64,000 nt of DNA from Acidimicrobiales bacterium AG-414-N20 (GTDB lineage Bacteria > Actinomycetota > Acidimicrobiia > Acidimicrobiales > MedAcidi-G1): positions 1 to 64,000 of the forward strand of contig QCLO01000002.1 in the NCBI GenBank assembly GCA_003214465.1. Direction: 5' to 3'. The position numbers were made by a program, and so were the translations under genes. Positions 1-64,000 of this stretch are shown piece by piece. Every line of letters starts with the position of its first letter. The first letter of the stretch is position 1. The notes under the pieces are model-generated. The model did no database searches, was not told the DNA's origin, and saw nothing but the letters and a program-made list of their open reading frames with translations.

Positions 1-2
1 CA

Positions 3-80
3 GGCTGGTCAGTTATTAAAGTAACAAACCCCCTTGATGCAATCAAAGAGCTAGATGACAAACTGCTTTTACCCTTTTAA
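3..80 (+). CDS. 3' end of an upstream gene (partial)
   Basis: An open frame enters the window from the left and stops with TAA at 78-80, leaving 25 C-terminal residues (GWSVIKVTNPLDAIKELDDK, then LLLPF). The fragment is too short to assign a family. It runs in the same direction as the Rieske gene that follows after about 107 bases of AT-rich DNA, so it may or may not share a transcript with it. Another reading is a chance open frame at the window edge. Confidence 0.4.
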   Translation, partial: GWSVIKVTNPLDAIKELDDKLLLPF

Positions 81-187
81 AAATCTCTTAGAAATAAATT
101 GGATAGAATTCAAATGTTCCAAAATAGACAAACTTATTCAAACAATTAATAATTGTTTTGCAATCAATATCTGAAGGTTAAATGACA

Positions 188-1536
188 ATGAGTGAAATTC
201 TTTCTCCAGGAGAAGCGAGATCTCCGGGTATCTCTTATCAAGAATTACTTGATACTGACACTCACGAAGTTCCAGATGTTCTTCGTCTCGAATCACCTCG
301 TTTCTTAGGTGATGATGACGTACCTATTACTCGTTATACAACGCGTGAGTGGCATGACGTTGAAGTAGAAAAGCTTTGGAGCCGTGTCTGGCAGTATGCC
401 TGCCGTGAAGAAGAAATTCCTGAAGTGGGTGATTACTACGTCTATGACATAGCTAGATCTTCTTACATAGTCATGCGCTCCGCTCCTGATGAAATTAAGG
501 CTTACCCAAATGCCTGTTTACATCGTGGTAGAAGATTAAAAGACTATGACGGTAATTGTTCGGAGATTCGCTGTCCCTTTCATGGCCACTGTTGGGAGAT
601 AAGCGGAGAGTTGAAAGATATTCCAGCTTCTTGGGATTTCCCTCATCTTGAAGCACGCGGTTCTGATTATCATCTTCCAGAAATTCAAGTATCCACATGG
701 GCTGGCTTTGTGTTCATAAATCCAGACTCTAACTGTGAACCTTTTGAAGATTTTCTTGGTGATATGGCAGATCATTTTGAAGGATGGGATCTAGCGAACC
801 GTTATAAGCAAGCTCATATAGCAAAAGTTATTAATTGCAATTGGAAAATTTCACAAGAAGCTTTCTGTGAGGCTTACCATACAAACGCCACCCATCCAAA
901 CATCGTGTTCCAGCTCGGTGACACTAACACCCAAATTGATATATGGGACAACTTCGCAAGAAACATAACTCCAGGAGCAACTCCAAGCCCAAACCTCGAC
1001 TACGAAGTAACTGAAGAAGAAATACTCCGATGTGCTACAGATACCCGTCATGATCAGGATACGCCTATGGAAATTCCTGCCGGATCTACCGCTCGAGCTA
1101 TCGCAGCAGCCGGAGGTAGAGAACGTTGGAGAGAAGAAGCTGGTGATTGGGTAGACCGTCTTTCTGATGCCGAAATGATGGACAGTATCGACTACACATT
1201 GTTTCCTAATTTTCATCCATGGGGAGCATTTAACAGAATTGTCTACCGTTTCAGACCAAACGGTGACAATCATCGCTCTTCAATAATGGAATGTATTTTT
1301 ATCGCACCTTTTACTGGTGAACGTCCTCCCCCAGCCCCAATACATTGGCTCGAAGAACACGAAACCTTCACCGATGCAACAGAGTTAGGCATGCTGGGCA
1401 AAGTTTTCAATCAAGATCTTTTCAACATGGATAAAGTCCAGATAGGTCTGGAAGCAACACATAAACCAGGAGTATCTTTAGGCAACTATCAGGAATCAAA
1501 AGTTCGATGGCTTCACCAGAAGCTAAGCGAATGGTG
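188..1536 (+). repeat. Direct repeat, copy A (1349 bp; second copy at 1751-3099)
   Basis: Compared by eye with 1751-3099 at an offset of 1563 bp, the two copies differ at only seven positions, all transitions. Four fall at 1174-1183, one at 1423 and two at 1444-1445. The first roughly 986 bp appear identical. Identity begins exactly at the ATG and fades in the last few codons, so the repeat is the gene itself and not a mobile element. No terminal inverted repeats or transposase are seen. Confidence 0.95.
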
Positions 1537-1546
1537 TGAGGAGTAA
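188..1546 (+). CDS. Rieske non-heme iron oxygenase, alpha subunit (tandem copy A)
   Basis: Oxygenase component of a ring-hydroxylating or monooxygenase system. Numbering from the ATG at 182, the Rieske [2Fe-2S] ligands are C112, H114, C131 and H134 (CLH...CPFH). The mononuclear iron site has H233 and H238 in EAYHTNATH, and D412 in the C-terminal NQDLFNMDKVQ is the likely third ligand. Length (452-454 aa) is normal for the family. The ATG at 188 is preferred over 182 because the second copy begins at the equivalent ATG and the duplication starts exactly there. No ferredoxin or reductase gene lies beside it, so electrons must come from elsewhere. The substrate is unknown. The stop overlaps the ribosome-binding site (gaggag) of the small gene that follows, suggesting one transcript. 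Confidence 0.9.
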   Translation: MSEILSPGEARSPGISYQELLDTDTHEVPDVLRLESPRFLGDDDVPITRYTTREWHDVEVEKLWSRVWQYACREEEIPEVGDYYVYDIARSSYIVMRSAPDEIKAYPNACLHRGRRLKDYDGNCSEIRCPFHGHCWEISGELKDIPASWDFPHLEARGSDYHLPEIQVSTWAGFVFINPDSNCEPFEDFLGDMADHFEGWDLANRYKQAHIAKVINCNWKISQEAFCEAYHTNATHPNIVFQLGDTNTQIDIWDNFARNITPGATPSPNLDYEVTEEEILRCATDTRHDQDTPMEIPAGSTARAIAAAGGRERWREEAGDWVDRLSDAEMMDSIDYTLFPNFHPWGAFNRIVYRFRPNGDNHRSSIMECIFIAPFTGERPPPAPIHWLEEHETFTDATELGMLGKVFNQDLFNMDKVQIGLEATHKPGVSLGNYQESKVRWLHQKLSEWCEE

Positions 1547-1548
1547 AA

Positions 1549-1758
1549 ATGTTAGGAATCTACCATCCTTTTAGTAGAGCTCTTTATGAGCAAGATGGCG
1601 AAGGTAATGTGCTAGTTACCGATAACGAAAAAACTGGCCTATTTAGGGCAAACGGATCTTGGATCAGTGGAGAGTTAAAAGAATGCGACCCACAAATGTG
1701 TAATTGGATAGCCGGTCCACAACTTGGAAGTCATCGGCTTGTGAAAGCCGATGAGTGA
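1549..1758 (+). CDS. Small conserved-looking protein between the Rieske copies
   Basis: A 69-residue protein with a good ribosome-binding site (gaggag about 6 bases upstream of ATG). I do not recognise the family. It starts MLGIYHPFSRALYEQDG and contains a GEGNVLVTD segment and two cysteines. It has no signal peptide or membrane segment. It begins 2 bases after copy A and its last 8 bases (ATGAGTGA) are also the start of copy B, so translation of copy B is probably coupled to it. Its position suggests an accessory or regulatory partner of the oxygenase, which is inference from context only. It could also be a remnant of a larger gene truncated by the duplication. Confidence 0.6.
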   Translation: MLGIYHPFSRALYEQDGEGNVLVTDNEKTGLFRANGSWISGELKECDPQMCNWIAGPQLGSHRLVKADE

Positions 1759-3099
1759 AATTCTTTCTCCAGGAGAAGCGAGATCTCCGGGTATCTCTTA
1801 TCAAGAATTACTTGATACTGACACTCACGAAGTTCCAGATGTTCTTCGTCTCGAATCACCTCGTTTCTTAGGTGATGATGACGTACCTATTACTCGTTAT
1901 ACAACGCGTGAGTGGCATGACGTTGAAGTAGAAAAGCTTTGGAGCCGTGTCTGGCAGTATGCCTGCCGTGAAGAAGAAATTCCTGAAGTGGGTGATTACT
2001 ACGTCTATGACATAGCTAGATCTTCTTACATAGTCATGCGCTCCGCTCCTGATGAAATTAAGGCTTACCCAAATGCCTGTTTACATCGTGGTAGAAGATT
2101 AAAAGACTATGACGGTAATTGTTCGGAGATTCGCTGTCCCTTTCATGGCCACTGTTGGGAGATAAGCGGAGAGTTGAAAGATATTCCAGCTTCTTGGGAT
2201 TTCCCTCATCTTGAAGCACGCGGTTCTGATTATCATCTTCCAGAAATTCAAGTATCCACATGGGCTGGCTTTGTGTTCATAAATCCAGACTCTAACTGTG
2301 AACCTTTTGAAGATTTTCTTGGTGATATGGCAGATCATTTTGAAGGATGGGATCTAGCGAACCGTTATAAGCAAGCTCATATAGCAAAAGTTATTAATTG
2401 CAATTGGAAAATTTCACAAGAAGCTTTCTGTGAGGCTTACCATACAAACGCCACCCATCCAAACATCGTGTTCCAGCTCGGTGACACTAACACCCAAATT
2501 GATATATGGGACAACTTCGCAAGAAACATAACTCCAGGAGCAACTCCAAGCCCAAACCTCGACTACGAAGTAACTGAAGAAGAAATACTCCGATGTGCTA
2601 CAGATACCCGTCATGATCAGGATACGCCTATGGAAATTCCTGCCGGATCTACCGCTCGAGCTATCGCAGCAGCCGGAGGTAGAGAACGTTGGAGAGAAGA
2701 AGCTGGTGATTGGGTAGACCGTCTTTCTGATGCCGAGATGGTAGATAGTATCGACTACACATTGTTTCCTAATTTTCATCCATGGGGAGCATTTAACAGA
2801 ATTGTCTACCGTTTCAGACCAAACGGTGACAATCATCGCTCTTCAATAATGGAATGTATTTTTATCGCACCTTTTACTGGTGAACGTCCTCCCCCAGCCC
2901 CAATACATTGGCTCGAAGAACACGAAACCTTCACCGATGCAACAGAGTTAGGCATGCTGGGCAAAGTTTTCAATCAAGATCTTTTTAACATGGATAAAGT
3001 CCAGACGGGTCTGGAAGCAACACATAAACCAGGAGTATCTTTAGGCAACTATCAGGAATCAAAAGTTCGATGGCTTCACCAGAAGCTAAGCGAATGGTG
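1751..3099 (+). repeat. Direct repeat, copy B
   Basis: Second copy of the repeat at 188-1536. All seven differences lie in the final 365 bp, which fits recent duplication or gene conversion of the 5' part. After 3099 the two sequences diverge: copy A continues into the small gene and copy B into the convergent neighbour. Confidence 0.95.
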
Positions 3100-3106
3100 C
3101 GAATAG
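1751..3106 (+). CDS. Rieske non-heme iron oxygenase, alpha subunit (tandem copy B)
   Basis: Near-identical duplicate of the upstream oxygenase (451 aa). It keeps the same Rieske ligands and the same EAYHTNATH iron motif. Over the shared sequence only two residues differ: AEMM becomes AEMV, and VQIGL becomes VQTGL near the proposed iron-ligand aspartate. The C-terminus ends CE instead of CEE. The start ATG overlaps the stop of the 69-residue gene by 8 bases. It converges on the split-barrel protein gene with a 10-base gap and no clear terminator. Either copy might be redundant, dosage-driven or starting to diverge. Confidence 0.9.
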   Translation: MSEILSPGEARSPGISYQELLDTDTHEVPDVLRLESPRFLGDDDVPITRYTTREWHDVEVEKLWSRVWQYACREEEIPEVGDYYVYDIARSSYIVMRSAPDEIKAYPNACLHRGRRLKDYDGNCSEIRCPFHGHCWEISGELKDIPASWDFPHLEARGSDYHLPEIQVSTWAGFVFINPDSNCEPFEDFLGDMADHFEGWDLANRYKQAHIAKVINCNWKISQEAFCEAYHTNATHPNIVFQLGDTNTQIDIWDNFARNITPGATPSPNLDYEVTEEEILRCATDTRHDQDTPMEIPAGSTARAIAAAGGRERWREEAGDWVDRLSDAEMVDSIDYTLFPNFHPWGAFNRIVYRFRPNGDNHRSSIMECIFIAPFTGERPPPAPIHWLEEHETFTDATELGMLGKVFNQDLFNMDKVQTGLEATHKPGVSLGNYQESKVRWLHQKLSEWCE

Positions 3107-3116
3107 AATCAGTTTT

Positions 3117-3635
3117 TTAATTTTCGGTTTCTTTTGCTCTCTTGATCCAAGCTTGTGTGTCAATACCCATTTTTTCCCCATCGTAAGCAATTCTTTGTGT
3201 GGGTTTAACTTCTAGAACCACTCTTCTAGGCGAATCAAGAAATTTGGCGAACCATTCAGCTGCTTCTCCATCTCCGCGAAGCGCCTTTGACAATTCTGGA
3301 TAAAACCAGGTTTTAATCTCTTTTGAGTCGTGAATAGTGCATAATCCTTTCCAAGTAACTGTCTTATTTCTAGGTAAAGGTGACCCGGTACTCGTAACAC
3401 ATATTGAGACTCTAGGGTCTCGACGAACAGCGTGGATACGGGCCCGCTGAGCAGATGCAGTCAACCAGAAGCTTCCTTTGCGCCAGATATAGGACATAAT
3501 TACGCCCACGGGCCAACCTTCTTTATTGGCCCACATGAAAGTACATTCGTTGTGAGATATAAGTAGCTCTTCCTCTGCGCTTGCATCTAGATCATAAACG
3601 GTCACATCTTCGTAATTTTCTGGGTGTGTAGTCAT
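3117..3635 (-). CDS. Split beta-barrel flavin/F420-type oxidoreductase family protein
   Basis: A 172-residue soluble protein of the pyridoxamine-phosphate-oxidase-like / flavin-deazaflavin oxidoreductase fold. The pattern is an N-terminal strand region, then SYIWRKGSFWLTAS, RARIHAVRRDPRVSI and VTWKGLCTI, the usual cofactor-binding strands of this family. Such proteins reduce or oxidise small substrates with FMN or F420. The cofactor cannot be decided here. ATG at 3633-3635 follows a good aaggagaa site. The start overlaps the stop of the upstream SDR gene by 4 bases (ATGA), so the two form a translationally coupled pair. Confidence 0.75.
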   Translation of the reverse strand: MTTHPENYEDVTVYDLDASAEEELLISHNECTFMWANKEGWPVGVIMSYIWRKGSFWLTASAQRARIHAVRRDPRVSICVTSTGSPLPRNKTVTWKGLCTIHDSKEIKTWFYPELSKALRGDGEAAEWFAKFLDSPRRVVLEVKPTQRIAYDGEKMGIDTQAWIKRAKETEN

Positions 3636-4408
3636 GATTTCTCCTTTGGAAAGAACTGTCCTGCATTTGCACTCATGCCACCATCTGCTGTGACTACTGC
3701 CCCAGTAACAATGCTGGCTTGAGTTGAGATCAAAAAGCTGATCACCGATGCAATTTCATCAGGAGTTCCCCATCGTTGCAAAGGCATGCGTCGCCTAAGG
3801 TCTTCATAGTATTCAATATTATTTAATGCTCTCTCAGTCATTCCGGTTTCTGTTGGTCCCGGGCAAATTGCATTGATTCGTATACCTTTTGGACCCAAAT
3901 CAACTGATGCTGCTCTAACTAAATTTATCACTGCAGCCTTTGAGGCGTTGTAAGCCCACAGGTCTGGATCTCCCCGCAAACCTGATGTTGAAGCGGTCAC
4001 AGCAATTGACCCGTCTTGCTTTGCCTTCAACAACTCTGGAACAACTGCACGTATACCAAGTGCTACGGCTCTTACATTTACTTCCATGGTTGTATCAAAA
4101 AGTCCTATGTCGCTTTCTATTAAATCTCCACGCGCTGAAACGCCTGCATTAAAAACTGCAGCGTGGAGTCCACCAAACTTTTCTTTAGCTTTTTCGACAG
4201 CGAGAGTATTTGTCTCGCTCTCTGTAACATCGCCAGCTAAAGGAAAAATACGCTCATTGTCTCCAACCCACTCAAGAGATTCATCATCTTTATCAATAGC
4301 AATTACCGAACCCCCTTCGTAAACAAAACGTTCAGTTGTAGATCTACCAATTCCTGAACCGGCACCTGTAACTAAGGCAACTCTTCCATCATGTAATCCT
4401 GAACTCAT
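3632..4408 (-). CDS. Short-chain dehydrogenase/reductase (SDR)
   Basis: NAD(P)-dependent classical SDR, 258 aa. Visible motifs are TGAGSGIG at residues 14-21 (cofactor binding), NAG near 87-89, and the catalytic Ser (140-142), Y153 and K157 in YNASK. D39/D41 after the second strand suggest NAD preference, as is usual for acidic residues there. The ATG at 4406-4408 is chosen. A longer frame to 4483 would overlap the divergent nitroreductase start and adds a non-homologous leader. The substrate is likely an alcohol or ketone made by the neighbouring oxygenases (inference). Confidence 0.85.
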   Translation of the reverse strand: MSSGLHDGRVALVTGAGSGIGRSTTERFVYEGGSVIAIDKDDESLEWVGDNERIFPLAGDVTESETNTLAVEKAKEKFGGLHAAVFNAGVSARGDLIESDIGLFDTTMEVNVRAVALGIRAVVPELLKAKQDGSIAVTASTSGLRGDPDLWAYNASKAAVINLVRAASVDLGPKGIRINAICPGPTETGMTERALNNIEYYEDLRRRMPLQRWGTPDEIASVISFLISTQASIVTGAVVTADGGMSANAGQFFPKEKS

Positions 4409-4464
4409 AAAACTCCAATCACCCACTGACAGGTGTATTACATCAAACCCGATAACGTCAAACC

Positions 4465-5121
4465 ATGGATGTTTATGAAGCAATTTACACTACTCGAGCC
4501 ATGCGGAGAGTCAAGCCAGATCCGATACCGGAAGATGTTTTAAAAAAGATAATGGATGCGGCAGTTCGCGGTCCTTCCGGCGGCAATGCTCAGACTTTTA
4601 GAATGATATGTGTAACTGACCCCGAGATAAAATCACAAATGCAAAAGTTTTACCGTGCATGTCTTGATGAATTAAACGCTACTCAATATGCAAACGTTCA
4701 AGACCAAATAAAAGAAGATGAGAAAAATTCGGAAAGATCTACACCTGCAAGAATTAATGACTCGGCTCAATGGCTTGCTGACAACCTTCACAATGTGCCA
4801 ATGCTGATTTTCTTTTTTGGAAAACTTGGAGGAGAGTCAACAACTTTTCCTGTTCTCTGGAATCTTTGTCTTTCAGCTAGAGCAGAAGGCTTAGGCACAT
4901 GTATAACAACACTTTTAAAGCTTAAAAAAGATGAAGTTGAAAAAGTTTTGGATACACCAGATGATGGATTTTGGCATATGCATGCGATGATTCCGATCGG
5001 TTATCCAATGGGCAATTGGGGAATCGCCCAAAGAAAACCTGCAAATCTGTCAACTTTTCAAGATCGCTGGGATAACCCTGTTTCGTGGGAGATTCCTGAA
5101 CCTCTTTGGCCTAACTCTTAA
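4465..5121 (+). CDS. Nitroreductase family protein
   Basis: FMN-dependent nitroreductase-fold protein, 218 aa. The N-terminal YEAIYTTRAMRRVKPDPI and GPSGGNAQ blocks are the usual FMN-contacting region, and the C-terminal half contains GLGTCITT and the GYPMG segment. Members reduce nitro groups, quinones, enones or flavin itself. The true substrate is not evident. It is transcribed divergently from the SDR across a 56-base gap and its last 11 bases overlap the convergent permease gene. A second, more distant nitroreductase lies at 19043-19597. Confidence 0.8.
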   Translation: MDVYEAIYTTRAMRRVKPDPIPEDVLKKIMDAAVRGPSGGNAQTFRMICVTDPEIKSQMQKFYRACLDELNATQYANVQDQIKEDEKNSERSTPARINDSAQWLADNLHNVPMLIFFFGKLGGESTTFPVLWNLCLSARAEGLGTCITTLLKLKKDEVEKVLDTPDDGFWHMHAMIPIGYPMGNWGIAQRKPANLSTFQDRWDNPVSWEIPEPLWPNS

Positions 5122-7078
5122 CCAGAGATCGAAGTTTTAATTTAGTTTTTTTAAAATCAGAGCCAAGAATTCCACTCGGAAGCCTTATTGCCGCTATTAA
5201 AAGAAACAAACCACTAAATGTCATTTGGTTAGCTGATCCAGAGTCGCTGAATTGCCCTAAAAGTACAGTTAAGACACCCCCAGAAGCTAAGACCCCTGCT
5301 AAAAGCGCTCCTGATGGCATTGATATACCTGCCAAATAAACAACAGCGATTACGATCATCGAGTCGAATAAACCAAATGATCGAGCTGAAATTATTTGTC
5401 GCTGATAACCAATTAAAGTTCCTCCAATTCCTGCTAAAAATGCTGATAATCCAAATGCTGTTAATTTTGCTCTAGCTACATTGATCCCGATAGAAGATGC
5501 TGCACGCTCATTGGCTCTTACTGCCAACCATTGTCGACCAGTTATTCCACTTCTAACGCTGAACAGTAGAAATAAACATAAAGCCAGTATTACGAGAACA
5601 AGTATTACAAAGGGACGTCTGGGATAATCGGTTCCTACAGCACTGATACCTAGATCTAAACCAAATATTGAAGGAGCCGGCATTCGTGTTCCAAAATCTC
5701 CTCCAGTTAACCATGGCCAACGGAATAACAGCTCTTCAATTGCAACCGATGCGGCCAAAGTAGCAACTGCTAACTGAAGACCACGAATCCGCACTGCTAT
5801 AAGACCAACTGAAACTCCGACTATGACGGAAAAAACTGATGCTATAAGAGGGGCTAGGGGGAAAGGTAGGACGCCAAGTCGAACTGTCATAAATGCAGCT
5901 ATACCTGCAAATGCGTATGTAGCAAGAGATACCTGTCCAACAAAGCCAGTTATAACAACTAATGAAGAAGAAACAACTGCTACACAACCCGAGACTGCGA
6001 TTGCTAATCGCCACTCGCTTCCTGTTAAAAAAGTTACTACTACTGCTGCTATAAGGAATATAAAAGGCTTCACGGGAATATTTTTTGTGTCCGAGACTTT
6101 TGGCAAATGAGTTACAAGTTCTGTCCCTCTTAAAGGAAGGGTTTCTCCCCAAAAAGCTAAAACAAACAAAATTATTAGAAGAGGAACCCCTTGTTGAATT
6201 CCAATATCGGGTAACCATGACCACTCAACTTGGATGTTCATTAATTCTGACTGAAGCATCCCGATACACAAACCCGCAAAAGCTGCAACCAAAAATGAAC
6301 TAAGTCTTGCTAAAAGTGCGGCTGCTAGAGCCGGAACAATTAGGAAGCTTGCTGCATTCACATCTAATCGTGTTGCCGGTCCTGCAAGAATCATTAAAAA
6401 CCCACAAGACATTGAAGCAATAATCCAGTTAATTGCACCAATTTTTTTAGGCGAAATTCCTACCAGGTAAGCTCCACGCTCATTTTCGGCAACCGCTCGA
6501 CTTTCTCTACCAAATTTTGTATACCTATAAGTAATCGCAAGGAATAAAGCGATAGTCAGAGTAATCACAACCATCCATATTCTGTCTTGGTTGATTCTGA
6601 TATCGCCTATTTGAATCAAACCCTCTGGGAGAATTCCGTCTATTACCAGTCCTGTTGCACCTTGTGCCCCAATTCTGAGTCTCGCAATTTCCATCAAATA
6701 TATAAGTAGACCCAATGATGCTACTAGTGCGCTTAATGGTGGTGAATTTCTTAGCGGTCTGACAATGAAGAAATAAATAACTACTCCCATCAATGCAGCC
6801 AAAATCATGCACGCTGTCAATGCGGTAGCAACAGTTGGTGATGAAATTATCGAAAGTCGATCGGGTAGACCTATAACAGGAAGAATTAATTCGCCTGTAG
6901 ATCTCAGTTCATAAAAAGCAACTGCTATATACATACCCATTGCGGCATGCGCAAGATTCAATACGCCACTGGCCCGATGAGTTAAAACTAACCCGATCGC
7001 TATTGAACCAATTACCGCTCCCGTCCCGCAACCAAGAAAGAGATAAGTTAAATGTTCACTAATCGGATTTCCTATCAA
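5111..7078 (-). CDS. Branched-chain-amino-acid-type ABC permease, LivH-LivM fusion
   Basis: A 655-residue integral membrane protein. The N-terminal half (about 1-300) resembles LivH, with many hydrophobic helices and the GLVLTHRASGVLNLAHAAMG entry segment. The C-terminal half (about 330-640) resembles LivM (GQVSLATYAFAGIAAF, and an EAA-like RANERAASSIGINV loop). The start is TTG at 7076-7078, overlapping the TGA of the binding-protein gene, so translation is coupled. No LivG or LivF ATPase is found in the window, so the importer must borrow ATPases encoded elsewhere. Substrates of this class include amino acids, urea, amides and small aromatic acids. Confidence 0.85.
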   Translation of the reverse strand: MIGNPISEHLTYLFLGCGTGAVIGSIAIGLVLTHRASGVLNLAHAAMGMYIAVAFYELRSTGELILPVIGLPDRLSIISSPTVATALTACMILAALMGVVIYFFIVRPLRNSPPLSALVASLGLLIYLMEIARLRIGAQGATGLVIDGILPEGLIQIGDIRINQDRIWMVVITLTIALFLAITYRYTKFGRESRAVAENERGAYLVGISPKKIGAINWIIASMSCGFLMILAGPATRLDVNAASFLIVPALAAALLARLSSFLVAAFAGLCIGMLQSELMNIQVEWSWLPDIGIQQGVPLLIILFVLAFWGETLPLRGTELVTHLPKVSDTKNIPVKPFIFLIAAVVVTFLTGSEWRLAIAVSGCVAVVSSSLVVITGFVGQVSLATYAFAGIAAFMTVRLGVLPFPLAPLIASVFSVIVGVSVGLIAVRIRGLQLAVATLAASVAIEELLFRWPWLTGGDFGTRMPAPSIFGLDLGISAVGTDYPRRPFVILVLVILALCLFLLFSVRSGITGRQWLAVRANERAASSIGINVARAKLTAFGLSAFLAGIGGTLIGYQRQIISARSFGLFDSMIVIAVVYLAGISMPSGALLAGVLASGGVLTVLLGQFSDSGSANQMTFSGLFLLIAAIRLPSGILGSDFKKTKLKLRSLVKS

Positions 7079-8529
7079 CCAATTTCAGCAAATAAAGAGG
7101 GTGTATCTATCCATCCTTCATGTGCGGGCACAAGCTCTCCCTCTTCTATAGAAAAAAGGAGTTGTTGGGGGGCGCATAAGGAAGATAGACCTGGTATCTG
7201 ATTACCGTCACAAGTGTATGGATGACCCCAGAAACTCGGTCTTTGATTCGAACTACGAATAAGTTCAATTAGCGACTCACTGCTTATACCTGTATCACTT
7301 TGATCTAGTTCAACCAGAAGAGCATAAAGATTTAGAAAACCTCGCATACTAACGGTTCCAACGCCCCCTGCAGGGTCAGACGCATACTGCCATACAACTT
7401 CATCGTAGATACTGCTTTCTAGACTTTCTTCAAGAGGTCCTTCAGAATTGAAAAGAACTGATTCAATAGCGCTTCCTGCTACTTCTTGAATTTCTTCTGC
7501 TGCACAAGCTCCTACTAAATAAAGTTGAGCTTCAATACCAAGTTCTACCATTGTTTGCATAACAGGTGCACAAGAGAGGTCAGCGGCAGCTACCACTATG
7601 GCATCTGGGTTGAACTCTGCTGCTTTTGTCAGAACCGGTAGAAAATCGAGACTGAATAAAGGAAAAGGAATCACCTCAACTTCGAGACCAAGAGATTCAG
7701 CAAGTGCAGCTCCATAATCTCTAGTTGCGATTGTAAATGATTCAAATTCACCATGAGCGAGCACAATACGCGATGCGTCTAGATATTCAATTGCATGCCC
7801 AATGAAACCTCCATAGCCGCCAGGTGTAGCCCCGCTAAAATAAAAAGCAATTGGTGATTTCATTTCAACCATGTTGGCAGGTATACCTCCCACTATTGGA
7901 ATTCCGTTTTGTTCAAGAATTGGTAAAGATCCGTTACTACCCACGTCGATTCCTGTAGTTATTGCTACAACACCAGCCATAACCATTTCCTGAGCACAAG
8001 ATTGAGATTTCTCTATTGAAAAATCTGTTATGCAGGTCACAAGCTCAATCGGTCTTCCGTTAATCCCACCAAGCTCTGAGTTAACCCAATCTGCTGCAGC
8101 TTCAATCGCTACACGTGCTTCAGGAAAAGAACCAGCGGGTGAATTTTCCATATTTATTAGACCTACTAAAACAGGATCAAGATCAAAATCAGCCTTTACC
8201 GCTACAACTGGCAATTGACCCATAAACCAATTACCGTCCCAATCTTGAGAAAGACGACCTACAACAGTCTCTAAATCAGGAGCAACAGTCGTAGTCGGAG
8301 CAACAGTCGTAGTCGGAGCAACAGTCGTAGTCGGAGCAACAGTCGTAGTCGGAGCAACAGTCGTAGTCGGAGCAACAGTCGTAGTCGGAGCAACAGTCGT
8401 AGTCGGAGCAACAGTCGTAGTCGGAGCAACAGTCGTAGCAGGGGCAACAGTCGTAGTCGAGCTTTCACTGCAAGAAACAGCTACAAGAACGATGAGCATA
8501 CATAACAACTTTGTTTTAGAAACTAACAT
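7075..8529 (-). CDS. Branched-chain-amino-acid-type ABC substrate-binding lipoprotein
   Basis: Periplasmic-binding protein of the Leu/Ile/Val type I fold, 484 aa. A signal peptide ends in a lipobox at VAVSC (C20). Residues about 23-84 form a low-complexity linker of ten six-residue TTTVAP units, and the ligand-binding fold starts near 110 (VLVGLINMENSPAGSF). The linker should hold the binding domain away from the membrane. The gene is coupled to the fused permease downstream. Lipid-anchored proteins with such Thr/Val/Ala/Pro linkers are common in Acidimicrobiia-like genomes (established only from memory). The ligand is unknown. Confidence 0.85.
   Translation of the reverse strand: MLVSKTKLLCMLIVLVAVSCSESSTTTVAPATTVAPTTTVAPTTTVAPTTTVAPTTTVAPTTTVAPTTTVAPTTTVAPTTTVAPDLETVVGRLSQDWDGNWFMGQLPVVAVKADFDLDPVLVGLINMENSPAGSFPEARVAIEAAADWVNSELGGINGRPIELVTCITDFSIEKSQSCAQEMVMAGVVAITTGIDVGSNGSLPILEQNGIPIVGGIPANMVEMKSPIAFYFSGATPGGYGGFIGHAIEYLDASRIVLAHGEFESFTIATRDYGAALAESLGLEVEVIPFPLFSLDFLPVLTKAAEFNPDAIVVAAADLSCAPVMQTMVELGIEAQLYLVGACAAEEIQEVAGSAIESVLFNSEGPLEESLESSIYDEVVWQYASDPAGGVGTVSMRGFLNLYALLVELDQSDTGISSESLIELIRSSNQRPSFWGHPYTCDGNQIPGLSSLCAPQQLLFSIEEGELVPAHEGWIDTPSLFAEIG
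8281..8460 (-). repeat. 18-bp tandem repeat (10 units) coding for the TTTVAP linker
   Basis: Ten consecutive 18-bp units. The first eight on the plus strand are identical (agcaacagtcgtagtcgg). The last two differ by a few bases and encode ATTVAP and TTTVAP. The array lies fully in frame inside the binding-protein gene, so gain or loss of units changes linker length without frameshift. The near-perfect identity suggests recent expansion by slippage or recombination. Confidence 0.95.
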
Positions 8530-8665
8530 CAGGCCCCCTAAATTTTGATGCCACTAATTCACACATTAGCTGGCTATATAGCTTTTATCTTGATCGACGG
8601 ATCACAAATTTTCACCTATCAAATTCCCAAAGTAGGGTCACTCCTATCAAATTAATTGAGGTGCA

Positions 8666-9475
8666 ATGAATACTAAAATTTCTGAACTTTTAAATTTGGA
8701 CGATAAAACAGCTCTCGTCACAGGAGGAGCTACTGGAATCGGAGCATCAATTGCGGAAACTTTGGCAGCAGCCGGCGCCCGCGTGGTGATTGCCGATATT
8801 AATTTAGAAGGTGCAAATTTGGTTTCTTCAAAAATTGACGGACATGCTATTGAAACAGATGTGACGGACCCTGTATCTGCTGAAGCAGCTGTTAATTTTG
8901 CAAATACGATTGGTGAGGGGATCTCAATATTAGTCAACAATGCGGGCTCATATCATTTTGCCGGAAGCATCCTTGACCAATCACACGAATCATGGACTTC
9001 CTCTATGTCAATAAATCTAGAAAGTATGTTTTACTGCGCCAAACCAGCAGCAGAGATAATGTCTTCAAAAGGTTCGGGCGGAACGATTGTCAACATAGCT
9101 TCAGTTGACGGAATACTTCCTTGTCTAGGTACAGGCTACGACACTGCAAAGGCAGGAGTGATTCATTTCACCCGAACCCTTGCTTTAGATCTGGCTCCAC
9201 ATCAGATAAGAGTAAACGCTGTCAGCCCCGGAAATATACCGGTCCCAACCCTTGAAAAAATGCATAGTGGTGAAATAGCCCATTTCTGGCCTAAAGAGTC
9301 CTCTAAAACAGGTCTTATGGGTCCAATGATGAAAGCGCGATCTAACAATATTCCCTTAGGTCGAAAAGGTAAAACGGAAGAAATCGCTAATGCGGTCCTG
9401 TTCCTATCGAGCAGTGCTTCCAGTTATATAACTGGTCAGAATATTGTCGTTGATGGAGGTTGGACCCTTATCTAG
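8666..9475 (+). CDS. Short-chain dehydrogenase/reductase (SDR)
   Basis: Classical NAD(P)-dependent SDR, 269 aa, with TGGATGIG at 19-26, NNAG at 91-94, catalytic S146, Y158 and K162 (YDTAK), and the usual C-terminal ITGQNIVVDGG. D44 at the end of strand 2 points to NAD. Ribosome-binding site gagg lies just upstream of ATG. A proline- and methionine-rich insert around residues 195-228 probably forms the substrate lid. It converges on the ABM-domain gene with a 7-base gap. The substrate is not known. Confidence 0.85.
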   Translation: MNTKISELLNLDDKTALVTGGATGIGASIAETLAAAGARVVIADINLEGANLVSSKIDGHAIETDVTDPVSAEAAVNFANTIGEGISILVNNAGSYHFAGSILDQSHESWTSSMSINLESMFYCAKPAAEIMSSKGSGGTIVNIASVDGILPCLGTGYDTAKAGVIHFTRTLALDLAPHQIRVNAVSPGNIPVPTLEKMHSGEIAHFWPKESSKTGLMGPMMKARSNNIPLGRKGKTEEIANAVLFLSSSASSYITGQNIVVDGGWTLI

Positions 9476-9482
9476 CCTGAAA

Positions 9483-9785
9483 TCACCTCATGCGATCAAA
9501 GCTCTCAACATCAAATTTCAAGATATCCATGCCTTCTACTCCCCAGCCGGCCATTGCTTCTCGAAAAGGATTCATGTGAGAAGCCAAAAAATGATCATTT
9601 AATGCTTCCTGCGTTTCCCATCTTTCGAATACACGTAAGACTTTTGGATCTAGTGGGTCAACACTAAACACATAGTCGATGCAGCCTTCTTCTTCATGCG
9701 TTGCTTCCATCATGTTGCGGCATGCCTCTAATACTTCTTCTGTTGCAGGTTTTTCTATTCTGATTGTTCCAGCGATAATTAACAT
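9483..9785 (-). CDS. Antibiotic biosynthesis monooxygenase (ABM) domain protein
   Basis: A 100-residue ferredoxin-like alpha/beta dimeric-barrel protein. Typical ABM features are the opening MLIIAGTIRI strand, the EEGCIDYVFSVD segment and RVFERWETQEALNDHFLASHM. Relatives include quinol monooxygenases (YgiN type) and small polyketide oxygenases that need no cofactor. In this setting it may act on aromatic or quinone intermediates, which is inference. It stands alone on the minus strand with its own upstream region (9786-9906) shared divergently with the acyl-CoA dehydrogenase. Confidence 0.8.
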   Translation of the reverse strand: MLIIAGTIRIEKPATEEVLEACRNMMEATHEEEGCIDYVFSVDPLDPKVLRVFERWETQEALNDHFLASHMNPFREAMAGWGVEGMDILKFDVESFDRMR

Positions 9786-9906
9786 GAGTTAAGACTAGAT
9801 TTAAAAAAAGATTATGACTATTTGAGAAGATTTAACGATACTTTATGTGTGTTGTGCCCAACATGTCAGATATTAAGGTTGAGTTGCTTCTGATAGATAG
9901 GAAAAG

Positions 9907-11169
9907 ATGACTAAAAATATTACTCTCGATGAGTTTGAAAGTGTGGCAAAAATCTGGCTCGATGCGAATGCTCGAGAGAAACCGGCTTCCTCTGAAAAAG
10001 AATCTGAATGGGGAGAAGGTGAATTCAGTGTTGCAGTTTTTCATAATCTTACGTTCGAAGAAGAAAGCGCCCTGCTGCAAGAAGCGGCAGAATGGCAAAT
10101 AGCTAAATCGGAGGAGGGCTACCATGCAATTACATGGCCAACTCAATATGGCGGCTTAGATCTACCTATTGAATACGCCAGAGCTTTTGCACGTCTGGAA
10201 TCTGATTATATTACTCCATCACGTCATGAAACTTTTAGTGTCACGACACGCTTAATCGCTCCAACAGTTCTTCACTACGGCACTGACGATCAAAAAAACG
10301 AGCTTCTCTCAGATCTTTTCAGTGCAAAAATTTACTGTTGTCAACTTTTTTCTGAACCTGGAACTGGAAGTGACCTTGCAGGTTTAGGATGCAAGGCCGT
10401 GAAAGATGGTGATGAATGGGTAATAAATGGCCAGAAAGTTTGGAGTTCGGGTGCCCAATTCAGTCAATGGGGTGAACTAATCGCTCGAACACATTTTGAT
10501 CAACCAAAACACAAAGGGATGACCGCATTCATGATTCCAATGGATCTGCCGGGAATTGAAGTAAGGCAAATAAGGCAAATGAGTGGCGGAACTTCATTTA
10601 ACGAAGTTTTTTTCAGCGATGTCAGAGTTCCAGATCGCCTTCGTCTAGGACCGGAAGGAGAAGGCTGGGGGGTTGCGTTAACTACGTTGAGCTTTGAAAG
10701 GGATCATTCAGACTCGGATGGAGGCGGTCGAGCAGGTGGGAAATGGAGTCAACTTCTCGGCACTGCCAAATCTTTAGGTCTCCTTGAAGATCCTCAAATT
10801 CGTCAACGACTTATGGAGGTATATACCCAAACCCAAATTCAACGTTTTGTAAATAGAAGAGCCGCGGACTTAAGGAAATCTGGAAAACCGCCAGGACCAG
10901 AGGGATCGCTTGGGAAACTTCTTTGGACAGAAGGTATGGGGCTTATGTCTGACGTGGTTAGTGAAATACTCGGTCCACGCCTCGTAGCAGATACCGAAAC
11001 TTGGGGCACTTATGAATGGGGTGAGCATGTTCTAGGCGCACCTGGTTACAGAATCGCAGGTGGTTCAGATGAAATTCAAAGAAACATTATTGGTGAACGT
11101 GTATTAGGTTTACCAAAAGAGCCAGACCCATACAAGGGTCTACCATGGGAAGACATCCCAAAAAACTAA
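9907..11169 (+). CDS. Acyl-CoA dehydrogenase family protein
   Basis: FAD-dependent acyl-CoA dehydrogenase, 420 aa, likely acting in beta-oxidation of an alkyl or ring-derived CoA ester. Seen are SEPGTGSDLAGL (flavin/substrate loop), WVINGQKVWSSGAQ, the FNEVFFSDVRVPDR strand, and the C-terminal GYRIAGGSDEIQRNIIGER helix typical of the family. The catalytic base cannot be fixed by eye. It fits the FadE group common in actinobacterial terpenoid and steroid side-chain catabolism. An etfAB partner is not in the window. It converges on the P450 gene with an 18-base gap. Confidence 0.9.
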   Translation: MTKNITLDEFESVAKIWLDANAREKPASSEKESEWGEGEFSVAVFHNLTFEEESALLQEAAEWQIAKSEEGYHAITWPTQYGGLDLPIEYARAFARLESDYITPSRHETFSVTTRLIAPTVLHYGTDDQKNELLSDLFSAKIYCCQLFSEPGTGSDLAGLGCKAVKDGDEWVINGQKVWSSGAQFSQWGELIARTHFDQPKHKGMTAFMIPMDLPGIEVRQIRQMSGGTSFNEVFFSDVRVPDRLRLGPEGEGWGVALTTLSFERDHSDSDGGGRAGGKWSQLLGTAKSLGLLEDPQIRQRLMEVYTQTQIQRFVNRRAADLRKSGKPPGPEGSLGKLLWTEGMGLMSDVVSEILGPRLVADTETWGTYEWGEHVLGAPGYRIAGGSDEIQRNIIGERVLGLPKEPDPYKGLPWEDIPKN

Positions 11170-11187
11170 CGGCTTAGAAAATAACTT

Positions 11188-12471
11188 TTACGCAGGGTTG
11201 ATTTCTATTTCTAATGACTTCAAACCTCTGAGCATAAAACTTGGCAAGTAATCAAAATTATTTGCAGCTGTTAGCTCATACGTATCTATTCTTTTAACTA
11301 ATTCCTCTAGAGCTACACGAAGTTCAAGCCTTGCCAAACTTGCACCCAAACAATAGTGGGCGCCTTTACCAAAAGCTAAATGACTAAACAGATCATCTCT
11401 GTCCGGGTCAAAATTATCACCATCAGGAAAAATACTCTCATCACGATTAGCTGATGCAAACATCACAACCATTCTTGTACCTGCTGGAATTTTTGTACCT
11501 GCAACCTCCACATCATTCTTAGCAAATCGCCAAAATCCTTGTGTAGGAGTAGTCATTCTCACGGTTTCTTCTACTACTTTTCCAGCTCTCTCGGGATCAT
11601 CCCTTAGCATCTCCCACTGTTCAGGGTTTTCGCCGAGTAAACGCATCATTTCTGTCAGTGTTTTAGTAGTAGTTTCATTTCCCGCCACTATGATCTGCGA
11701 GATAATACTGAGCATTTCCTCCATAGTAAGTGGTTCATCAGGAAGATCCGGATCCTCATCTTTATCTATACGCGCATTCAGTAAATTAGTGAGAATATCA
11801 TCTTCAGGATTTTCCCGACGCTTATCAAACTGTTCCGCGAAATAATGCTGAAATTCGATAATTCCTCTTTCATGCACTAAACGTTGATCATCAGAAAGAG
11901 CGGTACCGATTGCTGCAATGTTGTCATCGCTCCAACGTTTGAAATCTGCCAGACGGTCTTCTGGAACATTTAATGCCTTAGCAATCGTCCTCACCGGTAA
12001 CGGAACTGCGAATTCTTTAACGAACTCAACTTTTCCTTTACTAATAAATGAGTCGATCAAACCTGCAGAAATTTCTCTTATCACGGGTTCCAGAGAACTC
12101 ACAGCACGAGCAGTAAACGCCTTGTTTACCAACTTTCGATACCGAGTTTGCTCTGGTGGGTCAATGGTTAACATTGTTCCCACTCGGTTGTAACCACCTT
12201 CTTCTTTGTAAAGTTTTCTTATTCGATCTGCTAATTCAGCATTAACTGGCATTGCTGCCCCTGCACCAGTATTTGAGGAAAAAGTATCTGTATCTTTAAT
12301 TATCTCGAGGACGTCTTCGTAGCGAGTTACTAAAAGTATTGGAACTCCTGCTACTTCAGTTGAGTAAACAGGACATTCCTCGCGCATCTTTTCGTAATAA
12401 AGATGCGGACACTGTTGCACAGCAGGGTCCAAAAGCTGAAATCCCTCTAGGTCCACGGATTCTTCTATCAT
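11188..12471 (-). CDS. Cytochrome P450
   Basis: Soluble bacterial class I P450, 427 aa. I-helix AGNETTTK with the acid-threonine pair for oxygen activation, K-helix ETVR (ExxR), and the heme loop FGKGAHYCLGASLAR with ligand C374. ATG at 12469-12471 has aggag 8 bases upstream. It lies 66 bases downstream of, and in the same direction as, the swivel-domain gene, so the two are probably co-transcribed. The redox partners are not encoded nearby. The substrate is likely a terpenoid, steroid or fatty acid, which cannot be settled from sequence. Confidence 0.95.
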   Translation of the reverse strand: MIEESVDLEGFQLLDPAVQQCPHLYYEKMREECPVYSTEVAGVPILLVTRYEDVLEIIKDTDTFSSNTGAGAAMPVNAELADRIRKLYKEEGGYNRVGTMLTIDPPEQTRYRKLVNKAFTARAVSSLEPVIREISAGLIDSFISKGKVEFVKEFAVPLPVRTIAKALNVPEDRLADFKRWSDDNIAAIGTALSDDQRLVHERGIIEFQHYFAEQFDKRRENPEDDILTNLLNARIDKDEDPDLPDEPLTMEEMLSIISQIIVAGNETTTKTLTEMMRLLGENPEQWEMLRDDPERAGKVVEETVRMTTPTQGFWRFAKNDVEVAGTKIPAGTRMVVMFASANRDESIFPDGDNFDPDRDDLFSHLAFGKGAHYCLGASLARLELRVALEELVKRIDTYELTAANNFDYLPSFMLRGLKSLEIEINPA

Positions 12472-12537
12472 CTAATTACTCCTATTTTGAGCAAGTCTCC
12501 TGAATAACTTTATTGATTATAAGCATCTAGATATCGA

Positions 12538-14274
12538 TTACGAAACTAGAGTTACTTCTCCGGTGTCTCCATTAACTTCAATTTCTGCTCCATCAGGTAT
12601 TCGTTTCGTAGCATCAGTTGCAGCTACTACACATGGTAGTCCTAGTTCACGACTTACTATGACAGCATGACTTATCTGGCCACCAACGTTAACTACAACT
12701 GCTCCTGCTGTCATGAACAAAGGAGTCCACGCCGGATCAGTCAATGGAGCTATTAAAATTTCTCCAGGTTCAAGCCCTCGTGGGTCAGCAGGATCGATTA
12801 CAACTCTGGCTTTACCACGATAGGTTCCCGGACACCCTGGAACACCTTGAAGAACTTCTCCGACCGAAGCTGCTTCCATTTGATCGTCACCACGTACCAC
12901 CCATTCAGTCATAGGAGGTACGATCCCGTCTTTTACGAAAAACGGAGGTTCAATCGTCCACAGCTGTTCATAATCGCTTGCACGTTGATCTAACTGATCA
13001 GTGAAATCTGAAGGGTTGGAAACAAAAGATTCAAGTTCTTCATCCAGAAGCATGAATATATGAGTTGGTTCTTTAAGATGACCTTCAGCTGCCATGCGAT
13101 TACCCAGTTCATAAAAGATTACACGTGATTCGTTTATAACCCTTACTAAATTGGTTTTAGTTCGCTCGCGAAACTCCATCATGTTCCCAGCTACTAAAGC
13201 ACCCTCAAACATTCCTATTAGTTCTTCATTACCCATCTCTGAAAGAGTTGTCCGAATGTTTTCAATCACTTTTTGACGTTCAGCAGTTTTTGCTGATTGT
13301 CTAATTTCTGGTGCTTCACTGTCATCCTGCAATCTAACCCGATCGAGAAGAGCCAACGCTAGCTCAGGTTTAGTCTCCCAACTGTTAGCGCTTACTTCCC
13401 ATTCATTCGGACCTCGGCAACCGAAACGAAAAATAAAATCATTCCAATCGTTTATAAAGTCCGTTACATCCGCATCGTCCGAAGAAGTCAAACGGTCTAA
13501 AAGACCTTCAACCCCTGCGTCAAATTCACTAGTAAGAATCTCAGAGTTACGTACCTTTCTAGAAATATCCCAAAGTACGAATGAGGGTTCCGCTGAATCA
13601 ACACTCCCTAAACCTGCCAATACCTTCATCGGTATTGTCGGGTCACCAATTGCTTCACCAACTGCAAAAAGTAATCCTGGGGCTAAACCGGATCCAGATG
13701 AAGTTAAACAATGCAATGTGAAACCTGAATGGTGCAAAGGTTGAATTTCTCTTATTCTTGCCAAAAGTTCGGTTGATGAAGTTGAAGAAATATCAGGTCT
13801 ATTTGCACGGAGAGCTATCGTATCTTCTCTTCCCTGATCAAGTTCAGGCCATTCATTAAGAGTCATTATCCAACCTGTGTGAGCATTTATCTCATCTACT
13901 AGATCAGGACGCTCATCATCAGGATGCGGCTCATATGGTGGAACGTCTGGGTGATCACCAAAAAATGCCATGTCAAGTTGTTCAACCGTTAACGCAGGAT
14001 TTCTAATACCCTGCATTCGAACATTTGAAAGATTTATATAGAAATAACCACCAAAAAATCCAACTGCTTCCGGCCTTACTTGAGCCATTTCACCTTCGGC
14101 TATGTTTCCCGTTCTAACGTAACCATCTCTCCATCCTTGAAGCATTGCATTTTCCCATGAATAGGTCTGTCCTAATGGAGTCGCGGGTGTAGCTAAAACT
14201 TCACCCGCATTAGCTCTTGTGTAGTGAGGCCAACGTTCACTTGGAGTCCAATCACAAAACCATTTATCGATCAT
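12538..14274 (-). CDS. PEP-utilising-type phosphohistidine swivel protein, no ATP-grasp domain (paralogue 1)
   Basis: A 578-residue protein. The last about 110 residues form a PEP-utiliser mobile (swivel) domain: GVPGCPGTYRGKARVV, then VNVGGQISHAVIVSREL with the phospho-accepting histidine at H536. The large N-terminal part includes FRFGCRGPNEWEVSANSW, reminiscent of the central region of rifampin-phosphotransferase-like and phenylphosphate-synthase-like enzymes. The ATP-grasp domain that would phosphorylate the histidine is missing, and the closest candidate is not in the window. Known multi-subunit relatives split these functions over separate genes. It sits upstream of a P450 and divergent from the molybdopterin oxidoreductase. 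Substrate phosphorylation of a hydroxylated compound is a reasonable but unproven role. Confidence 0.75.
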   Translation of the reverse strand: MIDKWFCDWTPSERWPHYTRANAGEVLATPATPLGQTYSWENAMLQGWRDGYVRTGNIAEGEMAQVRPEAVGFFGGYFYINLSNVRMQGIRNPALTVEQLDMAFFGDHPDVPPYEPHPDDERPDLVDEINAHTGWIMTLNEWPELDQGREDTIALRANRPDISSTSSTELLARIREIQPLHHSGFTLHCLTSSGSGLAPGLLFAVGEAIGDPTIPMKVLAGLGSVDSAEPSFVLWDISRKVRNSEILTSEFDAGVEGLLDRLTSSDDADVTDFINDWNDFIFRFGCRGPNEWEVSANSWETKPELALALLDRVRLQDDSEAPEIRQSAKTAERQKVIENIRTTLSEMGNEELIGMFEGALVAGNMMEFRERTKTNLVRVINESRVIFYELGNRMAAEGHLKEPTHIFMLLDEELESFVSNPSDFTDQLDQRASDYEQLWTIEPPFFVKDGIVPPMTEWVVRGDDQMEAASVGEVLQGVPGCPGTYRGKARVVIDPADPRGLEPGEILIAPLTDPAWTPLFMTAGAVVVNVGGQISHAVIVSRELGLPCVVAATDATKRIPDGAEIEVNGDTGEVTLVS

Positions 14275-14349
14275 TTTTTCTCCCTCCCGAATTTAAAGAA
14301 TATCGTCACTGGAGTCACAGTAACTATCCGGCTGGGATTATCATAATTA

Positions 14350-16527
14350 ATGTCTGATAAGGAATCGAATATGGTCTCTTCAACAAGTCAAACTTTTTGC
14401 CGCATCTGTCATGCAGCTTGCCCAGTCGAAGTGGAAATTGAAGAAAATAAGGTCGTTTCGGTTCGCGGTGTTAAAGAGGATCCTCTTTTTAAGGGGTACA
14501 CATGCATTAAAGGAAGACAAATTCCTGATCAAATAAATTCTCAAGAACGACTACGTTTTCATCTTCGAAAAACCAAAGACGGGCATTTTGAAGAAGTTAC
14601 AAGAGTTAAAGGGCTTGACGAAGTCGCTAAAAAACTTGAAGAAATCATAGAACAGTATGGCCCCAGCGCAGTTGCGAGTTATACAGGCACAGGTGGTTAT
14701 CAAAGTTCCTGTGCACTAGCAACTGCTGAAGCTTGGCATAAAGGAATTGGGTCACATCAGCTATATACATCCGTAACAATAGATCAACCCGCTAAAACTA
14801 CTGCTCCTATGCGAACAGGCTCTTGGGGTGCGGGTATTAACAATTTTCGTGACTCGGATATTTTTCTTGCTGTTGGTAATAACCCGATGGTTTCGAGTTA
14901 CAGCCCACTTGGTGGTCTTCAAGGAACTGACCCTTTTACAAAAATGCGAGAAGCAAAGAAAAGGGGAATGAAACTTATAGTAATTGATCCTAGAGAAACT
15001 GAACTTGCGTCTTCCGCTGATATACATTTACAACCTATTCCTGGTGAAGATCCAACGCTTTTAGCGGGAATTTTAAATGTAATTTTTGAGGAATCTATTT
15101 ACGATCATGATTTTTGCGATAAATGGGTTGAGCCTTCAATGCTTAATAGTTTGATCAAATCAATTTCAAGATTTACTCCCGAATATGTTGCTAAACGTTG
15201 TGATGTTGATCAGGGCGCAATAATTGAAGCCGCATTGATGTTTGCAAATGGGAAAAAAGGAGGTGCAGGAACGGGAACAGGCCCCAGTATGGCTCCACAT
15301 TCTAGTCTCACAGAACATCTAATAATCTGTCTTAACGTAATTTGCGGACGCTACAACCGCGAAGGTGATCTAGTGGAAAGTGGAAATTTTTTATATCCTG
15401 ACTCGCCAAGATTAGCGCAAGTAATACCTGCAAAAGATCCAACTACTGGGCCACCTTCTAGATTTAGAAATTTACGTGGCTATAGAGGTCAAATGCCTTG
15501 TTCGACTTTGGCTGACGAAATCCTTGAACCAGGAGAAGGTCAAGTGCGTGCCTTAATAGTCAGTGGAGGTAATCCTGTTGTCGCTTTCCCTGATCATGAA
15601 CTAACGATTAGTGCACTCAAAGACTTAGATCTGTTAGTTGTTTTGGATCACCGAATGACAGCTACTTCAGAATTAGCTGATTTTGTATTCGCACCAAGGT
15701 TGGCTCTAGAAAGAGCTGATGTTCCTCACTTGATGGATCGCTGGTTTGCTGCCCCGTATACTAACTACACCGATGCTGTAGTAGAGGCTGATCCTGAGCT
15801 TATTGCAGAATGGGAGTTCTTCTGGGAGCTTGCATGCCGAATGAACACACCTATTGAACTATCTGGTGGGGAAATACCACTTGATCATAAACCTACAGAT
15901 GGTGAGGTAATTGATCTTGTCTATTCAAGTTCGAGGATGCCAATAGAACAAATTCGAGAAAACCGAGGAGTTGTTCACACTGGAAAAGAATATGTGGTGC
16001 AACCTGCTGATCCGGATTGTGTTTCAAAGTTTAACCTTATGCCAGATGGTATTGAAGTAGAAATTGATGAAGTTTTCGCAGAATCAACTGGAGCCGAACT
16101 GTGGCCAGGGTTTGATCCTGATATTCATACTTTTCGCCTGACTAGCCGTCGCCTTAAGGACGTACTTAACTCATTGGGAACTGAACTACCACAAATCGCT
16201 GCACGATCTACTACTAATTACGCGTACATGAGTCCCGACGATATGGAGGATTTAAAAATCAGAGATGATGACTTAATCGATATTAGTTCTCCCAGATCTA
16301 CTATTACTGGTGTCGCTAAGGCCGATAAAACTCTTAGGCGTGGAATAGTTTCAATGGCACATTCTTGGGGCGGCACATCTTTAACCGATGAAAAGGTTAG
16401 AGATATTGGGACACCTACTAGCCGTTTAACCTCAGCAAGAGAAGCAATCGATCCGATCAACGGGATGGTTGTATCGAGCGCTATACCTGTTCAAGTGCAG
16501 CATGCAAAAGAATTTTCTTCAAACTGA
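14350..16527 (+). CDS. Molybdopterin-dependent oxidoreductase
   Basis: A 725-residue DMSO-reductase-superfamily protein. An N-terminal [4Fe-4S] motif is formed by C17, C20, C24 and C52. The molybdopterin domains include NPMVSSYSPLGG, KLIVIDPRETELAS and SGGNPVVAFPDHELT, and the C-terminal molydopterin-dinucleotide-binding domain has FRLTSRRLKDVLNS and MAHSWGGTS. There is no twin-arginine signal, so it is probably cytoplasmic. The molybdenum ligand is uncertain: the region where formate dehydrogenases carry Cys/Sec reads SVTIDQPAK here, so an Asp or other residue may serve. No partner subunit is adjacent. Hydroxylase, reductase or hydratase activities are all possible. Confidence 0.85.
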   Translation: MSDKESNMVSSTSQTFCRICHAACPVEVEIEENKVVSVRGVKEDPLFKGYTCIKGRQIPDQINSQERLRFHLRKTKDGHFEEVTRVKGLDEVAKKLEEIIEQYGPSAVASYTGTGGYQSSCALATAEAWHKGIGSHQLYTSVTIDQPAKTTAPMRTGSWGAGINNFRDSDIFLAVGNNPMVSSYSPLGGLQGTDPFTKMREAKKRGMKLIVIDPRETELASSADIHLQPIPGEDPTLLAGILNVIFEESIYDHDFCDKWVEPSMLNSLIKSISRFTPEYVAKRCDVDQGAIIEAALMFANGKKGGAGTGTGPSMAPHSSLTEHLIICLNVICGRYNREGDLVESGNFLYPDSPRLAQVIPAKDPTTGPPSRFRNLRGYRGQMPCSTLADEILEPGEGQVRALIVSGGNPVVAFPDHELTISALKDLDLLVVLDHRMTATSELADFVFAPRLALERADVPHLMDRWFAAPYTNYTDAVVEADPELIAEWEFFWELACRMNTPIELSGGEIPLDHKPTDGEVIDLVYSSSRMPIEQIRENRGVVHTGKEYVVQPADPDCVSKFNLMPDGIEVEIDEVFAESTGAELWPGFDPDIHTFRLTSRRLKDVLNSLGTELPQIAARSTTNYAYMSPDDMEDLKIRDDDLIDISSPRSTITGVAKADKTLRRGIVSMAHSWGGTSLTDEKVRDIGTPTSRLTSAREAIDPINGMVVSSAIPVQVQHAKEFSSN

Positions 16528-16529
16528 TT

Positions 16530-17723
16530 TTAGAGAATAACCTCTTCTGCCCGAAGCCTGTCGATTGTTTCCTTATCTCGGTTTAGCTCACCTAGTATTT
16601 CATCATTATGTTGCCCTAATAATGCCGCTGACTCTCGCATTTCTGCTGGTGTGTCTGAAAATCTAGCCGCCGGAACTGGTTGTCTAATTTTTCCTGCTTC
16701 TGGATGTTCCCAAATATTTAATACCTCATTATGTAAAACTTGAGGGTCCTCTAGTGTCTCCTCGCCTTCCAAAATAGGTCCGCAAGGAACTTGATGCTCT
16801 ATAAGTTTTGGAATTATTTCATCATTGGTAACTTTTTCAAATTCTTTTGCAACGATTTCTCCCAGTGCAGCAAAATTTTCTGGATTAGAAATTGCTGCCA
16901 AACTACTGAATCTTTCATCTTCACAAAGCTCATCTCTTCCTAAGGCACGTAAAAGTCCGAATCGTTGTTTGTCATTAGCTGCGAAGTAAATCAGTTGCCC
17001 ATCTGAAGTGTTGGTTATGTTGTAAACCTTTGCGAGTGTAATTCCTGGGCTTACATCCTCATCCAACATCGTTAGATCCATCATTCCGTCAACCCAGAAA
17101 AAATACAAACACGAATCAAGCATGGGGATTTCTAAAAACTGACCTTCTCCTGTTCTTTCACGCGAAAAAAGAGCGGCAGTAATTGCTTGTGCGGATGTAA
17201 AAGCTGTACTTTTATCTGCTACAAGATTTCTAACTAAATCTGGAAAAGGAATCTGCGGGTTTAATTGACGGCTAACCATACCAGTCAAACCTTGTATGAC
17301 TGGATCTAAAACGGGTCTGTCTGAGTATGGTCCGTCTGGACCAAAGCCACTTATTGAGCAGTAAATCAACTTTGGATTCACTGCTTTCAATTCTTCATAG
17401 CTAAGACCTAAACGTTCGATGGCTCCTGGACGAAAATTCTGGATAAATACATCGGCTTGTTCCACCAAATCAATAACTATCTGCTTTCCTTCTTCTTTTG
17501 TTAGGTCAAGCGCCAAAGAACGCTTACCGCGGTTGTTGTTAACAAAAAGAGCTGAAATTCCAGCTTTTGCATATGAGGGCAACCTCGTTACATCACCTCC
17601 AATTCCAAGTGGCTCTACTTTCACAACCTCAGCTCCTTGGTCAGCAAGCAACATGGTAGCTAAAGGTCCGGAAACAACTTGTGTAAGATCAACAACACGA
17701 ATTCCTTCTAAAGGCCCTGCCAT
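16530..17723 (-). CDS. CaiB/BaiF family CoA-transferase
   Basis: Class III CoA-transferase, 397 aa, that moves CoA between carboxylic acids. The N-terminal GIRVVDLTQVVSGPLATMLL and GAEVVKVEP blocks are characteristic, as is NNNRGKRSLALDL. The expected catalytic aspartate is probably D170 in NLVADKSTA. ATG is preceded by ggggaga. The gene lies 35 bases downstream of the Rieske oxygenase gene on the same strand, suggesting that an acid produced by oxidation is activated to a CoA ester before beta-oxidation. The specific acid is unknown. Confidence 0.9.
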   Translation of the reverse strand: MAGPLEGIRVVDLTQVVSGPLATMLLADQGAEVVKVEPLGIGGDVTRLPSYAKAGISALFVNNNRGKRSLALDLTKEEGKQIVIDLVEQADVFIQNFRPGAIERLGLSYEELKAVNPKLIYCSISGFGPDGPYSDRPVLDPVIQGLTGMVSRQLNPQIPFPDLVRNLVADKSTAFTSAQAITAALFSRERTGEGQFLEIPMLDSCLYFFWVDGMMDLTMLDEDVSPGITLAKVYNITNTSDGQLIYFAANDKQRFGLLRALGRDELCEDERFSSLAAISNPENFAALGEIVAKEFEKVTNDEIIPKLIEHQVPCGPILEGEETLEDPQVLHNEVLNIWEHPEAGKIRQPVPAARFSDTPAEMRESAALLGQHNDEILGELNRDKETIDRLRAEEVIL

Positions 17724-17758
17724 ATCATCTCCCCTTTTATTTGTTTTATTATTTAATA

Positions 17759-18946
17759 CTACTTATCTGTTGAATCCTTGAAGAAAGTGGAGACTTCATC
17801 ATTAGTTGTATCTAACATTTTTTCTAGAAACTGATGAAATCTTTGACCGCCGCCTTCATTTAGACCGAAATGTACAAACTCTTTCATTCCGGTGTTCAAC
17901 GCTCTTTGTAAGCGAAGGCCGGTGAAATAATCTTCATCTTCAACAACAATACGTAGAAAATCCATTTGTTTTTTGACTACATCAGCTTGTTCTTGATCTG
18001 GAGGTTGAGTATGTAAAAAAGTTTGAATCGTTTTCGAACTTCCTGGTGTTGATCCTGGAAACAACTGTGACAGCATGTATATCTTTCCATTCGCATCAAA
18101 ACCAGCGATTGAGACATGAGGAAAAATTGTCCACACTCCACCAACTAGCTCCGAGATTAGCCAATCATCTTCATCTCGGCCTTCGAGTTTTGAAAAGTAA
18201 ACATCAGGTCTTGTCGCTCTCTGGTGAGGTCCCCATGAGTCATACACAGCATGGCCACCTCCATCAGGCCCGAAAGTATTTCTGTGTAAAACTGGAAGAT
18301 GGTATAGATCTAGATAACCGTCATAGGCAACTTTCCAGTTCGGACCTTCAATTACTTGTCTGCCGACTACATGGCAATCAGCTAAACCGAGATATTCCAA
18401 CATTTCTCCATAGCCGCATAAGAAAGTGTCAATATCTATTACTGGATTGGTATTTAGTGTTACCCAAATTAATCCAGCACGTTCATCGCAAGGTAACTCA
18501 ACTAAACCGTTGCACTCGTAGTCAAGTTGACCAAAGTGTTCTTCTTCATAAACTCCAACTAATTCGCCCTGAGAATTGTATGTCCATGCATGATAAGGGC
18601 AAGCATGACGTCTCGAGGATCCAGTTCCCTCTGGAACTACCATTGCTCCTCTATGTGTGCAAGAGTTTAGAAATGCTCTTATAACTCTGTCTTCCCCTCG
18701 GGTTACTAAAACCGGGACTCCTAAAACCTCAATTGAGTGATAAGAACCTGGTTTGCTGAGTTCTGATGAGCAACTCAAAACAAGAGGCAAGCGGCGAAAA
18801 ACATTTTCCATCTCTAAATTCCATCTATCGAAATTTGTATAATTTTCAGCCGGCACCTGAAAGATTTGATCTACACGATCTTGTGTCCCATTTTGGAAGT
18901 GTTTAAGGCCTCTTTGACCAAAAGCGACTAAACGTTCTTTGCTCAT
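17759..18946 (-). CDS. Rieske non-heme iron oxygenase, alpha subunit
   Basis: Third Rieske oxygenase of the window, 395 aa, only distantly similar to the tandem pair. Rieske ligands are C96, H98, C116 and H119 (CTHRG...CPYH); iron ligands are H216 and H221 in YHLPVLH. A TTG 15 bases upstream gives a longer frame, but a strong GGGAGGTG ribosome-binding site lies 7 bases before the ATG at 18944-18946, which decides the start. It heads a pair with the CaiB gene. No reductase or ferredoxin gene is present. Substrate unknown. Confidence 0.9.
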   Translation of the reverse strand: MSKERLVAFGQRGLKHFQNGTQDRVDQIFQVPAENYTNFDRWNLEMENVFRRLPLVLSCSSELSKPGSYHSIEVLGVPVLVTRGEDRVIRAFLNSCTHRGAMVVPEGTGSSRRHACPYHAWTYNSQGELVGVYEEEHFGQLDYECNGLVELPCDERAGLIWVTLNTNPVIDIDTFLCGYGEMLEYLGLADCHVVGRQVIEGPNWKVAYDGYLDLYHLPVLHRNTFGPDGGGHAVYDSWGPHQRATRPDVYFSKLEGRDEDDWLISELVGGVWTIFPHVSIAGFDANGKIYMLSQLFPGSTPGSSKTIQTFLHTQPPDQEQADVVKKQMDFLRIVVEDEDYFTGLRLQRALNTGMKEFVHFGLNEGGGQRFHQFLEKMLDTTNDEVSTFFKDSTDK

Positions 18947-19042
18947 ACTCACACCTCCCAAAATCAGTACTTTAATTTTAAACTATGACTAAACAAATTT
19001 AACTGTCATTACTAGCCTTCTACACAAAATCTTTTTATTCAA

Positions 19043-19597
19043 TTAAGGACTTTCCCAAATCTCTCTATAAATCATGTCTTCTAATGGTATCCGAGGATGA
19101 GATCGGGAACTTTTAGAATCATTTGTAGGAAAACCCATACCAACAACCATCGGAACGTCATACTCATCTGGAATGCTTAAGGCGGTTTTAAGTTCTTTTT
19201 GACGATAAACAGTCATTGGGCAACTAGATAAACCTTGGGAATTAGCAACTATCATTGCATTTTGTGCCATTCTTCCTATGTCAAAATCTGGCCTAAGTCC
19301 ACCATCTGAGTGGATAGCAAACACTAACGCTACCGCTGCATCTCTAATCCAATCCCCAAAATCGCCACTCTCGGCAACAGAATTTCTACCTTCTTGATCT
19401 GCAACAACTACAATTCGACCCGTTTGTCTATTTTTACCACTTCCCGCCATTCTTGTAGCTTGCAATACTTTCAACAAAATTTCTTCAGGAATTGGACGAT
19501 TTTCAAATTCTCTTTTATCACGTTTTTCTATAACAGCTTTATAAGCATCCATACCTAATAATCGCATTAGTAGCAGGTAAGTGTCTAGATCGGGCAT
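19043..19597 (-). CDS. Nitroreductase family protein
   Basis: FMN-type nitroreductase fold, about 184 aa: MDAYKAVIEKRDKREFENRP at the start, MAGSGKNRQ (FMN/phosphate contact) and GLSSCPMTVY with the C-terminal GMGFP strand. The start is uncertain. A TTG frame reaching 19651 would run into the divergent MaoC gene, so the ATG at 19595-19597 is used. The ATG at 19550-19552 (MDAYKAV) is also plausible and matches where many family members begin. Likely cytoplasmic. Substrate unknown. Confidence 0.75.
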   Translation of the reverse strand: MPDLDTYLLLMRLLGMDAYKAVIEKRDKREFENRPIPEEILLKVLQATRMAGSGKNRQTGRIVVVADQEGRNSVAESGDFGDWIRDAAVALVFAIHSDGGLRPDFDIGRMAQNAMIVANSQGLSSCPMTVYRQKELKTALSIPDEYDVPMVVGMGFPTNDSKSSRSHPRIPLEDMIYREIWESP

Positions 19598-19641
19598 GAT
19601 AGAAACTTGCAAAATGTTAAAAATTTTTATAGGAGTGTGAA

Positions 19642-20121
19642 ATGTCTTCAAACTTGCAAAATGCTTTTAACAACTTAAAAGAACTTGAAGGTTCTGATCA
19701 GGGCTACGGAGAATGGTTTGAAGTTGATCAGAACCGAATTAATGACTTTGCTGATGCAACAATTGACCATCAGTTCATTCATGTTGATCCAGAAAGAGCT
19801 TTGGCAGAAACACCTTTTGGCGGAACAATAGCTCACGGGTTTCTTTCTCTGTCTCTTCTTGTGCATCTGACAACAAGCCTTCCGGTTGCAATTCCGAAAA
19901 TGGAAGGTCAATTAATGGGAATTAACTATGGTTTCGAAAAAGTCCGTTTTATTAACCCCGTGTTGGCAGGTGCTCGAATAAGAGCTCAAAGCAAAATATC
20001 TTTGGTGGAACTTAAAGAACCAACTGCTGTAAATATTACTAGAACTATCACTGTAGAAATAGAAGGGCAAAACAAGCCTGCCCTAGTGGCTGAATGGATA
20101 ACACGATCAGTCTTTGCTTAA
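19642..20121 (+). CDS. MaoC-like (R)-specific enoyl-CoA hydratase
   Basis: Single hot-dog-domain hydratase, 159 aa. The hydratase-2 motif is clear: D42 and H47 in IDHQFIHVDPERA form the catalytic pair, followed by the FGGTIAHGFLSLSLL helix and NYGFEKVRFINPV strand. It would hydrate trans-2-enoyl-CoA, fitting beta-oxidation steps after the acyl-CoA dehydrogenase. Ribosome-binding site aggag is well placed. It is divergent from the nitroreductase and converges on a P450 gene. Confidence 0.9.
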   Translation: MSSNLQNAFNNLKELEGSDQGYGEWFEVDQNRINDFADATIDHQFIHVDPERALAETPFGGTIAHGFLSLSLLVHLTTSLPVAIPKMEGQLMGINYGFEKVRFINPVLAGARIRAQSKISLVELKEPTAVNITRTITVEIEGQNKPALVAEWITRSVFA

Positions 20122-20145
20122 CGAGTTAAACAATAGATTTCTTCT

Positions 20146-21426
20146 CTATTTGATTTTTATATGCATCTCTTCTAGAGGTAGCAAAAAGAAACTGGGCTCG
20201 TGAGCTGGATCTGATAAGGGTTTAGCGAATTCAAACCATTCACTACGTTGCAATAAAGCTGTAAACGCACTCTTTAATTCTTGACGAGCAAGAGAAGCTC
20301 CAGGACAAAAATGTGCACCAAATCCAAAAGCTAAATGTCCGCCATTATCTTTTCTTGTTATATCAAATTCTTCCGGATTCTTAAATTGTTCTGGATCCCG
20401 ATTAGCTGCTCCATATCGAACCGAAACCATAGACCCAGAAGGAATTGTAGTGCCACAAACCTCGGTATCTTCAGTAGTCATACGTGCTAAGCCTTGAACT
20501 GGGCTCCAAAATCGTAGAGCTTCTTCTATAAAGTTTTCGATGAGTTCGGGATTACTTCGAAGCATTTTTTGTGTCTCCGGATATTCGATTAATAACCAAA
20601 TACCATGAGCCAGTGCACTAGTCGTGGTTTCAAAACCTCCAGTAATTAACTGATGCATCAAGTTTTGTAATTCAGCGATTGAGAGTGGTTCTTCACCTTC
20701 TTCATGTGAATGTACCAATGCAGAAATTAGATCATCTGAAGGGCTTTCACGTCTTTTTTCAAACTCTTGTGCAAAATGTCTTTGAGCTTCCAACTCTATT
20801 TCTGCTACTTCTCTAACTTCCTCTTCTGTCAGTAATCTCATTGAGGGGGCAAGCATTGCGTCTGCCCACTTTTTAAATGTATAAATCTGACTTCTGTCAA
20901 GCCCCAGTTGTTCTGTGATAATTATTCCCGGAAGAGGCATAGCAAATTCACTTACAAATTCACATTCTCCCGAGTCAACAAAAGCATCAATAAGAGAGTT
21001 CGCTACAGCATCGATATTCGGTGCCATGGCCGCTACTCTCCTTGGAGTAAAAACGCGATTTATGAGCTTGCGATAGTGGGTGTGTACAGGTGGATCAGTC
21101 CTTTGCAGAGTCAGTACATGACCCCACCCTTCTTTATTTAAAATCTCTTGATGCAAACGAAGTTTTTCTGCTTGATGTCCTGAAGCTGCTCGAACAGTGC
21201 TGGAAAAAATTTCAGGTGTCAGTAACGCTTCCTTTGAAGCCTCATAATTAACCATCAACCAAACGCCTGTTTCAGGCACCCTATGCACGGGGCAACTCTC
21301 ATGCAGTTCGGCTATGAACTCCCAAGGTTCGCTCTGAACCTTATGCTCCATAAAACTTGTTGTTACCGGACATTTATGATCTGGTAACGAAGATGTTTCT
21401 CCATGTTCAGTTTCTTCAATAGTCAT
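20146..21426 (-). CDS. Cytochrome P450
   Basis: Soluble class I P450, 426 aa. It has ITGGFETTTSA in the I-helix, EALR (ExxR) in the K-helix, and FGFGAHFCPGASLAR at the heme with C374 as ligand. The proline after the cysteine is less usual but accepted. It differs enough from the P450 at 11188 to be a separate subfamily. It is divergent from the SDR at 21486 across a 59-base gap that should hold both promoters. No redox partner is adjacent. Confidence 0.95.
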   Translation of the reverse strand: MTIEETEHGETSSLPDHKCPVTTSFMEHKVQSEPWEFIAELHESCPVHRVPETGVWLMVNYEASKEALLTPEIFSSTVRAASGHQAEKLRLHQEILNKEGWGHVLTLQRTDPPVHTHYRKLINRVFTPRRVAAMAPNIDAVANSLIDAFVDSGECEFVSEFAMPLPGIIITEQLGLDRSQIYTFKKWADAMLAPSMRLLTEEEVREVAEIELEAQRHFAQEFEKRRESPSDDLISALVHSHEEGEEPLSIAELQNLMHQLITGGFETTTSALAHGIWLLIEYPETQKMLRSNPELIENFIEEALRFWSPVQGLARMTTEDTEVCGTTIPSGSMVSVRYGAANRDPEQFKNPEEFDITRKDNGGHLAFGFGAHFCPGASLARQELKSAFTALLQRSEWFEFAKPLSDPAHEPSFFLLPLEEMHIKIK

Positions 21427-21485
21427 AACGATAGGCTACGCAATCTAGATACAGAAGTCGACTTGAGCCGATGTAAGGTTAAATC

Positions 21486-22322
21486 ATGGCAAGAATGAGT
21501 GGAAAAGTAGCCGTAATAACTGGTGGAGCGAATGGTCTAGGGCGAGCTACAGCTTTACGTTTTGTTCAAGAAAAAGCAAAGGGAATCGTTGTTGCAGACA
21601 TGCTCGAAGAGGCCGGATTAGAGACTGTGCAACTATTAAAAGATGCAGGAGGAAAAGCAGTTTATGTCTCCCTTGACGCTGTTAACCGCCGAGAAAATCA
21701 ATCGATGATTGAAGCTGCTTTAACAGAATTTGGTTCAGTTGATGTTCTTGTGACCGCGGCCGGAATTACACATCAAGATTATCTTTCAGGTGATAAAGAA
21801 GCAGAAGTTAAGATGGCAATAAAACGAGCTCAAGAAATCGAAAATCCAGCTCAGGGATTTATAGACGGGAGTCTTGAAGAATGGCAAAAAGTCATAGATG
21901 TAAATCTAACAGGAACCTATTTCGCTTTACAGGCTGCAGCAGCAGCAATGATCGAACAAGGTAAAGGTGGTTCGATAATTACTCTTGCATCAATTGCCGC
22001 GAAACATCCAGATGCAGGACCAACTCCTTATGTTGTCTCAAAAGCCGGAGTTTGGATGCTTACAAAAAAAGCCGCTCGTGAACTCGCTCCTGAAAACATT
22101 CGTGTTAACGCTATTGGACCCGGTTTTATTGAAACTCATATGACTACCATTTTTGAGATTGCCCCTCCTGAAAGGGTCGAAGAAACTCTGAAAAGTGTTC
22201 CTATGGGTCGGAGAGGTCTACCTATTGAAGTAGCAAATACTGCTCTTTTTCTTGCATCTGATGAATCGTCATATATGACAGGGGAAATCCTGCATCCAGA
22301 CGGTGGCTATTTTACTGATTAA
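21486..22322 (+). CDS. SDR family oxidoreductase with long insert
   Basis: Classical SDR, 278 aa. TGGANGLG at 12-19, TAAG instead of the usual NNAG near 90-93, S169, Y182 and K186 (YVVSK). Residues about 97-130 are an extra charged segment (SGDKEAEVKMAIKRAQEIEN) between strand 4 and the catalytic helix, longer than in its neighbours, likely a substrate or partner contact. D38 suggests NAD. Divergent from the P450 and convergent with the swivel-protein gene. Substrate unknown. Confidence 0.85.
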   Translation: MARMSGKVAVITGGANGLGRATALRFVQEKAKGIVVADMLEEAGLETVQLLKDAGGKAVYVSLDAVNRRENQSMIEAALTEFGSVDVLVTAAGITHQDYLSGDKEAEVKMAIKRAQEIENPAQGFIDGSLEEWQKVIDVNLTGTYFALQAAAAAMIEQGKGGSIITLASIAAKHPDAGPTPYVVSKAGVWMLTKKAARELAPENIRVNAIGPGFIETHMTTIFEIAPPERVEETLKSVPMGRRGLPIEVANTALFLASDESSYMTGEILHPDGGYFTD

Positions 22323-22331
22323 ATTTTCAAA

Positions 22332-24065
22332 CTATGCGTCAATCGTCACGGTCCCTGTTGAACCATCAACAGTAATGGTAGAACCATCGGTTATACGATC
22401 AGTTGCATCTGTCACCGATACAGCACAAGGAATTCCAAGCTCTCTGCTTACTATCGCCGCATGACTAGCAACTGCACCAACATTTACTACAACGGCTGAC
22501 GCTGTCATAAACAAAGGCGTCCAAGATGGATCAGTCGTCGGAGCAATCATGACATCGCCAGGTTCAAGTGATGAAGCATCACTTGGATCCAAAATGACTC
22601 TTGCTGTGCCAGTAGCGATACCTGGTGCCCCTGCACTTCCCTGTAATACTTCTCCTACTTCTGCCGGACCAGACTTATTAGCACCTCTTTTTGGCCATTC
22701 AGAAATTGGTGGTATCCCAACTTTTCCGTCGACGATGTAAGGAGGCTCAACTTCATGAAGGAAAGAAAAATCCTTATCTCTTTCCAAAATTATTTCCCTC
22801 ATTGACATTGGGTCAGCGATAAAATCATCTAGTTCTGCCTCGGTAACCATAAACAGTTGCTGAGGATCATCAATTGCGCCCGCCTCTACCATTCTCCTAC
22901 CTAGCTCCATCATCGCTAACTTTGCTTCATGAACTGAACGAATAGCAGCATTTTTACCCATTTCTCGGTAGCCAAAGAAAAGAGCAGCTGATTTGATCGC
23001 CGCCGCAAGACTAGCGTGTGTTTCCTCATCGTCTTTCACAAGATCTAGCACTTCTGCAGTTAGTTTTTCTCGCGTTTTAGCTGACTCAACAGAAGCCATA
23101 TGTGGCGACTTATCATCTTCTTGGAAACGTAAGCGCTCCAACATTCCAAGTGGAAGTTCAGGTTTCGTCGTCCAGGAATGCGACCTCATGTCCCATTCGT
23201 TAGGTCCACGATGGCCACACTCCTCTATTAGTTCTTCCCAATCTGTAATAAAGCTTTTAGCGTCATCGGAGTTTAAAGATTTTATTTTTTCTAACGCTTC
23301 AGCACTCCCAGCATCAAAAATAGTTGAAAGTTCTTCTGAGTTTCGAATGATTCTGCTCAAATCCCACATGCGAAACGAAGCTGCAGCAGATTCAACGTCT
23401 CCAACTGCAGACATAAGCTTCACAGCATCATCGGAACGTCCAATTCCATCACAAATAGCCTGAACAGCCCCCGGCCCAAGTGAGCAGGCTAATGCTGCTA
23501 CACAAGATGGTACCCAAACATATTCAAGCAACTCAACCATTTCACGTGCATATCTAACTAGCTCTTCATTAGATGACTCACTGTGATTTGGGCGATTTTT
23601 CACAGCATCTCGAGCTACTTTAGATCTTTCTTCCATCATTGGATAATCATCCGTACTCATTACCCAGGCCATACTTGCAGCCACTAAATCTTCAGCTTCT
23701 TCTTTAATATCTTCAGGATGTTCTTCATATTCAGGAACATCGGAACGTTCACCAAAATAAGCCAAATTTATTGCTTCTGGCGTAGCTCCAGGCATTCGAA
23801 CCCCGAAAACCCAAGTCATCGAAAGACAGTTATAGAAATATCCTCCCCAAAGTCCGAAAGTGCTTCGTGCCTCGTGGGGGAATTCGTCCAGATCAAAAAC
23901 TCCATACTCCACATATCCGCCAGCAACTCCAGGACAGCAACCTTTCTCCCAAGCCAAAGTCCAACCAAGTGGACTCCATGGATCTGGACCTACCTCGTCT
24001 GCATTTCCACGCGTGTAATAACGAAACCTTTCATTAAATGGACTATCCGTAATCCAGCTTTCCAT
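22332..24065 (-). CDS. PEP-utilising-type phosphohistidine swivel protein, no ATP-grasp domain (paralogue 2)
   Basis: A 577-residue paralogue of the protein at 12538-14274, similar in length and along its whole sequence: RYYTRGNADEVGPDPWSPLG at the N-terminus, ECGHRGPNEWDMRSHSW in the middle and VNVGAVASHAAIVSREL at the end with H535 as the likely phospho-histidine. Again no ATP-grasp domain is fused or adjacent. It is divergent from the candidate selenoprotein gene. That two copies sit within 10 kb, each near a P450, supports a role in one catabolic route with two branches (inference). Confidence 0.75.
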   Translation of the reverse strand: MESWITDSPFNERFRYYTRGNADEVGPDPWSPLGWTLAWEKGCCPGVAGGYVEYGVFDLDEFPHEARSTFGLWGGYFYNCLSMTWVFGVRMPGATPEAINLAYFGERSDVPEYEEHPEDIKEEAEDLVAASMAWVMSTDDYPMMEERSKVARDAVKNRPNHSESSNEELVRYAREMVELLEYVWVPSCVAALACSLGPGAVQAICDGIGRSDDAVKLMSAVGDVESAAASFRMWDLSRIIRNSEELSTIFDAGSAEALEKIKSLNSDDAKSFITDWEELIEECGHRGPNEWDMRSHSWTTKPELPLGMLERLRFQEDDKSPHMASVESAKTREKLTAEVLDLVKDDEETHASLAAAIKSAALFFGYREMGKNAAIRSVHEAKLAMMELGRRMVEAGAIDDPQQLFMVTEAELDDFIADPMSMREIILERDKDFSFLHEVEPPYIVDGKVGIPPISEWPKRGANKSGPAEVGEVLQGSAGAPGIATGTARVILDPSDASSLEPGDVMIAPTTDPSWTPLFMTASAVVVNVGAVASHAAIVSRELGIPCAVSVTDATDRITDGSTITVDGSTGTVTIDA

Positions 24066-24155
24066 TTCAACTTCCTTTATTCTGATATTTTTAAGCTCAA
24101 CTATTTCTATTTAATAAGTTCATGAAAAACTATCACTAGAAGGGAGAATGCACAT

Positions 24156-24662
24156 ATGGCGCGTATAGAAATTCCTGAAGGTGAAGGAAACGAAGTTAAT
24201 AGGATCTGGTCAATAGCGCCTCACATGGGTGAAGGGGTGCATGCTTTAAGTAAAGCCGTTTATGAAAAAAGTGGTCTACCTATCCGTGAACGTGAAGCCG
24301 CTAGGATGCGGATCGCTCAATTAAACGCATGCGATATATGACTGAATACAAGAGCTGCATCGGCGATGGAGCAAGGATTTGATGAGGATCATTATCATTC
24401 AGTTCACTTATATGAGGAGAGTCAGTCTTTTACAATTCGTGAAAAATTAGCGATCGAATACGCTGAGTGTTTTGCTCTTGACCATAAAGCTATAAATGAC
24501 AAATTCTTTATTCGCTTAAAAGAACATTTCACTGAAGAAGAAATTCTGGAACTAACTGTCACAATAGGTTTTTGTATTGGAATGGGAAGAGCATTAACAG
24601 TTTTGGATGTAGCACAGGACTTTGACATCAATTGGAGTCGTGAACCAAAGAAGCAAACGTAA
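24156..24662 (+). CDS. Carboxymuconolactone decarboxylase/AhpD-like protein with in-frame TGA (candidate selenoprotein)
   Basis: Read through the TGA at 24339-24341 the frame gives a full 168-residue CMD-fold protein. The first part (61 aa) ends ARMRIAQLNACDI, the TGA follows, and the frame continues LNTRAASAMEQGFDEDHY up to TAA. In the AhpD/CMD family the active site is E-x11-C-x2-C. Here E, then 11 residues, then C, two residues, then the TGA, so the stop replaces the second cysteine precisely. Both halves match the family, and the second alone would lack any sensible start. A hairpin lies behind the TGA. TGA is an ordinary stop in neighbouring genes, so the code is not reassigned. A nonsense mutation or read error is the alternative. 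Members act as peroxidase partners or thiol oxidoreductases. Start ATG follows agggag. The P450 gene begins 3 bases after the stop. Confidence 0.7.
24354..24372 (+). promoter_or_regulatory. Candidate bacterial SECIS hairpin
   Basis: The RNA gctgcatcggcgatggagc can fold into an 8-position stem with one G-G mismatch and a GGC loop (24362-24364). The loop begins 20 bases after the TGA, close to the roughly 18-base spacing I recall for the E. coli fdhF element, and it opens with G as SelB-bound loops do. A U in the loop, present in fdhF, is lacking. The element is inside the coding frame, as expected for bacteria. Confidence 0.45.
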
Positions 24663-24665
24663 ATC

Positions 24666-25838
24666 GTGACATATTCTCATGTAGAAAGAGCTAACGATCT
24701 AGAGCCGTCTGATGGTCACCGAATCTTACGCGAAGAATGCCCTCTTCATCATGAAGAAAATTTTGACCCGCCTTTTTACGTTGTAAGCAAACATGATGAT
24801 GTGCTTGAGATTTTAAAATCTCCAGAACTGTGGGGAAACTCAGATGGTCCTGGTGTTTTTTATCAAAGAGGTGGCGTCTTAGGGTCAACAGATGATCCTG
24901 ACCACGCACGTCAACGTCGGGTGCTTAGAGAAGTTTTCCTTCCTTCAAGAATGCGCCTACTCGAAAAAAGACTTGAAACAATCTGTGACGATTTGTGGAA
25001 AACTTTTGAAAAACCTGGAGAAGGGGATTTTGTGGAGATTTTCGCATTTCCTTTTCCCGCACTGGCAATAGCTGAAATTCTTGGTGTTGATCCAAACGAT
25101 CGTGAAAAATTTCATAAATGGGCTGACGATATTGTTGCCGGTCTAGGCGGCGGTGACCTGAAGCTTGTTGATAAAGCTAATCAGGAGCTATGGGAATATA
25201 TCGACGATCTTGTAGAAACGAGACTCATATTGATGGACCAAGGTGATCAACTACCTGAGGATGCTATTTCAACAATGACAATTGCCTTTTCAAAAGGAGA
25301 CCTTTCGAGAAGAGAAATTCAACGGTTAGGCCATCAACTTCTTGTTGCTGGACACGAAACCACTGCAAGCCTTCTTGCTCTTATGGTGTACAGACTTTCT
25401 TCGCAACCAGAGCTACTTGCAAGCCTAAAAAATAACCCAAAATTGATTGAACCTGCTGTCGAAGAATTTCTTCGTTTCGACTCACCAGTTCAAGGATTGT
25501 TTAGAACTAATTCAAAAGCTTGCCCAGTTCGTGATTCGGTAATTCCCGCCGGAACAAAGCTCCAAGCAATGTTTGCTTCTGCCAATCGAGACCCGGAAAT
25601 CTGGAATGATCCTGACTCAATCAGGTTTGATCGTGATCCAAAACTTGCTCGACAACATCTTGCTTTCGGATGGGGTGTCCACTATTGCATAGGCGCACCT
25701 CTAGCGCGATTGGAAGCTCGTTTAGCTTTAAAGAAAATTGTTACATCAGATACAACGCTTGAAGTTTTAGAGGATCCCCCTACAACTCCTCCGTTTATTC
25801 TTCGTGGATTTACAGAACTTAGGATCAAATGGAATTAA
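24666..25838 (+). CDS. Cytochrome P450
   Basis: Soluble P450, 390 aa, shorter than the other two. It has LLVAGHETTASL in the I-helix, EFLR (ExxR), and FGWGVHYCIGAPLARLEAR at the heme with ligand C341. Start is GTG 3 bases after the stop of the CMD-like gene, so the two are almost surely co-translated or at least co-transcribed. That pairing is worth noting: a thiol/selenol peroxidase-type protein next to an oxygenase. It converges on an SDR gene with a 2-base gap. Confidence 0.95.
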   Translation: MTYSHVERANDLEPSDGHRILREECPLHHEENFDPPFYVVSKHDDVLEILKSPELWGNSDGPGVFYQRGGVLGSTDDPDHARQRRVLREVFLPSRMRLLEKRLETICDDLWKTFEKPGEGDFVEIFAFPFPALAIAEILGVDPNDREKFHKWADDIVAGLGGGDLKLVDKANQELWEYIDDLVETRLILMDQGDQLPEDAISTMTIAFSKGDLSRREIQRLGHQLLVAGHETTASLLALMVYRLSSQPELLASLKNNPKLIEPAVEEFLRFDSPVQGLFRTNSKACPVRDSVIPAGTKLQAMFASANRDPEIWNDPDSIRFDRDPKLARQHLAFGWGVHYCIGAPLARLEARLALKKIVTSDTTLEVLEDPPTTPPFILRGFTELRIKWN

Positions 25839-25840
25839 AA

Positions 25841-26650
25841 CTATTCCAACAATTCTGGTCGCGCTGAAGCTAAATACTCAATATCAAAAGCTGAAGGAAG
25901 TTTCTGTGTTGAAGCGGCTCCATCTACGACTATGGTTTGACCAGAAATATAACCTGATTCTTCTGAGGCTAAAAAAAGAGCTGCGTTCGCTATATCTTCA
26001 ACACTCCCCATTCTCCCCAAAGGTGTTTGAAGTCGTGCTGCTTCAATTACTAACTGGTTTTCAAAAATTCCTTCTGTCATCGGAGTTTCGATTAAATGAG
26101 CGGCAATACAATTGACTCTTACTTGATCTGGTCCGTATTCTAAAGCCGCAATTTCAGTGAAATATTCAAGTCCGCGTTTACAAGCAGCATAAATAGGATG
26201 TCCTGTAGAAGGGTTGTGAGCTGTCAAAGATGAAGTGGAGATTATTGATCCACCTCCACTGGATGCCATAGCATTTCCAAAATGCTGAATTACCTGCGTA
26301 GCAGCTATCAACTGAACTTCGACCATGGGTTGAACATGATCAGGCGTTAATTCTCGAATCCTTTTTGACTCTTGATACCCCGCATAATTGACAACTACGT
26401 CAATTGTTCCTTCGTCCTCCATAATTGAATTCACAAGATTTTTTACTTGTTCGTCTTCAACGACATCGCACCCAAAACCTTTTCCACCAAATTCTTGTCC
26501 TACCTGTTCGGCCAGTTCTGCGCGCCTACCAACCACTATGACTTTGGCTCCATGCTCCGCAAAAAGTTCAATTGTGGCTCTACCAAAACCTGTGGCACCA
26601 CCTATTACAACACTTACTTTATTTTCTAGTCTCTGCTTTGTTGAATCCAT
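25841..26650 (-). CDS. Short-chain dehydrogenase/reductase (SDR)
   Basis: Classical SDR, 269 aa from the ATG at 26648-26650. GGATGFGR at 17-24 (glycine motif with Phe for Ile), NYAG for NNAG at 88-91, Ser 140/141, Y154 and K158 (YAACK). R42-R43 after strand 2 suggest NADP. A GTG at 26683 gives a longer frame that overlaps the divergent gene. The chosen ATG itself overlaps the divergent ATG inside a CCATGG palindrome. Its role is probably oxidation of an alcohol produced by the adjacent P450s (inference). Confidence 0.8.
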   Translation of the reverse strand: MDSTKQRLENKVSVVIGGATGFGRATIELFAEHGAKVIVVGRRAELAEQVGQEFGGKGFGCDVVEDEQVKNLVNSIMEDEGTIDVVVNYAGYQESKRIRELTPDHVQPMVEVQLIAATQVIQHFGNAMASSGGGSIISTSSLTAHNPSTGHPIYAACKRGLEYFTEIAALEYGPDQVRVNCIAAHLIETPMTEGIFENQLVIEAARLQTPLGRMGSVEDIANAALFLASEESGYISGQTIVVDGAASTQKLPSAFDIEYLASARPELLE

Positions 26651-27476
26651 GGATCTTGAGCGTAACCTCTCTAGCGTGAACACACTAAAAAAATTTCAAC
26701 TTGATAATAAAGCCGCAGTTGTTACAGGCTCCGGACAAGGTATTGGTCGCGGTATTGCTCTGGCGTTAGCTGATGTTGGAGCAAATCTAGTAATAAATGC
26801 CCGAAGAGAAGGCGATGTCTCTGAAACAGCCCAAATGGTTCGTGATCTAGGTAGCGAAGCAATTGAAATAGTCGGGGATATCAGAGAAATAGGGTCTGAA
26901 GCTATAGCTGATGCTTGTGTTGATGCTTTTGGAAGTCTCGACATTTGGGTAAATAACGTAGGTGGTACTGATGAAAAACGTAATCGCACTCTCCTTGACA
27001 CTCCAGATGAGATCTTTTCAAGCCAACTTGATTTAAATCTGACTACTGCATTTCAGGGAACAAAAGCTGCAGCTAATCGAATGCCTGAAGGAGGATGCAT
27101 TATAAATATTTCTTCAGGTGCCGGTATGAGAGGATCTGCCTTTACTGGCCCTTATGCAGCTGCAAAAGCTGGGATGCTGAATATGACTGAAACATTTGCT
27201 CTAGAACTGGCGGATAGAGACATTCGAGTTAACGCTGTTTCACCGGGGCCAGTAATTACTGAGGCCTATCAAGAAATGGTGGATGTGAACGAAGAAAAAG
27301 CGAGACAAATCGCTGCATCAATACCTCTCGGTCGCTTGGGTTCTCCCGATGACATTGCTACTGCAGTAGTTTTTTTATCCTCAGATGCATCATCATGGAT
27401 AACAGGGCAAAATATATTGGTTTCAGGCGGTAGAACGCATCGAACTGTGCAATATCAGGACAAAAAATCATCTTAA
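26649..27476 (+). CDS. Short-chain dehydrogenase/reductase (SDR)
   Basis: Classical SDR, 275 aa from the ATG at 26649. TGSGQGIG at 26-33, NNVG at 102-105 (V for A), S155, Y169 and K173 (YAAAK), C-terminal ITGQNILVSGG. R52-R53 suggest NADP. A GTG at 26676 (giving MNTLKKFQL) is an alternative start and would free a short gap between the two divergent genes. A still longer open frame upstream is a shadow of the opposite gene. It is followed after 29 bases by the epoxide-hydrolase-like gene and then a HAD phosphatase gene. Confidence 0.8.
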   Translation: MDLERNLSSVNTLKKFQLDNKAAVVTGSGQGIGRGIALALADVGANLVINARREGDVSETAQMVRDLGSEAIEIVGDIREIGSEAIADACVDAFGSLDIWVNNVGGTDEKRNRTLLDTPDEIFSSQLDLNLTTAFQGTKAAANRMPEGGCIINISSGAGMRGSAFTGPYAAAKAGMLNMTETFALELADRDIRVNAVSPGPVITEAYQEMVDVNEEKARQIAASIPLGRLGSPDDIATAVVFLSSDASSWITGQNILVSGGRTHRTVQYQDKKSS

Positions 27477-27505
27477 AACTAATCGTTAAAAAATAGGAGA
27501 AAAAA

Positions 27506-27874
27506 ATGACACCTTTAGAAACTGTAGAAGCATTTATATCGTCACTTGAAAAAAAGGATGTCGATTCTGCTATCGCTCTGCTTCATGAAGATTGTGAATA
27601 TGACAATGTCCCCATGGGGAAAGTTTTCGGATCAAATGCTGTTAAGGAAATGTTAGGTCCCATGATTGAAAATTGTTCGAATGTTGATTGGCCTACACAC
27701 CGTTCATCTAGTACTGGTAATTTGGTTTTTAATGAACGTTTAGACAGGTTTGAAATGGGTGGTAACTGGATTGAGATTCCAGTTTGTGGAGTATGGGAAG
27801 TTGTAGATGGCAAAATTACGCTTTGGCGAGATTATTTTGATCTTGCAACTTATAGAGATCAACTTCCCAAGTGA
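27506..27874 (+). CDS. Limonene-1,2-epoxide hydrolase-like (SnoaL-fold) protein
   Basis: A 122-residue cone-shaped alpha+beta protein. The LEH catalytic R-x-D pair is seen as R78 and D80 in NERLDRF, and the third acid is D109 or D112 in WRDYFD. In limonene epoxide hydrolase an Asp-Arg-Asp triad activates water to open an epoxide. Together with adjacent P450 and SDR genes this suggests epoxidation, hydrolysis and oxidation of an alkene (inference). Clear ribosome-binding site (taggaga). The stop overlaps the GTG start of the next gene by 4 bases. A plain SnoaL-like isomerase is the alternative. Confidence 0.8.
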   Translation: MTPLETVEAFISSLEKKDVDSAIALLHEDCEYDNVPMGKVFGSNAVKEMLGPMIENCSNVDWPTHRSSSTGNLVFNERLDRFEMGGNWIEIPVCGVWEVVDGKITLWRDYFDLATYRDQLPK

Positions 27875-28677
27875 ACGATAGGGAATCTGATAGACCTCAA
27901 CTTGTAGCAATTGACGTAGATGGAACGCTTGCTAGATCTGATGGTTCTCTCTCTAAAAAAACTTGTGAAACAATAGCAAAAGTAAGATCAGAAAATATAA
28001 AGATAGTCATTGCTACTGGAAGGCCTTTAATAGTCGCATTTGATTGTGTAGAAAAATTAGGTGGAGTTGATTTTGTTGTCTGCTCTAATGGGGCGATGAC
28101 AGTTGAGTTGCCAAGTGAAGAAATACTTGAAGATATCTACCTCCCCCTTGAATTACCTGAGAGTCTTGTTAAAAGTCTTCGTGCGAAGATACCTGGTGTC
28201 GCTTTTGCTTTTGAATTTCAACGTGGAGTTAAAGCACAGTATGGTTTCGCTGAACGTTTACCATCTGGGGTTCCGATTGGAGAACCTGTAGATGATGTAC
28301 TGGATCTAGATCCTAGACCTGTTAGGAAAATTCTTACTTGGCATGATGACTATGAACTTTCCACTTTTGGGCAAATGATCATCGAAGCGGTTGGAAATAA
28401 TGTAGAAATTTCTAGCTCAGGTTTAGATTTTTTTGAATTTGGAACAATTGGTGTCAATAAAGCAACCGCACTTGAAAAACTTACCAAGCAATTAAAAATT
28501 GATTCTGAAAAAACTTGGGCTTTCGGAGATGAACAAAATGATATTGAAATGCTTGAATGGGCCGGCCGTGGCTATGCGATGTCAAATGCTGAACCCTCAG
28601 TGAAAAAAGCAGCAGATTTTATTGCTCCCTCTAATGATGAAGATGGGGTTTCTGTAACACTTGAGAGTATTTTTTAG
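27871..28677 (+). CDS. HAD-superfamily hydrolase, Cof type
   Basis: Sugar-phosphate-type phosphatase, 268 aa. Motif I is DVDGTLARSDG with the nucleophile Asp, motif II is in IVIATGRP, the C2-type cap spans roughly residues 85-190, and motifs III-IV are K in GVNKATALEKL and FGDEQNDIEML. Start GTG overlaps the previous stop (GTGA). Cof-type enzymes dephosphorylate phosphosugars, flavin or PLP precursors. The substrate here cannot be told. The gene ends just before a strong hairpin terminator. Confidence 0.85.
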   Translation: MNDRESDRPQLVAIDVDGTLARSDGSLSKKTCETIAKVRSENIKIVIATGRPLIVAFDCVEKLGGVDFVVCSNGAMTVELPSEEILEDIYLPLELPESLVKSLRAKIPGVAFAFEFQRGVKAQYGFAERLPSGVPIGEPVDDVLDLDPRPVRKILTWHDDYELSTFGQMIIEAVGNNVEISSSGLDFFEFGTIGVNKATALEKLTKQLKIDSEKTWAFGDEQNDIEMLEWAGRGYAMSNAEPSVKKAADFIAPSNDEDGVSVTLESIF

Positions 28678-28697
28678 AATACATTTTCAATAACGCG

Positions 28698-28728
28698 AAA
28701 CAGCCCGGCCTTAACGGCCGGGCTGTTT
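28698..28728. terminator. Bidirectional intrinsic terminator
   Basis: Perfect 13-bp stem (aaacagcccggcc and its complement at 28716-28728) with a 5-base loop ttaac. The arms are flanked by A-rich and T-rich ends, so it can act on both strands. It lies between the convergent HAD gene and the binding-protein gene that ends the pyrimidine operon, and is the only strong terminator I saw. Confidence 0.9.
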
Positions 28729-28748
28729 AACTTTGTTAAGTAATTAAA

Positions 28749-29873
28749 CTATTCGCCGCCCTCGTTAAGAGTCACGCTCTTTGGTTGCCAACCGCTTCCA
28801 AAGGTTTGAATACCCTTACCATTCAAAATGTCTAAGGCAGCCTCAACGTAATCGTTTGTGTAAGCACCTGAATCAGGAGCTGCTTGAAGATCACCAGAAG
28901 ATGTAGCTACATCGACTGTTTGTGCCCAAGCGTCAGAATTAATCATTCCTGCACCATCTGGTGATGGCCAAATAAGATTATTAATCTCGTTCATCTGCCA
29001 TGCTTGATGCGATGTCCCTAATGCTGAACCGTTATCTAGTACTGCATTTACACAGTCGTCAGCGTTGTCGCGACAATGCGCCCAACCTTCAAGAGATCCA
29101 GCTACAAACCTAGTAGTGATATCCCTATAAGCCGGATCTGATGCTAGACGCTCACCGCTAGCCCAGATTGCATCTTGAAGCATTGCTGTTCCAACATCAT
29201 TCCAATCAATTATTGCAAGATCTGATGCTTCGTAAAGACGACCAGTTGCTGGGTTCTTGGCTTCGAGAACTTGAGCATACTCGTTGTAGATCATTGCTTG
29301 AGCTGCATCTATTTCTCTATTCAACAAAGCCATCATGTCGAAGCTTTGCCCCACCATTTCATAGGATCCATCTTCAACACCAGCGTCTCTAAGGCCTGCG
29401 ACAAGTTCAAACTCATTGCCCCAGCCCCAGTTACCAACTTTTTTGCCTCTTAGATTTGCTGGGTCAGTTCCAATCCCCGCATCAGCCCAAGAAACTTGAA
29501 GTGTTCCTGATCTTTGGAATACTTGGGCAACGTTAACAATGTCTGCTCCTTGTTCACGTGAAACAAGTGCCTTTGGTACCCAAGAGATAGCAAAATCAAC
29601 TGCTCCGGAAGCCAACTGTTGTTGTGGAACAATATCTACTCCACCTTCAAGGATTGTCACATCCAAGCAATAGTCGTTATATAGGCCTCTATCAACCGCA
29701 GCGAAATAGCCAGCAAATTGAGCTTGCGTGACCCACTGGAGTTGAAGGCTGACTGAGTCCACTGAGTCACAATCACCCGAACCCACAGCAGCTTCATCCG
29801 AGCCACACGCTGTAGCAAGAAGTGACACCGCTGCTACCAACGCCACCACTCCTTTAGTAAAACGTTTATTCAT
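28749..29873 (-). CDS. ABC transporter substrate-binding lipoprotein, NMT1/THI5 type
   Basis: A 374-residue lipoprotein: signal peptide with lipobox LLATAC (C23), then a periplasmic-binding type II fold starting SVSLQLQWVTQAQFAGYFAAVDRGLY, the classic opening of the NMT1/THI5-like family that binds pyrimidines (hydroxymethylpyrimidine), riboflavin precursors, sulfonates or taurine. Its place at the end of a pyrimidine-degradation operon argues for a nucleobase or dihydropyrimidine ligand (inference). Ribosome-binding site gagga is 8-9 bases upstream. It is the last gene before the terminator. Confidence 0.85.
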   Translation of the reverse strand: MNKRFTKGVVALVAAVSLLATACGSDEAAVGSGDCDSVDSVSLQLQWVTQAQFAGYFAAVDRGLYNDYCLDVTILEGGVDIVPQQQLASGAVDFAISWVPKALVSREQGADIVNVAQVFQRSGTLQVSWADAGIGTDPANLRGKKVGNWGWGNEFELVAGLRDAGVEDGSYEMVGQSFDMMALLNREIDAAQAMIYNEYAQVLEAKNPATGRLYEASDLAIIDWNDVGTAMLQDAIWASGERLASDPAYRDITTRFVAGSLEGWAHCRDNADDCVNAVLDNGSALGTSHQAWQMNEINNLIWPSPDGAGMINSDAWAQTVDVATSSGDLQAAPDSGAYTNDYVEAALDILNGKGIQTFGSGWQPKSVTLNEGGE

Positions 29874-29897
29874 TCTTTATTTCCTCCCCCTCCCGGG

Positions 29898-30677
29898 TTA
29901 GTTATCTTTGATATCCCCTGAAATACGCCAAGGCATACTTAATCTCTCAGTAACGAGAGCACTACCAAACAACAATAGCCCCAATCCAGAGGCCATTGCT
30001 ATGGCGGCCCACGCTACATCATATTTAGCAAATCCTGCACTAGATGTGATGACATTGCCAATACGGTCTTGAGGTCCACCAAAATATTCTGCAACAATTG
30101 CGGCAATTACTGATAAAGGGGCTGCTAACCGAAGCGAATTGGCGAAAAATGGCAATGCATTAGGTATTCTGACTTCGCGTAGAATAGTCCAATCCCCCGA
30201 AGCGTAAGAATGCATTAACTCAATTTCATTAGGGTGAACCTCGTTAAGGCCTTTTGCTGTATTTATAAAAACAGGAAAGAAAACAACTGCAATTACTACA
30301 GCCTGATTGCTAAAAGTCCCAGTGAGACCGAACCAAACATTAAAAATAGGAGCCAGTGCAACAATGGGAGTTGCATTTATTGCGATTGCAAAGGGAGTTA
30401 ACCCATCATTTAAGACTTTAAAGCGATTAGTTATCAAGGCCAGTAAAACACCTAACAAAATTCCGATTAATAAACCACTTATTGCAATTTTTCCAGTTTC
30501 CCAGGTGGCATGTCTTAAAACTCCCCATTCTTCGATTAACCGTGCCCAAATCGATGAAGGTTTCGGCAACAAAAATTCTTTTATTTCAAAAACTGTGACC
30601 GCCCCTTCCCATAGGGCCAAACCGGTAATACCCACGAGAACCGGGGGTAAAACAGCAGTTAGTCTGTTATTTTTCAT
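29898..30677 (-). CDS. ABC transporter permease, SsuC/ThiX-like (1)
   Basis: Binding-protein-dependent permease, 259 aa with about six membrane helices and an EAA-type loop (ELMHSYASGDWTILREVRIPNA) that docks on the ATPase. A TTG one codon upstream lengthens the frame, but the ATG at 30675-30677 is used. It overlaps the stop of the ATPase gene by 1 base (TGATG). It pairs with a second, different permease gene at 31468, so the channel is probably a heterodimer. Confidence 0.85.
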   Translation of the reverse strand: MKNNRLTAVLPPVLVGITGLALWEGAVTVFEIKEFLLPKPSSIWARLIEEWGVLRHATWETGKIAISGLLIGILLGVLLALITNRFKVLNDGLTPFAIAINATPIVALAPIFNVWFGLTGTFSNQAVVIAVVFFPVFINTAKGLNEVHPNEIELMHSYASGDWTILREVRIPNALPFFANSLRLAAPLSVIAAIVAEYFGGPQDRIGNVITSSAGFAKYDVAWAAIAMASGLGLLLFGSALVTERLSMPWRISGDIKDN

Positions 30678-31471
30678 CAACCGGCCTCTACCGCTCGAAG
30701 TGCTTCACGAACTTCAGTTGTAGCTTTAAAAAATTCAGGATCTTCTCGGGTTTCATCAGTACGATCACCCAAATCAACTGTTATCTCGGAATGAATCCTT
30801 CCCGGTCTTGGGGAGAGAACAACTACTTTTGATGAAAGAAATGCTGCTTCTGGTATTGAGTGCGTAACGAATACAACGGTAGTTCCTGTTTCACGCCAAA
30901 TTCTTAGTAGCTCCACCTGCATGTGTTCTCGAGTCATTTCATCTAGGGCACCAAAAGGTTCATCCATTAGCAGCAAGCGCGGTTCAAACGACAGGGCCCG
31001 AGCTATCGAAACGCGTTGTTGCATACCGCCCGACAATTGTCTTGGATAATGATCTTTGAACTCTTCCAATCTAACTAGTTCTAACATTTCTCTAGAACGC
31101 TTCCGCCGGTCAACTTTGGACCACCCCTTAAGCTCAAGTGGTAGTTCAATATTCGCCGAAACGTCCCGCCAGTCAAAAAGGCCAGAGTGCTGAAAGACCA
31201 TGCCATAATCTTGATCTAATCTTGCTTCGTTGGCTGTCTTTCCAAAAACTTCTACTTCTCCTGCTGTTGGAGTAAGTAAATCTGCAATTAATCTCAAAAG
31301 GGTCGACTTGCCACAACCTGAAGGACCGATAAGTGAAATGAAATCACCTTCTTTTATGTCCAGGTCAATTCCTAATAAAGCTTGAACTTCATTATCGCTG
31401 TCTGGATTGAATACCTTGTCAGCTGCTCTAATTGAGACAGCTTCTTCTAAGGTTCCACTGTTTTCTCTCAC
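30677..31471 (-). CDS. ABC transporter ATP-binding protein
   Basis: Cytoplasmic ATPase of the nitrate/sulfonate/taurine/pyrimidine importer class, 264 aa. Walker A GPSGCGKSTL near residues 49-58, signature LSGGMQQR, Walker B LLLMDEPFGALDE, and the switch histidine in VFVTHSIPEA. Start GTG overlaps the stop of the second permease gene (GTGA). It energises the two permeases and the NMT1-type lipoprotein of the same operon. Confidence 0.95.
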   Translation of the reverse strand: MRENSGTLEEAVSIRAADKVFNPDSDNEVQALLGIDLDIKEGDFISLIGPSGCGKSTLLRLIADLLTPTAGEVEVFGKTANEARLDQDYGMVFQHSGLFDWRDVSANIELPLELKGWSKVDRRKRSREMLELVRLEEFKDHYPRQLSGGMQQRVSIARALSFEPRLLLMDEPFGALDEMTREHMQVELLRIWRETGTTVVFVTHSIPEAAFLSSKVVVLSPRPGRIHSEITVDLGDRTDETREDPEFFKATTEVREALRAVEAG

Positions 31472-32340
31472 TTGAGAACCTCTCTTCCTCTCTTAATAAA
31501 AAACCATTCCGCAGCGTTGACAAGTCCAAAAACGAATAGACCTAATAAGGAAGCTGCTATTACAGAGCTATAAAGTCTTTCTGGCCACACTGCATATCTT
31601 TGTGCAAAGTCCAAGATGGCTCTTCCCAAGCCGGTTTTGGTGCCTATAGAGATTTCGCCGACAATTGAACCGACAACACTTAATGTGGCTGCAAGTTTAA
31701 ACGCTGGAAAAAGAAAAGGTCTAGCGGCCGGTAGTCGAAGTTTAATAAGAGTTGACGACCATGATGCAGCATAAGAACGCATTAGTTCAACGTCACTACT
31801 GTCGGGTGATTGAAGACCTCTCAAGCCACTCACTGCAACTGGGAAAAAAGTCAAATAAGTTGCAATAAGCGATATACCAACCATGTCAGGGTAACCCTGG
31901 AGGCGAGCCCAAGTAACAACTATTGGCGCTAATGCTATTAACGGAACAGTCTGAGAAACATTTATCCAAGGCAAAAACCCTCTTTCTGCAAACCTCCATC
32001 TCAGCATAAAAATCGCAAGCATCAGCCCTACGATCACTCCGAGAGAAAACCCAATCGCTGCTTCTAAGAAAGTAAACGCTGCTTTTTTGGCGAGGTAAAC
32101 AGTCATGGGTAACGTTTCACGACCAGCACGGATTTCATCAGTTAACTCATTAAAAATGTCGCTTGCGTGAGGCATTGTTAAATCATCGGTTGAAACTGGC
32201 AAACCAAATTGCGTACCAGGCCATTGATCTTCAGTCTGTTGACCCATCCATTTATACCCCTCCCACAAAAGTACAAATAGAACGAGAGTGAGTAGCACTG
32301 TAAAAGCTGTTCTAAGAGCCTTTCTTTTAGTCACACTCAC
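31468..32340 (-). CDS. ABC transporter permease, SsuC/ThiX-like (2)
   Basis: A 290-residue permease with an N-terminal membrane helix (TVLLTLVLFVLLWEGYKWM) and five or so further helices. The EAA loop reads VELMRSYAASWSSTLIKLRL. It is distinct from the first permease. The start is a GTG; a second GTG two codons later sits better behind GAGAGG, so the start is uncertain by two residues. It follows the LLM gene by 30 bases. Confidence 0.85.
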   Translation of the reverse strand: MSVTKRKALRTAFTVLLTLVLFVLLWEGYKWMGQQTEDQWPGTQFGLPVSTDDLTMPHASDIFNELTDEIRAGRETLPMTVYLAKKAAFTFLEAAIGFSLGVIVGLMLAIFMLRWRFAERGFLPWINVSQTVPLIALAPIVVTWARLQGYPDMVGISLIATYLTFFPVAVSGLRGLQSPDSSDVELMRSYAASWSSTLIKLRLPAARPFLFPAFKLAATLSVVGSIVGEISIGTKTGLGRAILDFAQRYAVWPERLYSSVIAASLLGLFVFGLVNAAEWFFIKRGREVLK

Positions 32341-32370
32341 CTCTCGAAACTTTTTAACAACGTCAAATTT

Positions 32371-33372
32371 TCACTTATTGAAAACCGGGATAATACTCTG
32401 ACCATAGACTTCCAACGTCTCATCTTGCTGATCATGCATCAAATAAATCGCAAATTGATCTACTCCCAAGGCCCTCAATTCAGAAAGTTTCTCAATGTGA
32501 GATGAAACGTCACCAAGAATACAAAACCGATCAATGATTTCATCTGGGACAAAATCAGTATGAGTATTGCCAGCCCTTCCGTGCTCAGAGTAGTCATAGC
32601 CTTCTCTAGCTTTTATATATTCAGTCAGAGCTTCGGGAACTAAAGACCCATCTGAACCGTACCGTTTAACTAGATCTGCTACATGGTTTCCTACCATCCC
32701 ACCAAACCACCTGACTTGATCTCTCTGATGAGGTAGGTCATCTCCCACATACGCAGGAGCAACTACACAAATGGTTAATTCATCAGGGTTGCGGCCAGCT
32801 TCCTCTGCAGATTGTCTAACAGCCTTAATTGTCCATTCAGCAATTTGTGGATCGGCTAATTGAAGAACAAATCCATCACATACCCGACCGCACAAAGCGA
32901 GAGCTTTAGGTCCATAAGCTGCCATCCAAACCGGCAAAGAACCACTACTTCTCCAAGGAAATGACTGTGTTGTGTCGTTGTACTCGACTTCCCCACCTTC
33001 TGCAAGCGTTTTAATTACTCCAATTGACTCTTCAAGTGTCGCTAAATTGCAAGGAGGGTAGCCAATTACTCTCATAGCGGAATCACCTCTACCGATTCCA
33101 CAAACTGTTCGTTCTCCATACATGTCATTTAAAGTTGCAAACAAAGAAGCTAAAACCGTCCAGTCACGCGTACCAGGATTTGTAACCATTGGTCCGACTT
33201 TCATCGTTTTAGTAGAAGCAAGCATCGCACTAAAAATTACAAAAGGTTCTTGCCATAAAACATGACTATCAAACGTGTACCCGTAAGAGAATCCCAATTG
33301 TTCAGCTCTAGTTGTTAGATCAATGACTCTCGATGCTGGTGGATCTGTCTGAAGAACAACACCAAAATCCAT
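32371..33372 (-). CDS. LLM-class flavin/F420-dependent oxidoreductase
   Basis: Luciferase-like TIM-barrel oxidoreductase, 333 aa: DFGVVLQTDPPASRVIDL at the N-terminus, FDSHVLWQEPFVI, TNPGTRDWTVLASLFATL and CGIGRGDSAMR. It resembles what I recall as the CPS_4043-type subfamily found beside hydantoinase genes. The operon lacks dihydropyrimidine dehydrogenase, so this enzyme is a candidate for a redox step on the pyrimidine ring, either reduction or a monooxygenation. This is inference. Whether FMN or F420 is used is undecided. Confidence 0.85.
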   Translation of the reverse strand: MDFGVVLQTDPPASRVIDLTTRAEQLGFSYGYTFDSHVLWQEPFVIFSAMLASTKTMKVGPMVTNPGTRDWTVLASLFATLNDMYGERTVCGIGRGDSAMRVIGYPPCNLATLEESIGVIKTLAEGGEVEYNDTTQSFPWRSSGSLPVWMAAYGPKALALCGRVCDGFVLQLADPQIAEWTIKAVRQSAEEAGRNPDELTICVVAPAYVGDDLPHQRDQVRWFGGMVGNHVADLVKRYGSDGSLVPEALTEYIKAREGYDYSEHGRAGNTHTDFVPDEIIDRFCILGDVSSHIEKLSELRALGVDQFAIYLMHDQQDETLEVYGQSIIPVFNK

Positions 33373-33392
33373 TATTATCTCCTTTATTGATT

Positions 33393-34880
33393 TCAGTTGT
33401 TTTGCGGGAAACCTAGATCTACCTGACTGGTCGTTGGATCAGGCCATCTACTGGTAATCACTTTTGGCCTCGTAAAGAAATTTAAACCCTCAGGTCCGTA
33501 CATGGTTGTATCCCCAAAAAGAGAATTGTTCCATCCCCCAAAAGAGTGATAGCCCACTGGAACGGGTATAGGAACATTTATTCCTACCATCCCTGCATCA
33601 GCATCTTGCTGGAATTGACGTGCTGTGCCGCCATCTCGAGTAAAAATTGCAGCACCATTTCCATAAGGATTGTTTGCAATCATTTCCACTGCTTGGTTGT
33701 AATTATCGACTCTTACAACGGAAAGAACGGGTCCAAAAATTTCATCCTTGTAAACACTCATGTCAGTTTTTACATGGTCTAAAAGTGACACTCCAATAAA
33801 GAATCCATTACTTTCAAAATTCTGCTCACGTCCATCTACGACAAGACGCGCCCCTTCGCTATCTCCTGCTTCTATATAACCAGCAACTTTGTCCCGATGT
33901 TCTCTGGTTATCAATGGTCCCATTTCTGAATCTGTGTTTTCCCCTGGACCAATTACCAACTTTTCCATCCTTAACTTGATGGCATCAACTAATGGGTCTG
34001 CTATATCTCCAATTGCAACTACAACTGAAATAGCCATGCACCTTTCACCTGCTGAACCATAAGCGGCTGAGACTGCAGCATCCGCTGCAAGATCCAAATC
34101 AGCGTCGGGTAAAACCAACATATGGTTTTTTGCTCCGCCGAGAGCCTGAATCCGCTTTCCCGTGGAAGTACCTGTTGAATAAACGTACTTGGCTATTGGA
34201 GTAGATCCCACGAAACTAACGGCAGCAATATCTGGGTGTTCCAATAATCTGTCAACTGCAGTTTTATCACCATTGACCAAATTAACTACGCCTGGTGGAA
34301 ATCCGGCTTCTTGTATCAATTCAATTAAAAATCTCGGAGCGGAAGGATCTCTTTCAGAAGGTTTCAAAACGAAAGTATTTCCACATGCAACTGCATTAGG
34401 AATCATCCACAATGGCACCATCGCTGGAAAATTAAAAGGGGTTATACCAGCACATACACCAAGAGGTTGCCTTACTGTATAAACGTCAACTCCTGTTGAT
34501 GCATGTTCGCTGTAAGTGCCTTTTAAGGAATCTGCAAATCCACAGGCGAACTCAATATTCTCTATACCTCTAGCAACCTCTCCTCTTGCATCATCAGCCA
34601 CTTTCCCATGCTCTTGTGTCAATCGTGAGGCAATCTCCATTTCATTTTCAATAACTAAATTTCTAAAATTATGTAAAAGTTTTACTCGTCTAGCAATAGA
34701 AACATTTCCCCATTCTTGAAAAGCATTTTTAGACGATTCAACTGCAAGATCGACTTCTGCAACTGAAGCAAGATCCACTTCTCCTGTCTGCTCCCCTGTA
34801 GCAGGGTTATAAACAGGTCCTACATTTCCTGAAGTAGATTCAACACTTTGTGCATCGATTAAATGTGTGATTTTGCGCAT
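33393..34880 (-). CDS. mmsA: (Methyl)malonate-semialdehyde dehydrogenase, CoA-acylating
   Basis: Aldehyde dehydrogenase superfamily, 495 aa. Catalytic C281 in AGERCMAIS; the general-base position reads LGGAKNHMLVLPDA with Asn in place of Glu, the hallmark of CoA-dependent MMSDH. In this operon it should convert malonate semialdehyde, made from beta-alanine, to acetyl-CoA with loss of CO2. Other roles in valine or inositol breakdown are possible. ATG start; neighbours are 20-24 bases apart on the same strand. Confidence 0.9.
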   Translation of the reverse strand: MRKITHLIDAQSVESTSGNVGPVYNPATGEQTGEVDLASVAEVDLAVESSKNAFQEWGNVSIARRVKLLHNFRNLVIENEMEIASRLTQEHGKVADDARGEVARGIENIEFACGFADSLKGTYSEHASTGVDVYTVRQPLGVCAGITPFNFPAMVPLWMIPNAVACGNTFVLKPSERDPSAPRFLIELIQEAGFPPGVVNLVNGDKTAVDRLLEHPDIAAVSFVGSTPIAKYVYSTGTSTGKRIQALGGAKNHMLVLPDADLDLAADAAVSAAYGSAGERCMAISVVVAIGDIADPLVDAIKLRMEKLVIGPGENTDSEMGPLITREHRDKVAGYIEAGDSEGARLVVDGREQNFESNGFFIGVSLLDHVKTDMSVYKDEIFGPVLSVVRVDNYNQAVEMIANNPYGNGAAIFTRDGGTARQFQQDADAGMVGINVPIPVPVGYHSFGGWNNSLFGDTTMYGPEGLNFFTRPKVITSRWPDPTTSQVDLGFPQNN

Positions 34881-34904
34881 GTATTCCTCAATTACTTTTA
34901 GTAA

Positions 34905-36317
34905 TTAAATTAGATATGAAGAAAGACCTCGACGCAAGTACCGCCCATCTCCTTTTGCCCCATGATAGGCATTATCTTCTATCAGTACTTTTCCTCGTGA
35001 AATGACTGTGTCGACGTGACCATCTATATCAAACCCCTCATATGCAGAATAATCCATACTCATATGATGAGTGTCCACCGAAATATGCGTCTTAGCTTTC
35101 GGGTCGTAGAGGACTATGTCCGCATCGGATCCAGCGGCGATGACACCTTTCTGCGGATAGAGACCGAACATGCGAGCAGGAGTTGTAGAGCAAGTTTCAA
35201 CCCAACGCTCCAAAGACAACTCTCCCATTACAACACCCTGGTAAATAAGATCCATACGGTGTTCTACGCCACCTATTCCATTTGGAATTGCTCTAAAGTC
35301 TTCAAGCCCTAGTTCTTTCTGTTCTTTCATACAAAACGGGCAATGATCGGTTGAGACTACTGCTAGATCATTAGTTCTAAGCCCTCTCCAAAGATCCTTG
35401 TGATGTGTGTGTTCTTTGGTTCTCAGAGGGGGCGAACAAACATAACCTGCTCCTGCAAAACCAGGTGCTCCCAAATGATCCTCTAAATTTAGATACAAAT
35501 ATTGTGGGCAGGTCTCAGCATAAACGTTGTGTCCTTCATTTCGTGCTTCAGCAACACGCTCTAATGCCTCGCTGGCTGAGAGATGAACAAAATAAACAGG
35601 TGCTCCAGCAACAAGAGCTAATTGAATTGCACGATTAGTAGCTTCACCTTCAAGTCGAGGGGGTCTGGTTATTCCGTGATAAACAGGATCAGTTTGCCCG
35701 CGTGACGCGGCCTGTTCAGCTATTACATCTATAGCGATACCGTTTTCAGCATGCATACAGATCATTGCTCCATTTTCTGAAGCTTTCTGCATAACTTTCA
35801 GTATTTGACCATCATCACTGTAAAAAACACCTGGATACGCCATAAATAATTTGAAACTTGTTATACCTTCGTCAACTAGAGCATCCATTTCCTTTAAAGC
35901 CGCGTCATCAACTCCGCCTAAAATCATGTGAAATGCATAGTCAATTGCACATTCGCCTTCAGCCTTAGCAAACCATGAGTCAAGGCATTCTCTAACATTC
36001 TCTTCGTATTTCTGCACTGCGAAATCAATGATTGTCGTAGTCCCACCCCAAGCCGCAGCTCGAGTACCAATTTCGAAAGTATCAGATGCAAAAGTACCTC
36101 CGAAAGGCAGTTCCATATGCGTATGGCAATCAATTCCTCCGGGCACAACATATTTGCCTTTTGCATCGATAACTTTTTCTGCTCCCGATTCAGCACTATC
36201 AGCAGCTGAAGTGCCTGGTTGCAGGATTGCCGCTATTTTCTCTCCGTCAATAAGAACATCTGCTTCATGACGTCCGGTTGTACTTACTACAGTTCCATTT
36301 TTTATTAAAATCGTCAT
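34905..36317 (-). CDS. hydA: Dihydropyrimidinase (hydantoinase)
   Basis: Cyclic-imide amidohydrolase, 470 aa, opening dihydrouracil or dihydrothymine to N-carbamoyl-beta-amino acids. Metal site: H65 and H67 in DCHTHME, carboxylated K156 in ITSFKLFMAYPG, later histidines including the one in VYFVHLSASEALE, and D in STDHCPF. Typical length. It lies between mmsA and the aminotransferase in the pyrimidine operon. Hydantoin could be an alternative substrate. Confidence 0.93.
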   Translation of the reverse strand: MTILIKNGTVVSTTGRHEADVLIDGEKIAAILQPGTSAADSAESGAEKVIDAKGKYVVPGGIDCHTHMELPFGGTFASDTFEIGTRAAAWGGTTTIIDFAVQKYEENVRECLDSWFAKAEGECAIDYAFHMILGGVDDAALKEMDALVDEGITSFKLFMAYPGVFYSDDGQILKVMQKASENGAMICMHAENGIAIDVIAEQAASRGQTDPVYHGITRPPRLEGEATNRAIQLALVAGAPVYFVHLSASEALERVAEARNEGHNVYAETCPQYLYLNLEDHLGAPGFAGAGYVCSPPLRTKEHTHHKDLWRGLRTNDLAVVSTDHCPFCMKEQKELGLEDFRAIPNGIGGVEHRMDLIYQGVVMGELSLERWVETCSTTPARMFGLYPQKGVIAAGSDADIVLYDPKAKTHISVDTHHMSMDYSAYEGFDIDGHVDTVISRGKVLIEDNAYHGAKGDGRYLRRGLSSYLI

Positions 36318-36338
36318 ATCTCCCCTTCAGTTCAGACT

Positions 36339-37631
36339 TTAATTATTTAAATCCTTTATAGCCTCATTCAAGATTGCAATTCCTTCATCAATCTCGTCTG
36401 CCGTAACGGTCATAGGAGGAGCTATACGAATAACATTTCCATAAAGCCCTCCTTTCCCGATAAGTAAACCTGCAGCCCTAGTCGCCTCCATTAACTGAGC
36501 TGCAGCTGGTGCATTAGGTTCAATGGAATCAGGAATTACAGTTTCTATAGCAAGCATCAGACCTCTTCCTCGTATCTCTGCTATCACAGGTGAATCTGAA
36601 ACAGTTTTGCTTATTCCTTCTGAAAGTCTCTCGCCCATTTCTTTCGAATTTTTTTGCGTGTCATGTTCAAGCATGTAATTTATTGTGGCTAATGCTCCAG
36701 CCGATGCTATGGGATTACCTCCAAAAGTTGAAATGGAATTAGCCGGCATCGCTTCCATTACTTCCGCCCTGCCGACTACTCCTCCTAGAGCTAAACCGTT
36801 CCCAACTCCTTTAGCAAAAGTCATCATGTCAGGCACTATTCCATGTGCCTGATAACCCCAAAAATTTTCTCCGGTTCTTCCCCAGCCTGTTTGAACTTCA
36901 TCGGAGATAAATAAGACACCCCTGTTATCCAACTCTTTTTTCATTGCGCCGAAAAACCCATCGGGTGGAGTAGCGAAACCACCTACGCCTTGGATTGGTT
37001 CAGCGATCATCGTTGCTACATCTCCTGATGTCATCATGTCAAAAACTTGGACAAGGTCATCAACACAGGCTTTGGTGTAGTTGTCATCATCAAAATCATT
37101 AAATGGACTTCGCAATCTATAGCCACCATGCACATAATTTACAGATAAGCCACTCAAGCTGGTAGGCGACCACGATCTATGAGAAGTAATTGCTACAGTC
37201 GAAAAAGAACGTCCATGATAACTATTTCTAAGTGCCAATATCTGGTTTGAACGACGATATGAAGTAGCTAACAACAAAGCTGCATCATTGGCTTCTGTGC
37301 CTGACGTAGTAAAAAAAACTCTAGCGTCCGGTATACCTGATAATTCTGTAACTAGTTCCGCTAATTCAATCATTGGTTCTGACAGATACAAGGTTGAAGA
37401 GTGAAGAACTTTAGATGCCTGTTGATTAATAGCTTGAGTCACTTCAGGTATGTCGTAACCAAGACTTGTAGTCAGAATTCCCCCAAAAAAATCAAGGTAG
37501 CGATTACCTTCAACATCATAGACATGTCGACCTTGACCGTAATCCATAGAAATTGGAGGGTCATAATATAAAGCCAACCATGAGGGAAGTACCTCAGAAT
37601 GACGTTTTAAAAGTTCTGGATTAGTTGCCAT
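36339..37631 (-). CDS. Class III aminotransferase, probable beta-alanine:2-oxoacid transaminase
   Basis: PLP-dependent omega-amino acid transaminase, 430 aa, AGXT2-like: GGILTTSLGY, the TSGTEAND block for phosphate binding, DEVQTGWGRTG, and Schiff-base K274 in TFAKGVGNGL. Operon position between dihydropyrimidinase and beta-ureidopropionase argues for beta-alanine or 3-aminoisobutyrate as amino donor, feeding mmsA. The donor and acceptor remain inferred. Confidence 0.9.
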   Translation of the reverse strand: MATNPELLKRHSEVLPSWLALYYDPPISMDYGQGRHVYDVEGNRYLDFFGGILTTSLGYDIPEVTQAINQQASKVLHSSTLYLSEPMIELAELVTELSGIPDARVFFTTSGTEANDAALLLATSYRRSNQILALRNSYHGRSFSTVAITSHRSWSPTSLSGLSVNYVHGGYRLRSPFNDFDDDNYTKACVDDLVQVFDMMTSGDVATMIAEPIQGVGGFATPPDGFFGAMKKELDNRGVLFISDEVQTGWGRTGENFWGYQAHGIVPDMMTFAKGVGNGLALGGVVGRAEVMEAMPANSISTFGGNPIASAGALATINYMLEHDTQKNSKEMGERLSEGISKTVSDSPVIAEIRGRGLMLAIETVIPDSIEPNAPAAAQLMEATRAAGLLIGKGGLYGNVIRIAPPMTVTADEIDEGIAILNEAIKDLNN

Positions 37632-37651
37632 GTTTTTCCGTTCTTAAAAAC

Positions 37652-38494
37652 CTAGGGGGCTACTAGATCTTCATATGTGCTAGGTCTACGATCCCTGTAA
37701 AAAGCCCACTGATTTCGGACTTCATCGATCATTTCCAAATCTAAATCTCTTATGATCAATTCTTCTTCTTGATCTGAGCAAACATCTCCGACAAACTGGC
37801 CTCGCGGATCGGCAAAATAAGTTGTTCCGTAAAAATCATTTTCTCCTAAGGGTTCAATCCCTACTCGATTTATTGCTCCCACGAAGTACATATTTGCAAC
37901 TGCTGATGCTGGCTGTTCAAGTTTCCATAAGTAAGAAGAAAGACCTCTGCTTGTCGCAGATGGATTAAAGACAATCTGAGCTCCATTCATTCCTAAAGCC
38001 CGCCATCCTTCTGGGAAATGTCTGTCATAGCAAATATAAACTCCGACTCGACCGACAGCTGTTTGGAAAACAGGAAAGCCTGTATTGCCTGGCTTAAAGT
38101 AAAATTTCTCCCAAAATCCATTTACCTGCGGAATATGAGTTTTACGATACTTACCTAAGTAAGTTCCATCAGCATCAATTACTGCCGCTGTGTTATACAA
38201 AAACCCTTCTTTTTCTTTCTCATACATAGGTAGTACTAATACCATCCCAAGTTCTGATGCCAATTCTTGAAAACGTTTTACAGTTGGGCCATCCGGAATC
38301 GCTTCTGCATAGCCGTAATATTCAATTTCTTGAACTTGACAAAAGTATGGGCCATAAAAGAGTTCCTGAAAACACATTATTTGAGCACCTTGACTAGCGG
38401 CCTCACGAAGATATTGCTCGTGAAGGTCAATCATCGATTCTTTATCGCCTGTCCACCTTGTTTGAACCATTGCAGCACGTACTACATTTGACAT
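37652..38494 (-). CDS. Beta-ureidopropionase (N-carbamoyl-beta-alanine amidohydrolase)
   Basis: Nitrilase-superfamily enzyme, 280 aa, with the Glu-Lys-Cys triad visible as E44 (CFQELFYGPYF), K118 (YRKTHIP) and C155 (YICYDRHFPEGWR). It would release CO2, ammonia and beta-alanine from the product of dihydropyrimidinase. It is the first gene of the nine-gene minus-strand operon; the promoter should lie in the 118 bases upstream. An N-carbamoylputrescine amidase is the closest alternative, made less likely by the neighbours. Confidence 0.9.
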   Translation of the reverse strand: MSNVVRAAMVQTRWTGDKESMIDLHEQYLREAASQGAQIMCFQELFYGPYFCQVQEIEYYGYAEAIPDGPTVKRFQELASELGMVLVLPMYEKEKEGFLYNTAAVIDADGTYLGKYRKTHIPQVNGFWEKFYFKPGNTGFPVFQTAVGRVGVYICYDRHFPEGWRALGMNGAQIVFNPSATSRGLSSYLWKLEQPASAVANMYFVGAINRVGIEPLGENDFYGTTYFADPRGQFVGDVCSDQEEELIIRDLDLEMIDEVRNQWAFYRDRRPSTYEDLVAP

Positions 38495-38578
38495 CTATTT
38501 CTCCTAATTTTCTTATTACAGAAGATCAACCAATAACTATCGGTTTCATAATGAGGCTAGCGCTTTGGTTTAAGCACC

Positions 38579-38597
38579 CACAATTTTAATTATTGTG
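38579..38597. promoter_or_regulatory. Inverted repeat upstream of the pyrimidine operon
   Basis: CACAAT and ATTGTG separated by 7 A/T bases lie about 85 bases upstream of the beta-ureidopropionase start and 16 bases beyond the rmuC stop. No T-run follows, so it looks more like a regulator site than a terminator. No regulator gene is nearby to match it. Confidence 0.3.
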
Positions 38598-38612
38598 AAA
38601 TCTGAATTTAAC

Positions 38613-39827
38613 CTAGTTTTCAGGCTGAGATAAGCCTTTCATTTCTTCAGCCTGCAAATCTCTAGGTTTTGTTTCCAATTCTTCCGGTGAGGCAATTACC
38701 TCATTACCAATGCCTAAATCAGGAAATTTTCGAAGAGTCGCCATCAAACGTCCATCAACTGAACCGATCATGGTGTTGTAAGAATTGACTGCTGAATTTA
38801 GACCTCGTCCTGTTTTATCCATATGACCGAGAACAGTTCCTATTCTTTCATACAGTTCTTCACCAAGATCTGCTATTTCTTTAGCATGTTCTGTAATTCG
38901 GGCTTCTTGCCAGCCTCGCGCGACTGCCCATAAAAGAGCCAGAAGATTTACTGGTGAAGCAAGCAAAACTCTTTTTTCCATTGCATCTTGCAAGAGTGAC
39001 ACGTCAACCCTTAGAGCATCTGCTAAGAAAGATTCTCCTGGAACAAACAGAACTACAAATTCTGGTGCAGGTCCATCATTTTGTTCCCAATACTTGCGAT
39101 TCGCCAGTGCATTAACATGTGATCGTAAAGCAGATGCATGACGGGATAAATGGCTTTCAATCTCAGCTTGATCAGATGACTCTTGCGCTTCAAGATAAGC
39201 ATCCAAAGGAACTTTCGCATCCACCGCTAAATGTGCTCCATTAGGAAGTCTCACCCTGACATCAGGTCTTCCAATACTTCCGCTCCTATTTTCGCCAGTT
39301 GCCTGTTCCTCATAATCGCAATAAGGAGCCATACCTGCAAGTTCGATTACATTACGGAGCTGATTCTCTCCCCATGCACCGCGAGCAGTGGGTGAACGTA
39401 ATGCTTCAGTTAATGCAACATTTGAAGCACTTAGCTCACCCATTCTCGATGTTAAAGTTTCAACTGCACCTTTTTCTTTGTCGTGAGCTGAGCGAAGCTC
39501 ACTTACTGTTTTTCCTAATTGGTCAATCTGTTTTGTGAAAGGGTCAAGCAAACCTTTTGTTTGTTCTTTAACAACATTCATTCTTTCGGAAGCTAGGGTC
39601 AAAAACTGCTCATTATTATCTTTGAGTGCTTTAGTCGCTACTTCTCCCATTTGAGCTTTAAGTTCTGAAGTCAACTGTGCAACCATCGATGCCACATCAT
39701 CTTTGTCGTTGGGTTCATCATTAGCAGACTCCGAAGAAACCTTTTGACCCCTGAGTGCTTTTACCGAGACAAAAAGACTCACTAATAAAGCAACAAGCAA
39801 AACAATAATGATTGCAGAAGAATCCAT
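38613..39827 (-). CDS. rmuC: DNA recombination protein RmuC
   Basis: A 404-residue protein with an N-terminal membrane anchor (SSAIIIVLLVALLVSLFVSV), a coiled-coil stretch (about 45-145) and the RmuC nuclease-like domain: RGAWGENQLRNVIELAGM, RPDVRVRLPNGAHLAVDAKVPLDAY, EFVVLFVPGESFL and LLALLWAVARGWQE. RmuC limits recombination at inverted repeats in E. coli. It is unrelated in function to the pyrimidine operon downstream and probably has its own promoter in 39828-39950. Confidence 0.92.
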   Translation of the reverse strand: MDSSAIIIVLLVALLVSLFVSVKALRGQKVSSESANDEPNDKDDVASMVAQLTSELKAQMGEVATKALKDNNEQFLTLASERMNVVKEQTKGLLDPFTKQIDQLGKTVSELRSAHDKEKGAVETLTSRMGELSASNVALTEALRSPTARGAWGENQLRNVIELAGMAPYCDYEEQATGENRSGSIGRPDVRVRLPNGAHLAVDAKVPLDAYLEAQESSDQAEIESHLSRHASALRSHVNALANRKYWEQNDGPAPEFVVLFVPGESFLADALRVDVSLLQDAMEKRVLLASPVNLLALLWAVARGWQEARITEHAKEIADLGEELYERIGTVLGHMDKTGRGLNSAVNSYNTMIGSVDGRLMATLRKFPDLGIGNEVIASPEELETKPRDLQAEEMKGLSQPEN

Positions 39828-39950
39828 ATAACGAGATTATGCAATAGGTGGGACATATTCACTCATACAAGAGTTTTTTGACAAGAAGATCAACTTTTAG
39901 CGCGCTCAAACTAAACAAACTTTTATGATTAAAGACATGAAGGTGAAAGA

Positions 39951-40664
39951 ATGAGCGAAATTCCTCTAATCGGTATTACTGGACGTCGAAAAAAGGGAAG
40001 TGATGTAAATGGAGTTCTTGCTGTTCAAGGTGAATTAGATATAGATCTTTTTTTTACGAATTACGGTCGGCAAGTAAGCTTGGCTGGTGGCATACCTATA
40101 CTCATACCGCGTGATGCGAATTCAGAAATTGTATCAAAGCTAGATGGGATAGTTCTAAGCGGCGGAGCCGATGTAGACCCGAAAATTCACTCTCCAGAAG
40201 AAGACCCTAGTTTAAGTAATTTTGAACCCGGAAGAGATATTCATGAATTTGAAATTCTTGCCGGAGCCATTGAAAATGATGTTCCAGTTTTAGGCATTTG
40301 TAGAGGGTTGCAGGTAATTAACGTCCACGCAGGCGGTACTCTTTTTCAAGATATTCCAGATCATGCGAACATCAACAAACCCTGTGATGATCGACATCAT
40401 AAAGTTTCCTTCGGAGAGGATTCAATATTGTCAAGAATCTACGGTTCTGAAATTGAAGTCAACTCATTACACCATCAAGCAATCAACAAGATCGGTAAGG
40501 GTATAAAAGTAGTGGGCTGGTCTTCAGGAGGAGAAGCTACTGAAGATGTTATTGAAGCAATAGAAATTGAAAATAGTCGAATTGTTGCTGTTCAATGGCA
40601 TCCTGAATTACTACCAGGTGCAGATCCAATTTTTAGCTGGCTGATAAATCAAGCAAATAAATAA
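39951..40664 (+). CDS. Gamma-glutamyl-gamma-aminobutyrate hydrolase-like (peptidase C26, class I GATase)
   Basis: A 237-residue glutamine-amidotransferase-fold hydrolase. Nucleophile C117 in GICRGLQVIN, with H217 and E219 in VQWHPEL. SGGADVDP is typical of the PuuD group, which cleaves gamma-glutamyl-GABA in putrescine breakdown. No other puu genes are adjacent, so the exact gamma-glutamyl substrate is open. Ribosome-binding site gaaggtga precedes ATG. Confidence 0.85.
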   Translation: MSEIPLIGITGRRKKGSDVNGVLAVQGELDIDLFFTNYGRQVSLAGGIPILIPRDANSEIVSKLDGIVLSGGADVDPKIHSPEEDPSLSNFEPGRDIHEFEILAGAIENDVPVLGICRGLQVINVHAGGTLFQDIPDHANINKPCDDRHHKVSFGEDSILSRIYGSEIEVNSLHHQAINKIGKGIKVVGWSSGGEATEDVIEAIEIENSRIVAVQWHPELLPGADPIFSWLINQANK

Positions 40665-40679
40665 ATGCTCTGACAAAAA

Positions 40680-41555
40680 TCAGTTTTCTGATCTCTCTAC
40701 TAGCTCATCAAAAACTTGAAAAATTTCTGCCCAAGTCTCTTCAGGCATACTGTGACCCATTCCTTCTATTTCGACTAAACGGGAATCTTTAATGGCCTTT
40801 GCTGTTTCTTTTCCCCCTCTAGGAGGCACCAACCGATCGGCAGTTCCGTGGATCACAGTTGTTTGAATCGATAATGTCTCTAACTCTGACCGACGGTCTC
40901 CATCAGCTAAAATCGCAGTTAATTGTCTAGTTGTTCCTGCAGGATTCCATGCTCGGTCAATAGAAGCTTCAACTAATTCACGAAGATTTTCTGGAAGAGG
41001 AAATTTTTCACCATTAATGAGTTGAGCAGATTTAAGGCCACTTTCTATCCGACCTTCCCTGGTTCCAGAGTCAGGCTCCATTAGCTCCACTGTCAACTGA
41101 TACTCAGGTCTAATAAAACGTGGAGTGGACATGATTGAACAAAGAGAAGAAACCCTCTTGGGGTGATTTAATGCAAATCTTTGAACTATCATTCCGCCCA
41201 TTGACGCTCCGATCAAATGAGCCTTATCTATTCCCAATGAGTCCAATACCCCAACAGCATCATCAGCCATGTCAGATAAAGAGTAAGGTGCCTTTATTTT
41301 CCTCCCAAATAAAGCAGACAAGTAAGTTCTGCTCATATTTGGTTCACCGGCATCGTCGAACCATGTCGACAATCCAACATCACGATTATCGAAACGGATA
41401 ACAAAATATCCTCGTTCGGAAAGTTGCTTACAAAAATCTTCAGGCCAGGCGGTCATCTGCGCCCCAAGACCCATCACCAACAACACTGCAGGATTTTCTC
41501 TACTACCCATAGTCTCTACTTCGAGGGTTATTCCATTAGCGTTGATTTGGGTCAT
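40680..41555 (-). CDS. Alpha/beta hydrolase
   Basis: A 291-residue alpha/beta hydrolase. Nucleophile S118 in GASMGGM, acid in GTADRLVP, histidine in EGMGHSMPEE. The N-terminal segment FVIRFDNRDVGLSTWFDDAG matches the RdmC/AknC-like esterase group. It could be an esterase or lactonase. It converges on the C26 hydrolase gene with a 15-base gap; upstream lies the methyltransferase gene on the same strand. Confidence 0.8.
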   Translation of the reverse strand: MTQINANGITLEVETMGSRENPAVLLVMGLGAQMTAWPEDFCKQLSERGYFVIRFDNRDVGLSTWFDDAGEPNMSRTYLSALFGRKIKAPYSLSDMADDAVGVLDSLGIDKAHLIGASMGGMIVQRFALNHPKRVSSLCSIMSTPRFIRPEYQLTVELMEPDSGTREGRIESGLKSAQLINGEKFPLPENLRELVEASIDRAWNPAGTTRQLTAILADGDRRSELETLSIQTTVIHGTADRLVPPRGGKETAKAIKDSRLVEIEGMGHSMPEETWAEIFQVFDELVERSEN

Positions 41556-41619
41556 TTTCTAAGTCCTTCTAATACGAAGAGTTTCAAAATTTTAAATTAA
41601 TTTTCAAGCCGAAAGCCTA

Positions 41620-42255
41620 TTAGAAATTAGCTTTAATCAACTTTACAGGTAAACCTAAAAGTAAAACTTTCTCACCTTTTGCCTCAAGACCCCAACTTTC
41701 AAAAAGACCTTTTATTATTTCGACGTCAACCTTTGTCATTTCTTCTTCATGGTCATGATGCGTCTCATGTTGAGGATGTTTAGGGTCTGTAAAATCCTCA
41801 TCCACTAACAAAACTCTTCCTGTGGGTGCTATTACTCTCGCTATTTCTTCTATAGACCCTTCCAAATCAGTCCAGTGATGAACTGCGTTAACTGCACATA
41901 CAACATTGGTTGACCTTTTTGATAAAGGAATTTTCTCTGCTACACCTGCTTCTACTGTTATAAGTCCAGGGTCTTTTTGAAACTGCCTTCTAAAACCCAA
42001 AATAGCCCTCATAAATCTAGACGGATCGATAGCTACGACGTGGGCACCTCTACTGGCAGCTTCTATGGCTGCAGGACCCATTCCCGCCCCGATATCTAAA
42101 ACATTTTCACCTTTTTGGGGATCTAATACCCTAATTACTTCTTTACTTAAAGGAGAGTTCCAAAATTTCGGGAGTTTAAGAATCCATGAAATCTTTGCCT
42201 TTACTCCCTTATCGTGTTCGTGTCTGTACCGATCAAATTCATTTACCAATTTCAT
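41620..42255 (-). CDS. Class I SAM-dependent methyltransferase
   Basis: A 211-residue methyltransferase. SAM motif I VLDIGAGMGPAAIEAA near residues 53-68, motif II acid in VAIDPS, and the VVCAVNAVHHWTDLEGSIEEI stretch typical of the UbiE/Methyltransf_11 group. A His/Asp-rich segment (PKHPQHETHHDHEEE) near residue 160 may bind metal. The substrate is unknown. The start ATG is close to gagg (2 bases), which is short. Confidence 0.8.
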   Translation of the reverse strand: MKLVNEFDRYRHEHDKGVKAKISWILKLPKFWNSPLSKEVIRVLDPQKGENVLDIGAGMGPAAIEAASRGAHVVAIDPSRFMRAILGFRRQFQKDPGLITVEAGVAEKIPLSKRSTNVVCAVNAVHHWTDLEGSIEEIARVIAPTGRVLLVDEDFTDPKHPQHETHHDHEEEMTKVDVEIIKGLFESWGLEAKGEKVLLLGLPVKLIKANF

Positions 42256-42268
42256 TCCTCATTTCTAA

Positions 42269-42300
42269 ATTGATAATGCCACAAATTGATAATGCCACAA
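42269..42300. repeat. 16-bp direct repeat, two copies
   Basis: The sequence attgataatgccacaa occurs twice head to tail in the divergent region between the methyltransferase and the MFS gene. Each copy contains a TGATAAT-like element, so the pair could be a regulator site or a simple slippage product. Confidence 0.85.
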
Positions 42301-42362
42301 AAAATCTTCTCTCATTACTTTAAAGTTCTCGCAAAGAGCACCATTGTAAATAAACTTCTGCA

Positions 42363-43571
42363 ATGTCAGCTGATCTGTCAAACACTGATAGTCCAAAATT
42401 ACTACCCTACTTTTTAATACTTTTTGGGATGTCAGCAGGATTATCTAGCGTTATAACTTTAGGTGCAGAATTTAAACAAGAACTTGGGTTTTCTAACTTT
42501 GAGATTGGCTTGACCATCTTTAGTGGATTCGCTGCTTCCTTTATTGCATTGATAACTCTGTCACCGCAGGCCGACCGCGGTCGATCACCAATACTTCTTA
42601 AATCTGGTTTGATCACAGGAATCATCGCTCTTTTGTTTCTTGCAATAGGTGACTCGCTTTGGTACTTCATTGTCGGGAGATCTTTATTTGGTTTTGCCAT
42701 GGGTGCGACTACGCCTGCAGCAAAAAGAACCGTCATAGTGACTAACCCAAATGAACTCGGAAAAAATCTTGGGAAACTTGGAGCTTACGATGCTGCAGGG
42801 TGGGTATTGGGGCCCGCTATTGCAGCAGCTCTAAACGCAATTGGGGGCTTTAGAACTCCCTTTTGGGGAATGGCAATATCGTTACTTTTTTTCATACCAA
42901 CAGCATGGCGAGCTAAGCCGGACAATGCAGAACGAGATCTGCAAAAAAAGAGGCCAACAGATTTATTTAAGATTCGAAGATTTAATGGTGCCGTTTTAAT
43001 ATTGGTTTCATATTTCGTTTTTATCGGTGCTTTTGAATCTGTTTGGGTTCTCGAAATGGACAGCAGAGGCGCTTCAAACTGGCAAATTGGTATTGCCATT
43101 ACTTGCGCTGCGTTACCCATACCTCTCCTGTCTTTGAAAGGTGGGATCCTAGCTCAACGTTTCGGTGCTAGAAGATGGGCGGTTGGTAACCTTGCAATAA
43201 TTTCAATCTTGGTTTCCACTTTTGGATTAGTAGAAGGTGTATTCGCATTAATTTTGATCACTGTTATCACGGCTGGAAGTGAGGGATTGAGCTTGCCAGC
43301 AGGACCCATGCTTGTATCAGTTTCTGTACCAGAAGAAAGACAAGCAGCCGCACAAGGTTTAGCTGCATCAATGCAGGTAGCAGCAGGCGCACTAGCAACA
43401 ATTATGGCAGCAGCAATATACCAAACCTCAAATGACACAACTGCATGGATTGTTACTTCATCGATAATGATCGTGCTTATAACTCTTGGGTGGATATTAA
43501 CTAAACCCCCTGATGGCAAACCAATTAAACCTGGCGTACCATTTGATTTAAAGAGGAGGTTTTTCGAATGA
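42363..43571 (+). CDS. Major facilitator superfamily transporter
   Basis: A 402-residue membrane protein with about twelve hydrophobic helices. The loop 2-3 MFS signature reads DRGRSPILL, and RSLFGFAMGATTPAAKR lies in helix 4. Proton-driven drug or metabolite transporter. The stop overlaps the start of the aminotransferase gene by 4 bases (ATGA), so both are coupled, suggesting import of an amine or amino acid that the transaminase then uses, or export of its product (inference). Confidence 0.85.
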   Translation: MSADLSNTDSPKLLPYFLILFGMSAGLSSVITLGAEFKQELGFSNFEIGLTIFSGFAASFIALITLSPQADRGRSPILLKSGLITGIIALLFLAIGDSLWYFIVGRSLFGFAMGATTPAAKRTVIVTNPNELGKNLGKLGAYDAAGWVLGPAIAAALNAIGGFRTPFWGMAISLLFFIPTAWRAKPDNAERDLQKKRPTDLFKIRRFNGAVLILVSYFVFIGAFESVWVLEMDSRGASNWQIGIAITCAALPIPLLSLKGGILAQRFGARRWAVGNLAIISILVSTFGLVEGVFALILITVITAGSEGLSLPAGPMLVSVSVPEERQAAAQGLAASMQVAAGALATIMAAAIYQTSNDTTAWIVTSSIMIVLITLGWILTKPPDGKPIKPGVPFDLKRRFFE

Positions 43572-44782
43572 CACAACATGCACACTCCCTGCTTCATGGA
43601 TTTGCTCCACCTACAAAAACCGAATCCGACTTTGTAAATATTGTCCGTGGGGAAGGTTGTCTACTTTGGGACGATCAAAATAACCAATACATAGACGCAA
43701 TGGCTAACCTTTGGCTTTGCCAAATTGGCCATGGAAGAACAGAAGTAATTGAAGCCGTAACAAAACAGATGAAAACTCTCGAGGCTTACAACATCTTTGA
43801 TCCCTTTACTAATGAACCAGCGGCGAAACTAGCCAAAATGGTGGCAGAAAGATCACCTCATCCTGAAGGTCGTGTTTTTCTAGGCTGCTCTGGTTCCGAA
43901 GCAGTAGACACTGCTCTAAAGCTTTCGAGGCTCTACCAGCAATTAATTGGCGAAAATGAAAAACAAATTGTCGTTCGTCGCACAAACGGTTATCACGGTA
44001 CTAACTTCGGTGGAACTAGCGCTCAGGGAATCGCACCGAATAGGGAAGGTTGGGGTGATTTAGTACCTCATTTCATGGAAGTTCCAAACAATGATCTTGA
44101 AGCGGCTGCGACCGTTTTTGCAAATCATGGAAACCAAATTGCTGCAATGATTGTTGAACCTATACAAGGAGCAGGCGGTGTTTACCCACCCGTCGATGGC
44201 TACTTGGAAGGCCTTCGGAAGCTCTGCGATGACAACGGTGCTTTACTTATTTTCGATGAAGTAATTTGCGGTTTTGGTCGGACAGGAAAATGGTTTGGAG
44301 CTCAATATTTTGGGGTCAATCCAGACTTAATTACTTTTGCTAAAGGTGTTACTTCTGGTTACTTGCCTCTATCAGGAGTAATCGTTTCTAGAAAAATTTG
44401 CGAAATTTTTGAAGAGCCCGATTTTATTCTGAGAACCGGCTACACGTATTCCGGTCATCCAACTTCTTGTGCGGCAGGTATCGCAAATTTAGAATTAATT
44501 GAAAGTGAATCTTTACTTGATCGAGCAAGCCATGTTGGAGAGCAAATTAGAACTGGTTTGGAATCATTACAAGCAGATGGTCTTATTGAATCTTGGCGCG
44601 GAACCGGCGCTGTTTACGCAGTTGAAATTAGTCAAGATCCAATAAAAACAAGAAATGAAATTCTTTCAAATGGCGTGATACTGCGAGCTATAACTAATGC
44701 GCTTGCAATTTGCCCTCCTTTAACGATTAGTGATGCAGAAATTGGTCAAGTGATTGACACAATGGCTGAAGTTTTGAAATAG
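43568..44782 (+). CDS. Class III aminotransferase (omega-amino acid/amine type)
   Basis: PLP-dependent transaminase, 404 aa. LWLCQIGHGRTE in the N-terminal part, GCSGSEAVDTALKLSR for phosphate binding, DEVICGFGRTGKWFG, and the Schiff-base lysine in FAKGVTSGYLPLSGV. It resembles omega-amine/taurine-type pyruvate transaminases rather than the AGXT2-like one at 36339. Strong ribosome-binding site gaggagg. Substrate unknown; see the coupled MFS transporter. Confidence 0.88.
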   Translation: MTQHAHSLLHGFAPPTKTESDFVNIVRGEGCLLWDDQNNQYIDAMANLWLCQIGHGRTEVIEAVTKQMKTLEAYNIFDPFTNEPAAKLAKMVAERSPHPEGRVFLGCSGSEAVDTALKLSRLYQQLIGENEKQIVVRRTNGYHGTNFGGTSAQGIAPNREGWGDLVPHFMEVPNNDLEAAATVFANHGNQIAAMIVEPIQGAGGVYPPVDGYLEGLRKLCDDNGALLIFDEVICGFGRTGKWFGAQYFGVNPDLITFAKGVTSGYLPLSGVIVSRKICEIFEEPDFILRTGYTYSGHPTSCAAGIANLELIESESLLDRASHVGEQIRTGLESLQADGLIESWRGTGAVYAVEISQDPIKTRNEILSNGVILRAITNALAICPPLTISDAEIGQVIDTMAEVLK

Positions 44783-44797
44783 AACCAGTAAAAGTAG

Positions 44798-46024
44798 TTA
44801 ATCCTGATTATGAGCTGGGACTTGGCTCACTTTCAAATAAGCCTCTTCTCGAACTTTTGAAATCCGATCCACACCGATTTTTTTACCCTTATGCGGTAGA
44901 ACAAAACTTGAATACATAACGCGTCTTTCTCTTTCTACCGGGGGGTGACTCATATGAAGTGTGCATGATAAATGAACTGTGACATCACCGGTTTTAGTAG
45001 GTAAATCAATCATAGGTAGATCAAGATAAGGATGAATAAAGTTCGGCTGTAAATTAGCTCTATGCGAACCTGCTACTACTGCCAATTGACCACTTCTGGA
45101 ATCTGCTCCTGTAACTGAAATCCCAACAGTCATCGAAGAACAATCATAGGAATGTCTTCCAAGACTGCAATCTTTATGCCAAGGAAGATCAGAGATTCCC
45201 TCAACCACTCCAATTGGTTTCACCAAAGCTTCAATCGCATTTTCATCATTACTTCCATTCCACGAAATACTGTGCCCATCTCCAGGGATTGCCGCAATTC
45301 TCTCGTGTTGCCCATCGGTAAGAAGTCTTTTTACAGATTCTGATTGATTCTGAAAATACTGAAGTCGGACACAACGATCTTTTCCATCTTTTGTTTTCGC
45401 CCACCAAGATCTACCATCACCCCTCTCATACTCTCCTACAGCGTTATCCATATCTTTAGATATTTCTGTCATTAACTCGTGACTCCACCATTCTGCAAGG
45501 TGCAAATATCCGGTTTGTGATAAAAACCATGAAATTTCTTCGTCAGAATCTTCCTGAGTGAAAGACCGATTCAAATCAAGAGGACTGCCGTCTTGATTTA
45601 AGAAATCTATTTCACCTGGCTTATGAACTGGCCTTCCATCAATGATCGCTCTGATAACAGGCCACCACTTTAGAAATCGAAAATGCTCTCTTAAAGGCAA
45701 GTCAATTACTTTAGATGTAGCCAGTGATTGAGGGGTCTGTATGTCTTGCACCAAGTCTGAAAATGAAATCTCATCTAAATCGACTACTACAGAAGCACTA
45801 GATACACCTGTCTCCAATTTAATAGCACCCTCTGAAGGAATAAGAGTAAATGATTTTTTTGAAACTCTAATTCCTAATGGTCGGCAACCAAGAATTTGAG
45901 CGCCTTCAGAAGCTATCAAAGAATTTTGATCTACAAGTAATGGCAATTGATCATCAATCCAAGCATCTAGATCAATTTGATCAACTTCACTGTCTAAACG
46001 GGACCTTACATCAACCGAAAACAC
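44798..46024 (-). CDS. PhyH-like Fe(II)/2-oxoglutarate dioxygenase with N-terminal extension
   Basis: A 408-residue protein. The C-terminal half holds a double-stranded beta-helix site: HKD in LPWHKDCSLGRHSYD, distal His in LSCTLHMSHPP, and R in ERRVMYSSFV for 2-oxoglutarate. The N-terminal about 115 residues (LGCRPLGIRVSKKSFTLIPS, VVVDLDEISFSDLV) look like an SCP2-type lipid-binding fold. That assignment is weak. The fusion would fit a lipid or sterol-like substrate. Start is GTG; no nearby ATG gives a better choice. Confidence 0.7.
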   Translation of the reverse strand: MFSVDVRSRLDSEVDQIDLDAWIDDQLPLLVDQNSLIASEGAQILGCRPLGIRVSKKSFTLIPSEGAIKLETGVSSASVVVDLDEISFSDLVQDIQTPQSLATSKVIDLPLREHFRFLKWWPVIRAIIDGRPVHKPGEIDFLNQDGSPLDLNRSFTQEDSDEEISWFLSQTGYLHLAEWWSHELMTEISKDMDNAVGEYERGDGRSWWAKTKDGKDRCVRLQYFQNQSESVKRLLTDGQHERIAAIPGDGHSISWNGSNDENAIEALVKPIGVVEGISDLPWHKDCSLGRHSYDCSSMTVGISVTGADSRSGQLAVVAGSHRANLQPNFIHPYLDLPMIDLPTKTGDVTVHLSCTLHMSHPPVERERRVMYSSFVLPHKGKKIGVDRISKVREEAYLKVSQVPAHNQD

Positions 46025-46045
46025 AGAAAATACTTTCCTTCATAG

Positions 46046-48139
46046 TTATTCAATACTCTCTTGAATAGGTAAAGGTTCACCTAAGGACGGCATAATTTCC
46101 GAAGGGCCTAATAGTGTCAGCTGATCATCAGCTTCTAAACACAGTTCTTCATTCAGTTCGATAAGAATTCCTTCTCTATGCACAGAAACTACTTCAACTC
46201 CATCAGGAAAATTAAGTGCACCAACTGTCAAACCAATAAGAGCTGAGTCTTTTCCTTCTGGGAGAAGAGCGTATTGACGGAATGTCATCTCAGGAAGCAG
46301 AGCAGATTTAACTTCTGCTTCTGTTTGAGCTAGTCCTATAAGTTTTGCACCCGTGTGTAAGTGACCGGCTAGCTCGCCAGCAACTCTTAGTGAGCGCCCT
46401 GGATTTTCAGTTGTTCCTGCAAGAAAAAATAAAGCATTAACCCATTCACCAGAACCTCCCCAAGAAGCAGGAATACGAATACCTTCTGCTGCTCTGACTA
46501 TTACAAGTTGGTCTTCTTCAATATCTTCAAATAACGCAACTGGGGTTGCGGTCGGGTGTTGTTTTGATGGTTGAATCCAAAGAGAGCCAGTTTCTAAAAA
46601 CTGTTCAGTTACTCGCTCTCCTGTTAAGCCTATTAAATCAGAAAGAACAGTTGCAGCTCTATCCGCTGCTTCTGTAATAGTCGTTCCTGGCGGCACACTT
46701 AAAACTCCTGCTCTAGCAATCAAACCGGGATAATCATCTCCTGTTCGCAGGCCGTGACCAGCCATCGCGGCACTCATTTCTCGATCTAATTTTGGATCAG
46801 CATCTGCACCCCATCTTTCAAAAACTTGTCTAATTGCACCTGCTCTTTTACTTTTTCCACTCGCGTAAAGACGATGCCAAGTCCACCCCGCAACAAAAAC
46901 AAAAACCACAAAAAGCATGGCAGTTACGCCAAGCTGAAAGATTAGGAATACAGAAATAATTATTCCAATGAACTGCGTCAACGGATAAAGGGGTGCTTTA
47001 AAAGCAGGCGCATACGACTGAATATGAGAAGCCCTCAATACCAGAACGGCAATGTTTAACAAGCCAAGTGTTAACAAAACAAAAGCGCTTGCAAGTTTCG
47101 CAATAGCTTCCGCATCAAGAAGTAAAACCACAAGCGCTATTGCAACTCCAGTAACAATTACACCAAAAGCAGGAGTTCCGTAACGGCTTAACCTTCCAGC
47201 TACTTCAGGAAAAAGTCCGTCACGTGCCATTGCCATGGGGTATCTAGCCGCAGCCAAAATCCCAGCATTTACGGCTGAGGCAAATGCTGCCAACGCCGCT
47301 AAAACAACAAGCGCTACTCCTGCAGATGGAAGAACAGTTTCAGCAGCAGAATGAATAGGAGCTAGATCTTCATGCAAAATGTCTGGAGGTAAAAGTGCTA
47401 CTGCTACTAAGGCACCAAGCGTGTAGAGAACAGTTCCTACTAGCAAAGATAATGACATTCCAAGTGGGATCTTTAAAGAGGGATCATCTACTTCTTCAGC
47501 TGCACTTGCAACTTTTGTCAAACCACCATACGAAACAAAAACTAGACCTATGACTGAAATAAGTCCCGAAAACCCTTCTGTAAAAAATGGATCAAGATTA
47601 GATTTATTTATACCTTGCTTTTGAGTTTCAAAAAGACCCTCTGTGAGAAACCAAGTCATAACCGTCAATACAAAAACGACCAAAAATAACTGAATTGAAC
47701 CACTAACTTTAGAACCGACAACATTCACAAAAGTGAAAAAAGCTATTAAAACTAGAGCCATGGCCTTACCATTAAAATCGAGGATTAAAACCAAATAAGC
47801 GCTCATACCTACTAAGGCAAACGCATCTTTTAACACTAAGGAAAGCCAAGTTCCAATCCCAGCAATAGTTCCTATCGAAGGACCCAAAGCTCTTTCTAAA
47901 AAATAATACGCACCTCCTGCTTTAGGGAGCGCAGAAGACAACTCTGCGACACTCAACATGGCAGGAATAGCCAACAAACCGGCAATCAAATAAGCCAAAA
48001 TTGCTGATGGACCAGCTTTAGAAGCCGCTAAACCTGGTAAAAGAAACAAACCTGATGAAAGCATCGCTCCCGTTGACAAAGCGAAAACATGACGTAGAGC
48101 AAGTGACCTTGTTAACTTACCCCTGTTATCTGCCTTCAT
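46046..48139 (-). CDS. APC-family amino acid permease with soluble C-terminal domain
   Basis: A 697-residue protein. Residues about 10-435 form some twelve membrane helices with the APC opening STGAMLSSGLFLLPG and AELSSALPKAGGAYYFLERA. The roughly 260-residue soluble tail resembles a stress-protein-like segment followed by a TrkA-C-like end (VEVVSVHREGILIELNEELCLEADDQLTLLG), which usually senses a ligand. Transport substrate unknown. ATG start; the gene follows the epoxide-hydrolase-like gene by 23 bases on the same strand. Confidence 0.82.
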   Translation of the reverse strand: MKADNRGKLTRSLALRHVFALSTGAMLSSGLFLLPGLAASKAGPSAILAYLIAGLLAIPAMLSVAELSSALPKAGGAYYFLERALGPSIGTIAGIGTWLSLVLKDAFALVGMSAYLVLILDFNGKAMALVLIAFFTFVNVVGSKVSGSIQLFLVVFVLTVMTWFLTEGLFETQKQGINKSNLDPFFTEGFSGLISVIGLVFVSYGGLTKVASAAEEVDDPSLKIPLGMSLSLLVGTVLYTLGALVAVALLPPDILHEDLAPIHSAAETVLPSAGVALVVLAALAAFASAVNAGILAAARYPMAMARDGLFPEVAGRLSRYGTPAFGVIVTGVAIALVVLLLDAEAIAKLASAFVLLTLGLLNIAVLVLRASHIQSYAPAFKAPLYPLTQFIGIIISVFLIFQLGVTAMLFVVFVFVAGWTWHRLYASGKSKRAGAIRQVFERWGADADPKLDREMSAAMAGHGLRTGDDYPGLIARAGVLSVPPGTTITEAADRAATVLSDLIGLTGERVTEQFLETGSLWIQPSKQHPTATPVALFEDIEEDQLVIVRAAEGIRIPASWGGSGEWVNALFFLAGTTENPGRSLRVAGELAGHLHTGAKLIGLAQTEAEVKSALLPEMTFRQYALLPEGKDSALIGLTVGALNFPDGVEVVSVHREGILIELNEELCLEADDQLTLLGPSEIMPSLGEPLPIQESIE

Positions 48140-48162
48140 AAGAAAACCCTAGACTCCTCGTT

Positions 48163-49152
48163 TTATTGTCCAAAATTGAAAGTTTGAAAAAAATCTAATA
48201 AAAGTGAATTAGTGGAATCGGGGTCCTCCTGTTGAATCCAGTGGCCTACATCAGGCAAAATAACAGAATTAAATAGATTTGGAAGAGTGAACGAAAATCT
48301 TGAAATGCTTCCCGCTCCCCAGATTGTTGGCCCATCTTTCTCCCCGCCAATAAACAATGATGGTTGTATCAGAGGCGCCTCATGATGCATCCTGAGGTCC
48401 TTCCAATCAAGGTCAACACACCTATATCGATTGAGAGGACCTGTAAAACCTGATTTTTCAAATTGTTCGGTATAAAAATCTAAATCATCTGAAGTGAGCC
48501 ATGGAAGAGAAATTTCAGGAAATTTAAAACGATCTTTAAGTTCACCTCCTGGCGAAACGAAACCCATCGAACCTTCATCACCTGTAACTTCAGGAGCATC
48601 TCCAGAAGCAGTAAAATAAAAACCCTCTAGCCACTTGGCTGGATTTTGAGAGATTTCTTTCTCTGCTCTTCCTGGTTCTTGAAAGTACTCAATATAAAAT
48701 TCTTCTTCTCCTCCCAAAGATTTAAAAAACTCAGAGGGTCTGCTGTCACCTCGCGGTGTATACGGAACAGAAAGTAACGCTATACCTTTAAAAATATCTG
48801 GCCTAAAGGATGCGGCGGCTGAAGCTATGGGCGATCCCCAATCATGTCCAACGATTAAGGAGGTATCTTCGCCTAAAGTTTCGACAACCCCCACACAGTC
48901 TCCTGCTAGATGAACAAGTCGATATTCATCAATTGCTTTTGGAGCATAAGAAGATCCATATCCCCGAACATCTATTGCTACAGCCCTGTAACCAGCATTA
49001 GAAACAGCAGCTAGCTGATGCCTCCATGAATACCATGACTCAGGAAAACCATGAACGAAAAGAACCATAGGTCCTTCTCCTGCTTCAGCCACATGGATAT
49101 TTATCCCACGAACATCAATGTCATATTGCTTCAAACCTTGAATTTCAGTCAT
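48163..49152 (-). CDS. Alpha/beta hydrolase, epoxide hydrolase-like
   Basis: A 329-residue hydrolase with HGFPESWYSWRHQ (oxyanion-side motif), nucleophile D104 in GHDWGS, and final His in LPDVGHWIQQE. An aspartate nucleophile marks soluble epoxide hydrolases or haloalkane dehalogenases. The HGFPE motif favours epoxide hydrolase. ATG at 49152 is preferred over 49158 because aaggag sits 7 bases before it. It overlaps the end of vapC by 8 bases, an unusual link between a toxin module and a catabolic gene. Confidence 0.85.
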   Translation of the reverse strand: MTEIQGLKQYDIDVRGINIHVAEAGEGPMVLFVHGFPESWYSWRHQLAAVSNAGYRAVAIDVRGYGSSYAPKAIDEYRLVHLAGDCVGVVETLGEDTSLIVGHDWGSPIASAAASFRPDIFKGIALLSVPYTPRGDSRPSEFFKSLGGEEEFYIEYFQEPGRAEKEISQNPAKWLEGFYFTASGDAPEVTGDEGSMGFVSPGGELKDRFKFPEISLPWLTSDDLDFYTEQFEKSGFTGPLNRYRCVDLDWKDLRMHHEAPLIQPSLFIGGEKDGPTIWGAGSISRFSFTLPNLFNSVILPDVGHWIQQEDPDSTNSLLLDFFQTFNFGQ

Positions 49153-49591
49153 CTTCATTCTCCTTAACGTTCATCATTTCTTGAAGACTCTCAATCTGTA
49201 TTCCTTTAATTACCTGTCCTCGATCAAAAACTTCAGTAACTACAAAATTACATCCAGAAGTAAGAGCTGCTTCAATTGTTATAGCTTCCCGCATTTCAAG
49301 ATTCAAACTTGTTTGCGTTTCTGCGGCAGACAAAACTAGATCTGAATCAAGTTGGACAACCGTCAACGCGGTTAAATCATTTAAGGCTTGCTTAGCTGTA
49401 ATCGTTTCGAGATTTCGATTGAAACGAGTAGTAACTTCTTCATAAAAATCTGCTATTGCCAAAGCCGAAGTCACCAAAGTCGCATTATCTACATCACCGA
49501 TTAAATTTCTAGCTGCAGCTTGTTCGACAGGCGCGTTATCATCAAAAAGTTTTACTAAAACTGAAGCATCAATAAAAACCCTATTAATCAA
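49145..49591 (-). CDS. vapC: VapC-type PIN-domain toxin
   Basis: PIN-domain ribonuclease toxin, 148 aa. Starts MINRVFIDASVLVKLF with the first acid D8; further acidic positions in ADFYEEVTTRF, SDLVLSAAE and near AITIEAALTSG complete the Mg-binding site. Start is TTG at 49589-49591, five bases after the antitoxin stop. It should cleave RNA unless bound by the adjacent antitoxin. Its last bases overlap the epoxide hydrolase gene. Confidence 0.8.
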   Translation of the reverse strand: MINRVFIDASVLVKLFDDNAPVEQAAARNLIGDVDNATLVTSALAIADFYEEVTTRFNRNLETITAKQALNDLTALTVVQLDSDLVLSAAETQTSLNLEMREAITIEAALTSGCNFVVTEVFDRGQVIKGIQIESLQEMMNVKENEDD

Positions 49592-49596
49592 AATCT

Positions 49597-49800
49597 TTAC
49601 TTCTGTGTATTAGATGAAGAAGCGGCAGATGCTATAGAAAGTGCAACGAGTCTTTTACGAGCATTTATTGCAAGATCTGAAGAAGAGTAACCCTCTATCA
49701 ATTGCCTAACAACAGCATTAACTGACGTGCCTTGTTCCGCAGCGCGAACTCTAGCTCTACGAAGCAAGTCTTCATCGATCGCCAATGTTAAATTAGCCAT
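49597..49800 (-). CDS. vapB: VapB-type ribbon-helix-helix antitoxin
   Basis: A 67-residue protein: MANLTLAIDEDLLRRARVRA is a ribbon-helix-helix DNA-binding start, followed by GTSVNAVVRQLIEGY and a flexible C-terminus that would wrap the toxin. A GTG further upstream lies inside the operator, so the ATG at 49798-49800 is used. It precedes vapC by 5 bases and likely represses its own promoter. Confidence 0.85.
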   Translation of the reverse strand: MANLTLAIDEDLLRRARVRAAEQGTSVNAVVRQLIEGYSSSDLAINARKRLVALSIASAASSSNTQK

Positions 49801-49806
49801 ATTTAA

Positions 49807-49831
49807 GTGTAACACATAATACGTGTTACAC
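49807..49831. promoter_or_regulatory. Probable VapB operator palindrome
   Basis: Perfect 9-bp inverted repeat, GTGTAACAC and GTGTTACAC, spaced by 7 A/T-rich bases, ending 6 bases before the vapB ATG. Ribbon-helix-helix antitoxins commonly bind such palindromes over their own promoter. It extends into the region divergent to the acyl-CoA dehydrogenase gene. Confidence 0.8.
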
Positions 49832-49952
49832 GCATCAATGATTAATACTGGCTCATATTACTTAGCTTTAAAATCGCAAAATTGGATAACTTCTGCTAGA
49901 CATTCCATCAACTCTTAAAACATTAGCTTTAAGAAAAGAGAGAGAGAGAAAA

Positions 49953-51290
49953 ATGACTATCGGCCCAGGAATGCATGTAGACGACCCCAGCGATGACTCC
50001 TTAAATCTTGCAATGTCTGAATCAGCAAGACCCCTTTATGACGCAGTAAAGAAATTCATTGCAGATGAGGTTGAACCAATAACCAAACAATTCTATGAAC
50101 TTGGAGAGGACCGTGAAGATCGCTGGTCCTACACAGATGGACAGCTAGAACTTTTGGAAAGTGTAAAAAATAAAGCTCGTTCTAATGGTTTATGGAATTT
50201 TTTCTTACCCGACGATGAAACTGGTCAAGGACTTTCAAATCTAGATTACGCATATATCGCAGCTGAACTAGGAAGAAACCCTTTAGCTTCTGAATCACTT
50301 AATTGCAGCGCACCCGATACAGGAAACATGGAGGTTCTTGAACGCGTAGGTACCCCCGAACAAAAAGAGATGTGGCTTAAACCTCTACTCAACGGTGAAA
50401 TTAGATCTTGTTTCGGAATGACCGAACCTGGTCTTGCTTCTTCAGATGCAAAAAATATCGCCACACAAGCAGTGTTAGATGGTGACGAATGGTTAATAAA
50501 TGGTGAGAAATACTATATATCTGGTGCTGGTGACCCCCGTTGCAAAATAATGATTTGCATGGTTCAAACGAATCCAGATGGACCTCCACACAGACGTCAA
50601 TCACAAATTCTAGTTCCGATGGACACTCCAGGAGTAAACATAATCGGACCTATGCATGTTTTCGGTCAAGATGATGCTCCACATGGGCACATGCATATTC
50701 ACCTTGACAACGTAAGAGTACCTAAAGAAAACATGCTGCTTGGAGAAGGGCGTGGGTTTGAAATATCCCAACTAAGACTGGGGCCCGGTCGAATACACCA
50801 TTGCATGCGATCTATAGGTGCTGCAGAAAAAGCTTTAGAATTAATGGCAACGAGAGGTTTATCGCGGGAAGCATTCGGTAAGAAAATCGCCCAATTAGGC
50901 AAAAATGTCGAACTAATAGCACGTGCCAGAATCGAGATTGAGGCTTGCCGTCTAATGGTATTAAGAGCTGCAAAAGCTATGGACACTATGGGAAATGCTG
51001 AAGCTCGTGTTTGGGTTAGTGCCGTAAAAGCAATGGTTCCCGAAAAAGTTTGCAACATTATTGATGAAGCGATCCAGGTTCACGGCGCTACTGGTATTTC
51101 ACAATGGACACCTTTAGCCGGCATGTACACAGGCCAAAGAACTCTTCGCCTTGCAGATGGACCTGATGAAGTTCACCACTTCGTCGTTGGGAGATTCGAA
51201 CTTGCAAGATACGGAGATGATGAAATAGAAAAAAGTGTTTATAAACCTCTCAGTGAACAAATCCTTTCTGGGCCTTCGAATGGAAGATGA
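49953..51290 (+). CDS. Acyl-CoA dehydrogenase, ACAD11-like
   Basis: FAD enzyme, 445 aa: CFGMTEPGLASSDAKN, WLINGEKYYISGAGDPRCK, HIHLDNVRVPKENMLLGEGRGFEISQLRLGPGRIHHCMR and the C-terminal QVHGATGISQWTPLAGMY with RTLRLADGPDEVH. This matches the ACAD11/CaiA-like group, often for long or branched acyl chains. Ribosome-binding site gagagagagag. Its end overlaps the alkylsulfatase start by 11 bases, so the two are co-translated; the dehydrogenase would oxidise the fatty acid made from the released alcohol (inference). Confidence 0.9.
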   Translation: MTIGPGMHVDDPSDDSLNLAMSESARPLYDAVKKFIADEVEPITKQFYELGEDREDRWSYTDGQLELLESVKNKARSNGLWNFFLPDDETGQGLSNLDYAYIAAELGRNPLASESLNCSAPDTGNMEVLERVGTPEQKEMWLKPLLNGEIRSCFGMTEPGLASSDAKNIATQAVLDGDEWLINGEKYYISGAGDPRCKIMICMVQTNPDGPPHRRQSQILVPMDTPGVNIIGPMHVFGQDDAPHGHMHIHLDNVRVPKENMLLGEGRGFEISQLRLGPGRIHHCMRSIGAAEKALELMATRGLSREAFGKKIAQLGKNVELIARARIEIEACRLMVLRAAKAMDTMGNAEARVWVSAVKAMVPEKVCNIIDEAIQVHGATGISQWTPLAGMYTGQRTLRLADGPDEVHHFVVGRFELARYGDDEIEKSVYKPLSEQILSGPSNGR

Positions 51291-53202
51291 GTCCCGACAG
51301 GCAAAACAAGCAACCGAATTCACCAAAAAAGAAAATAGAGCTTTTCAAAAAAGTCTTCCGTTAGATGATGGAACTGATGCTGCCAATGTCGCTAAAGGTT
51401 TCATAGCTACTCGAACCAACCCAATTATTGAAAAACTTGAACCGAATGCTTGGCAACCCATTTCGTGGGATCTTTCTAAGTCGGATTTTGTTGAAGGAGA
51501 GTCCCCTGAAACTGTCAATCCTTCTTTATGGCGTCAAGCTGGTTTGAATGCCCAACATGGTCTTTATCAAATTTGCGAAGATTTCTATCAAGTTCGAGGC
51601 TTTGACACGTCAAACGCTACTTTCATTCGAGGAAAAACCGGTTGGATAGTAATCGACCCTTTAACTACAGCTGAAACAGCCGCTGCCGCCTATGAACTCG
51701 TTACAGAGCATCTAGGTTTTCGTGAAATAAGTGCTGTCATCTATACCCACTCTCATTTGGATCATTATGGTGGCATTCTTGGGATGATCGAAAGATCCCG
51801 TATCGAGAAGGAAAACATCCCAATCGTTGCCCCTGAAGGTTTTCTACGTGAAGCAGTTGCAGAAAACGTAATAGCTGCGCCTGTAATGGGAAGACGTGCT
51901 ACTTACCAATTCGGCATGCTTTTACCTTGGAATGAAAAAGGACATGTTGATCAGGGATTAGGCAAAGGCATTCCTACTGGTTCGTCAGCGTTGGTCCCTC
52001 CAACAATCGAAATAACTGAAACAGGGCAAGAACTTGTTCTTGATGGAGTGAAAATAGAATTCCAACTCACGCCTGAATCTGAGGCGCCTGCTGAAATGCA
52101 TTTCTTTTTTCCTGAATATAAAGCGCTGTGTATGGCTGAAAACTGTTCCGGCACTATGCATAACGTTTTAACTCTTAGAGGTGCACTGGTAAGGGATTCG
52201 CTTCAATGGAGCAGATACATAGATGAAGCTCTTGACCGTTGGGGGGATTCATCGGAAATAGTTTTCGCTAGCCACGGTTGGCCACATTGGGGGCAGGATG
52301 CTGTAAGAGGTTACTTGACGCGTCAAAGAGATTTATACAGATGGCTACATGACCAAGCTATGCGCTTGGCTAATCTTGGCTACACACCAAATGAAATTGC
52401 CGCACAGGTCTCTTTGCCACCGGGGCTCTGGGATGACTACATGTGTCATGGTTACTATGGAACAGTCAGCCACAATGTCAGAGCCGTTTATCAAAGATAT
52501 ATCGGATTCTACGACGGTCATCCTTCCAGTCTTGACCCCTTAACACCCGTAGCAGCAGGTAAAAGATACGTCGACTTTATGGGTGGTATCGAAGAACTGA
52601 TAGAAAAAGCAAGGAATGCTTTTGAAGCAGGTGACTACAAGTGGGTGGCTGAGGTTTTAAGACACGCAGTCTTCGCTGATCCGGAAAACGATGAAGCCCG
52701 ACTTTTACAGGCAGATGCTTTCGAACAACTTGCTTACCAAGCAGAATCTGGACCATGGCGTGATATCTACTTAACTGGAGCTCAGGAGCTGAGAAATGGC
52801 AGTATCAACGTGCCCGTTCTTCAACGCCCAAGACTAGAGGTCGCAAAAGGCATGACATTAGGACAAATATTTGATTTTCTGGCAGTAAAGGTAGACGGCA
52901 ACAAAGCCGTGGAACTAAGTCCGATGCTCGTCAATTGGTCTTTTACAGATACAGGTGAAACCGCGCAACTTGAGTTATCAAATGGCACACTTCACTCTAA
53001 GATCGTAACTTTCTCCGAAAATTCAGAAATATCACTTAGATCTTCGCGGAATGTTCTGGAAGAGTTAATTGCAACTGAGTACTCGCTTTTACAAGCAATC
53101 GACGAAGCAAGGATAGAAGTTCAAGGAGACACCGACAAAATGTTGAAATTTTGGGAAACTCTGACAAATTTTCCTCTATTTTGGCCAATTATCGAACCTT
53201 AA
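51280..53202 (+). CDS. Alkyl sulfatase, metallo-beta-lactamase fold (SdsA1/BDS1-like)
   Basis: A 640-residue type III sulfatase. Binuclear zinc motif H157, H159, D161, H162 in THSHLDHYGG, further ligands in AENCSGTMHN and SHGWPHWG. The middle domain is helical (dimerisation, about 400-510) and the C-terminal domain is SCP2-like. There is no signal peptide, so it acts in the cytoplasm unless exported otherwise. ATG at 51280 is chosen over a GTG 45 bases earlier, which lies inside the upstream gene. Substrates are likely primary or secondary alkyl sulfates. Confidence 0.93.
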   Translation: MEDESRQAKQATEFTKKENRAFQKSLPLDDGTDAANVAKGFIATRTNPIIEKLEPNAWQPISWDLSKSDFVEGESPETVNPSLWRQAGLNAQHGLYQICEDFYQVRGFDTSNATFIRGKTGWIVIDPLTTAETAAAAYELVTEHLGFREISAVIYTHSHLDHYGGILGMIERSRIEKENIPIVAPEGFLREAVAENVIAAPVMGRRATYQFGMLLPWNEKGHVDQGLGKGIPTGSSALVPPTIEITETGQELVLDGVKIEFQLTPESEAPAEMHFFFPEYKALCMAENCSGTMHNVLTLRGALVRDSLQWSRYIDEALDRWGDSSEIVFASHGWPHWGQDAVRGYLTRQRDLYRWLHDQAMRLANLGYTPNEIAAQVSLPPGLWDDYMCHGYYGTVSHNVRAVYQRYIGFYDGHPSSLDPLTPVAAGKRYVDFMGGIEELIEKARNAFEAGDYKWVAEVLRHAVFADPENDEARLLQADAFEQLAYQAESGPWRDIYLTGAQELRNGSINVPVLQRPRLEVAKGMTLGQIFDFLAVKVDGNKAVELSPMLVNWSFTDTGETAQLELSNGTLHSKIVTFSENSEISLRSSRNVLEELIATEYSLLQAIDEARIEVQGDTDKMLKFWETLTNFPLFWPIIEP

Positions 53203-53260
53203 ATCACACAGTGTCAAATATTACAGTTGGCAAGATCCAAGATGCTCGTAACCTCGAAAT

Positions 53261-54160
53261 GTGAACTCCACTAATCGACTAGCACGAATTTCTCTTTTAG
53301 TAACCTTTATTTTGATAGGTATCGGTGGCTTTACCCGCGGTAGTGGAAGCGGATACGGATGCTCTGACAGGTGGCCCTTGTGTGAAAATGGTCTGTTAGG
53401 TGGTTTGCTGCCTCGAGGCGAATACCACATGCTTATCGAATGGCTACATAGGTGGGTAGCAGCGATCGTAGGAATTCTGATTTTGTTAACGGCCATAAGT
53501 ATCAGAAAAAATCTTCGTAATAACCAGCTTGCTAAGCGACTTTCAGTAATTGCAGTTGTAGCGGTAGTGATACAGGCAATGATTGGAAGAAGTGTGGTTA
53601 AAACAGATTTAGAATCTGACCTTGTAGCTATACATCTAGCGATCTCAATGTTGGTGATAGCTCTATTGACAGTAATCGTGATCGTGGTGTCAACTAATAA
53701 GAACGAAAATTTAGAAGTATCCGATAGCGCAGGTTGGAGCCGACTTCTCGCTTTAGGAGCTTTTGGTTCATACGCACTCCTTTTGTTAGGCGCGTATGTT
53801 CATAATAGATATTTCTCGGGTTGGCCTCTTGTGAACAATCAGTTAAAACCCGAACTCTCAGACCACTACACATTTATTCATTACCTTCACAGACTTGCAG
53901 CAGGAATAGGAATTTTTTATATTGCGTATTTGATTTATAGCGCTAAAAAACGACAACGACCAAGAAATGAGAAACTCATAATCCATCTCGCTGGAGGCGC
54001 ATATGGGGTAAATGTAATATTGGGAGGAGTTCATGTTTTCACTGAAGTTAGCTCCAGTGCAGTCGTAACTGCTCATTTATTGGGTGCTTGTGCCGTATGG
54101 GTTTTGCTAATTGCCTCGACGACCATGTCACATTTCGGTATGACTCTGTCTAAAAATTAA
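53261..54160 (+). CDS. ctaA: Heme A synthase (CtaA/COX15)
   Basis: A 299-residue membrane protein with about eight helices in two four-helix halves. Heme-ligand histidines: H63 in IEWLHRWVA, one in VAIHLAIS, one in IHYLHRLAA and one in VTAHLLGAC. C34 and C41 form the cysteine pair of the Gram-positive CtaA type. It makes heme A for the terminal oxidase. Start GTG; no better ATG nearby. No cox genes are adjacent. Confidence 0.9.
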   Translation: MNSTNRLARISLLVTFILIGIGGFTRGSGSGYGCSDRWPLCENGLLGGLLPRGEYHMLIEWLHRWVAAIVGILILLTAISIRKNLRNNQLAKRLSVIAVVAVVIQAMIGRSVVKTDLESDLVAIHLAISMLVIALLTVIVIVVSTNKNENLEVSDSAGWSRLLALGAFGSYALLLLGAYVHNRYFSGWPLVNNQLKPELSDHYTFIHYLHRLAAGIGIFYIAYLIYSAKKRQRPRNEKLIIHLAGGAYGVNVILGGVHVFTEVSSSAVVTAHLLGACAVWVLLIASTTMSHFGMTLSKN

Positions 54161-54214
54161 AAGCTTTACCTCCCTCCGTGTGTGTATTGTTTCTCCTTCT
54201 GGCAGGATGATTTC

Positions 54215-54631
54215 ATGGGAAATAAAGAAATCGACTGGGAAAACCTCCGTATAAAAGCACAAGAAGCAGCAAAAATGGCTTACGCACCATACTCAAATTT
54301 TCCCGTTGGTGCAGCTGGACTGACAACTAGTGGCGAAATCGTAACGGGATGCAACGTAGAAAATGCTTCTATCGGTCTAACTCTTTGCGCTGAATGTGGC
54401 ATGATAAGTGATTTACACAGGAAAAAAGCAGGCAAACTAATCGCAGCTGTGGCTTCTAATCCTGAAGGGGAAGCACTTGCTCCATGCGGCCGTTGCCGCC
54501 AGATACTCATAGAAGCAGGAGGTAAAGAACTAGTTATTGATGGACCTGGTGGACCTAAGTCGATTGTTGATTTACTGGCCGATCCTTTTACGGTTGATGA
54601 CCTAAATGAACGAGACAGGACTAACTCTTAA
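54215..54631 (+). CDS. cdd: Cytidine deaminase
   Basis: Zinc hydrolase, 138 aa, turning (deoxy)cytidine into (deoxy)uridine. Zinc ligands C58 (CAE), C91 and C94 (PCGRC), proton-shuttling E60. A GTG at 54182 extends the frame, but the ATG at 54215 follows an aggat-like site at proper distance and fits the family length. It is immediately followed by the phosphorylase gene with no gap, so both act on imported nucleosides. Confidence 0.93.
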   Translation: MGNKEIDWENLRIKAQEAAKMAYAPYSNFPVGAAGLTTSGEIVTGCNVENASIGLTLCAECGMISDLHRKKAGKLIAAVASNPEGEALAPCGRCRQILIEAGGKELVIDGPGGPKSIVDLLADPFTVDDLNERDRTNS

Positions 54632-55906
54632 ATGGACGCACTTGAAGTAATTCAAACCAAAAGAGACGGTGGAGTCCTAAGTAAAGAGCAAATTAACTGG
54701 TTTATAACAAATTTTTCTAAAAGTGAAAACATACCTGACGAACAAGCAGCTGCTTTAGCAATGTCAATCTTCTTCAATGGAATGGAGCCTGAAGAATTGA
54801 TGTATTGGACTAAAGCAATGGTTGATTCAGGCGTAACTTTAGATCTAAGCAGCGTAGGTAAAAAAACTGTTGATAAACACTCAACTGGCGGTGTAGGTGA
54901 CAAAGTTTCTCTCATTCTCGTTCCTTTAATTGCAAGTTGTGGTTTGGCAGTTCCTCAACTTTCTGGCCGCGGGCTAGGTCACAGCGGAGGAACTCTAGAC
55001 AAAATGGAATCAATCCCAGGTTGGACTGCTTCGCTTAGTGAAAAAAAGATGCTTACACAACTAAGTGAAATAGGTGGAATAATAGCTGCAGCAAATGAAA
55101 ATATTAATCCCGCAGATAGGCGTCTGTATGCTCTGCGAGATGTTACCCACACTGTCGACTCGATCCCCCTTATAGCAAGCTCAATCATGTCTAAAAAAAT
55201 TGCAGAGGGAACTGAAGCTCTCGTCTTAGATGTAAAAACTGGATTAGGAGCTTTCATGGTTGATTTTGAACAAGCGCGCATATTAGCCAAAACAATGGTT
55301 GAGCTCGGTGAAAATTCAGGAGTGAAAACCGTCGCTTTGATTACTTCAATGGAAACCGTCTTGGGAAATAATGTGGGTAATGCACTGGAAGTTTCAGAAT
55401 CAATTGAAGTGCTAGAGGGAGAAGGGCCAAAAGACCTTATTGAAATTACTTTGGCTTTAGCTCAAGAAATGTTGGACCTCTCCAATGTAGATTTAGACCC
55501 TGGTGAAGTCCTTGCTTCTGGAAAACCACGCGAAGTTTTTGAAAAAATGGTTGCAGCTCAAGGAGGCGACTTGTCGAAAGGTCTTCCAGCGGCTGAATAC
55601 AAAAAAACTATTAACGCTTCGGCTACTGGCTACTTAAGTAAGTTGGACTGCCGTTCAGTAGGTATAGCAGCTTGGCGCTTGGGTGCAGGTCGAACCAAAA
55701 AAGAAGACTCCGTAAGTCCTACTGCTGGCATAAAGTGCCTAGTCAAACCAGGTGCTTACATAAATTCAGGAGAACCTGTGTTAGAACTTTACGGTGATAC
55801 AGAGAACTGCTTTGATTCAGCTACAAAAATTTTAGAAGAAGCAATCGAAATATCAGACTCAGCCCCAAATGATTCACCACTGATCTTAGACAAGATCTCT
55901 ATATGA
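54632..55906 (+). CDS. deoA: Thymidine/pyrimidine-nucleoside phosphorylase
   Basis: A 424-residue phosphorylase: the signature is around KHSTGGVGDKVSL and SGRGLGHSGGTLDK, and the phosphate/base loop in AVTSxxS-like TALITSME. It splits thymidine, deoxyuridine or uridine into base and (deoxy)ribose-1-phosphate. Starts directly after the cdd stop. It converges on the aldehyde dehydrogenase operon with a 3-base gap. Confidence 0.93.
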   Translation: MDALEVIQTKRDGGVLSKEQINWFITNFSKSENIPDEQAAALAMSIFFNGMEPEELMYWTKAMVDSGVTLDLSSVGKKTVDKHSTGGVGDKVSLILVPLIASCGLAVPQLSGRGLGHSGGTLDKMESIPGWTASLSEKKMLTQLSEIGGIIAAANENINPADRRLYALRDVTHTVDSIPLIASSIMSKKIAEGTEALVLDVKTGLGAFMVDFEQARILAKTMVELGENSGVKTVALITSMETVLGNNVGNALEVSESIEVLEGEGPKDLIEITLALAQEMLDLSNVDLDPGEVLASGKPREVFEKMVAAQGGDLSKGLPAAEYKKTINASATGYLSKLDCRSVGIAAWRLGAGRTKKEDSVSPTAGIKCLVKPGAYINSGEPVLELYGDTENCFDSATKILEEAIEISDSAPNDSPLILDKISI

Positions 55907-55909
55907 AAA

Positions 55910-56755
55910 TTATCTCCCTATTGGGTGCCAAACAGTTTTCATTTCCAAAAAGTCAGAGATAAGTTCTAGACTTTCCTCGTCTACACTTCGTGAGACCACA
56001 CGCTTGACATTTGAAGCAACCTCCTCAAGATGAGTCAAATCAGTTTTTGGACTGATTCCACTTATATCGACTGCATTCACGTCCAAATGTCCAACCATCC
56101 ATGGAAGTAGGTCGGTTTGATCACCAGTTAATATGTTTACGACCCCTGCTGGCACATCTGAAGTGACCAACACTTCAGCAATCGTTACAGAAGTTAGAGA
56201 GCTCTGGGCTTCAGAAACCACCACAACCGTATTCCCACTAACGATTGCAGGTGCAATTCTGGAGATAAATCCAAGCATGGCGGGTTCAGTTGGAGCGATA
56301 ATTCCGACCACACCCGTTGGTTCAGGCACTGTGAAATTGAAATAGGGGCCGGATACTGGGTTGACAGATCCTAATAATTGGCTGTACTTGTCGGACCAGC
56401 CTGCGTACCACACCAAACGTTGTATGGAATCTTCAATTTCACGTGTGGCGACTCTATTGTTAACTCCAATACTTTTAAGCAACTCTAGAAATTCAGGTTT
56501 TCGAGATTCAAGCATCTCAGCAACACGATAAAGAATCTGACCTCTATTGTAAGCAGTCCTTGAAGCCCAGGGGGATTGTGCTGATCTAGCAGCACGAACT
56601 GCTTCACGAAAATCTTTTCTAGAAGCCTGAGAAACATTTGCTATCAATTCACCCTCAGAATTATTAACAGAAAAAGTTCGCCCTGATTCTGAGCGTGGAA
56701 ACGCTCCATCAATAAAAAGTTTGTAAGTCTTTGCTATAGGGATTTTTCCTGCCAC
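55910..56755 (-). CDS. Truncated aldehyde dehydrogenase homologue, catalytic half missing
   Basis: A 281-residue protein matching the N-terminal NAD-binding part of aldehyde dehydrogenases (KLFIDGAFPRSESGRTF, PEPTGVVGIIAP, SGNTVVVVSE, GVVNILTG). It ends near where the catalytic region would begin; no catalytic cysteine or active-site loop is present. GTG start overlaps the upstream ALDH stop by one base. Shorter ALDH partners beside deoC occur in actinobacteria as I recall, so this is probably a structural or regulatory partner and not decay, but decay is the alternative. Confidence 0.8.
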   Translation of the reverse strand: MAGKIPIAKTYKLFIDGAFPRSESGRTFSVNNSEGELIANVSQASRKDFREAVRAARSAQSPWASRTAYNRGQILYRVAEMLESRKPEFLELLKSIGVNNRVATREIEDSIQRLVWYAGWSDKYSQLLGSVNPVSGPYFNFTVPEPTGVVGIIAPTEPAMLGFISRIAPAIVSGNTVVVVSEAQSSLTSVTIAEVLVTSDVPAGVVNILTGDQTDLLPWMVGHLDVNAVDISGISPKTDLTHLEEVASNVKRVVSRSVDEESLELISDFLEMKTVWHPIGR

Positions 56756-58245
56756 TATGAACGGCCCCCACTATTCTTTAAATAAGCTCCTAGACCTTGC
56801 ATGCCACCTTCCCGACCAAAACCACTTTCTTTATAACCACCAAAAGGGCTGGCTGGATCAAACTTATTGAATGTATTAGCCCAAATAACGCCTGCTCTTA
56901 AACGCTCTGCCATCCAATGGATCAAAGATCCCTTCTCGGTCCATATTCCCGCGGACAAACCATAGGGAGTATTGTTTGCCTTTTCTAAAGCTTCTTCAGG
57001 CGTTCGAAATGTTTGTACTACTAATACAGGTCCAAATATCTCTTCGCGAGCAACGCGATGGCTCTGTTGGACTCCAGTCAAAACTGTTGGAGGGTACCAA
57101 TAACCATTTTCTGGGAGGGAACAAGAAGGTTTAAACACTTCAGCTCCCTCTTCAATACCTGCTTTAACTAATTGATCAATTCTTTCTAATTGAGCTTTTG
57201 AATTTATCGCACCGATATCAGTATTTTTATCTAACGGGTTTCCGACCCTTAATAACTCAATTCGTTTCTGAAGTCGATCTATGAAATTGTCAGCAATAGA
57301 TTCTTGAACCAACAGCCGTGATCCAGCGCAACAAACGTGTCCTTGATTGAAGAAAATTCCGTTGATGACACCTTCGATTGCTTGATCTAATGCTGCATCT
57401 TCAAAAATAACATGTGGAGCCTTTCCTCCAAGTTCCAATGTCAAAGGTAAATTACGCTTTACCGCTGAACGTTGAATCAACTTACCCACTTCGGTTGAAC
57501 CTGTAAAAGCAAGCTTGTTAACTTCTGGATGTTCAACTATCGCTGAACCCGTTGCTCCGGCTCCAGTAACTATATTTATTACACCTGGTGGTAAATCCAC
57601 ATCTCTTATTACTTCAGCCAGTAACAAGGCAGTCAACGGTGTGGTTTCTGCAGGTTTTAAAACAACAGTATTTCCGCAAGCCAGCGCCGGAGCTAATTTC
57701 CATGCAGCCATCAATAAAGGGAAGTTCCATGGGATTATCTGTCCTACTACACCATGTGGTTCTAACTTCCTTTGAGGAAATGCGTATTCTAATTTATCTG
57801 CCCAACCCGCATGATAGAAAAAATGAGCGGCTGCCAAAGGAAGATCAACATCTCGACTTTCTTTTATGGGTTTTCCTCCATCTAAGGTTTCCAAAACAGC
57901 AAACTCTCTTGCTCTTTCTTGAAGATGTCGTGCTATCCGAAATAAATATCTCGCTCTATCTGTTCCGGGCATTTTCTTCCAATACTTTTCATAAGAAGCA
58001 CGTGCTGCCCGAACAGCTCTATCAACATCCTCTGATGAAGCTTCAGTAACAACCGATAGCGAGTTTTCTGTTGAAGGGTCTAAAGTTTCGAAGGATTTTC
58101 CTGAAGAAGAACTAACAAATTCTCCGTCGATAAAAAGTCCATATTTGTCTTTTATGGTCACAAGGCTGGTCGACTCGATCGCTGATGCGTATTCGATCCC
58201 AAAATCTTCCAAATCGGATCCGTCTTTAGAGTTTGAATTTGCCAT
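56755..58245 (-). CDS. Aldehyde dehydrogenase (NAD-dependent)
   Basis: Full-length ALDH, 496 aa: FIDGEFVSSSSGKSFETLDP, IIPWNFPLLMAAWKLAPALA, catalytic Glu in LTLELGGKAPHVIF, catalytic Cys in NQGHVCCAGSRL, and FGGYKESGFGREGG at the end. Next to deoC it most likely oxidises the acetaldehyde released from deoxyribose-5-phosphate. It overlaps deoC by one base and the short ALDH by one base. Confidence 0.93.
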   Translation of the reverse strand: MANSNSKDGSDLEDFGIEYASAIESTSLVTIKDKYGLFIDGEFVSSSSGKSFETLDPSTENSLSVVTEASSEDVDRAVRAARASYEKYWKKMPGTDRARYLFRIARHLQERAREFAVLETLDGGKPIKESRDVDLPLAAAHFFYHAGWADKLEYAFPQRKLEPHGVVGQIIPWNFPLLMAAWKLAPALACGNTVVLKPAETTPLTALLLAEVIRDVDLPPGVINIVTGAGATGSAIVEHPEVNKLAFTGSTEVGKLIQRSAVKRNLPLTLELGGKAPHVIFEDAALDQAIEGVINGIFFNQGHVCCAGSRLLVQESIADNFIDRLQKRIELLRVGNPLDKNTDIGAINSKAQLERIDQLVKAGIEEGAEVFKPSCSLPENGYWYPPTVLTGVQQSHRVAREEIFGPVLVVQTFRTPEEALEKANNTPYGLSAGIWTEKGSLIHWMAERLRAGVIWANTFNKFDPASPFGGYKESGFGREGGMQGLGAYLKNSGGRS

Positions 58246-59174
58246 TAGTCCACCGTTACATAATCAGGGCCACTATAGCTACCTGAATCGAGTCGGTTTA
58301 ATTGAAGCAATACATCATTTAATAGACCCGAGGCGCCAATACGAAACATTTCAGGATTCAACCATTCGCTTCCCAAAGTTTCTCCAATCACAACCAGATA
58401 ATGCCAAGCTTGCTTCGCTGTGCGAATTCCACCCGCTGCTTTGATGCCGACAGAAATATTTGTTTGATAGGCAAAATCTCTTACTGCTTCTGCCATACAC
58501 AACACTCTCGGTAAACTTGATGCTTGGGGTATCTTTCCCGTTGAAGTTTTAATGAAATCCGCGCCAGCTGCCATAGCAAGCATTGAGGCTTGACGGATTT
58601 TGTCATAACTACCGAGTTCACCCACTTCTAAAATAACTTTAAGATGTGCTTCACCACAGGCATCTTTCGAAGCAACAATCTCTTCAAAAGCTCGTTGTTC
58701 ATCACCAGAGAGGAAGGCTGAACGATTTAAAACAATATCTATTTCATCAGCTCCTCTTTTAACAGCGTCTGATATATCTGCTGTTCTTGCTTCAATAGTT
58801 GACAAGCCACTTGGAAAAGCACCAGCAACACTTGCTACCTTCACTTTTGAGTTCCGTGTGGCTTCTACGGCGTGATGAACCATTTCCGGGTAAACGCACA
58901 CTGCAGCCACAGAAGGAACATCATGATTGGATGGATCAGGACGTTTAGCTTTTTGGCACAATGAAGCAACTTTTTCTGGAGTGTCTGCTCCTTCAAGGGT
59001 AGTCAGATCTATACAACGAATTGTCAAATGAAGGGCAGCTTTTTTACTGCTAGTTTTTATTGACCTAGTCGCCAGAGATGCTGCTCTGGCTTCAAGCGAT
59101 ACTTCATCTACTGGAATAACTTTTATAGAAGAACCGGTTTTTCCAAATGTGATATTAGAAGTAGGCATTTTCAT
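58245..59174 (-). CDS. deoC: Deoxyribose-phosphate aldolase
   Basis: Class I aldolase, 309 aa. Schiff-base K209 in DFIKTSTGK and proton-relay K245 in VGIKAAGGI; the entrance CVYPEMV is also typical. It is longer than the 220-250 aa bacterial form, nearer the long eukaryote-like/actinobacterial form, with an extra N-terminal about 45 residues. Cleaves deoxyribose-5-phosphate into acetaldehyde and glyceraldehyde-3-phosphate. The ATG at 59172-59174 shares one base with the upstream stop; the TTG one codon earlier is rejected. Confidence 0.93.
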   Translation of the reverse strand: MKMPTSNITFGKTGSSIKVIPVDEVSLEARAASLATRSIKTSSKKAALHLTIRCIDLTTLEGADTPEKVASLCQKAKRPDPSNHDVPSVAAVCVYPEMVHHAVEATRNSKVKVASVAGAFPSGLSTIEARTADISDAVKRGADEIDIVLNRSAFLSGDEQRAFEEIVASKDACGEAHLKVILEVGELGSYDKIRQASMLAMAAGADFIKTSTGKIPQASSLPRVLCMAEAVRDFAYQTNISVGIKAAGGIRTAKQAWHYLVVIGETLGSEWLNPEMFRIGASGLLNDVLLQLNRLDSGSYSGPDYVTVD

Positions 59175-60862
59175 CAATTTTTCTCCACATGGAACAAATT
59201 GCTAACTCCATGTAATAAGTCTTCTATCTTATGGTCTGCTGATCTCTCAGCCGACCTTATGTCACCGTTAATAACTGATTCTGTAACTTCGACATAAGCT
59301 TTGACCATTGGCTCAGTTCCACTGGGACGAATAACTATTCGCCCATTCAAGATGTTAAACACAAGAGCATCCGTAGCAGGCAACCCTGATTCAGGAGTTA
59401 ATAAGTCGATCGATTCAATGACAACAAACTCGCCAATTCTTTCAGGTGGTGAGGTCCGCCATGGTGACATAAAATCTGCAGAGATATCTGTTTCAGCATC
59501 AAGTCGCTTTGTAAATAAAGCTGTTTTATGCACACCATGCCTATTCCATAATTCGTCTAATAAATCCATAACAGTCTTGTCTTCCGCCTTTAGTTCAGCC
59601 GCAAGCTCTGCAAAAGCTAAGGCTGAAGTAATACCGTCTTTATCCCGCACTGAGTCGCCTAATGCAAAGCCGAGTGCTTCCTCATAGCCGAAAACGAATC
59701 TAAAATTTTTATCCTCTAAACCTGGGCGTACAATCCATTTAAATCCAGTGAGTGTCTCTGCATACTTCACTTTATGAAAATCTGCGATTTTAGAAAGTAA
59801 ACGTGATGAGACGACTGTTGTAACAACCAGTCTGTCTTCCCCTTGTCCTCTGCTAAGAATATGCTCTGCTAACAAAACACCTATTTCATTTCCATTTAGG
59901 CGACACCAATTGTCTTTATGGTTAACGACGACAGCCAGTCGGTCTGCATCAGGATCATTTGCCAGTACAAGATCAGCGTTTTTTTCAACAGCTAGTTCAA
60001 TTGCAAGATCTAAAGCGCCTTCTTCTTCGGGGTTTGGGAAAGAAACAGTTGGGAAATCGGGATCTGGTTCTGCTTGGCTCTTAACCACAGTTGGATTTTC
60101 GAATCCAGCTTTTTGAAATACATCTACAAAGACTTCCTTACCAACCCCATGCAAAGGTGTATAAATCTGTTTTATTTCACGTTTACTTTCAGGTGAAACA
60201 GAAGAAGAGGCAAAATCTACATATTTTTGTATAGATCCATTGTCATCCTTAAGAATATTTGCATCCTCATAATCTGCTAACGCTTCCTCAGAGGGGGGAT
60301 TCTTAAAATCAATTCTTTGGGCTATTTTCAAATCAATTGGACTTACAATTTGAGCACCGTCTTCCCAATAAACTTTGTAACCAGAATCTTCTGCAGGGTT
60401 ATGACTGGCAGTAACCATTATTCCCGCTTTAGCCTTTTTAGATAACGATGTGTAAGCCAAGACAGGCGTTGGTGCAGGCCTTGGAAAAATTAAACTGCTT
60501 ACTCCATGTGCAGCCAAAACTCTTACAGTGTCTTGGGCGAAAATTTGACTCTTATGACGCGCATCATAACCAACTACTACTAATGGAGGTTCATCCCTTT
60601 CATTATCGCTTAATAACTCTTGAGCTATCGCAGTTGCTACGACCCTAACCATAACCCGATTCATTCTCATAGGCCCGGCTCCCCTGACCCCACGCATTCC
60701 AGCCGTGCCAAAGACTAAGCAGTTGGTAAACCTTTGAATAAGTTGGATATCTCCGTCTGAAATAAGTTTCTCAGTTTCAACTTTTGTAGTTTGATCAGGA
60801 TCATTAATCAGCCATTTGTTAGCTATTTCTAAAGCTTCGTCTAAATCGACTTCTTTCCTCAC
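59174..60862 (-). CDS. Phosphosugar mutase (probable phosphopentomutase role)
   Basis: Alpha-D-phosphohexomutase, 562 aa, PGM2-like. Phosphoserine S153 in TASHNPAEDSGYKVYW, metal loop NDPDADR, and phosphate-binding PSGTEPMVKAY near the C-terminus. No classical deoB is present, and its place between PNP and deoC suggests interconversion of (deoxy)ribose-1-phosphate and -5-phosphate. Glucose-1-phosphate or mannose-1-phosphate activity is possible. Start GTG overlaps the PNP stop (GTGA). Confidence 0.88.
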   Translation of the reverse strand: MRKEVDLDEALEIANKWLINDPDQTTKVETEKLISDGDIQLIQRFTNCLVFGTAGMRGVRGAGPMRMNRVMVRVVATAIAQELLSDNERDEPPLVVVGYDARHKSQIFAQDTVRVLAAHGVSSLIFPRPAPTPVLAYTSLSKKAKAGIMVTASHNPAEDSGYKVYWEDGAQIVSPIDLKIAQRIDFKNPPSEEALADYEDANILKDDNGSIQKYVDFASSSVSPESKREIKQIYTPLHGVGKEVFVDVFQKAGFENPTVVKSQAEPDPDFPTVSFPNPEEEGALDLAIELAVEKNADLVLANDPDADRLAVVVNHKDNWCRLNGNEIGVLLAEHILSRGQGEDRLVVTTVVSSRLLSKIADFHKVKYAETLTGFKWIVRPGLEDKNFRFVFGYEEALGFALGDSVRDKDGITSALAFAELAAELKAEDKTVMDLLDELWNRHGVHKTALFTKRLDAETDISADFMSPWRTSPPERIGEFVVIESIDLLTPESGLPATDALVFNILNGRIVIRPSGTEPMVKAYVEVTESVINGDIRSAERSADHKIEDLLHGVSNLFHVEKN

Positions 60863-61683
60863 AAACGTTCCAAAATCCCCGCTAGAAGACTGAACATACG
60901 TGGACCTGCATCTTCTGCAGCAGCAAGTACATCTTCATGGTCAAGGTTCTCGTCGGACATACCAGCTGCCTGATTTGTTACAAGAGAGATGCCCAGAACT
61001 TCAGCTCCTAGATGTCTCGCCGCAATAGTTTCCAAGACAGTAGACATTCCGACTAGATCGGCTCCCATTTTTGCAAACATCTTTATTTCGGCTGGTGTTT
61101 CGAAAGCACCTCCCAATAGACCTGCATAAACTCCCTGAGGCAGAGTTGGGTCTACTTCTTGAGCTAATTGTCTTAATCGCTCTGAGTAGGCTTCGGTCAA
61201 ATCAACAAATCTAATAGCCTTGCCCTCTGGTGGAGCCGGTCCCACCATCGGTGACTGACCCATGAGATTCAATTGGTCAGAAATAAGTACAGGCTGCCCA
61301 ACAGGCCATTCAGGATTTAGTCCTCCGGCAGCATTAGTCAAAATAATATCTTTGCAACCTGAAGCTATTGCTACTCGAACGCCATGAACAACTGTATCTA
61401 CCGGATGGCCTTCATATAAATGCGCCCGACCACCTAAAACAAGCACATTTTTCTCATTAACTTTAAGAGAACGAATCAAATTTCGATGTCCTAATACAGT
61501 CGGTTCGGGAAAACCAGGCAAAGTATCCATTTCAACTTCGGCTGAAATATCTCCGATTTCATCGATTGCTGAAGCCCACCCGGAACCAAGGACTAAAGCA
61601 ACATCATGATCGACTATGCCAGTTTCATCAGCCAGAACGGTTGAGGCTTTTTCAGCAAGAGAATAGGGGTCAAGATCCTTCAT
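60859..61683 (-). CDS. Purine nucleoside phosphorylase, trimeric type
   Basis: A 274-residue PNP of the low-molecular-mass trimeric group: DVALVLGSGWAS for phosphate binding, LGGRAHLYEGH, TNAAGGLNPEWPVGQPVLISDQLN, and LGISLVTNQAAG with the base-contact Asn. Releases purine bases and (deoxy)ribose-1-phosphate. It is the first gene of the minus-strand deoxyribose operon (PNP, mutase, deoC, two ALDHs), which overlaps at every junction. Confidence 0.92.
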   Translation of the reverse strand: MKDLDPYSLAEKASTVLADETGIVDHDVALVLGSGWASAIDEIGDISAEVEMDTLPGFPEPTVLGHRNLIRSLKVNEKNVLVLGGRAHLYEGHPVDTVVHGVRVAIASGCKDIILTNAAGGLNPEWPVGQPVLISDQLNLMGQSPMVGPAPPEGKAIRFVDLTEAYSERLRQLAQEVDPTLPQGVYAGLLGGAFETPAEIKMFAKMGADLVGMSTVLETIAARHLGAEVLGISLVTNQAAGMSDENLDHEDVLAAAEDAGPRMFSLLAGILERL

Positions 61684-61712
61684 ATTTCTTCTCCATCAAA
61701 TTTCTTACAGAC

Positions 61713-61730
61713 TGAATGTACTTTCATTCA
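61713..61730. promoter_or_regulatory. Inverted repeat upstream of the PNP operon
   Basis: TGAATG and CATTCA with a 6-base spacer, about 30 bases upstream of the PNP start. It may be an operator for the nucleoside operon. Short AT-rich palindromes are frequent here, so support is weak. The rest of the 61731-61881 gap is AT-rich and shows nothing I can name. Confidence 0.3.
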
Positions 61731-61881
61731 TGATTCTCGATAGGCAAACAATTCTATAAACAAACATGCAGTAATTTGCTCACGGTCATAGATGGATCTA
61801 AGAGAATCTAAAAACATTCTATTAATAACTATTTTTGCAATAAAAAAGAATTTATAAGGTAGTTATATATATGTGGATGAA

Positions 61882-62793
61882 ATGTCGATAATTAAAATAT
61901 CCGATGAGATTCAAGAAGCTTTAAATGAGAAAAAACCCGTTGTCGCTTTGGAATCTACTCTTATCTCACACGGGCTGCCTTCGCCGCTTAATGTTGATGT
62001 AGCTTTACAAGCTGAATCGATATTAAGAGAATTAAAAGTTGTGCCAGCAACTATCGCCTTGTTTGATGGATATTTACGAATAGGAATTAGCCAAGCAGAA
62101 ATTGAACTTCTGGGTTCTAGTGATGAAGTTACCAAAACAAGTTTCAACAATTTAGGTGAAGTCATCGCCAACAAGTCATTAGGTGCAACCACAGTAGCTT
62201 CTACTATGTTCGCTGCTTACCGGTCAGGTATCAAAGTTTTTGCTACTGGTGGAATTGGTGGAGTCCATCGCGGGTCCGATGGAGATATCTCAGCTGACCT
62301 TAAAGCTTTGTCTGACATACCTGTTGCTGTCGTTTGTGCAGGCGTTAAATCAATACTTGATATCCCAAAGACACTAGAGGCCTTAGAAACGCTAGGTGTT
62401 CCTATTATTGGTTATAAAACAAATGTCTTTCCCGAATTCTGGACACAAGGTGAAGATTTAAAATTGAAAATTGTCGCATCAGGATCAGAAGAAGCTGCTC
62501 ACCTTTTAAATACACATTGGGAAATTGGGCTAACTACAGGTCAACTTGTAGCTGTTCCAATACCAGAAGAAAAGGCCGTTGACCAAAAAATTGTTGAAAA
62601 TTCAATCACCGAAAGTCTGAGTGAAGCATCTGCAGCTGGTATTACCGGCAATGCCATCACCCCTTTTCTATTAACAAAAGTCGCAGATGCAAGTAACGGC
62701 CTAACACTTGAGGCGAATGTTGATCTTATTCTAAATAATGTTCAGGTCGCAGGTGAAATAGCAATTCAAATGGCTGAAACTAGTTCACGGTAA
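61882..62793 (+). CDS. psuG: Pseudouridine-5'-phosphate glycosidase
   Basis: A 303-residue PsuG: VALESTLISHGLP, the LGATTVASTM stretch with its lysine-containing approach, FATGGIGGVHRG and VVCAGVKSILDIPKTLE. It cleaves pseudouridine-5'-phosphate to uracil and ribose-5-phosphate. No psuK kinase is adjacent. The ATG at 61882 follows ggatg. A GTG at 61873 is a possible longer start. Its last 14 bases overlap the convergent E2 gene. The released uracil could feed the pyrimidine operon at 28-38 kb (inference). Confidence 0.92.
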   Translation: MSIIKISDEIQEALNEKKPVVALESTLISHGLPSPLNVDVALQAESILRELKVVPATIALFDGYLRIGISQAEIELLGSSDEVTKTSFNNLGEVIANKSLGATTVASTMFAAYRSGIKVFATGGIGGVHRGSDGDISADLKALSDIPVAVVCAGVKSILDIPKTLEALETLGVPIIGYKTNVFPEFWTQGEDLKLKIVASGSEEAAHLLNTHWEIGLTTGQLVAVPIPEEKAVDQKIVENSITESLSEASAAGITGNAITPFLLTKVADASNGLTLEANVDLILNNVQVAGEIAIQMAETSSR

Positions 62794-64000
62794 TAAGAGA
62801 CTCAGGATTTTCGAGACCTGATTTTATCGTGCTCGCAAAATCAGCTGCTGGAGCGCCATCCAAAACACGATGATCCCAAGTAAGACTTATGATCATCCGA
62901 GATGCTTTTCGTGGAGTCTGATCATCCCATGCTGTGTCTTCACGAATCCTTCCTACACCTAAAATCCCCGAATTAGGAGGATTAATAACCGGTGTAAAAC
63001 CATCCACTCCAAACATTCCTAGTGAAGAAACAGAAAAAGTTCCTCCTTCAAGATCCGCCAAAGCTAATTTTCCGTCACGTGCTTGACTGGCTAAACGAGA
63101 AGTATTTTTAGCGATTTCATTTAGAGAGAGTTGATCAGCATTCCTTACAACAGGTACAACTAGTCCTTCATCCAAAGCAACAGCCATGCCAATGTTTATT
63201 TCATTCAACTGAAGAATTTCACCATCAAGCATTTGAGAATTTAATTGTGGATGTGCCCTCAAAGCACGTGCCACTGATGCAATAACGAAATCTGTATAGC
63301 CTGGCAATACATCCTCGCTTTGCATCTCTTTTCGTAGAGAGATCGCGTTGTCCATTTCAACGTCTAAGTGAAGAGTTAGTTGTGCCATCGCTTGGAGACT
63401 TGAATGCATTCTACTAGCTATAACTTTTCGCATTCCTGATAAAGGAATTCTTTCTCCTTCACCTATAGGTTCAACAAAAAAAGTGTCAGACTTTTCTTCT
63501 GTAGATCCTGCGGAATTTTTTACATGTGCTTGCACATCAGATTTTCTAATCTGTCTGTCAGATGAAGATGACTGTACCTTTCTGAGATCGATTCCCAGTT
63601 TTTGTGCTTCATTTACCGCAGCTTGAGAAGCATCAGTGTCCGTAAGTTTTGGAATAGAATCGCTTGGTTTGTTGGATGAAAATTCTTCAACATCTTCGAC
63701 TACTATTCTTCCGTTAGGACCACTTCCAGAAATCTCAGAAAGGTCTATACCTTTTTCTTGTGCGAGACGTTTTGCAGCTGGAGAGGCTGCGATGCGACCA
63801 GTTTTTGTTTTCTTTTCTGGAATTACGTTTTGTTCGCTAACCTTTATCTCATCATTTTTAACTTCTGGAATTTCTGATATTTCAGGTGGCTCTTCGCCTT
63901 CTCCTAAAATCCATCCCAGAACCACACCGCATTCAAAAACCTCACCAGATTCGCATAGCTGATGCAACCTTCCTTCAGCCTCGGCTTCTATTTCAGTTTC
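62780..64000 (-). CDS. Dihydrolipoamide acyltransferase (E2), 5' end beyond the window
   Basis: The frame is open to the window edge: the last visible residues (ETEIEAEAEG...) are the end of a lipoyl domain whose lysine lies outside. Then come a peripheral-subunit-binding domain (GRIAASPAAKRLAQEKGIDL...GPNGRIVVEDV), a second, degenerate one (QAAVNEAQKLGIDLRKVQSS), and the catalytic domain from ERIPLSGMRKVIASRM to DHRVLDGAPAADF with catalytic His and Asp in HxxxDG. It is a core subunit of a 2-oxoacid dehydrogenase complex. The apparent starts inside the window are not used because homology continues upstream. Confidence 0.92.
   Translation of the reverse strand, partial: ETEIEAEAEGRLHQLCESGEVFECGVVLGWILGEGEEPPEISEIPEVKNDEIKVSEQNVIPEKKTKTGRIAASPAAKRLAQEKGIDLSEISGSGPNGRIVVEDVEEFSSNKPSDSIPKLTDTDASQAAVNEAQKLGIDLRKVQSSSSDRQIRKSDVQAHVKNSAGSTEEKSDTFFVEPIGEGERIPLSGMRKVIASRMHSSLQAMAQLTLHLDVEMDNAISLRKEMQSEDVLPGYTDFVIASVARALRAHPQLNSQMLDGEILQLNEINIGMAVALDEGLVVPVVRNADQLSLNEIAKNTSRLASQARDGKLALADLEGGTFSVSSLGMFGVDGFTPVINPPNSGILGVGRIREDTAWDDQTPRKASRMIISLTWDHRVLDGAPAADFASTIKSGLENPESLITVN

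Follow-up and report, generated by a model that had tools for sequence, protein, structure and literature searches.

Reading frame and features of the locus

The window, i.e., the whole stretch of 64,000 nucleotides analyzed here, corresponds to C2:1-64000 of genome G000, a draft assembly of 1.81 Mb in 59 contigs that is 84.9% complete. A scan of the full 64 kb yielded only one TGA with plausible coding on both sides, at 24339-24341. This codon lies in a gene, hereafter Sec-CMD, whose surroundings include the following features:

22332..24065, - strand: PEP-utilising mobile domain gene, divergent from Sec-CMD (Pfam PF00391)
24156..24662, + strand: CMD/AhpD-like gene, very probably a selenoprotein gene (single frame with one internal TGA, Pfam CMD match, AlphaFold2 model)
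24330..24332, + strand: TGC codon of Cys59, proposed to resolve Sec62 (unchanged across the 32 aligned homologues)
24339..24341, + strand: TGA codon at the second redox position of C-x-x-U, predicted to encode selenocysteine, Sec62 (homologue alignment)
24354..24372, + strand: bacterial SECIS-like hairpin, GCUGCAUC-GGC-GAUGGAGC (conserved pairing in Sec-form homologues)
24666..25838, + strand: cytochrome P450 gene, GTG start (Pfam p450, E 7e-30; order kept in the genus)
27506..27874, + strand: limonene-1,2-epoxide hydrolase-like/SnoaL protein gene (Pfam LEH, E 1.5e-32)

The frame at 24156-24662 (+) runs from ATG to TAA and encodes 168 aa, with codon 62 as its lone internal TGA. Its product matched Pfam CMD (PF02627) over residues 22-104 (E 9.5e-10, 38.8 bits against a cut-off of 23), so that the domain spans the TGA, and it carries the AhpD signature as E47-x11-C59-x2-U62, the TGA taking the second Cys place of E-x11-C-x2-C. 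A preliminary description of this DNA had claimed an in-frame TGA at the second active-site Cys, with homology on both sides and a frame open to a TAA, and the coordinates, the motif place, and the domain match across the TGA bear this out. We consider it very likely that the gene encodes a selenoprotein with an AhpD-like fold and, judging from the comparative evidence, almost certain that selenocysteine (Sec) would be inserted at codon 62. The read-through protein would then include the Sec-containing peptide IAQLNACDIULNTR, as well as AASAMEQGFDEDHYHSVHLYEESQSFTIR.

A true stop would imply either a decayed gene or two genes, the first of 61 aa and the second, re-initiated at ATG 24366, of 98 aa. 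Under translation table 11 the frame does end at the TGA, with an ATG 24 bases further on; however, this codon lies inside both the CMD domain and the CxxC/U motif, and the comparative data below weigh further against termination.

Conservation of the TGA column

Besides G000, 8 MAGs of the genus, including marine actinobacterium MedAcidi-G1 and Acidimicrobiaceae MAGs, carry the TGA at the identical codon (protein identity 89-97%; genus loci L080-L087 duplicate the MAGs of L049-L056, with equal identities, and did not enter the count as separate cases). The gene has one inner TGA and no other internal stop in 9/9 genus genomes. Stops at varied positions in close relatives had been named as a refuting outcome, and all nine instead carried the TGA at one exact column. 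A single TGA also lay inside the match in 16/16 family genomes having the gene, and 12 order-level genomes from further away had TGA at the same column. Order-wide, 37 of 148 genomes were matched at 1e-15, the nearest being TGA forms and the farther ones mostly Cys forms, while a plasmid search returned only distant relatives (≤39% identical). Across 32 aligned sequences, E47, C59, and U/C62 were invariant, and the only codons at the aligned Sec column were TGA, TGC, or TGT, the far C6 paralogue aside. This CMD match on C6 of G000 was rejected as the same gene, i.e., it is a distant paralogue at 28% identity with the motif missing at the aligned place.

Within the genus, Nei-Gojobori estimates gave dN/dS far below 1 both upstream and downstream of the TGA (for L051, 0.047/0.665 before and 0.020/0.605 after), which indicates in-frame translation beyond the TGA. 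The same TGA has persisted in the genus and across families despite much synonymous change, and both of its flanks are under purifying selection. Together with the Cys codons in the homologues without TGA and the Sec machinery described below, this leaves a true stop very improbable. A sequencing or assembly error of a TGC or TGT codon might be suspected in a draft genome of 59 contigs, but eight MAGs of the genus, each assembled separately, and other members of the order have the TGA at this codon and no further internal stop in the gene; we regard such an error as extremely improbable.

Sec and Cys forms are interleaved within the order. A tree of 32 sequences, built without the Sec column, required no fewer than 3 switches between Sec and Cys (bootstrap range 3-4) compared to 10.4 after shuffling, these counts being without direction. 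Examples are one clade in which L026/L028 are Sec forms and L029/L032/L033 Cys forms, and another in which L023/L025 are Sec forms and L035/L038 Cys forms. The preliminary description had called for a homologue search and a CxxC or CxxU alignment, and an alternation of CxxU and CxxC is what that search found. Three genomes (G112, G144, and G076) also hold a second, diverged Sec-CMD copy (L073, L076, and L077) with the TGA at the same column, flanked on one side by genes for a branched-chain-type ABC transporter and on the other by one for an AMP-ligase.

A covarying SECIS-like hairpin downstream of the TGA

The hairpin consists of two arms (24354-24361 and 24365-24372) closing a GGC loop (24362-24364) whose first base is G, with 12 bases separating the TGA from the stem and 20 bases separating it from the loop G. 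This is the spacing given in the preliminary description, and comparison of homologues recovered a covarying bSECIS-like hairpin at that place. Taken alone, the window hairpin folded no better than shuffled sequences (z -0.86), because of one G.G mismatch, which is common to the genus. Support for the hairpin comes from comparative analysis, not from single-sequence stability: among 24 distinct Sec-form sequences, the eight pairs were formed in 88.5% of cells, and Sec forms displayed two-sided changes at 6/8 pairs. Covariation reached 0.334 compared to 0.150 when shuffled (0/500) and was lost when the partner was slid. In the 17 Cys-form sequences, the same columns paired in 31.6%, no better than shifted columns, and the first loop base was G in 27/27 Sec forms. 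Conservation and covariation of this kind are what selection on a bacterial SECIS should produce. Pairing was weaker in some distant paralogues (L073, L076, L077, and L090), which may use a shifted hairpin. Rfam gave no match over the 64 kb window; lax matches over the Sec-CMD gene were of a chance snoRNA type and were rejected, Rfam being unhelpful on bacterial SECIS elements.

Selenocysteine machinery in the same genome

The preliminary description had proposed looking for selA, selB, selD, and tRNA-Sec in the same genome, and all four were found. The tRNA-Sec shares its contig with the window (C2:137495-137586), scored 64.1 bits against an Rfam cut-off of 47, and was called by ARAGORN as tRNA-SeC with anticodon tca. 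SelB scored 284.9 bits against a cut-off of 242, its gene being directly downstream of a selA-like gene, which was named from its sequence and its position beside selB. SelD scored 374.7 bits against a cut-off of 125, and its own frame contains one TGA (...SHGAGUGCKL...), which we take to be the usual Sec site of SelD selenoproteins (GAGUGC). This selD (L019, G000:C13:31464-32384) is thus itself a selenoprotein gene, and the class V aminotransferase-like (NifS-like) gene directly upstream is a possible selenium supplier.

UGA is still a normal stop codon in G000: TGA is the terminal stop of 3/14 genes around the Sec-CMD site. An internal TGA could in principle stand for Trp or some other standard amino acid, through a code change or readthrough; against this stand the nearby genes ending in TGA, the tRNA-Sec with anticodon TCA, and homologues with Cys, not Trp, at this place, and we give this reading next to no weight. 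All of the refutation tests named beforehand that were run favored Sec.

We also evaluated the distribution of the machinery across genomes. tRNA-Sec was present in 11/12 order-level TGA-form genomes tested, the twelfth (G119) having selB, and in 10/12 genus or family TGA-form genomes; it was not found in G151 (78% complete) or G155 (69% complete), both of which were searched for tRNA-Sec alone. By comparison, tRNA-Sec was missing from 8/17 Cys-form genomes, and no selB was detected at 1e-50 in 3 tested Cys-form genomes, all without tRNA-Sec. Overall, the TGA form goes with the machinery, whereas the Cys form is found both in genomes that have it and in genomes that lack it.

Fold, active site, and family placement

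The protein combines a CMD domain with a predicted AhpD-like all-helical fold. AlphaFold2, run on a 32-row alignment with Sec modelled as Cys, gave a pLDDT of 92.4, and the best PDB folds identified by Foldseek were the AhpD-like PA0269 (TM 0.76/0.87) followed by other AhpD-like proteins; the AhpD-fold debrominase Bmp8 appeared at ranks 27, 29, and 31. Pseudomonas aeruginosa PA0269 (PDB 2O4D/2IJC) is the closest match in both sequence and fold, and shares the E-x11-C-x2-C site. Its relay comprises Glu36, Cys48, Tyr50, Cys51, and His55, with both Cys and the His called invariant in AhpD-like proteins (PMC3141380). In Sec-CMD, however, the relay His place, four residues after the second Cys, is occupied by Arg66, which was invariant in 32/32 sequences, Sec and Cys forms alike. 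Whereas PA0269 has Cys and His55, Sec-CMD thus has Sec and an invariant Arg in a longer chain. Since the Glu, the first Cys, and the Cys/Sec place are retained and the His is not, we assign the protein an AhpD-like fold and redox site within a distinct subfamily, for which peroxidase chemistry is not assured.

A two-Cys peroxidase/adaptor mechanism has been proposed for Mycobacterium tuberculosis AhpD. This protein shares the Glu-x11-Cys-x2-Cys logic with Sec-CMD, but is a weak fold match and has Cys, not Sec. Its chain topology also differs (PMC3141380). The top NCBIfam match was NF053654, "YciW-related (seleno)protein", a family annotated as possibly including selenoproteins; membership was rejected as the score (E 1.7e-17, 63.7 bits) was far under the curated cut-off of 310.

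P450 coupling and gene neighborhood

Only 3 bases (24663-24665) separate the Sec-CMD stop from the P450 start, and the two genes are likely on one transcript. The preliminary description had presented this coupling as new; it is real and kept across the genus, where 8 other genomes likewise have Sec-CMD closely followed by the P450, but it is limited to the genus. The genus gene order runs from the divergent PEP-utiliser through Sec-CMD, P450, and SDRs to a limonene-epoxide-hydrolase/SnoaL-like protein and a HAD-type protein, some of the loci compared ending at contig ends. Outside the genus, no relative of the 24666-25838 P450 was found beside Sec-CMD. The neighbors there include a BCAA-type permease, CoA-transferase III, nitroreductase, Rieske, and AMP-ligase or epoxide hydrolase genes, and P450 coupling was rejected as a family-wide rule.

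The neighbor kept furthest outside the genus is instead the PEP-utiliser gene, a homologue of which (53-60% identical) adjoins Sec-CMD in L021 and L022, where the P450 is no longer its neighbor. Its product in the window has 577 aa, with the PEP-utilising mobile domain C-terminal and no other recognised Pfam domain.

The wider island contains a second P450, a Rieske oxygenase, a nitroreductase, MaoC, and CoA-transferase III. A terpenoid-type catabolic island, as the preliminary description put it, is plausible given the LEH-domain protein, the two P450s, Rieske, CoA-transferase III, and MaoC. The LEH-domain protein (27506-27874) is the strongest hint of terpene-like or epoxide substrates in the island. 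Elsewhere in the window, the listed SDR ORF at 26388-27476 overlaps an antisense SDR (25841-26683) and probably begins about 300 bases further in. The product of 7075-8529 is predicted to be secreted; its signal region is followed by some ten TTTVAP repeats, probably a linker before an ABC-type substrate-binding domain.

Proposed mechanism and role

In the mechanism we propose, SelB with Sec-tRNA(Sec) would recognise the hairpin 12 nt past the UGA and insert Sec62, giving C59-x-x-U62. By analogy with AhpD-type enzymes, the protein is likely a thiol/selenol oxidoreductase, in which Sec62 would most likely be the attacking selenolate and Cys59 would most likely resolve it to a selenenylsulfide, with a cellular dithiol or thioredoxin-like donor perhaps recycling the pair. 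The likely job, suggested by gene position, would be to reduce peroxides or an oxidised intermediate arising from the apparently co-transcribed P450 in monooxygenase-based catabolism.

How closely this job is tied to the P450 is a separate question. Gene position makes service to the P450 pathway about an evenly balanced proposition; as the coupling is genus-limited, the function need not be P450-specific, and a P450-specific role is hinted at only within the genus. Given catabolic neighbors both in and beyond the genus, a role in oxygenase-based catabolism is a fair inference.

Alternatively, the selenoprotein might perform a reductive step on the catabolic substrate itself, such as reductive dehalogenation or quinone/epoxide-like reduction, rather than an antioxidant one. 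Bmp8 among the structural matches, the catabolic genes adjoining Sec-CMD elsewhere in the order, and the replacement of the relay His by Arg are all consistent with this, but Bmp8 is one of many matches, the nearer ones are AhpD-like, and the neighbors vary; we consider this reading unlikely. More tentative still is the idea that, in the Arg-type (His-less) subfamily, Sec serves a specialised reduction of an intermediate of the P450 pathway, such as reductive dehalogenation or reduction of an oxidised product, and not general peroxide defence. If true, selenium would directly serve the breakdown of recalcitrant marine organics.

Relation to known selenoproteins and significance

Selenoproteins of the AhpD-like/CMD family have been known since 2005, and Sec-CMD is a well-supported further member. 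Sargasso Sea data from 2005 included CxxU AhpD-like (COG2128) and CMD-domain (pfam02627) selenoproteins, with 27 and 4 sequences, respectively (PMC1088965), and the 2008 GOS survey listed 299 AhpD-like 1 (COG2128) and 70 AhpD-like 2 (pfam02627) selenoprotein sequences (PMC2398784), in agreement with the preliminary description, which had placed selenocysteine forms of CMD/AhpD-like proteins in marine metagenomes. The family is also listed in 2022 and 2026 reviews (PMC9312934, PMC13188914). These Sargasso and GOS proteins, which are metagenome reads and were compared with Sec-CMD through their published descriptions, share with it the CMD/AhpD domain, the CxxU motif with Sec in second place, a SECIS directly after the UGA, and a marine source. 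They are possibly the same genes seen as fragments, and the pfam02627 match suggests that Sec-CMD belongs to the AhpD-like 2 or CMD group.

Beyond those data sets, the present locus assigns the gene to a host lineage whose genome also encodes the Sec machinery, gives its operon context, and shows Sec and Cys forms switching inside a single order. In the open-access literature searched, we found no paper tying AhpD-like/CMD selenoproteins to Acidimicrobiales or to P450s, and the many P450s of the host's family have been treated without mention of selenium (PMC10205998). No report was found of the marine Acidimicrobiales host, the invariant-Arg subfamily, or the tight P450 coupling throughout one genus. 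Since translation table 11 splits the gene in two, ordinary gene calling would hide both Sec-CMD and the use of selenium by a marine actinobacterial lineage. The repeated exchange of Sec and Cys within one order, in otherwise similar proteins, provides a natural set for asking what Sec confers, and the pairing with a P450 a concrete place to test what it brings.
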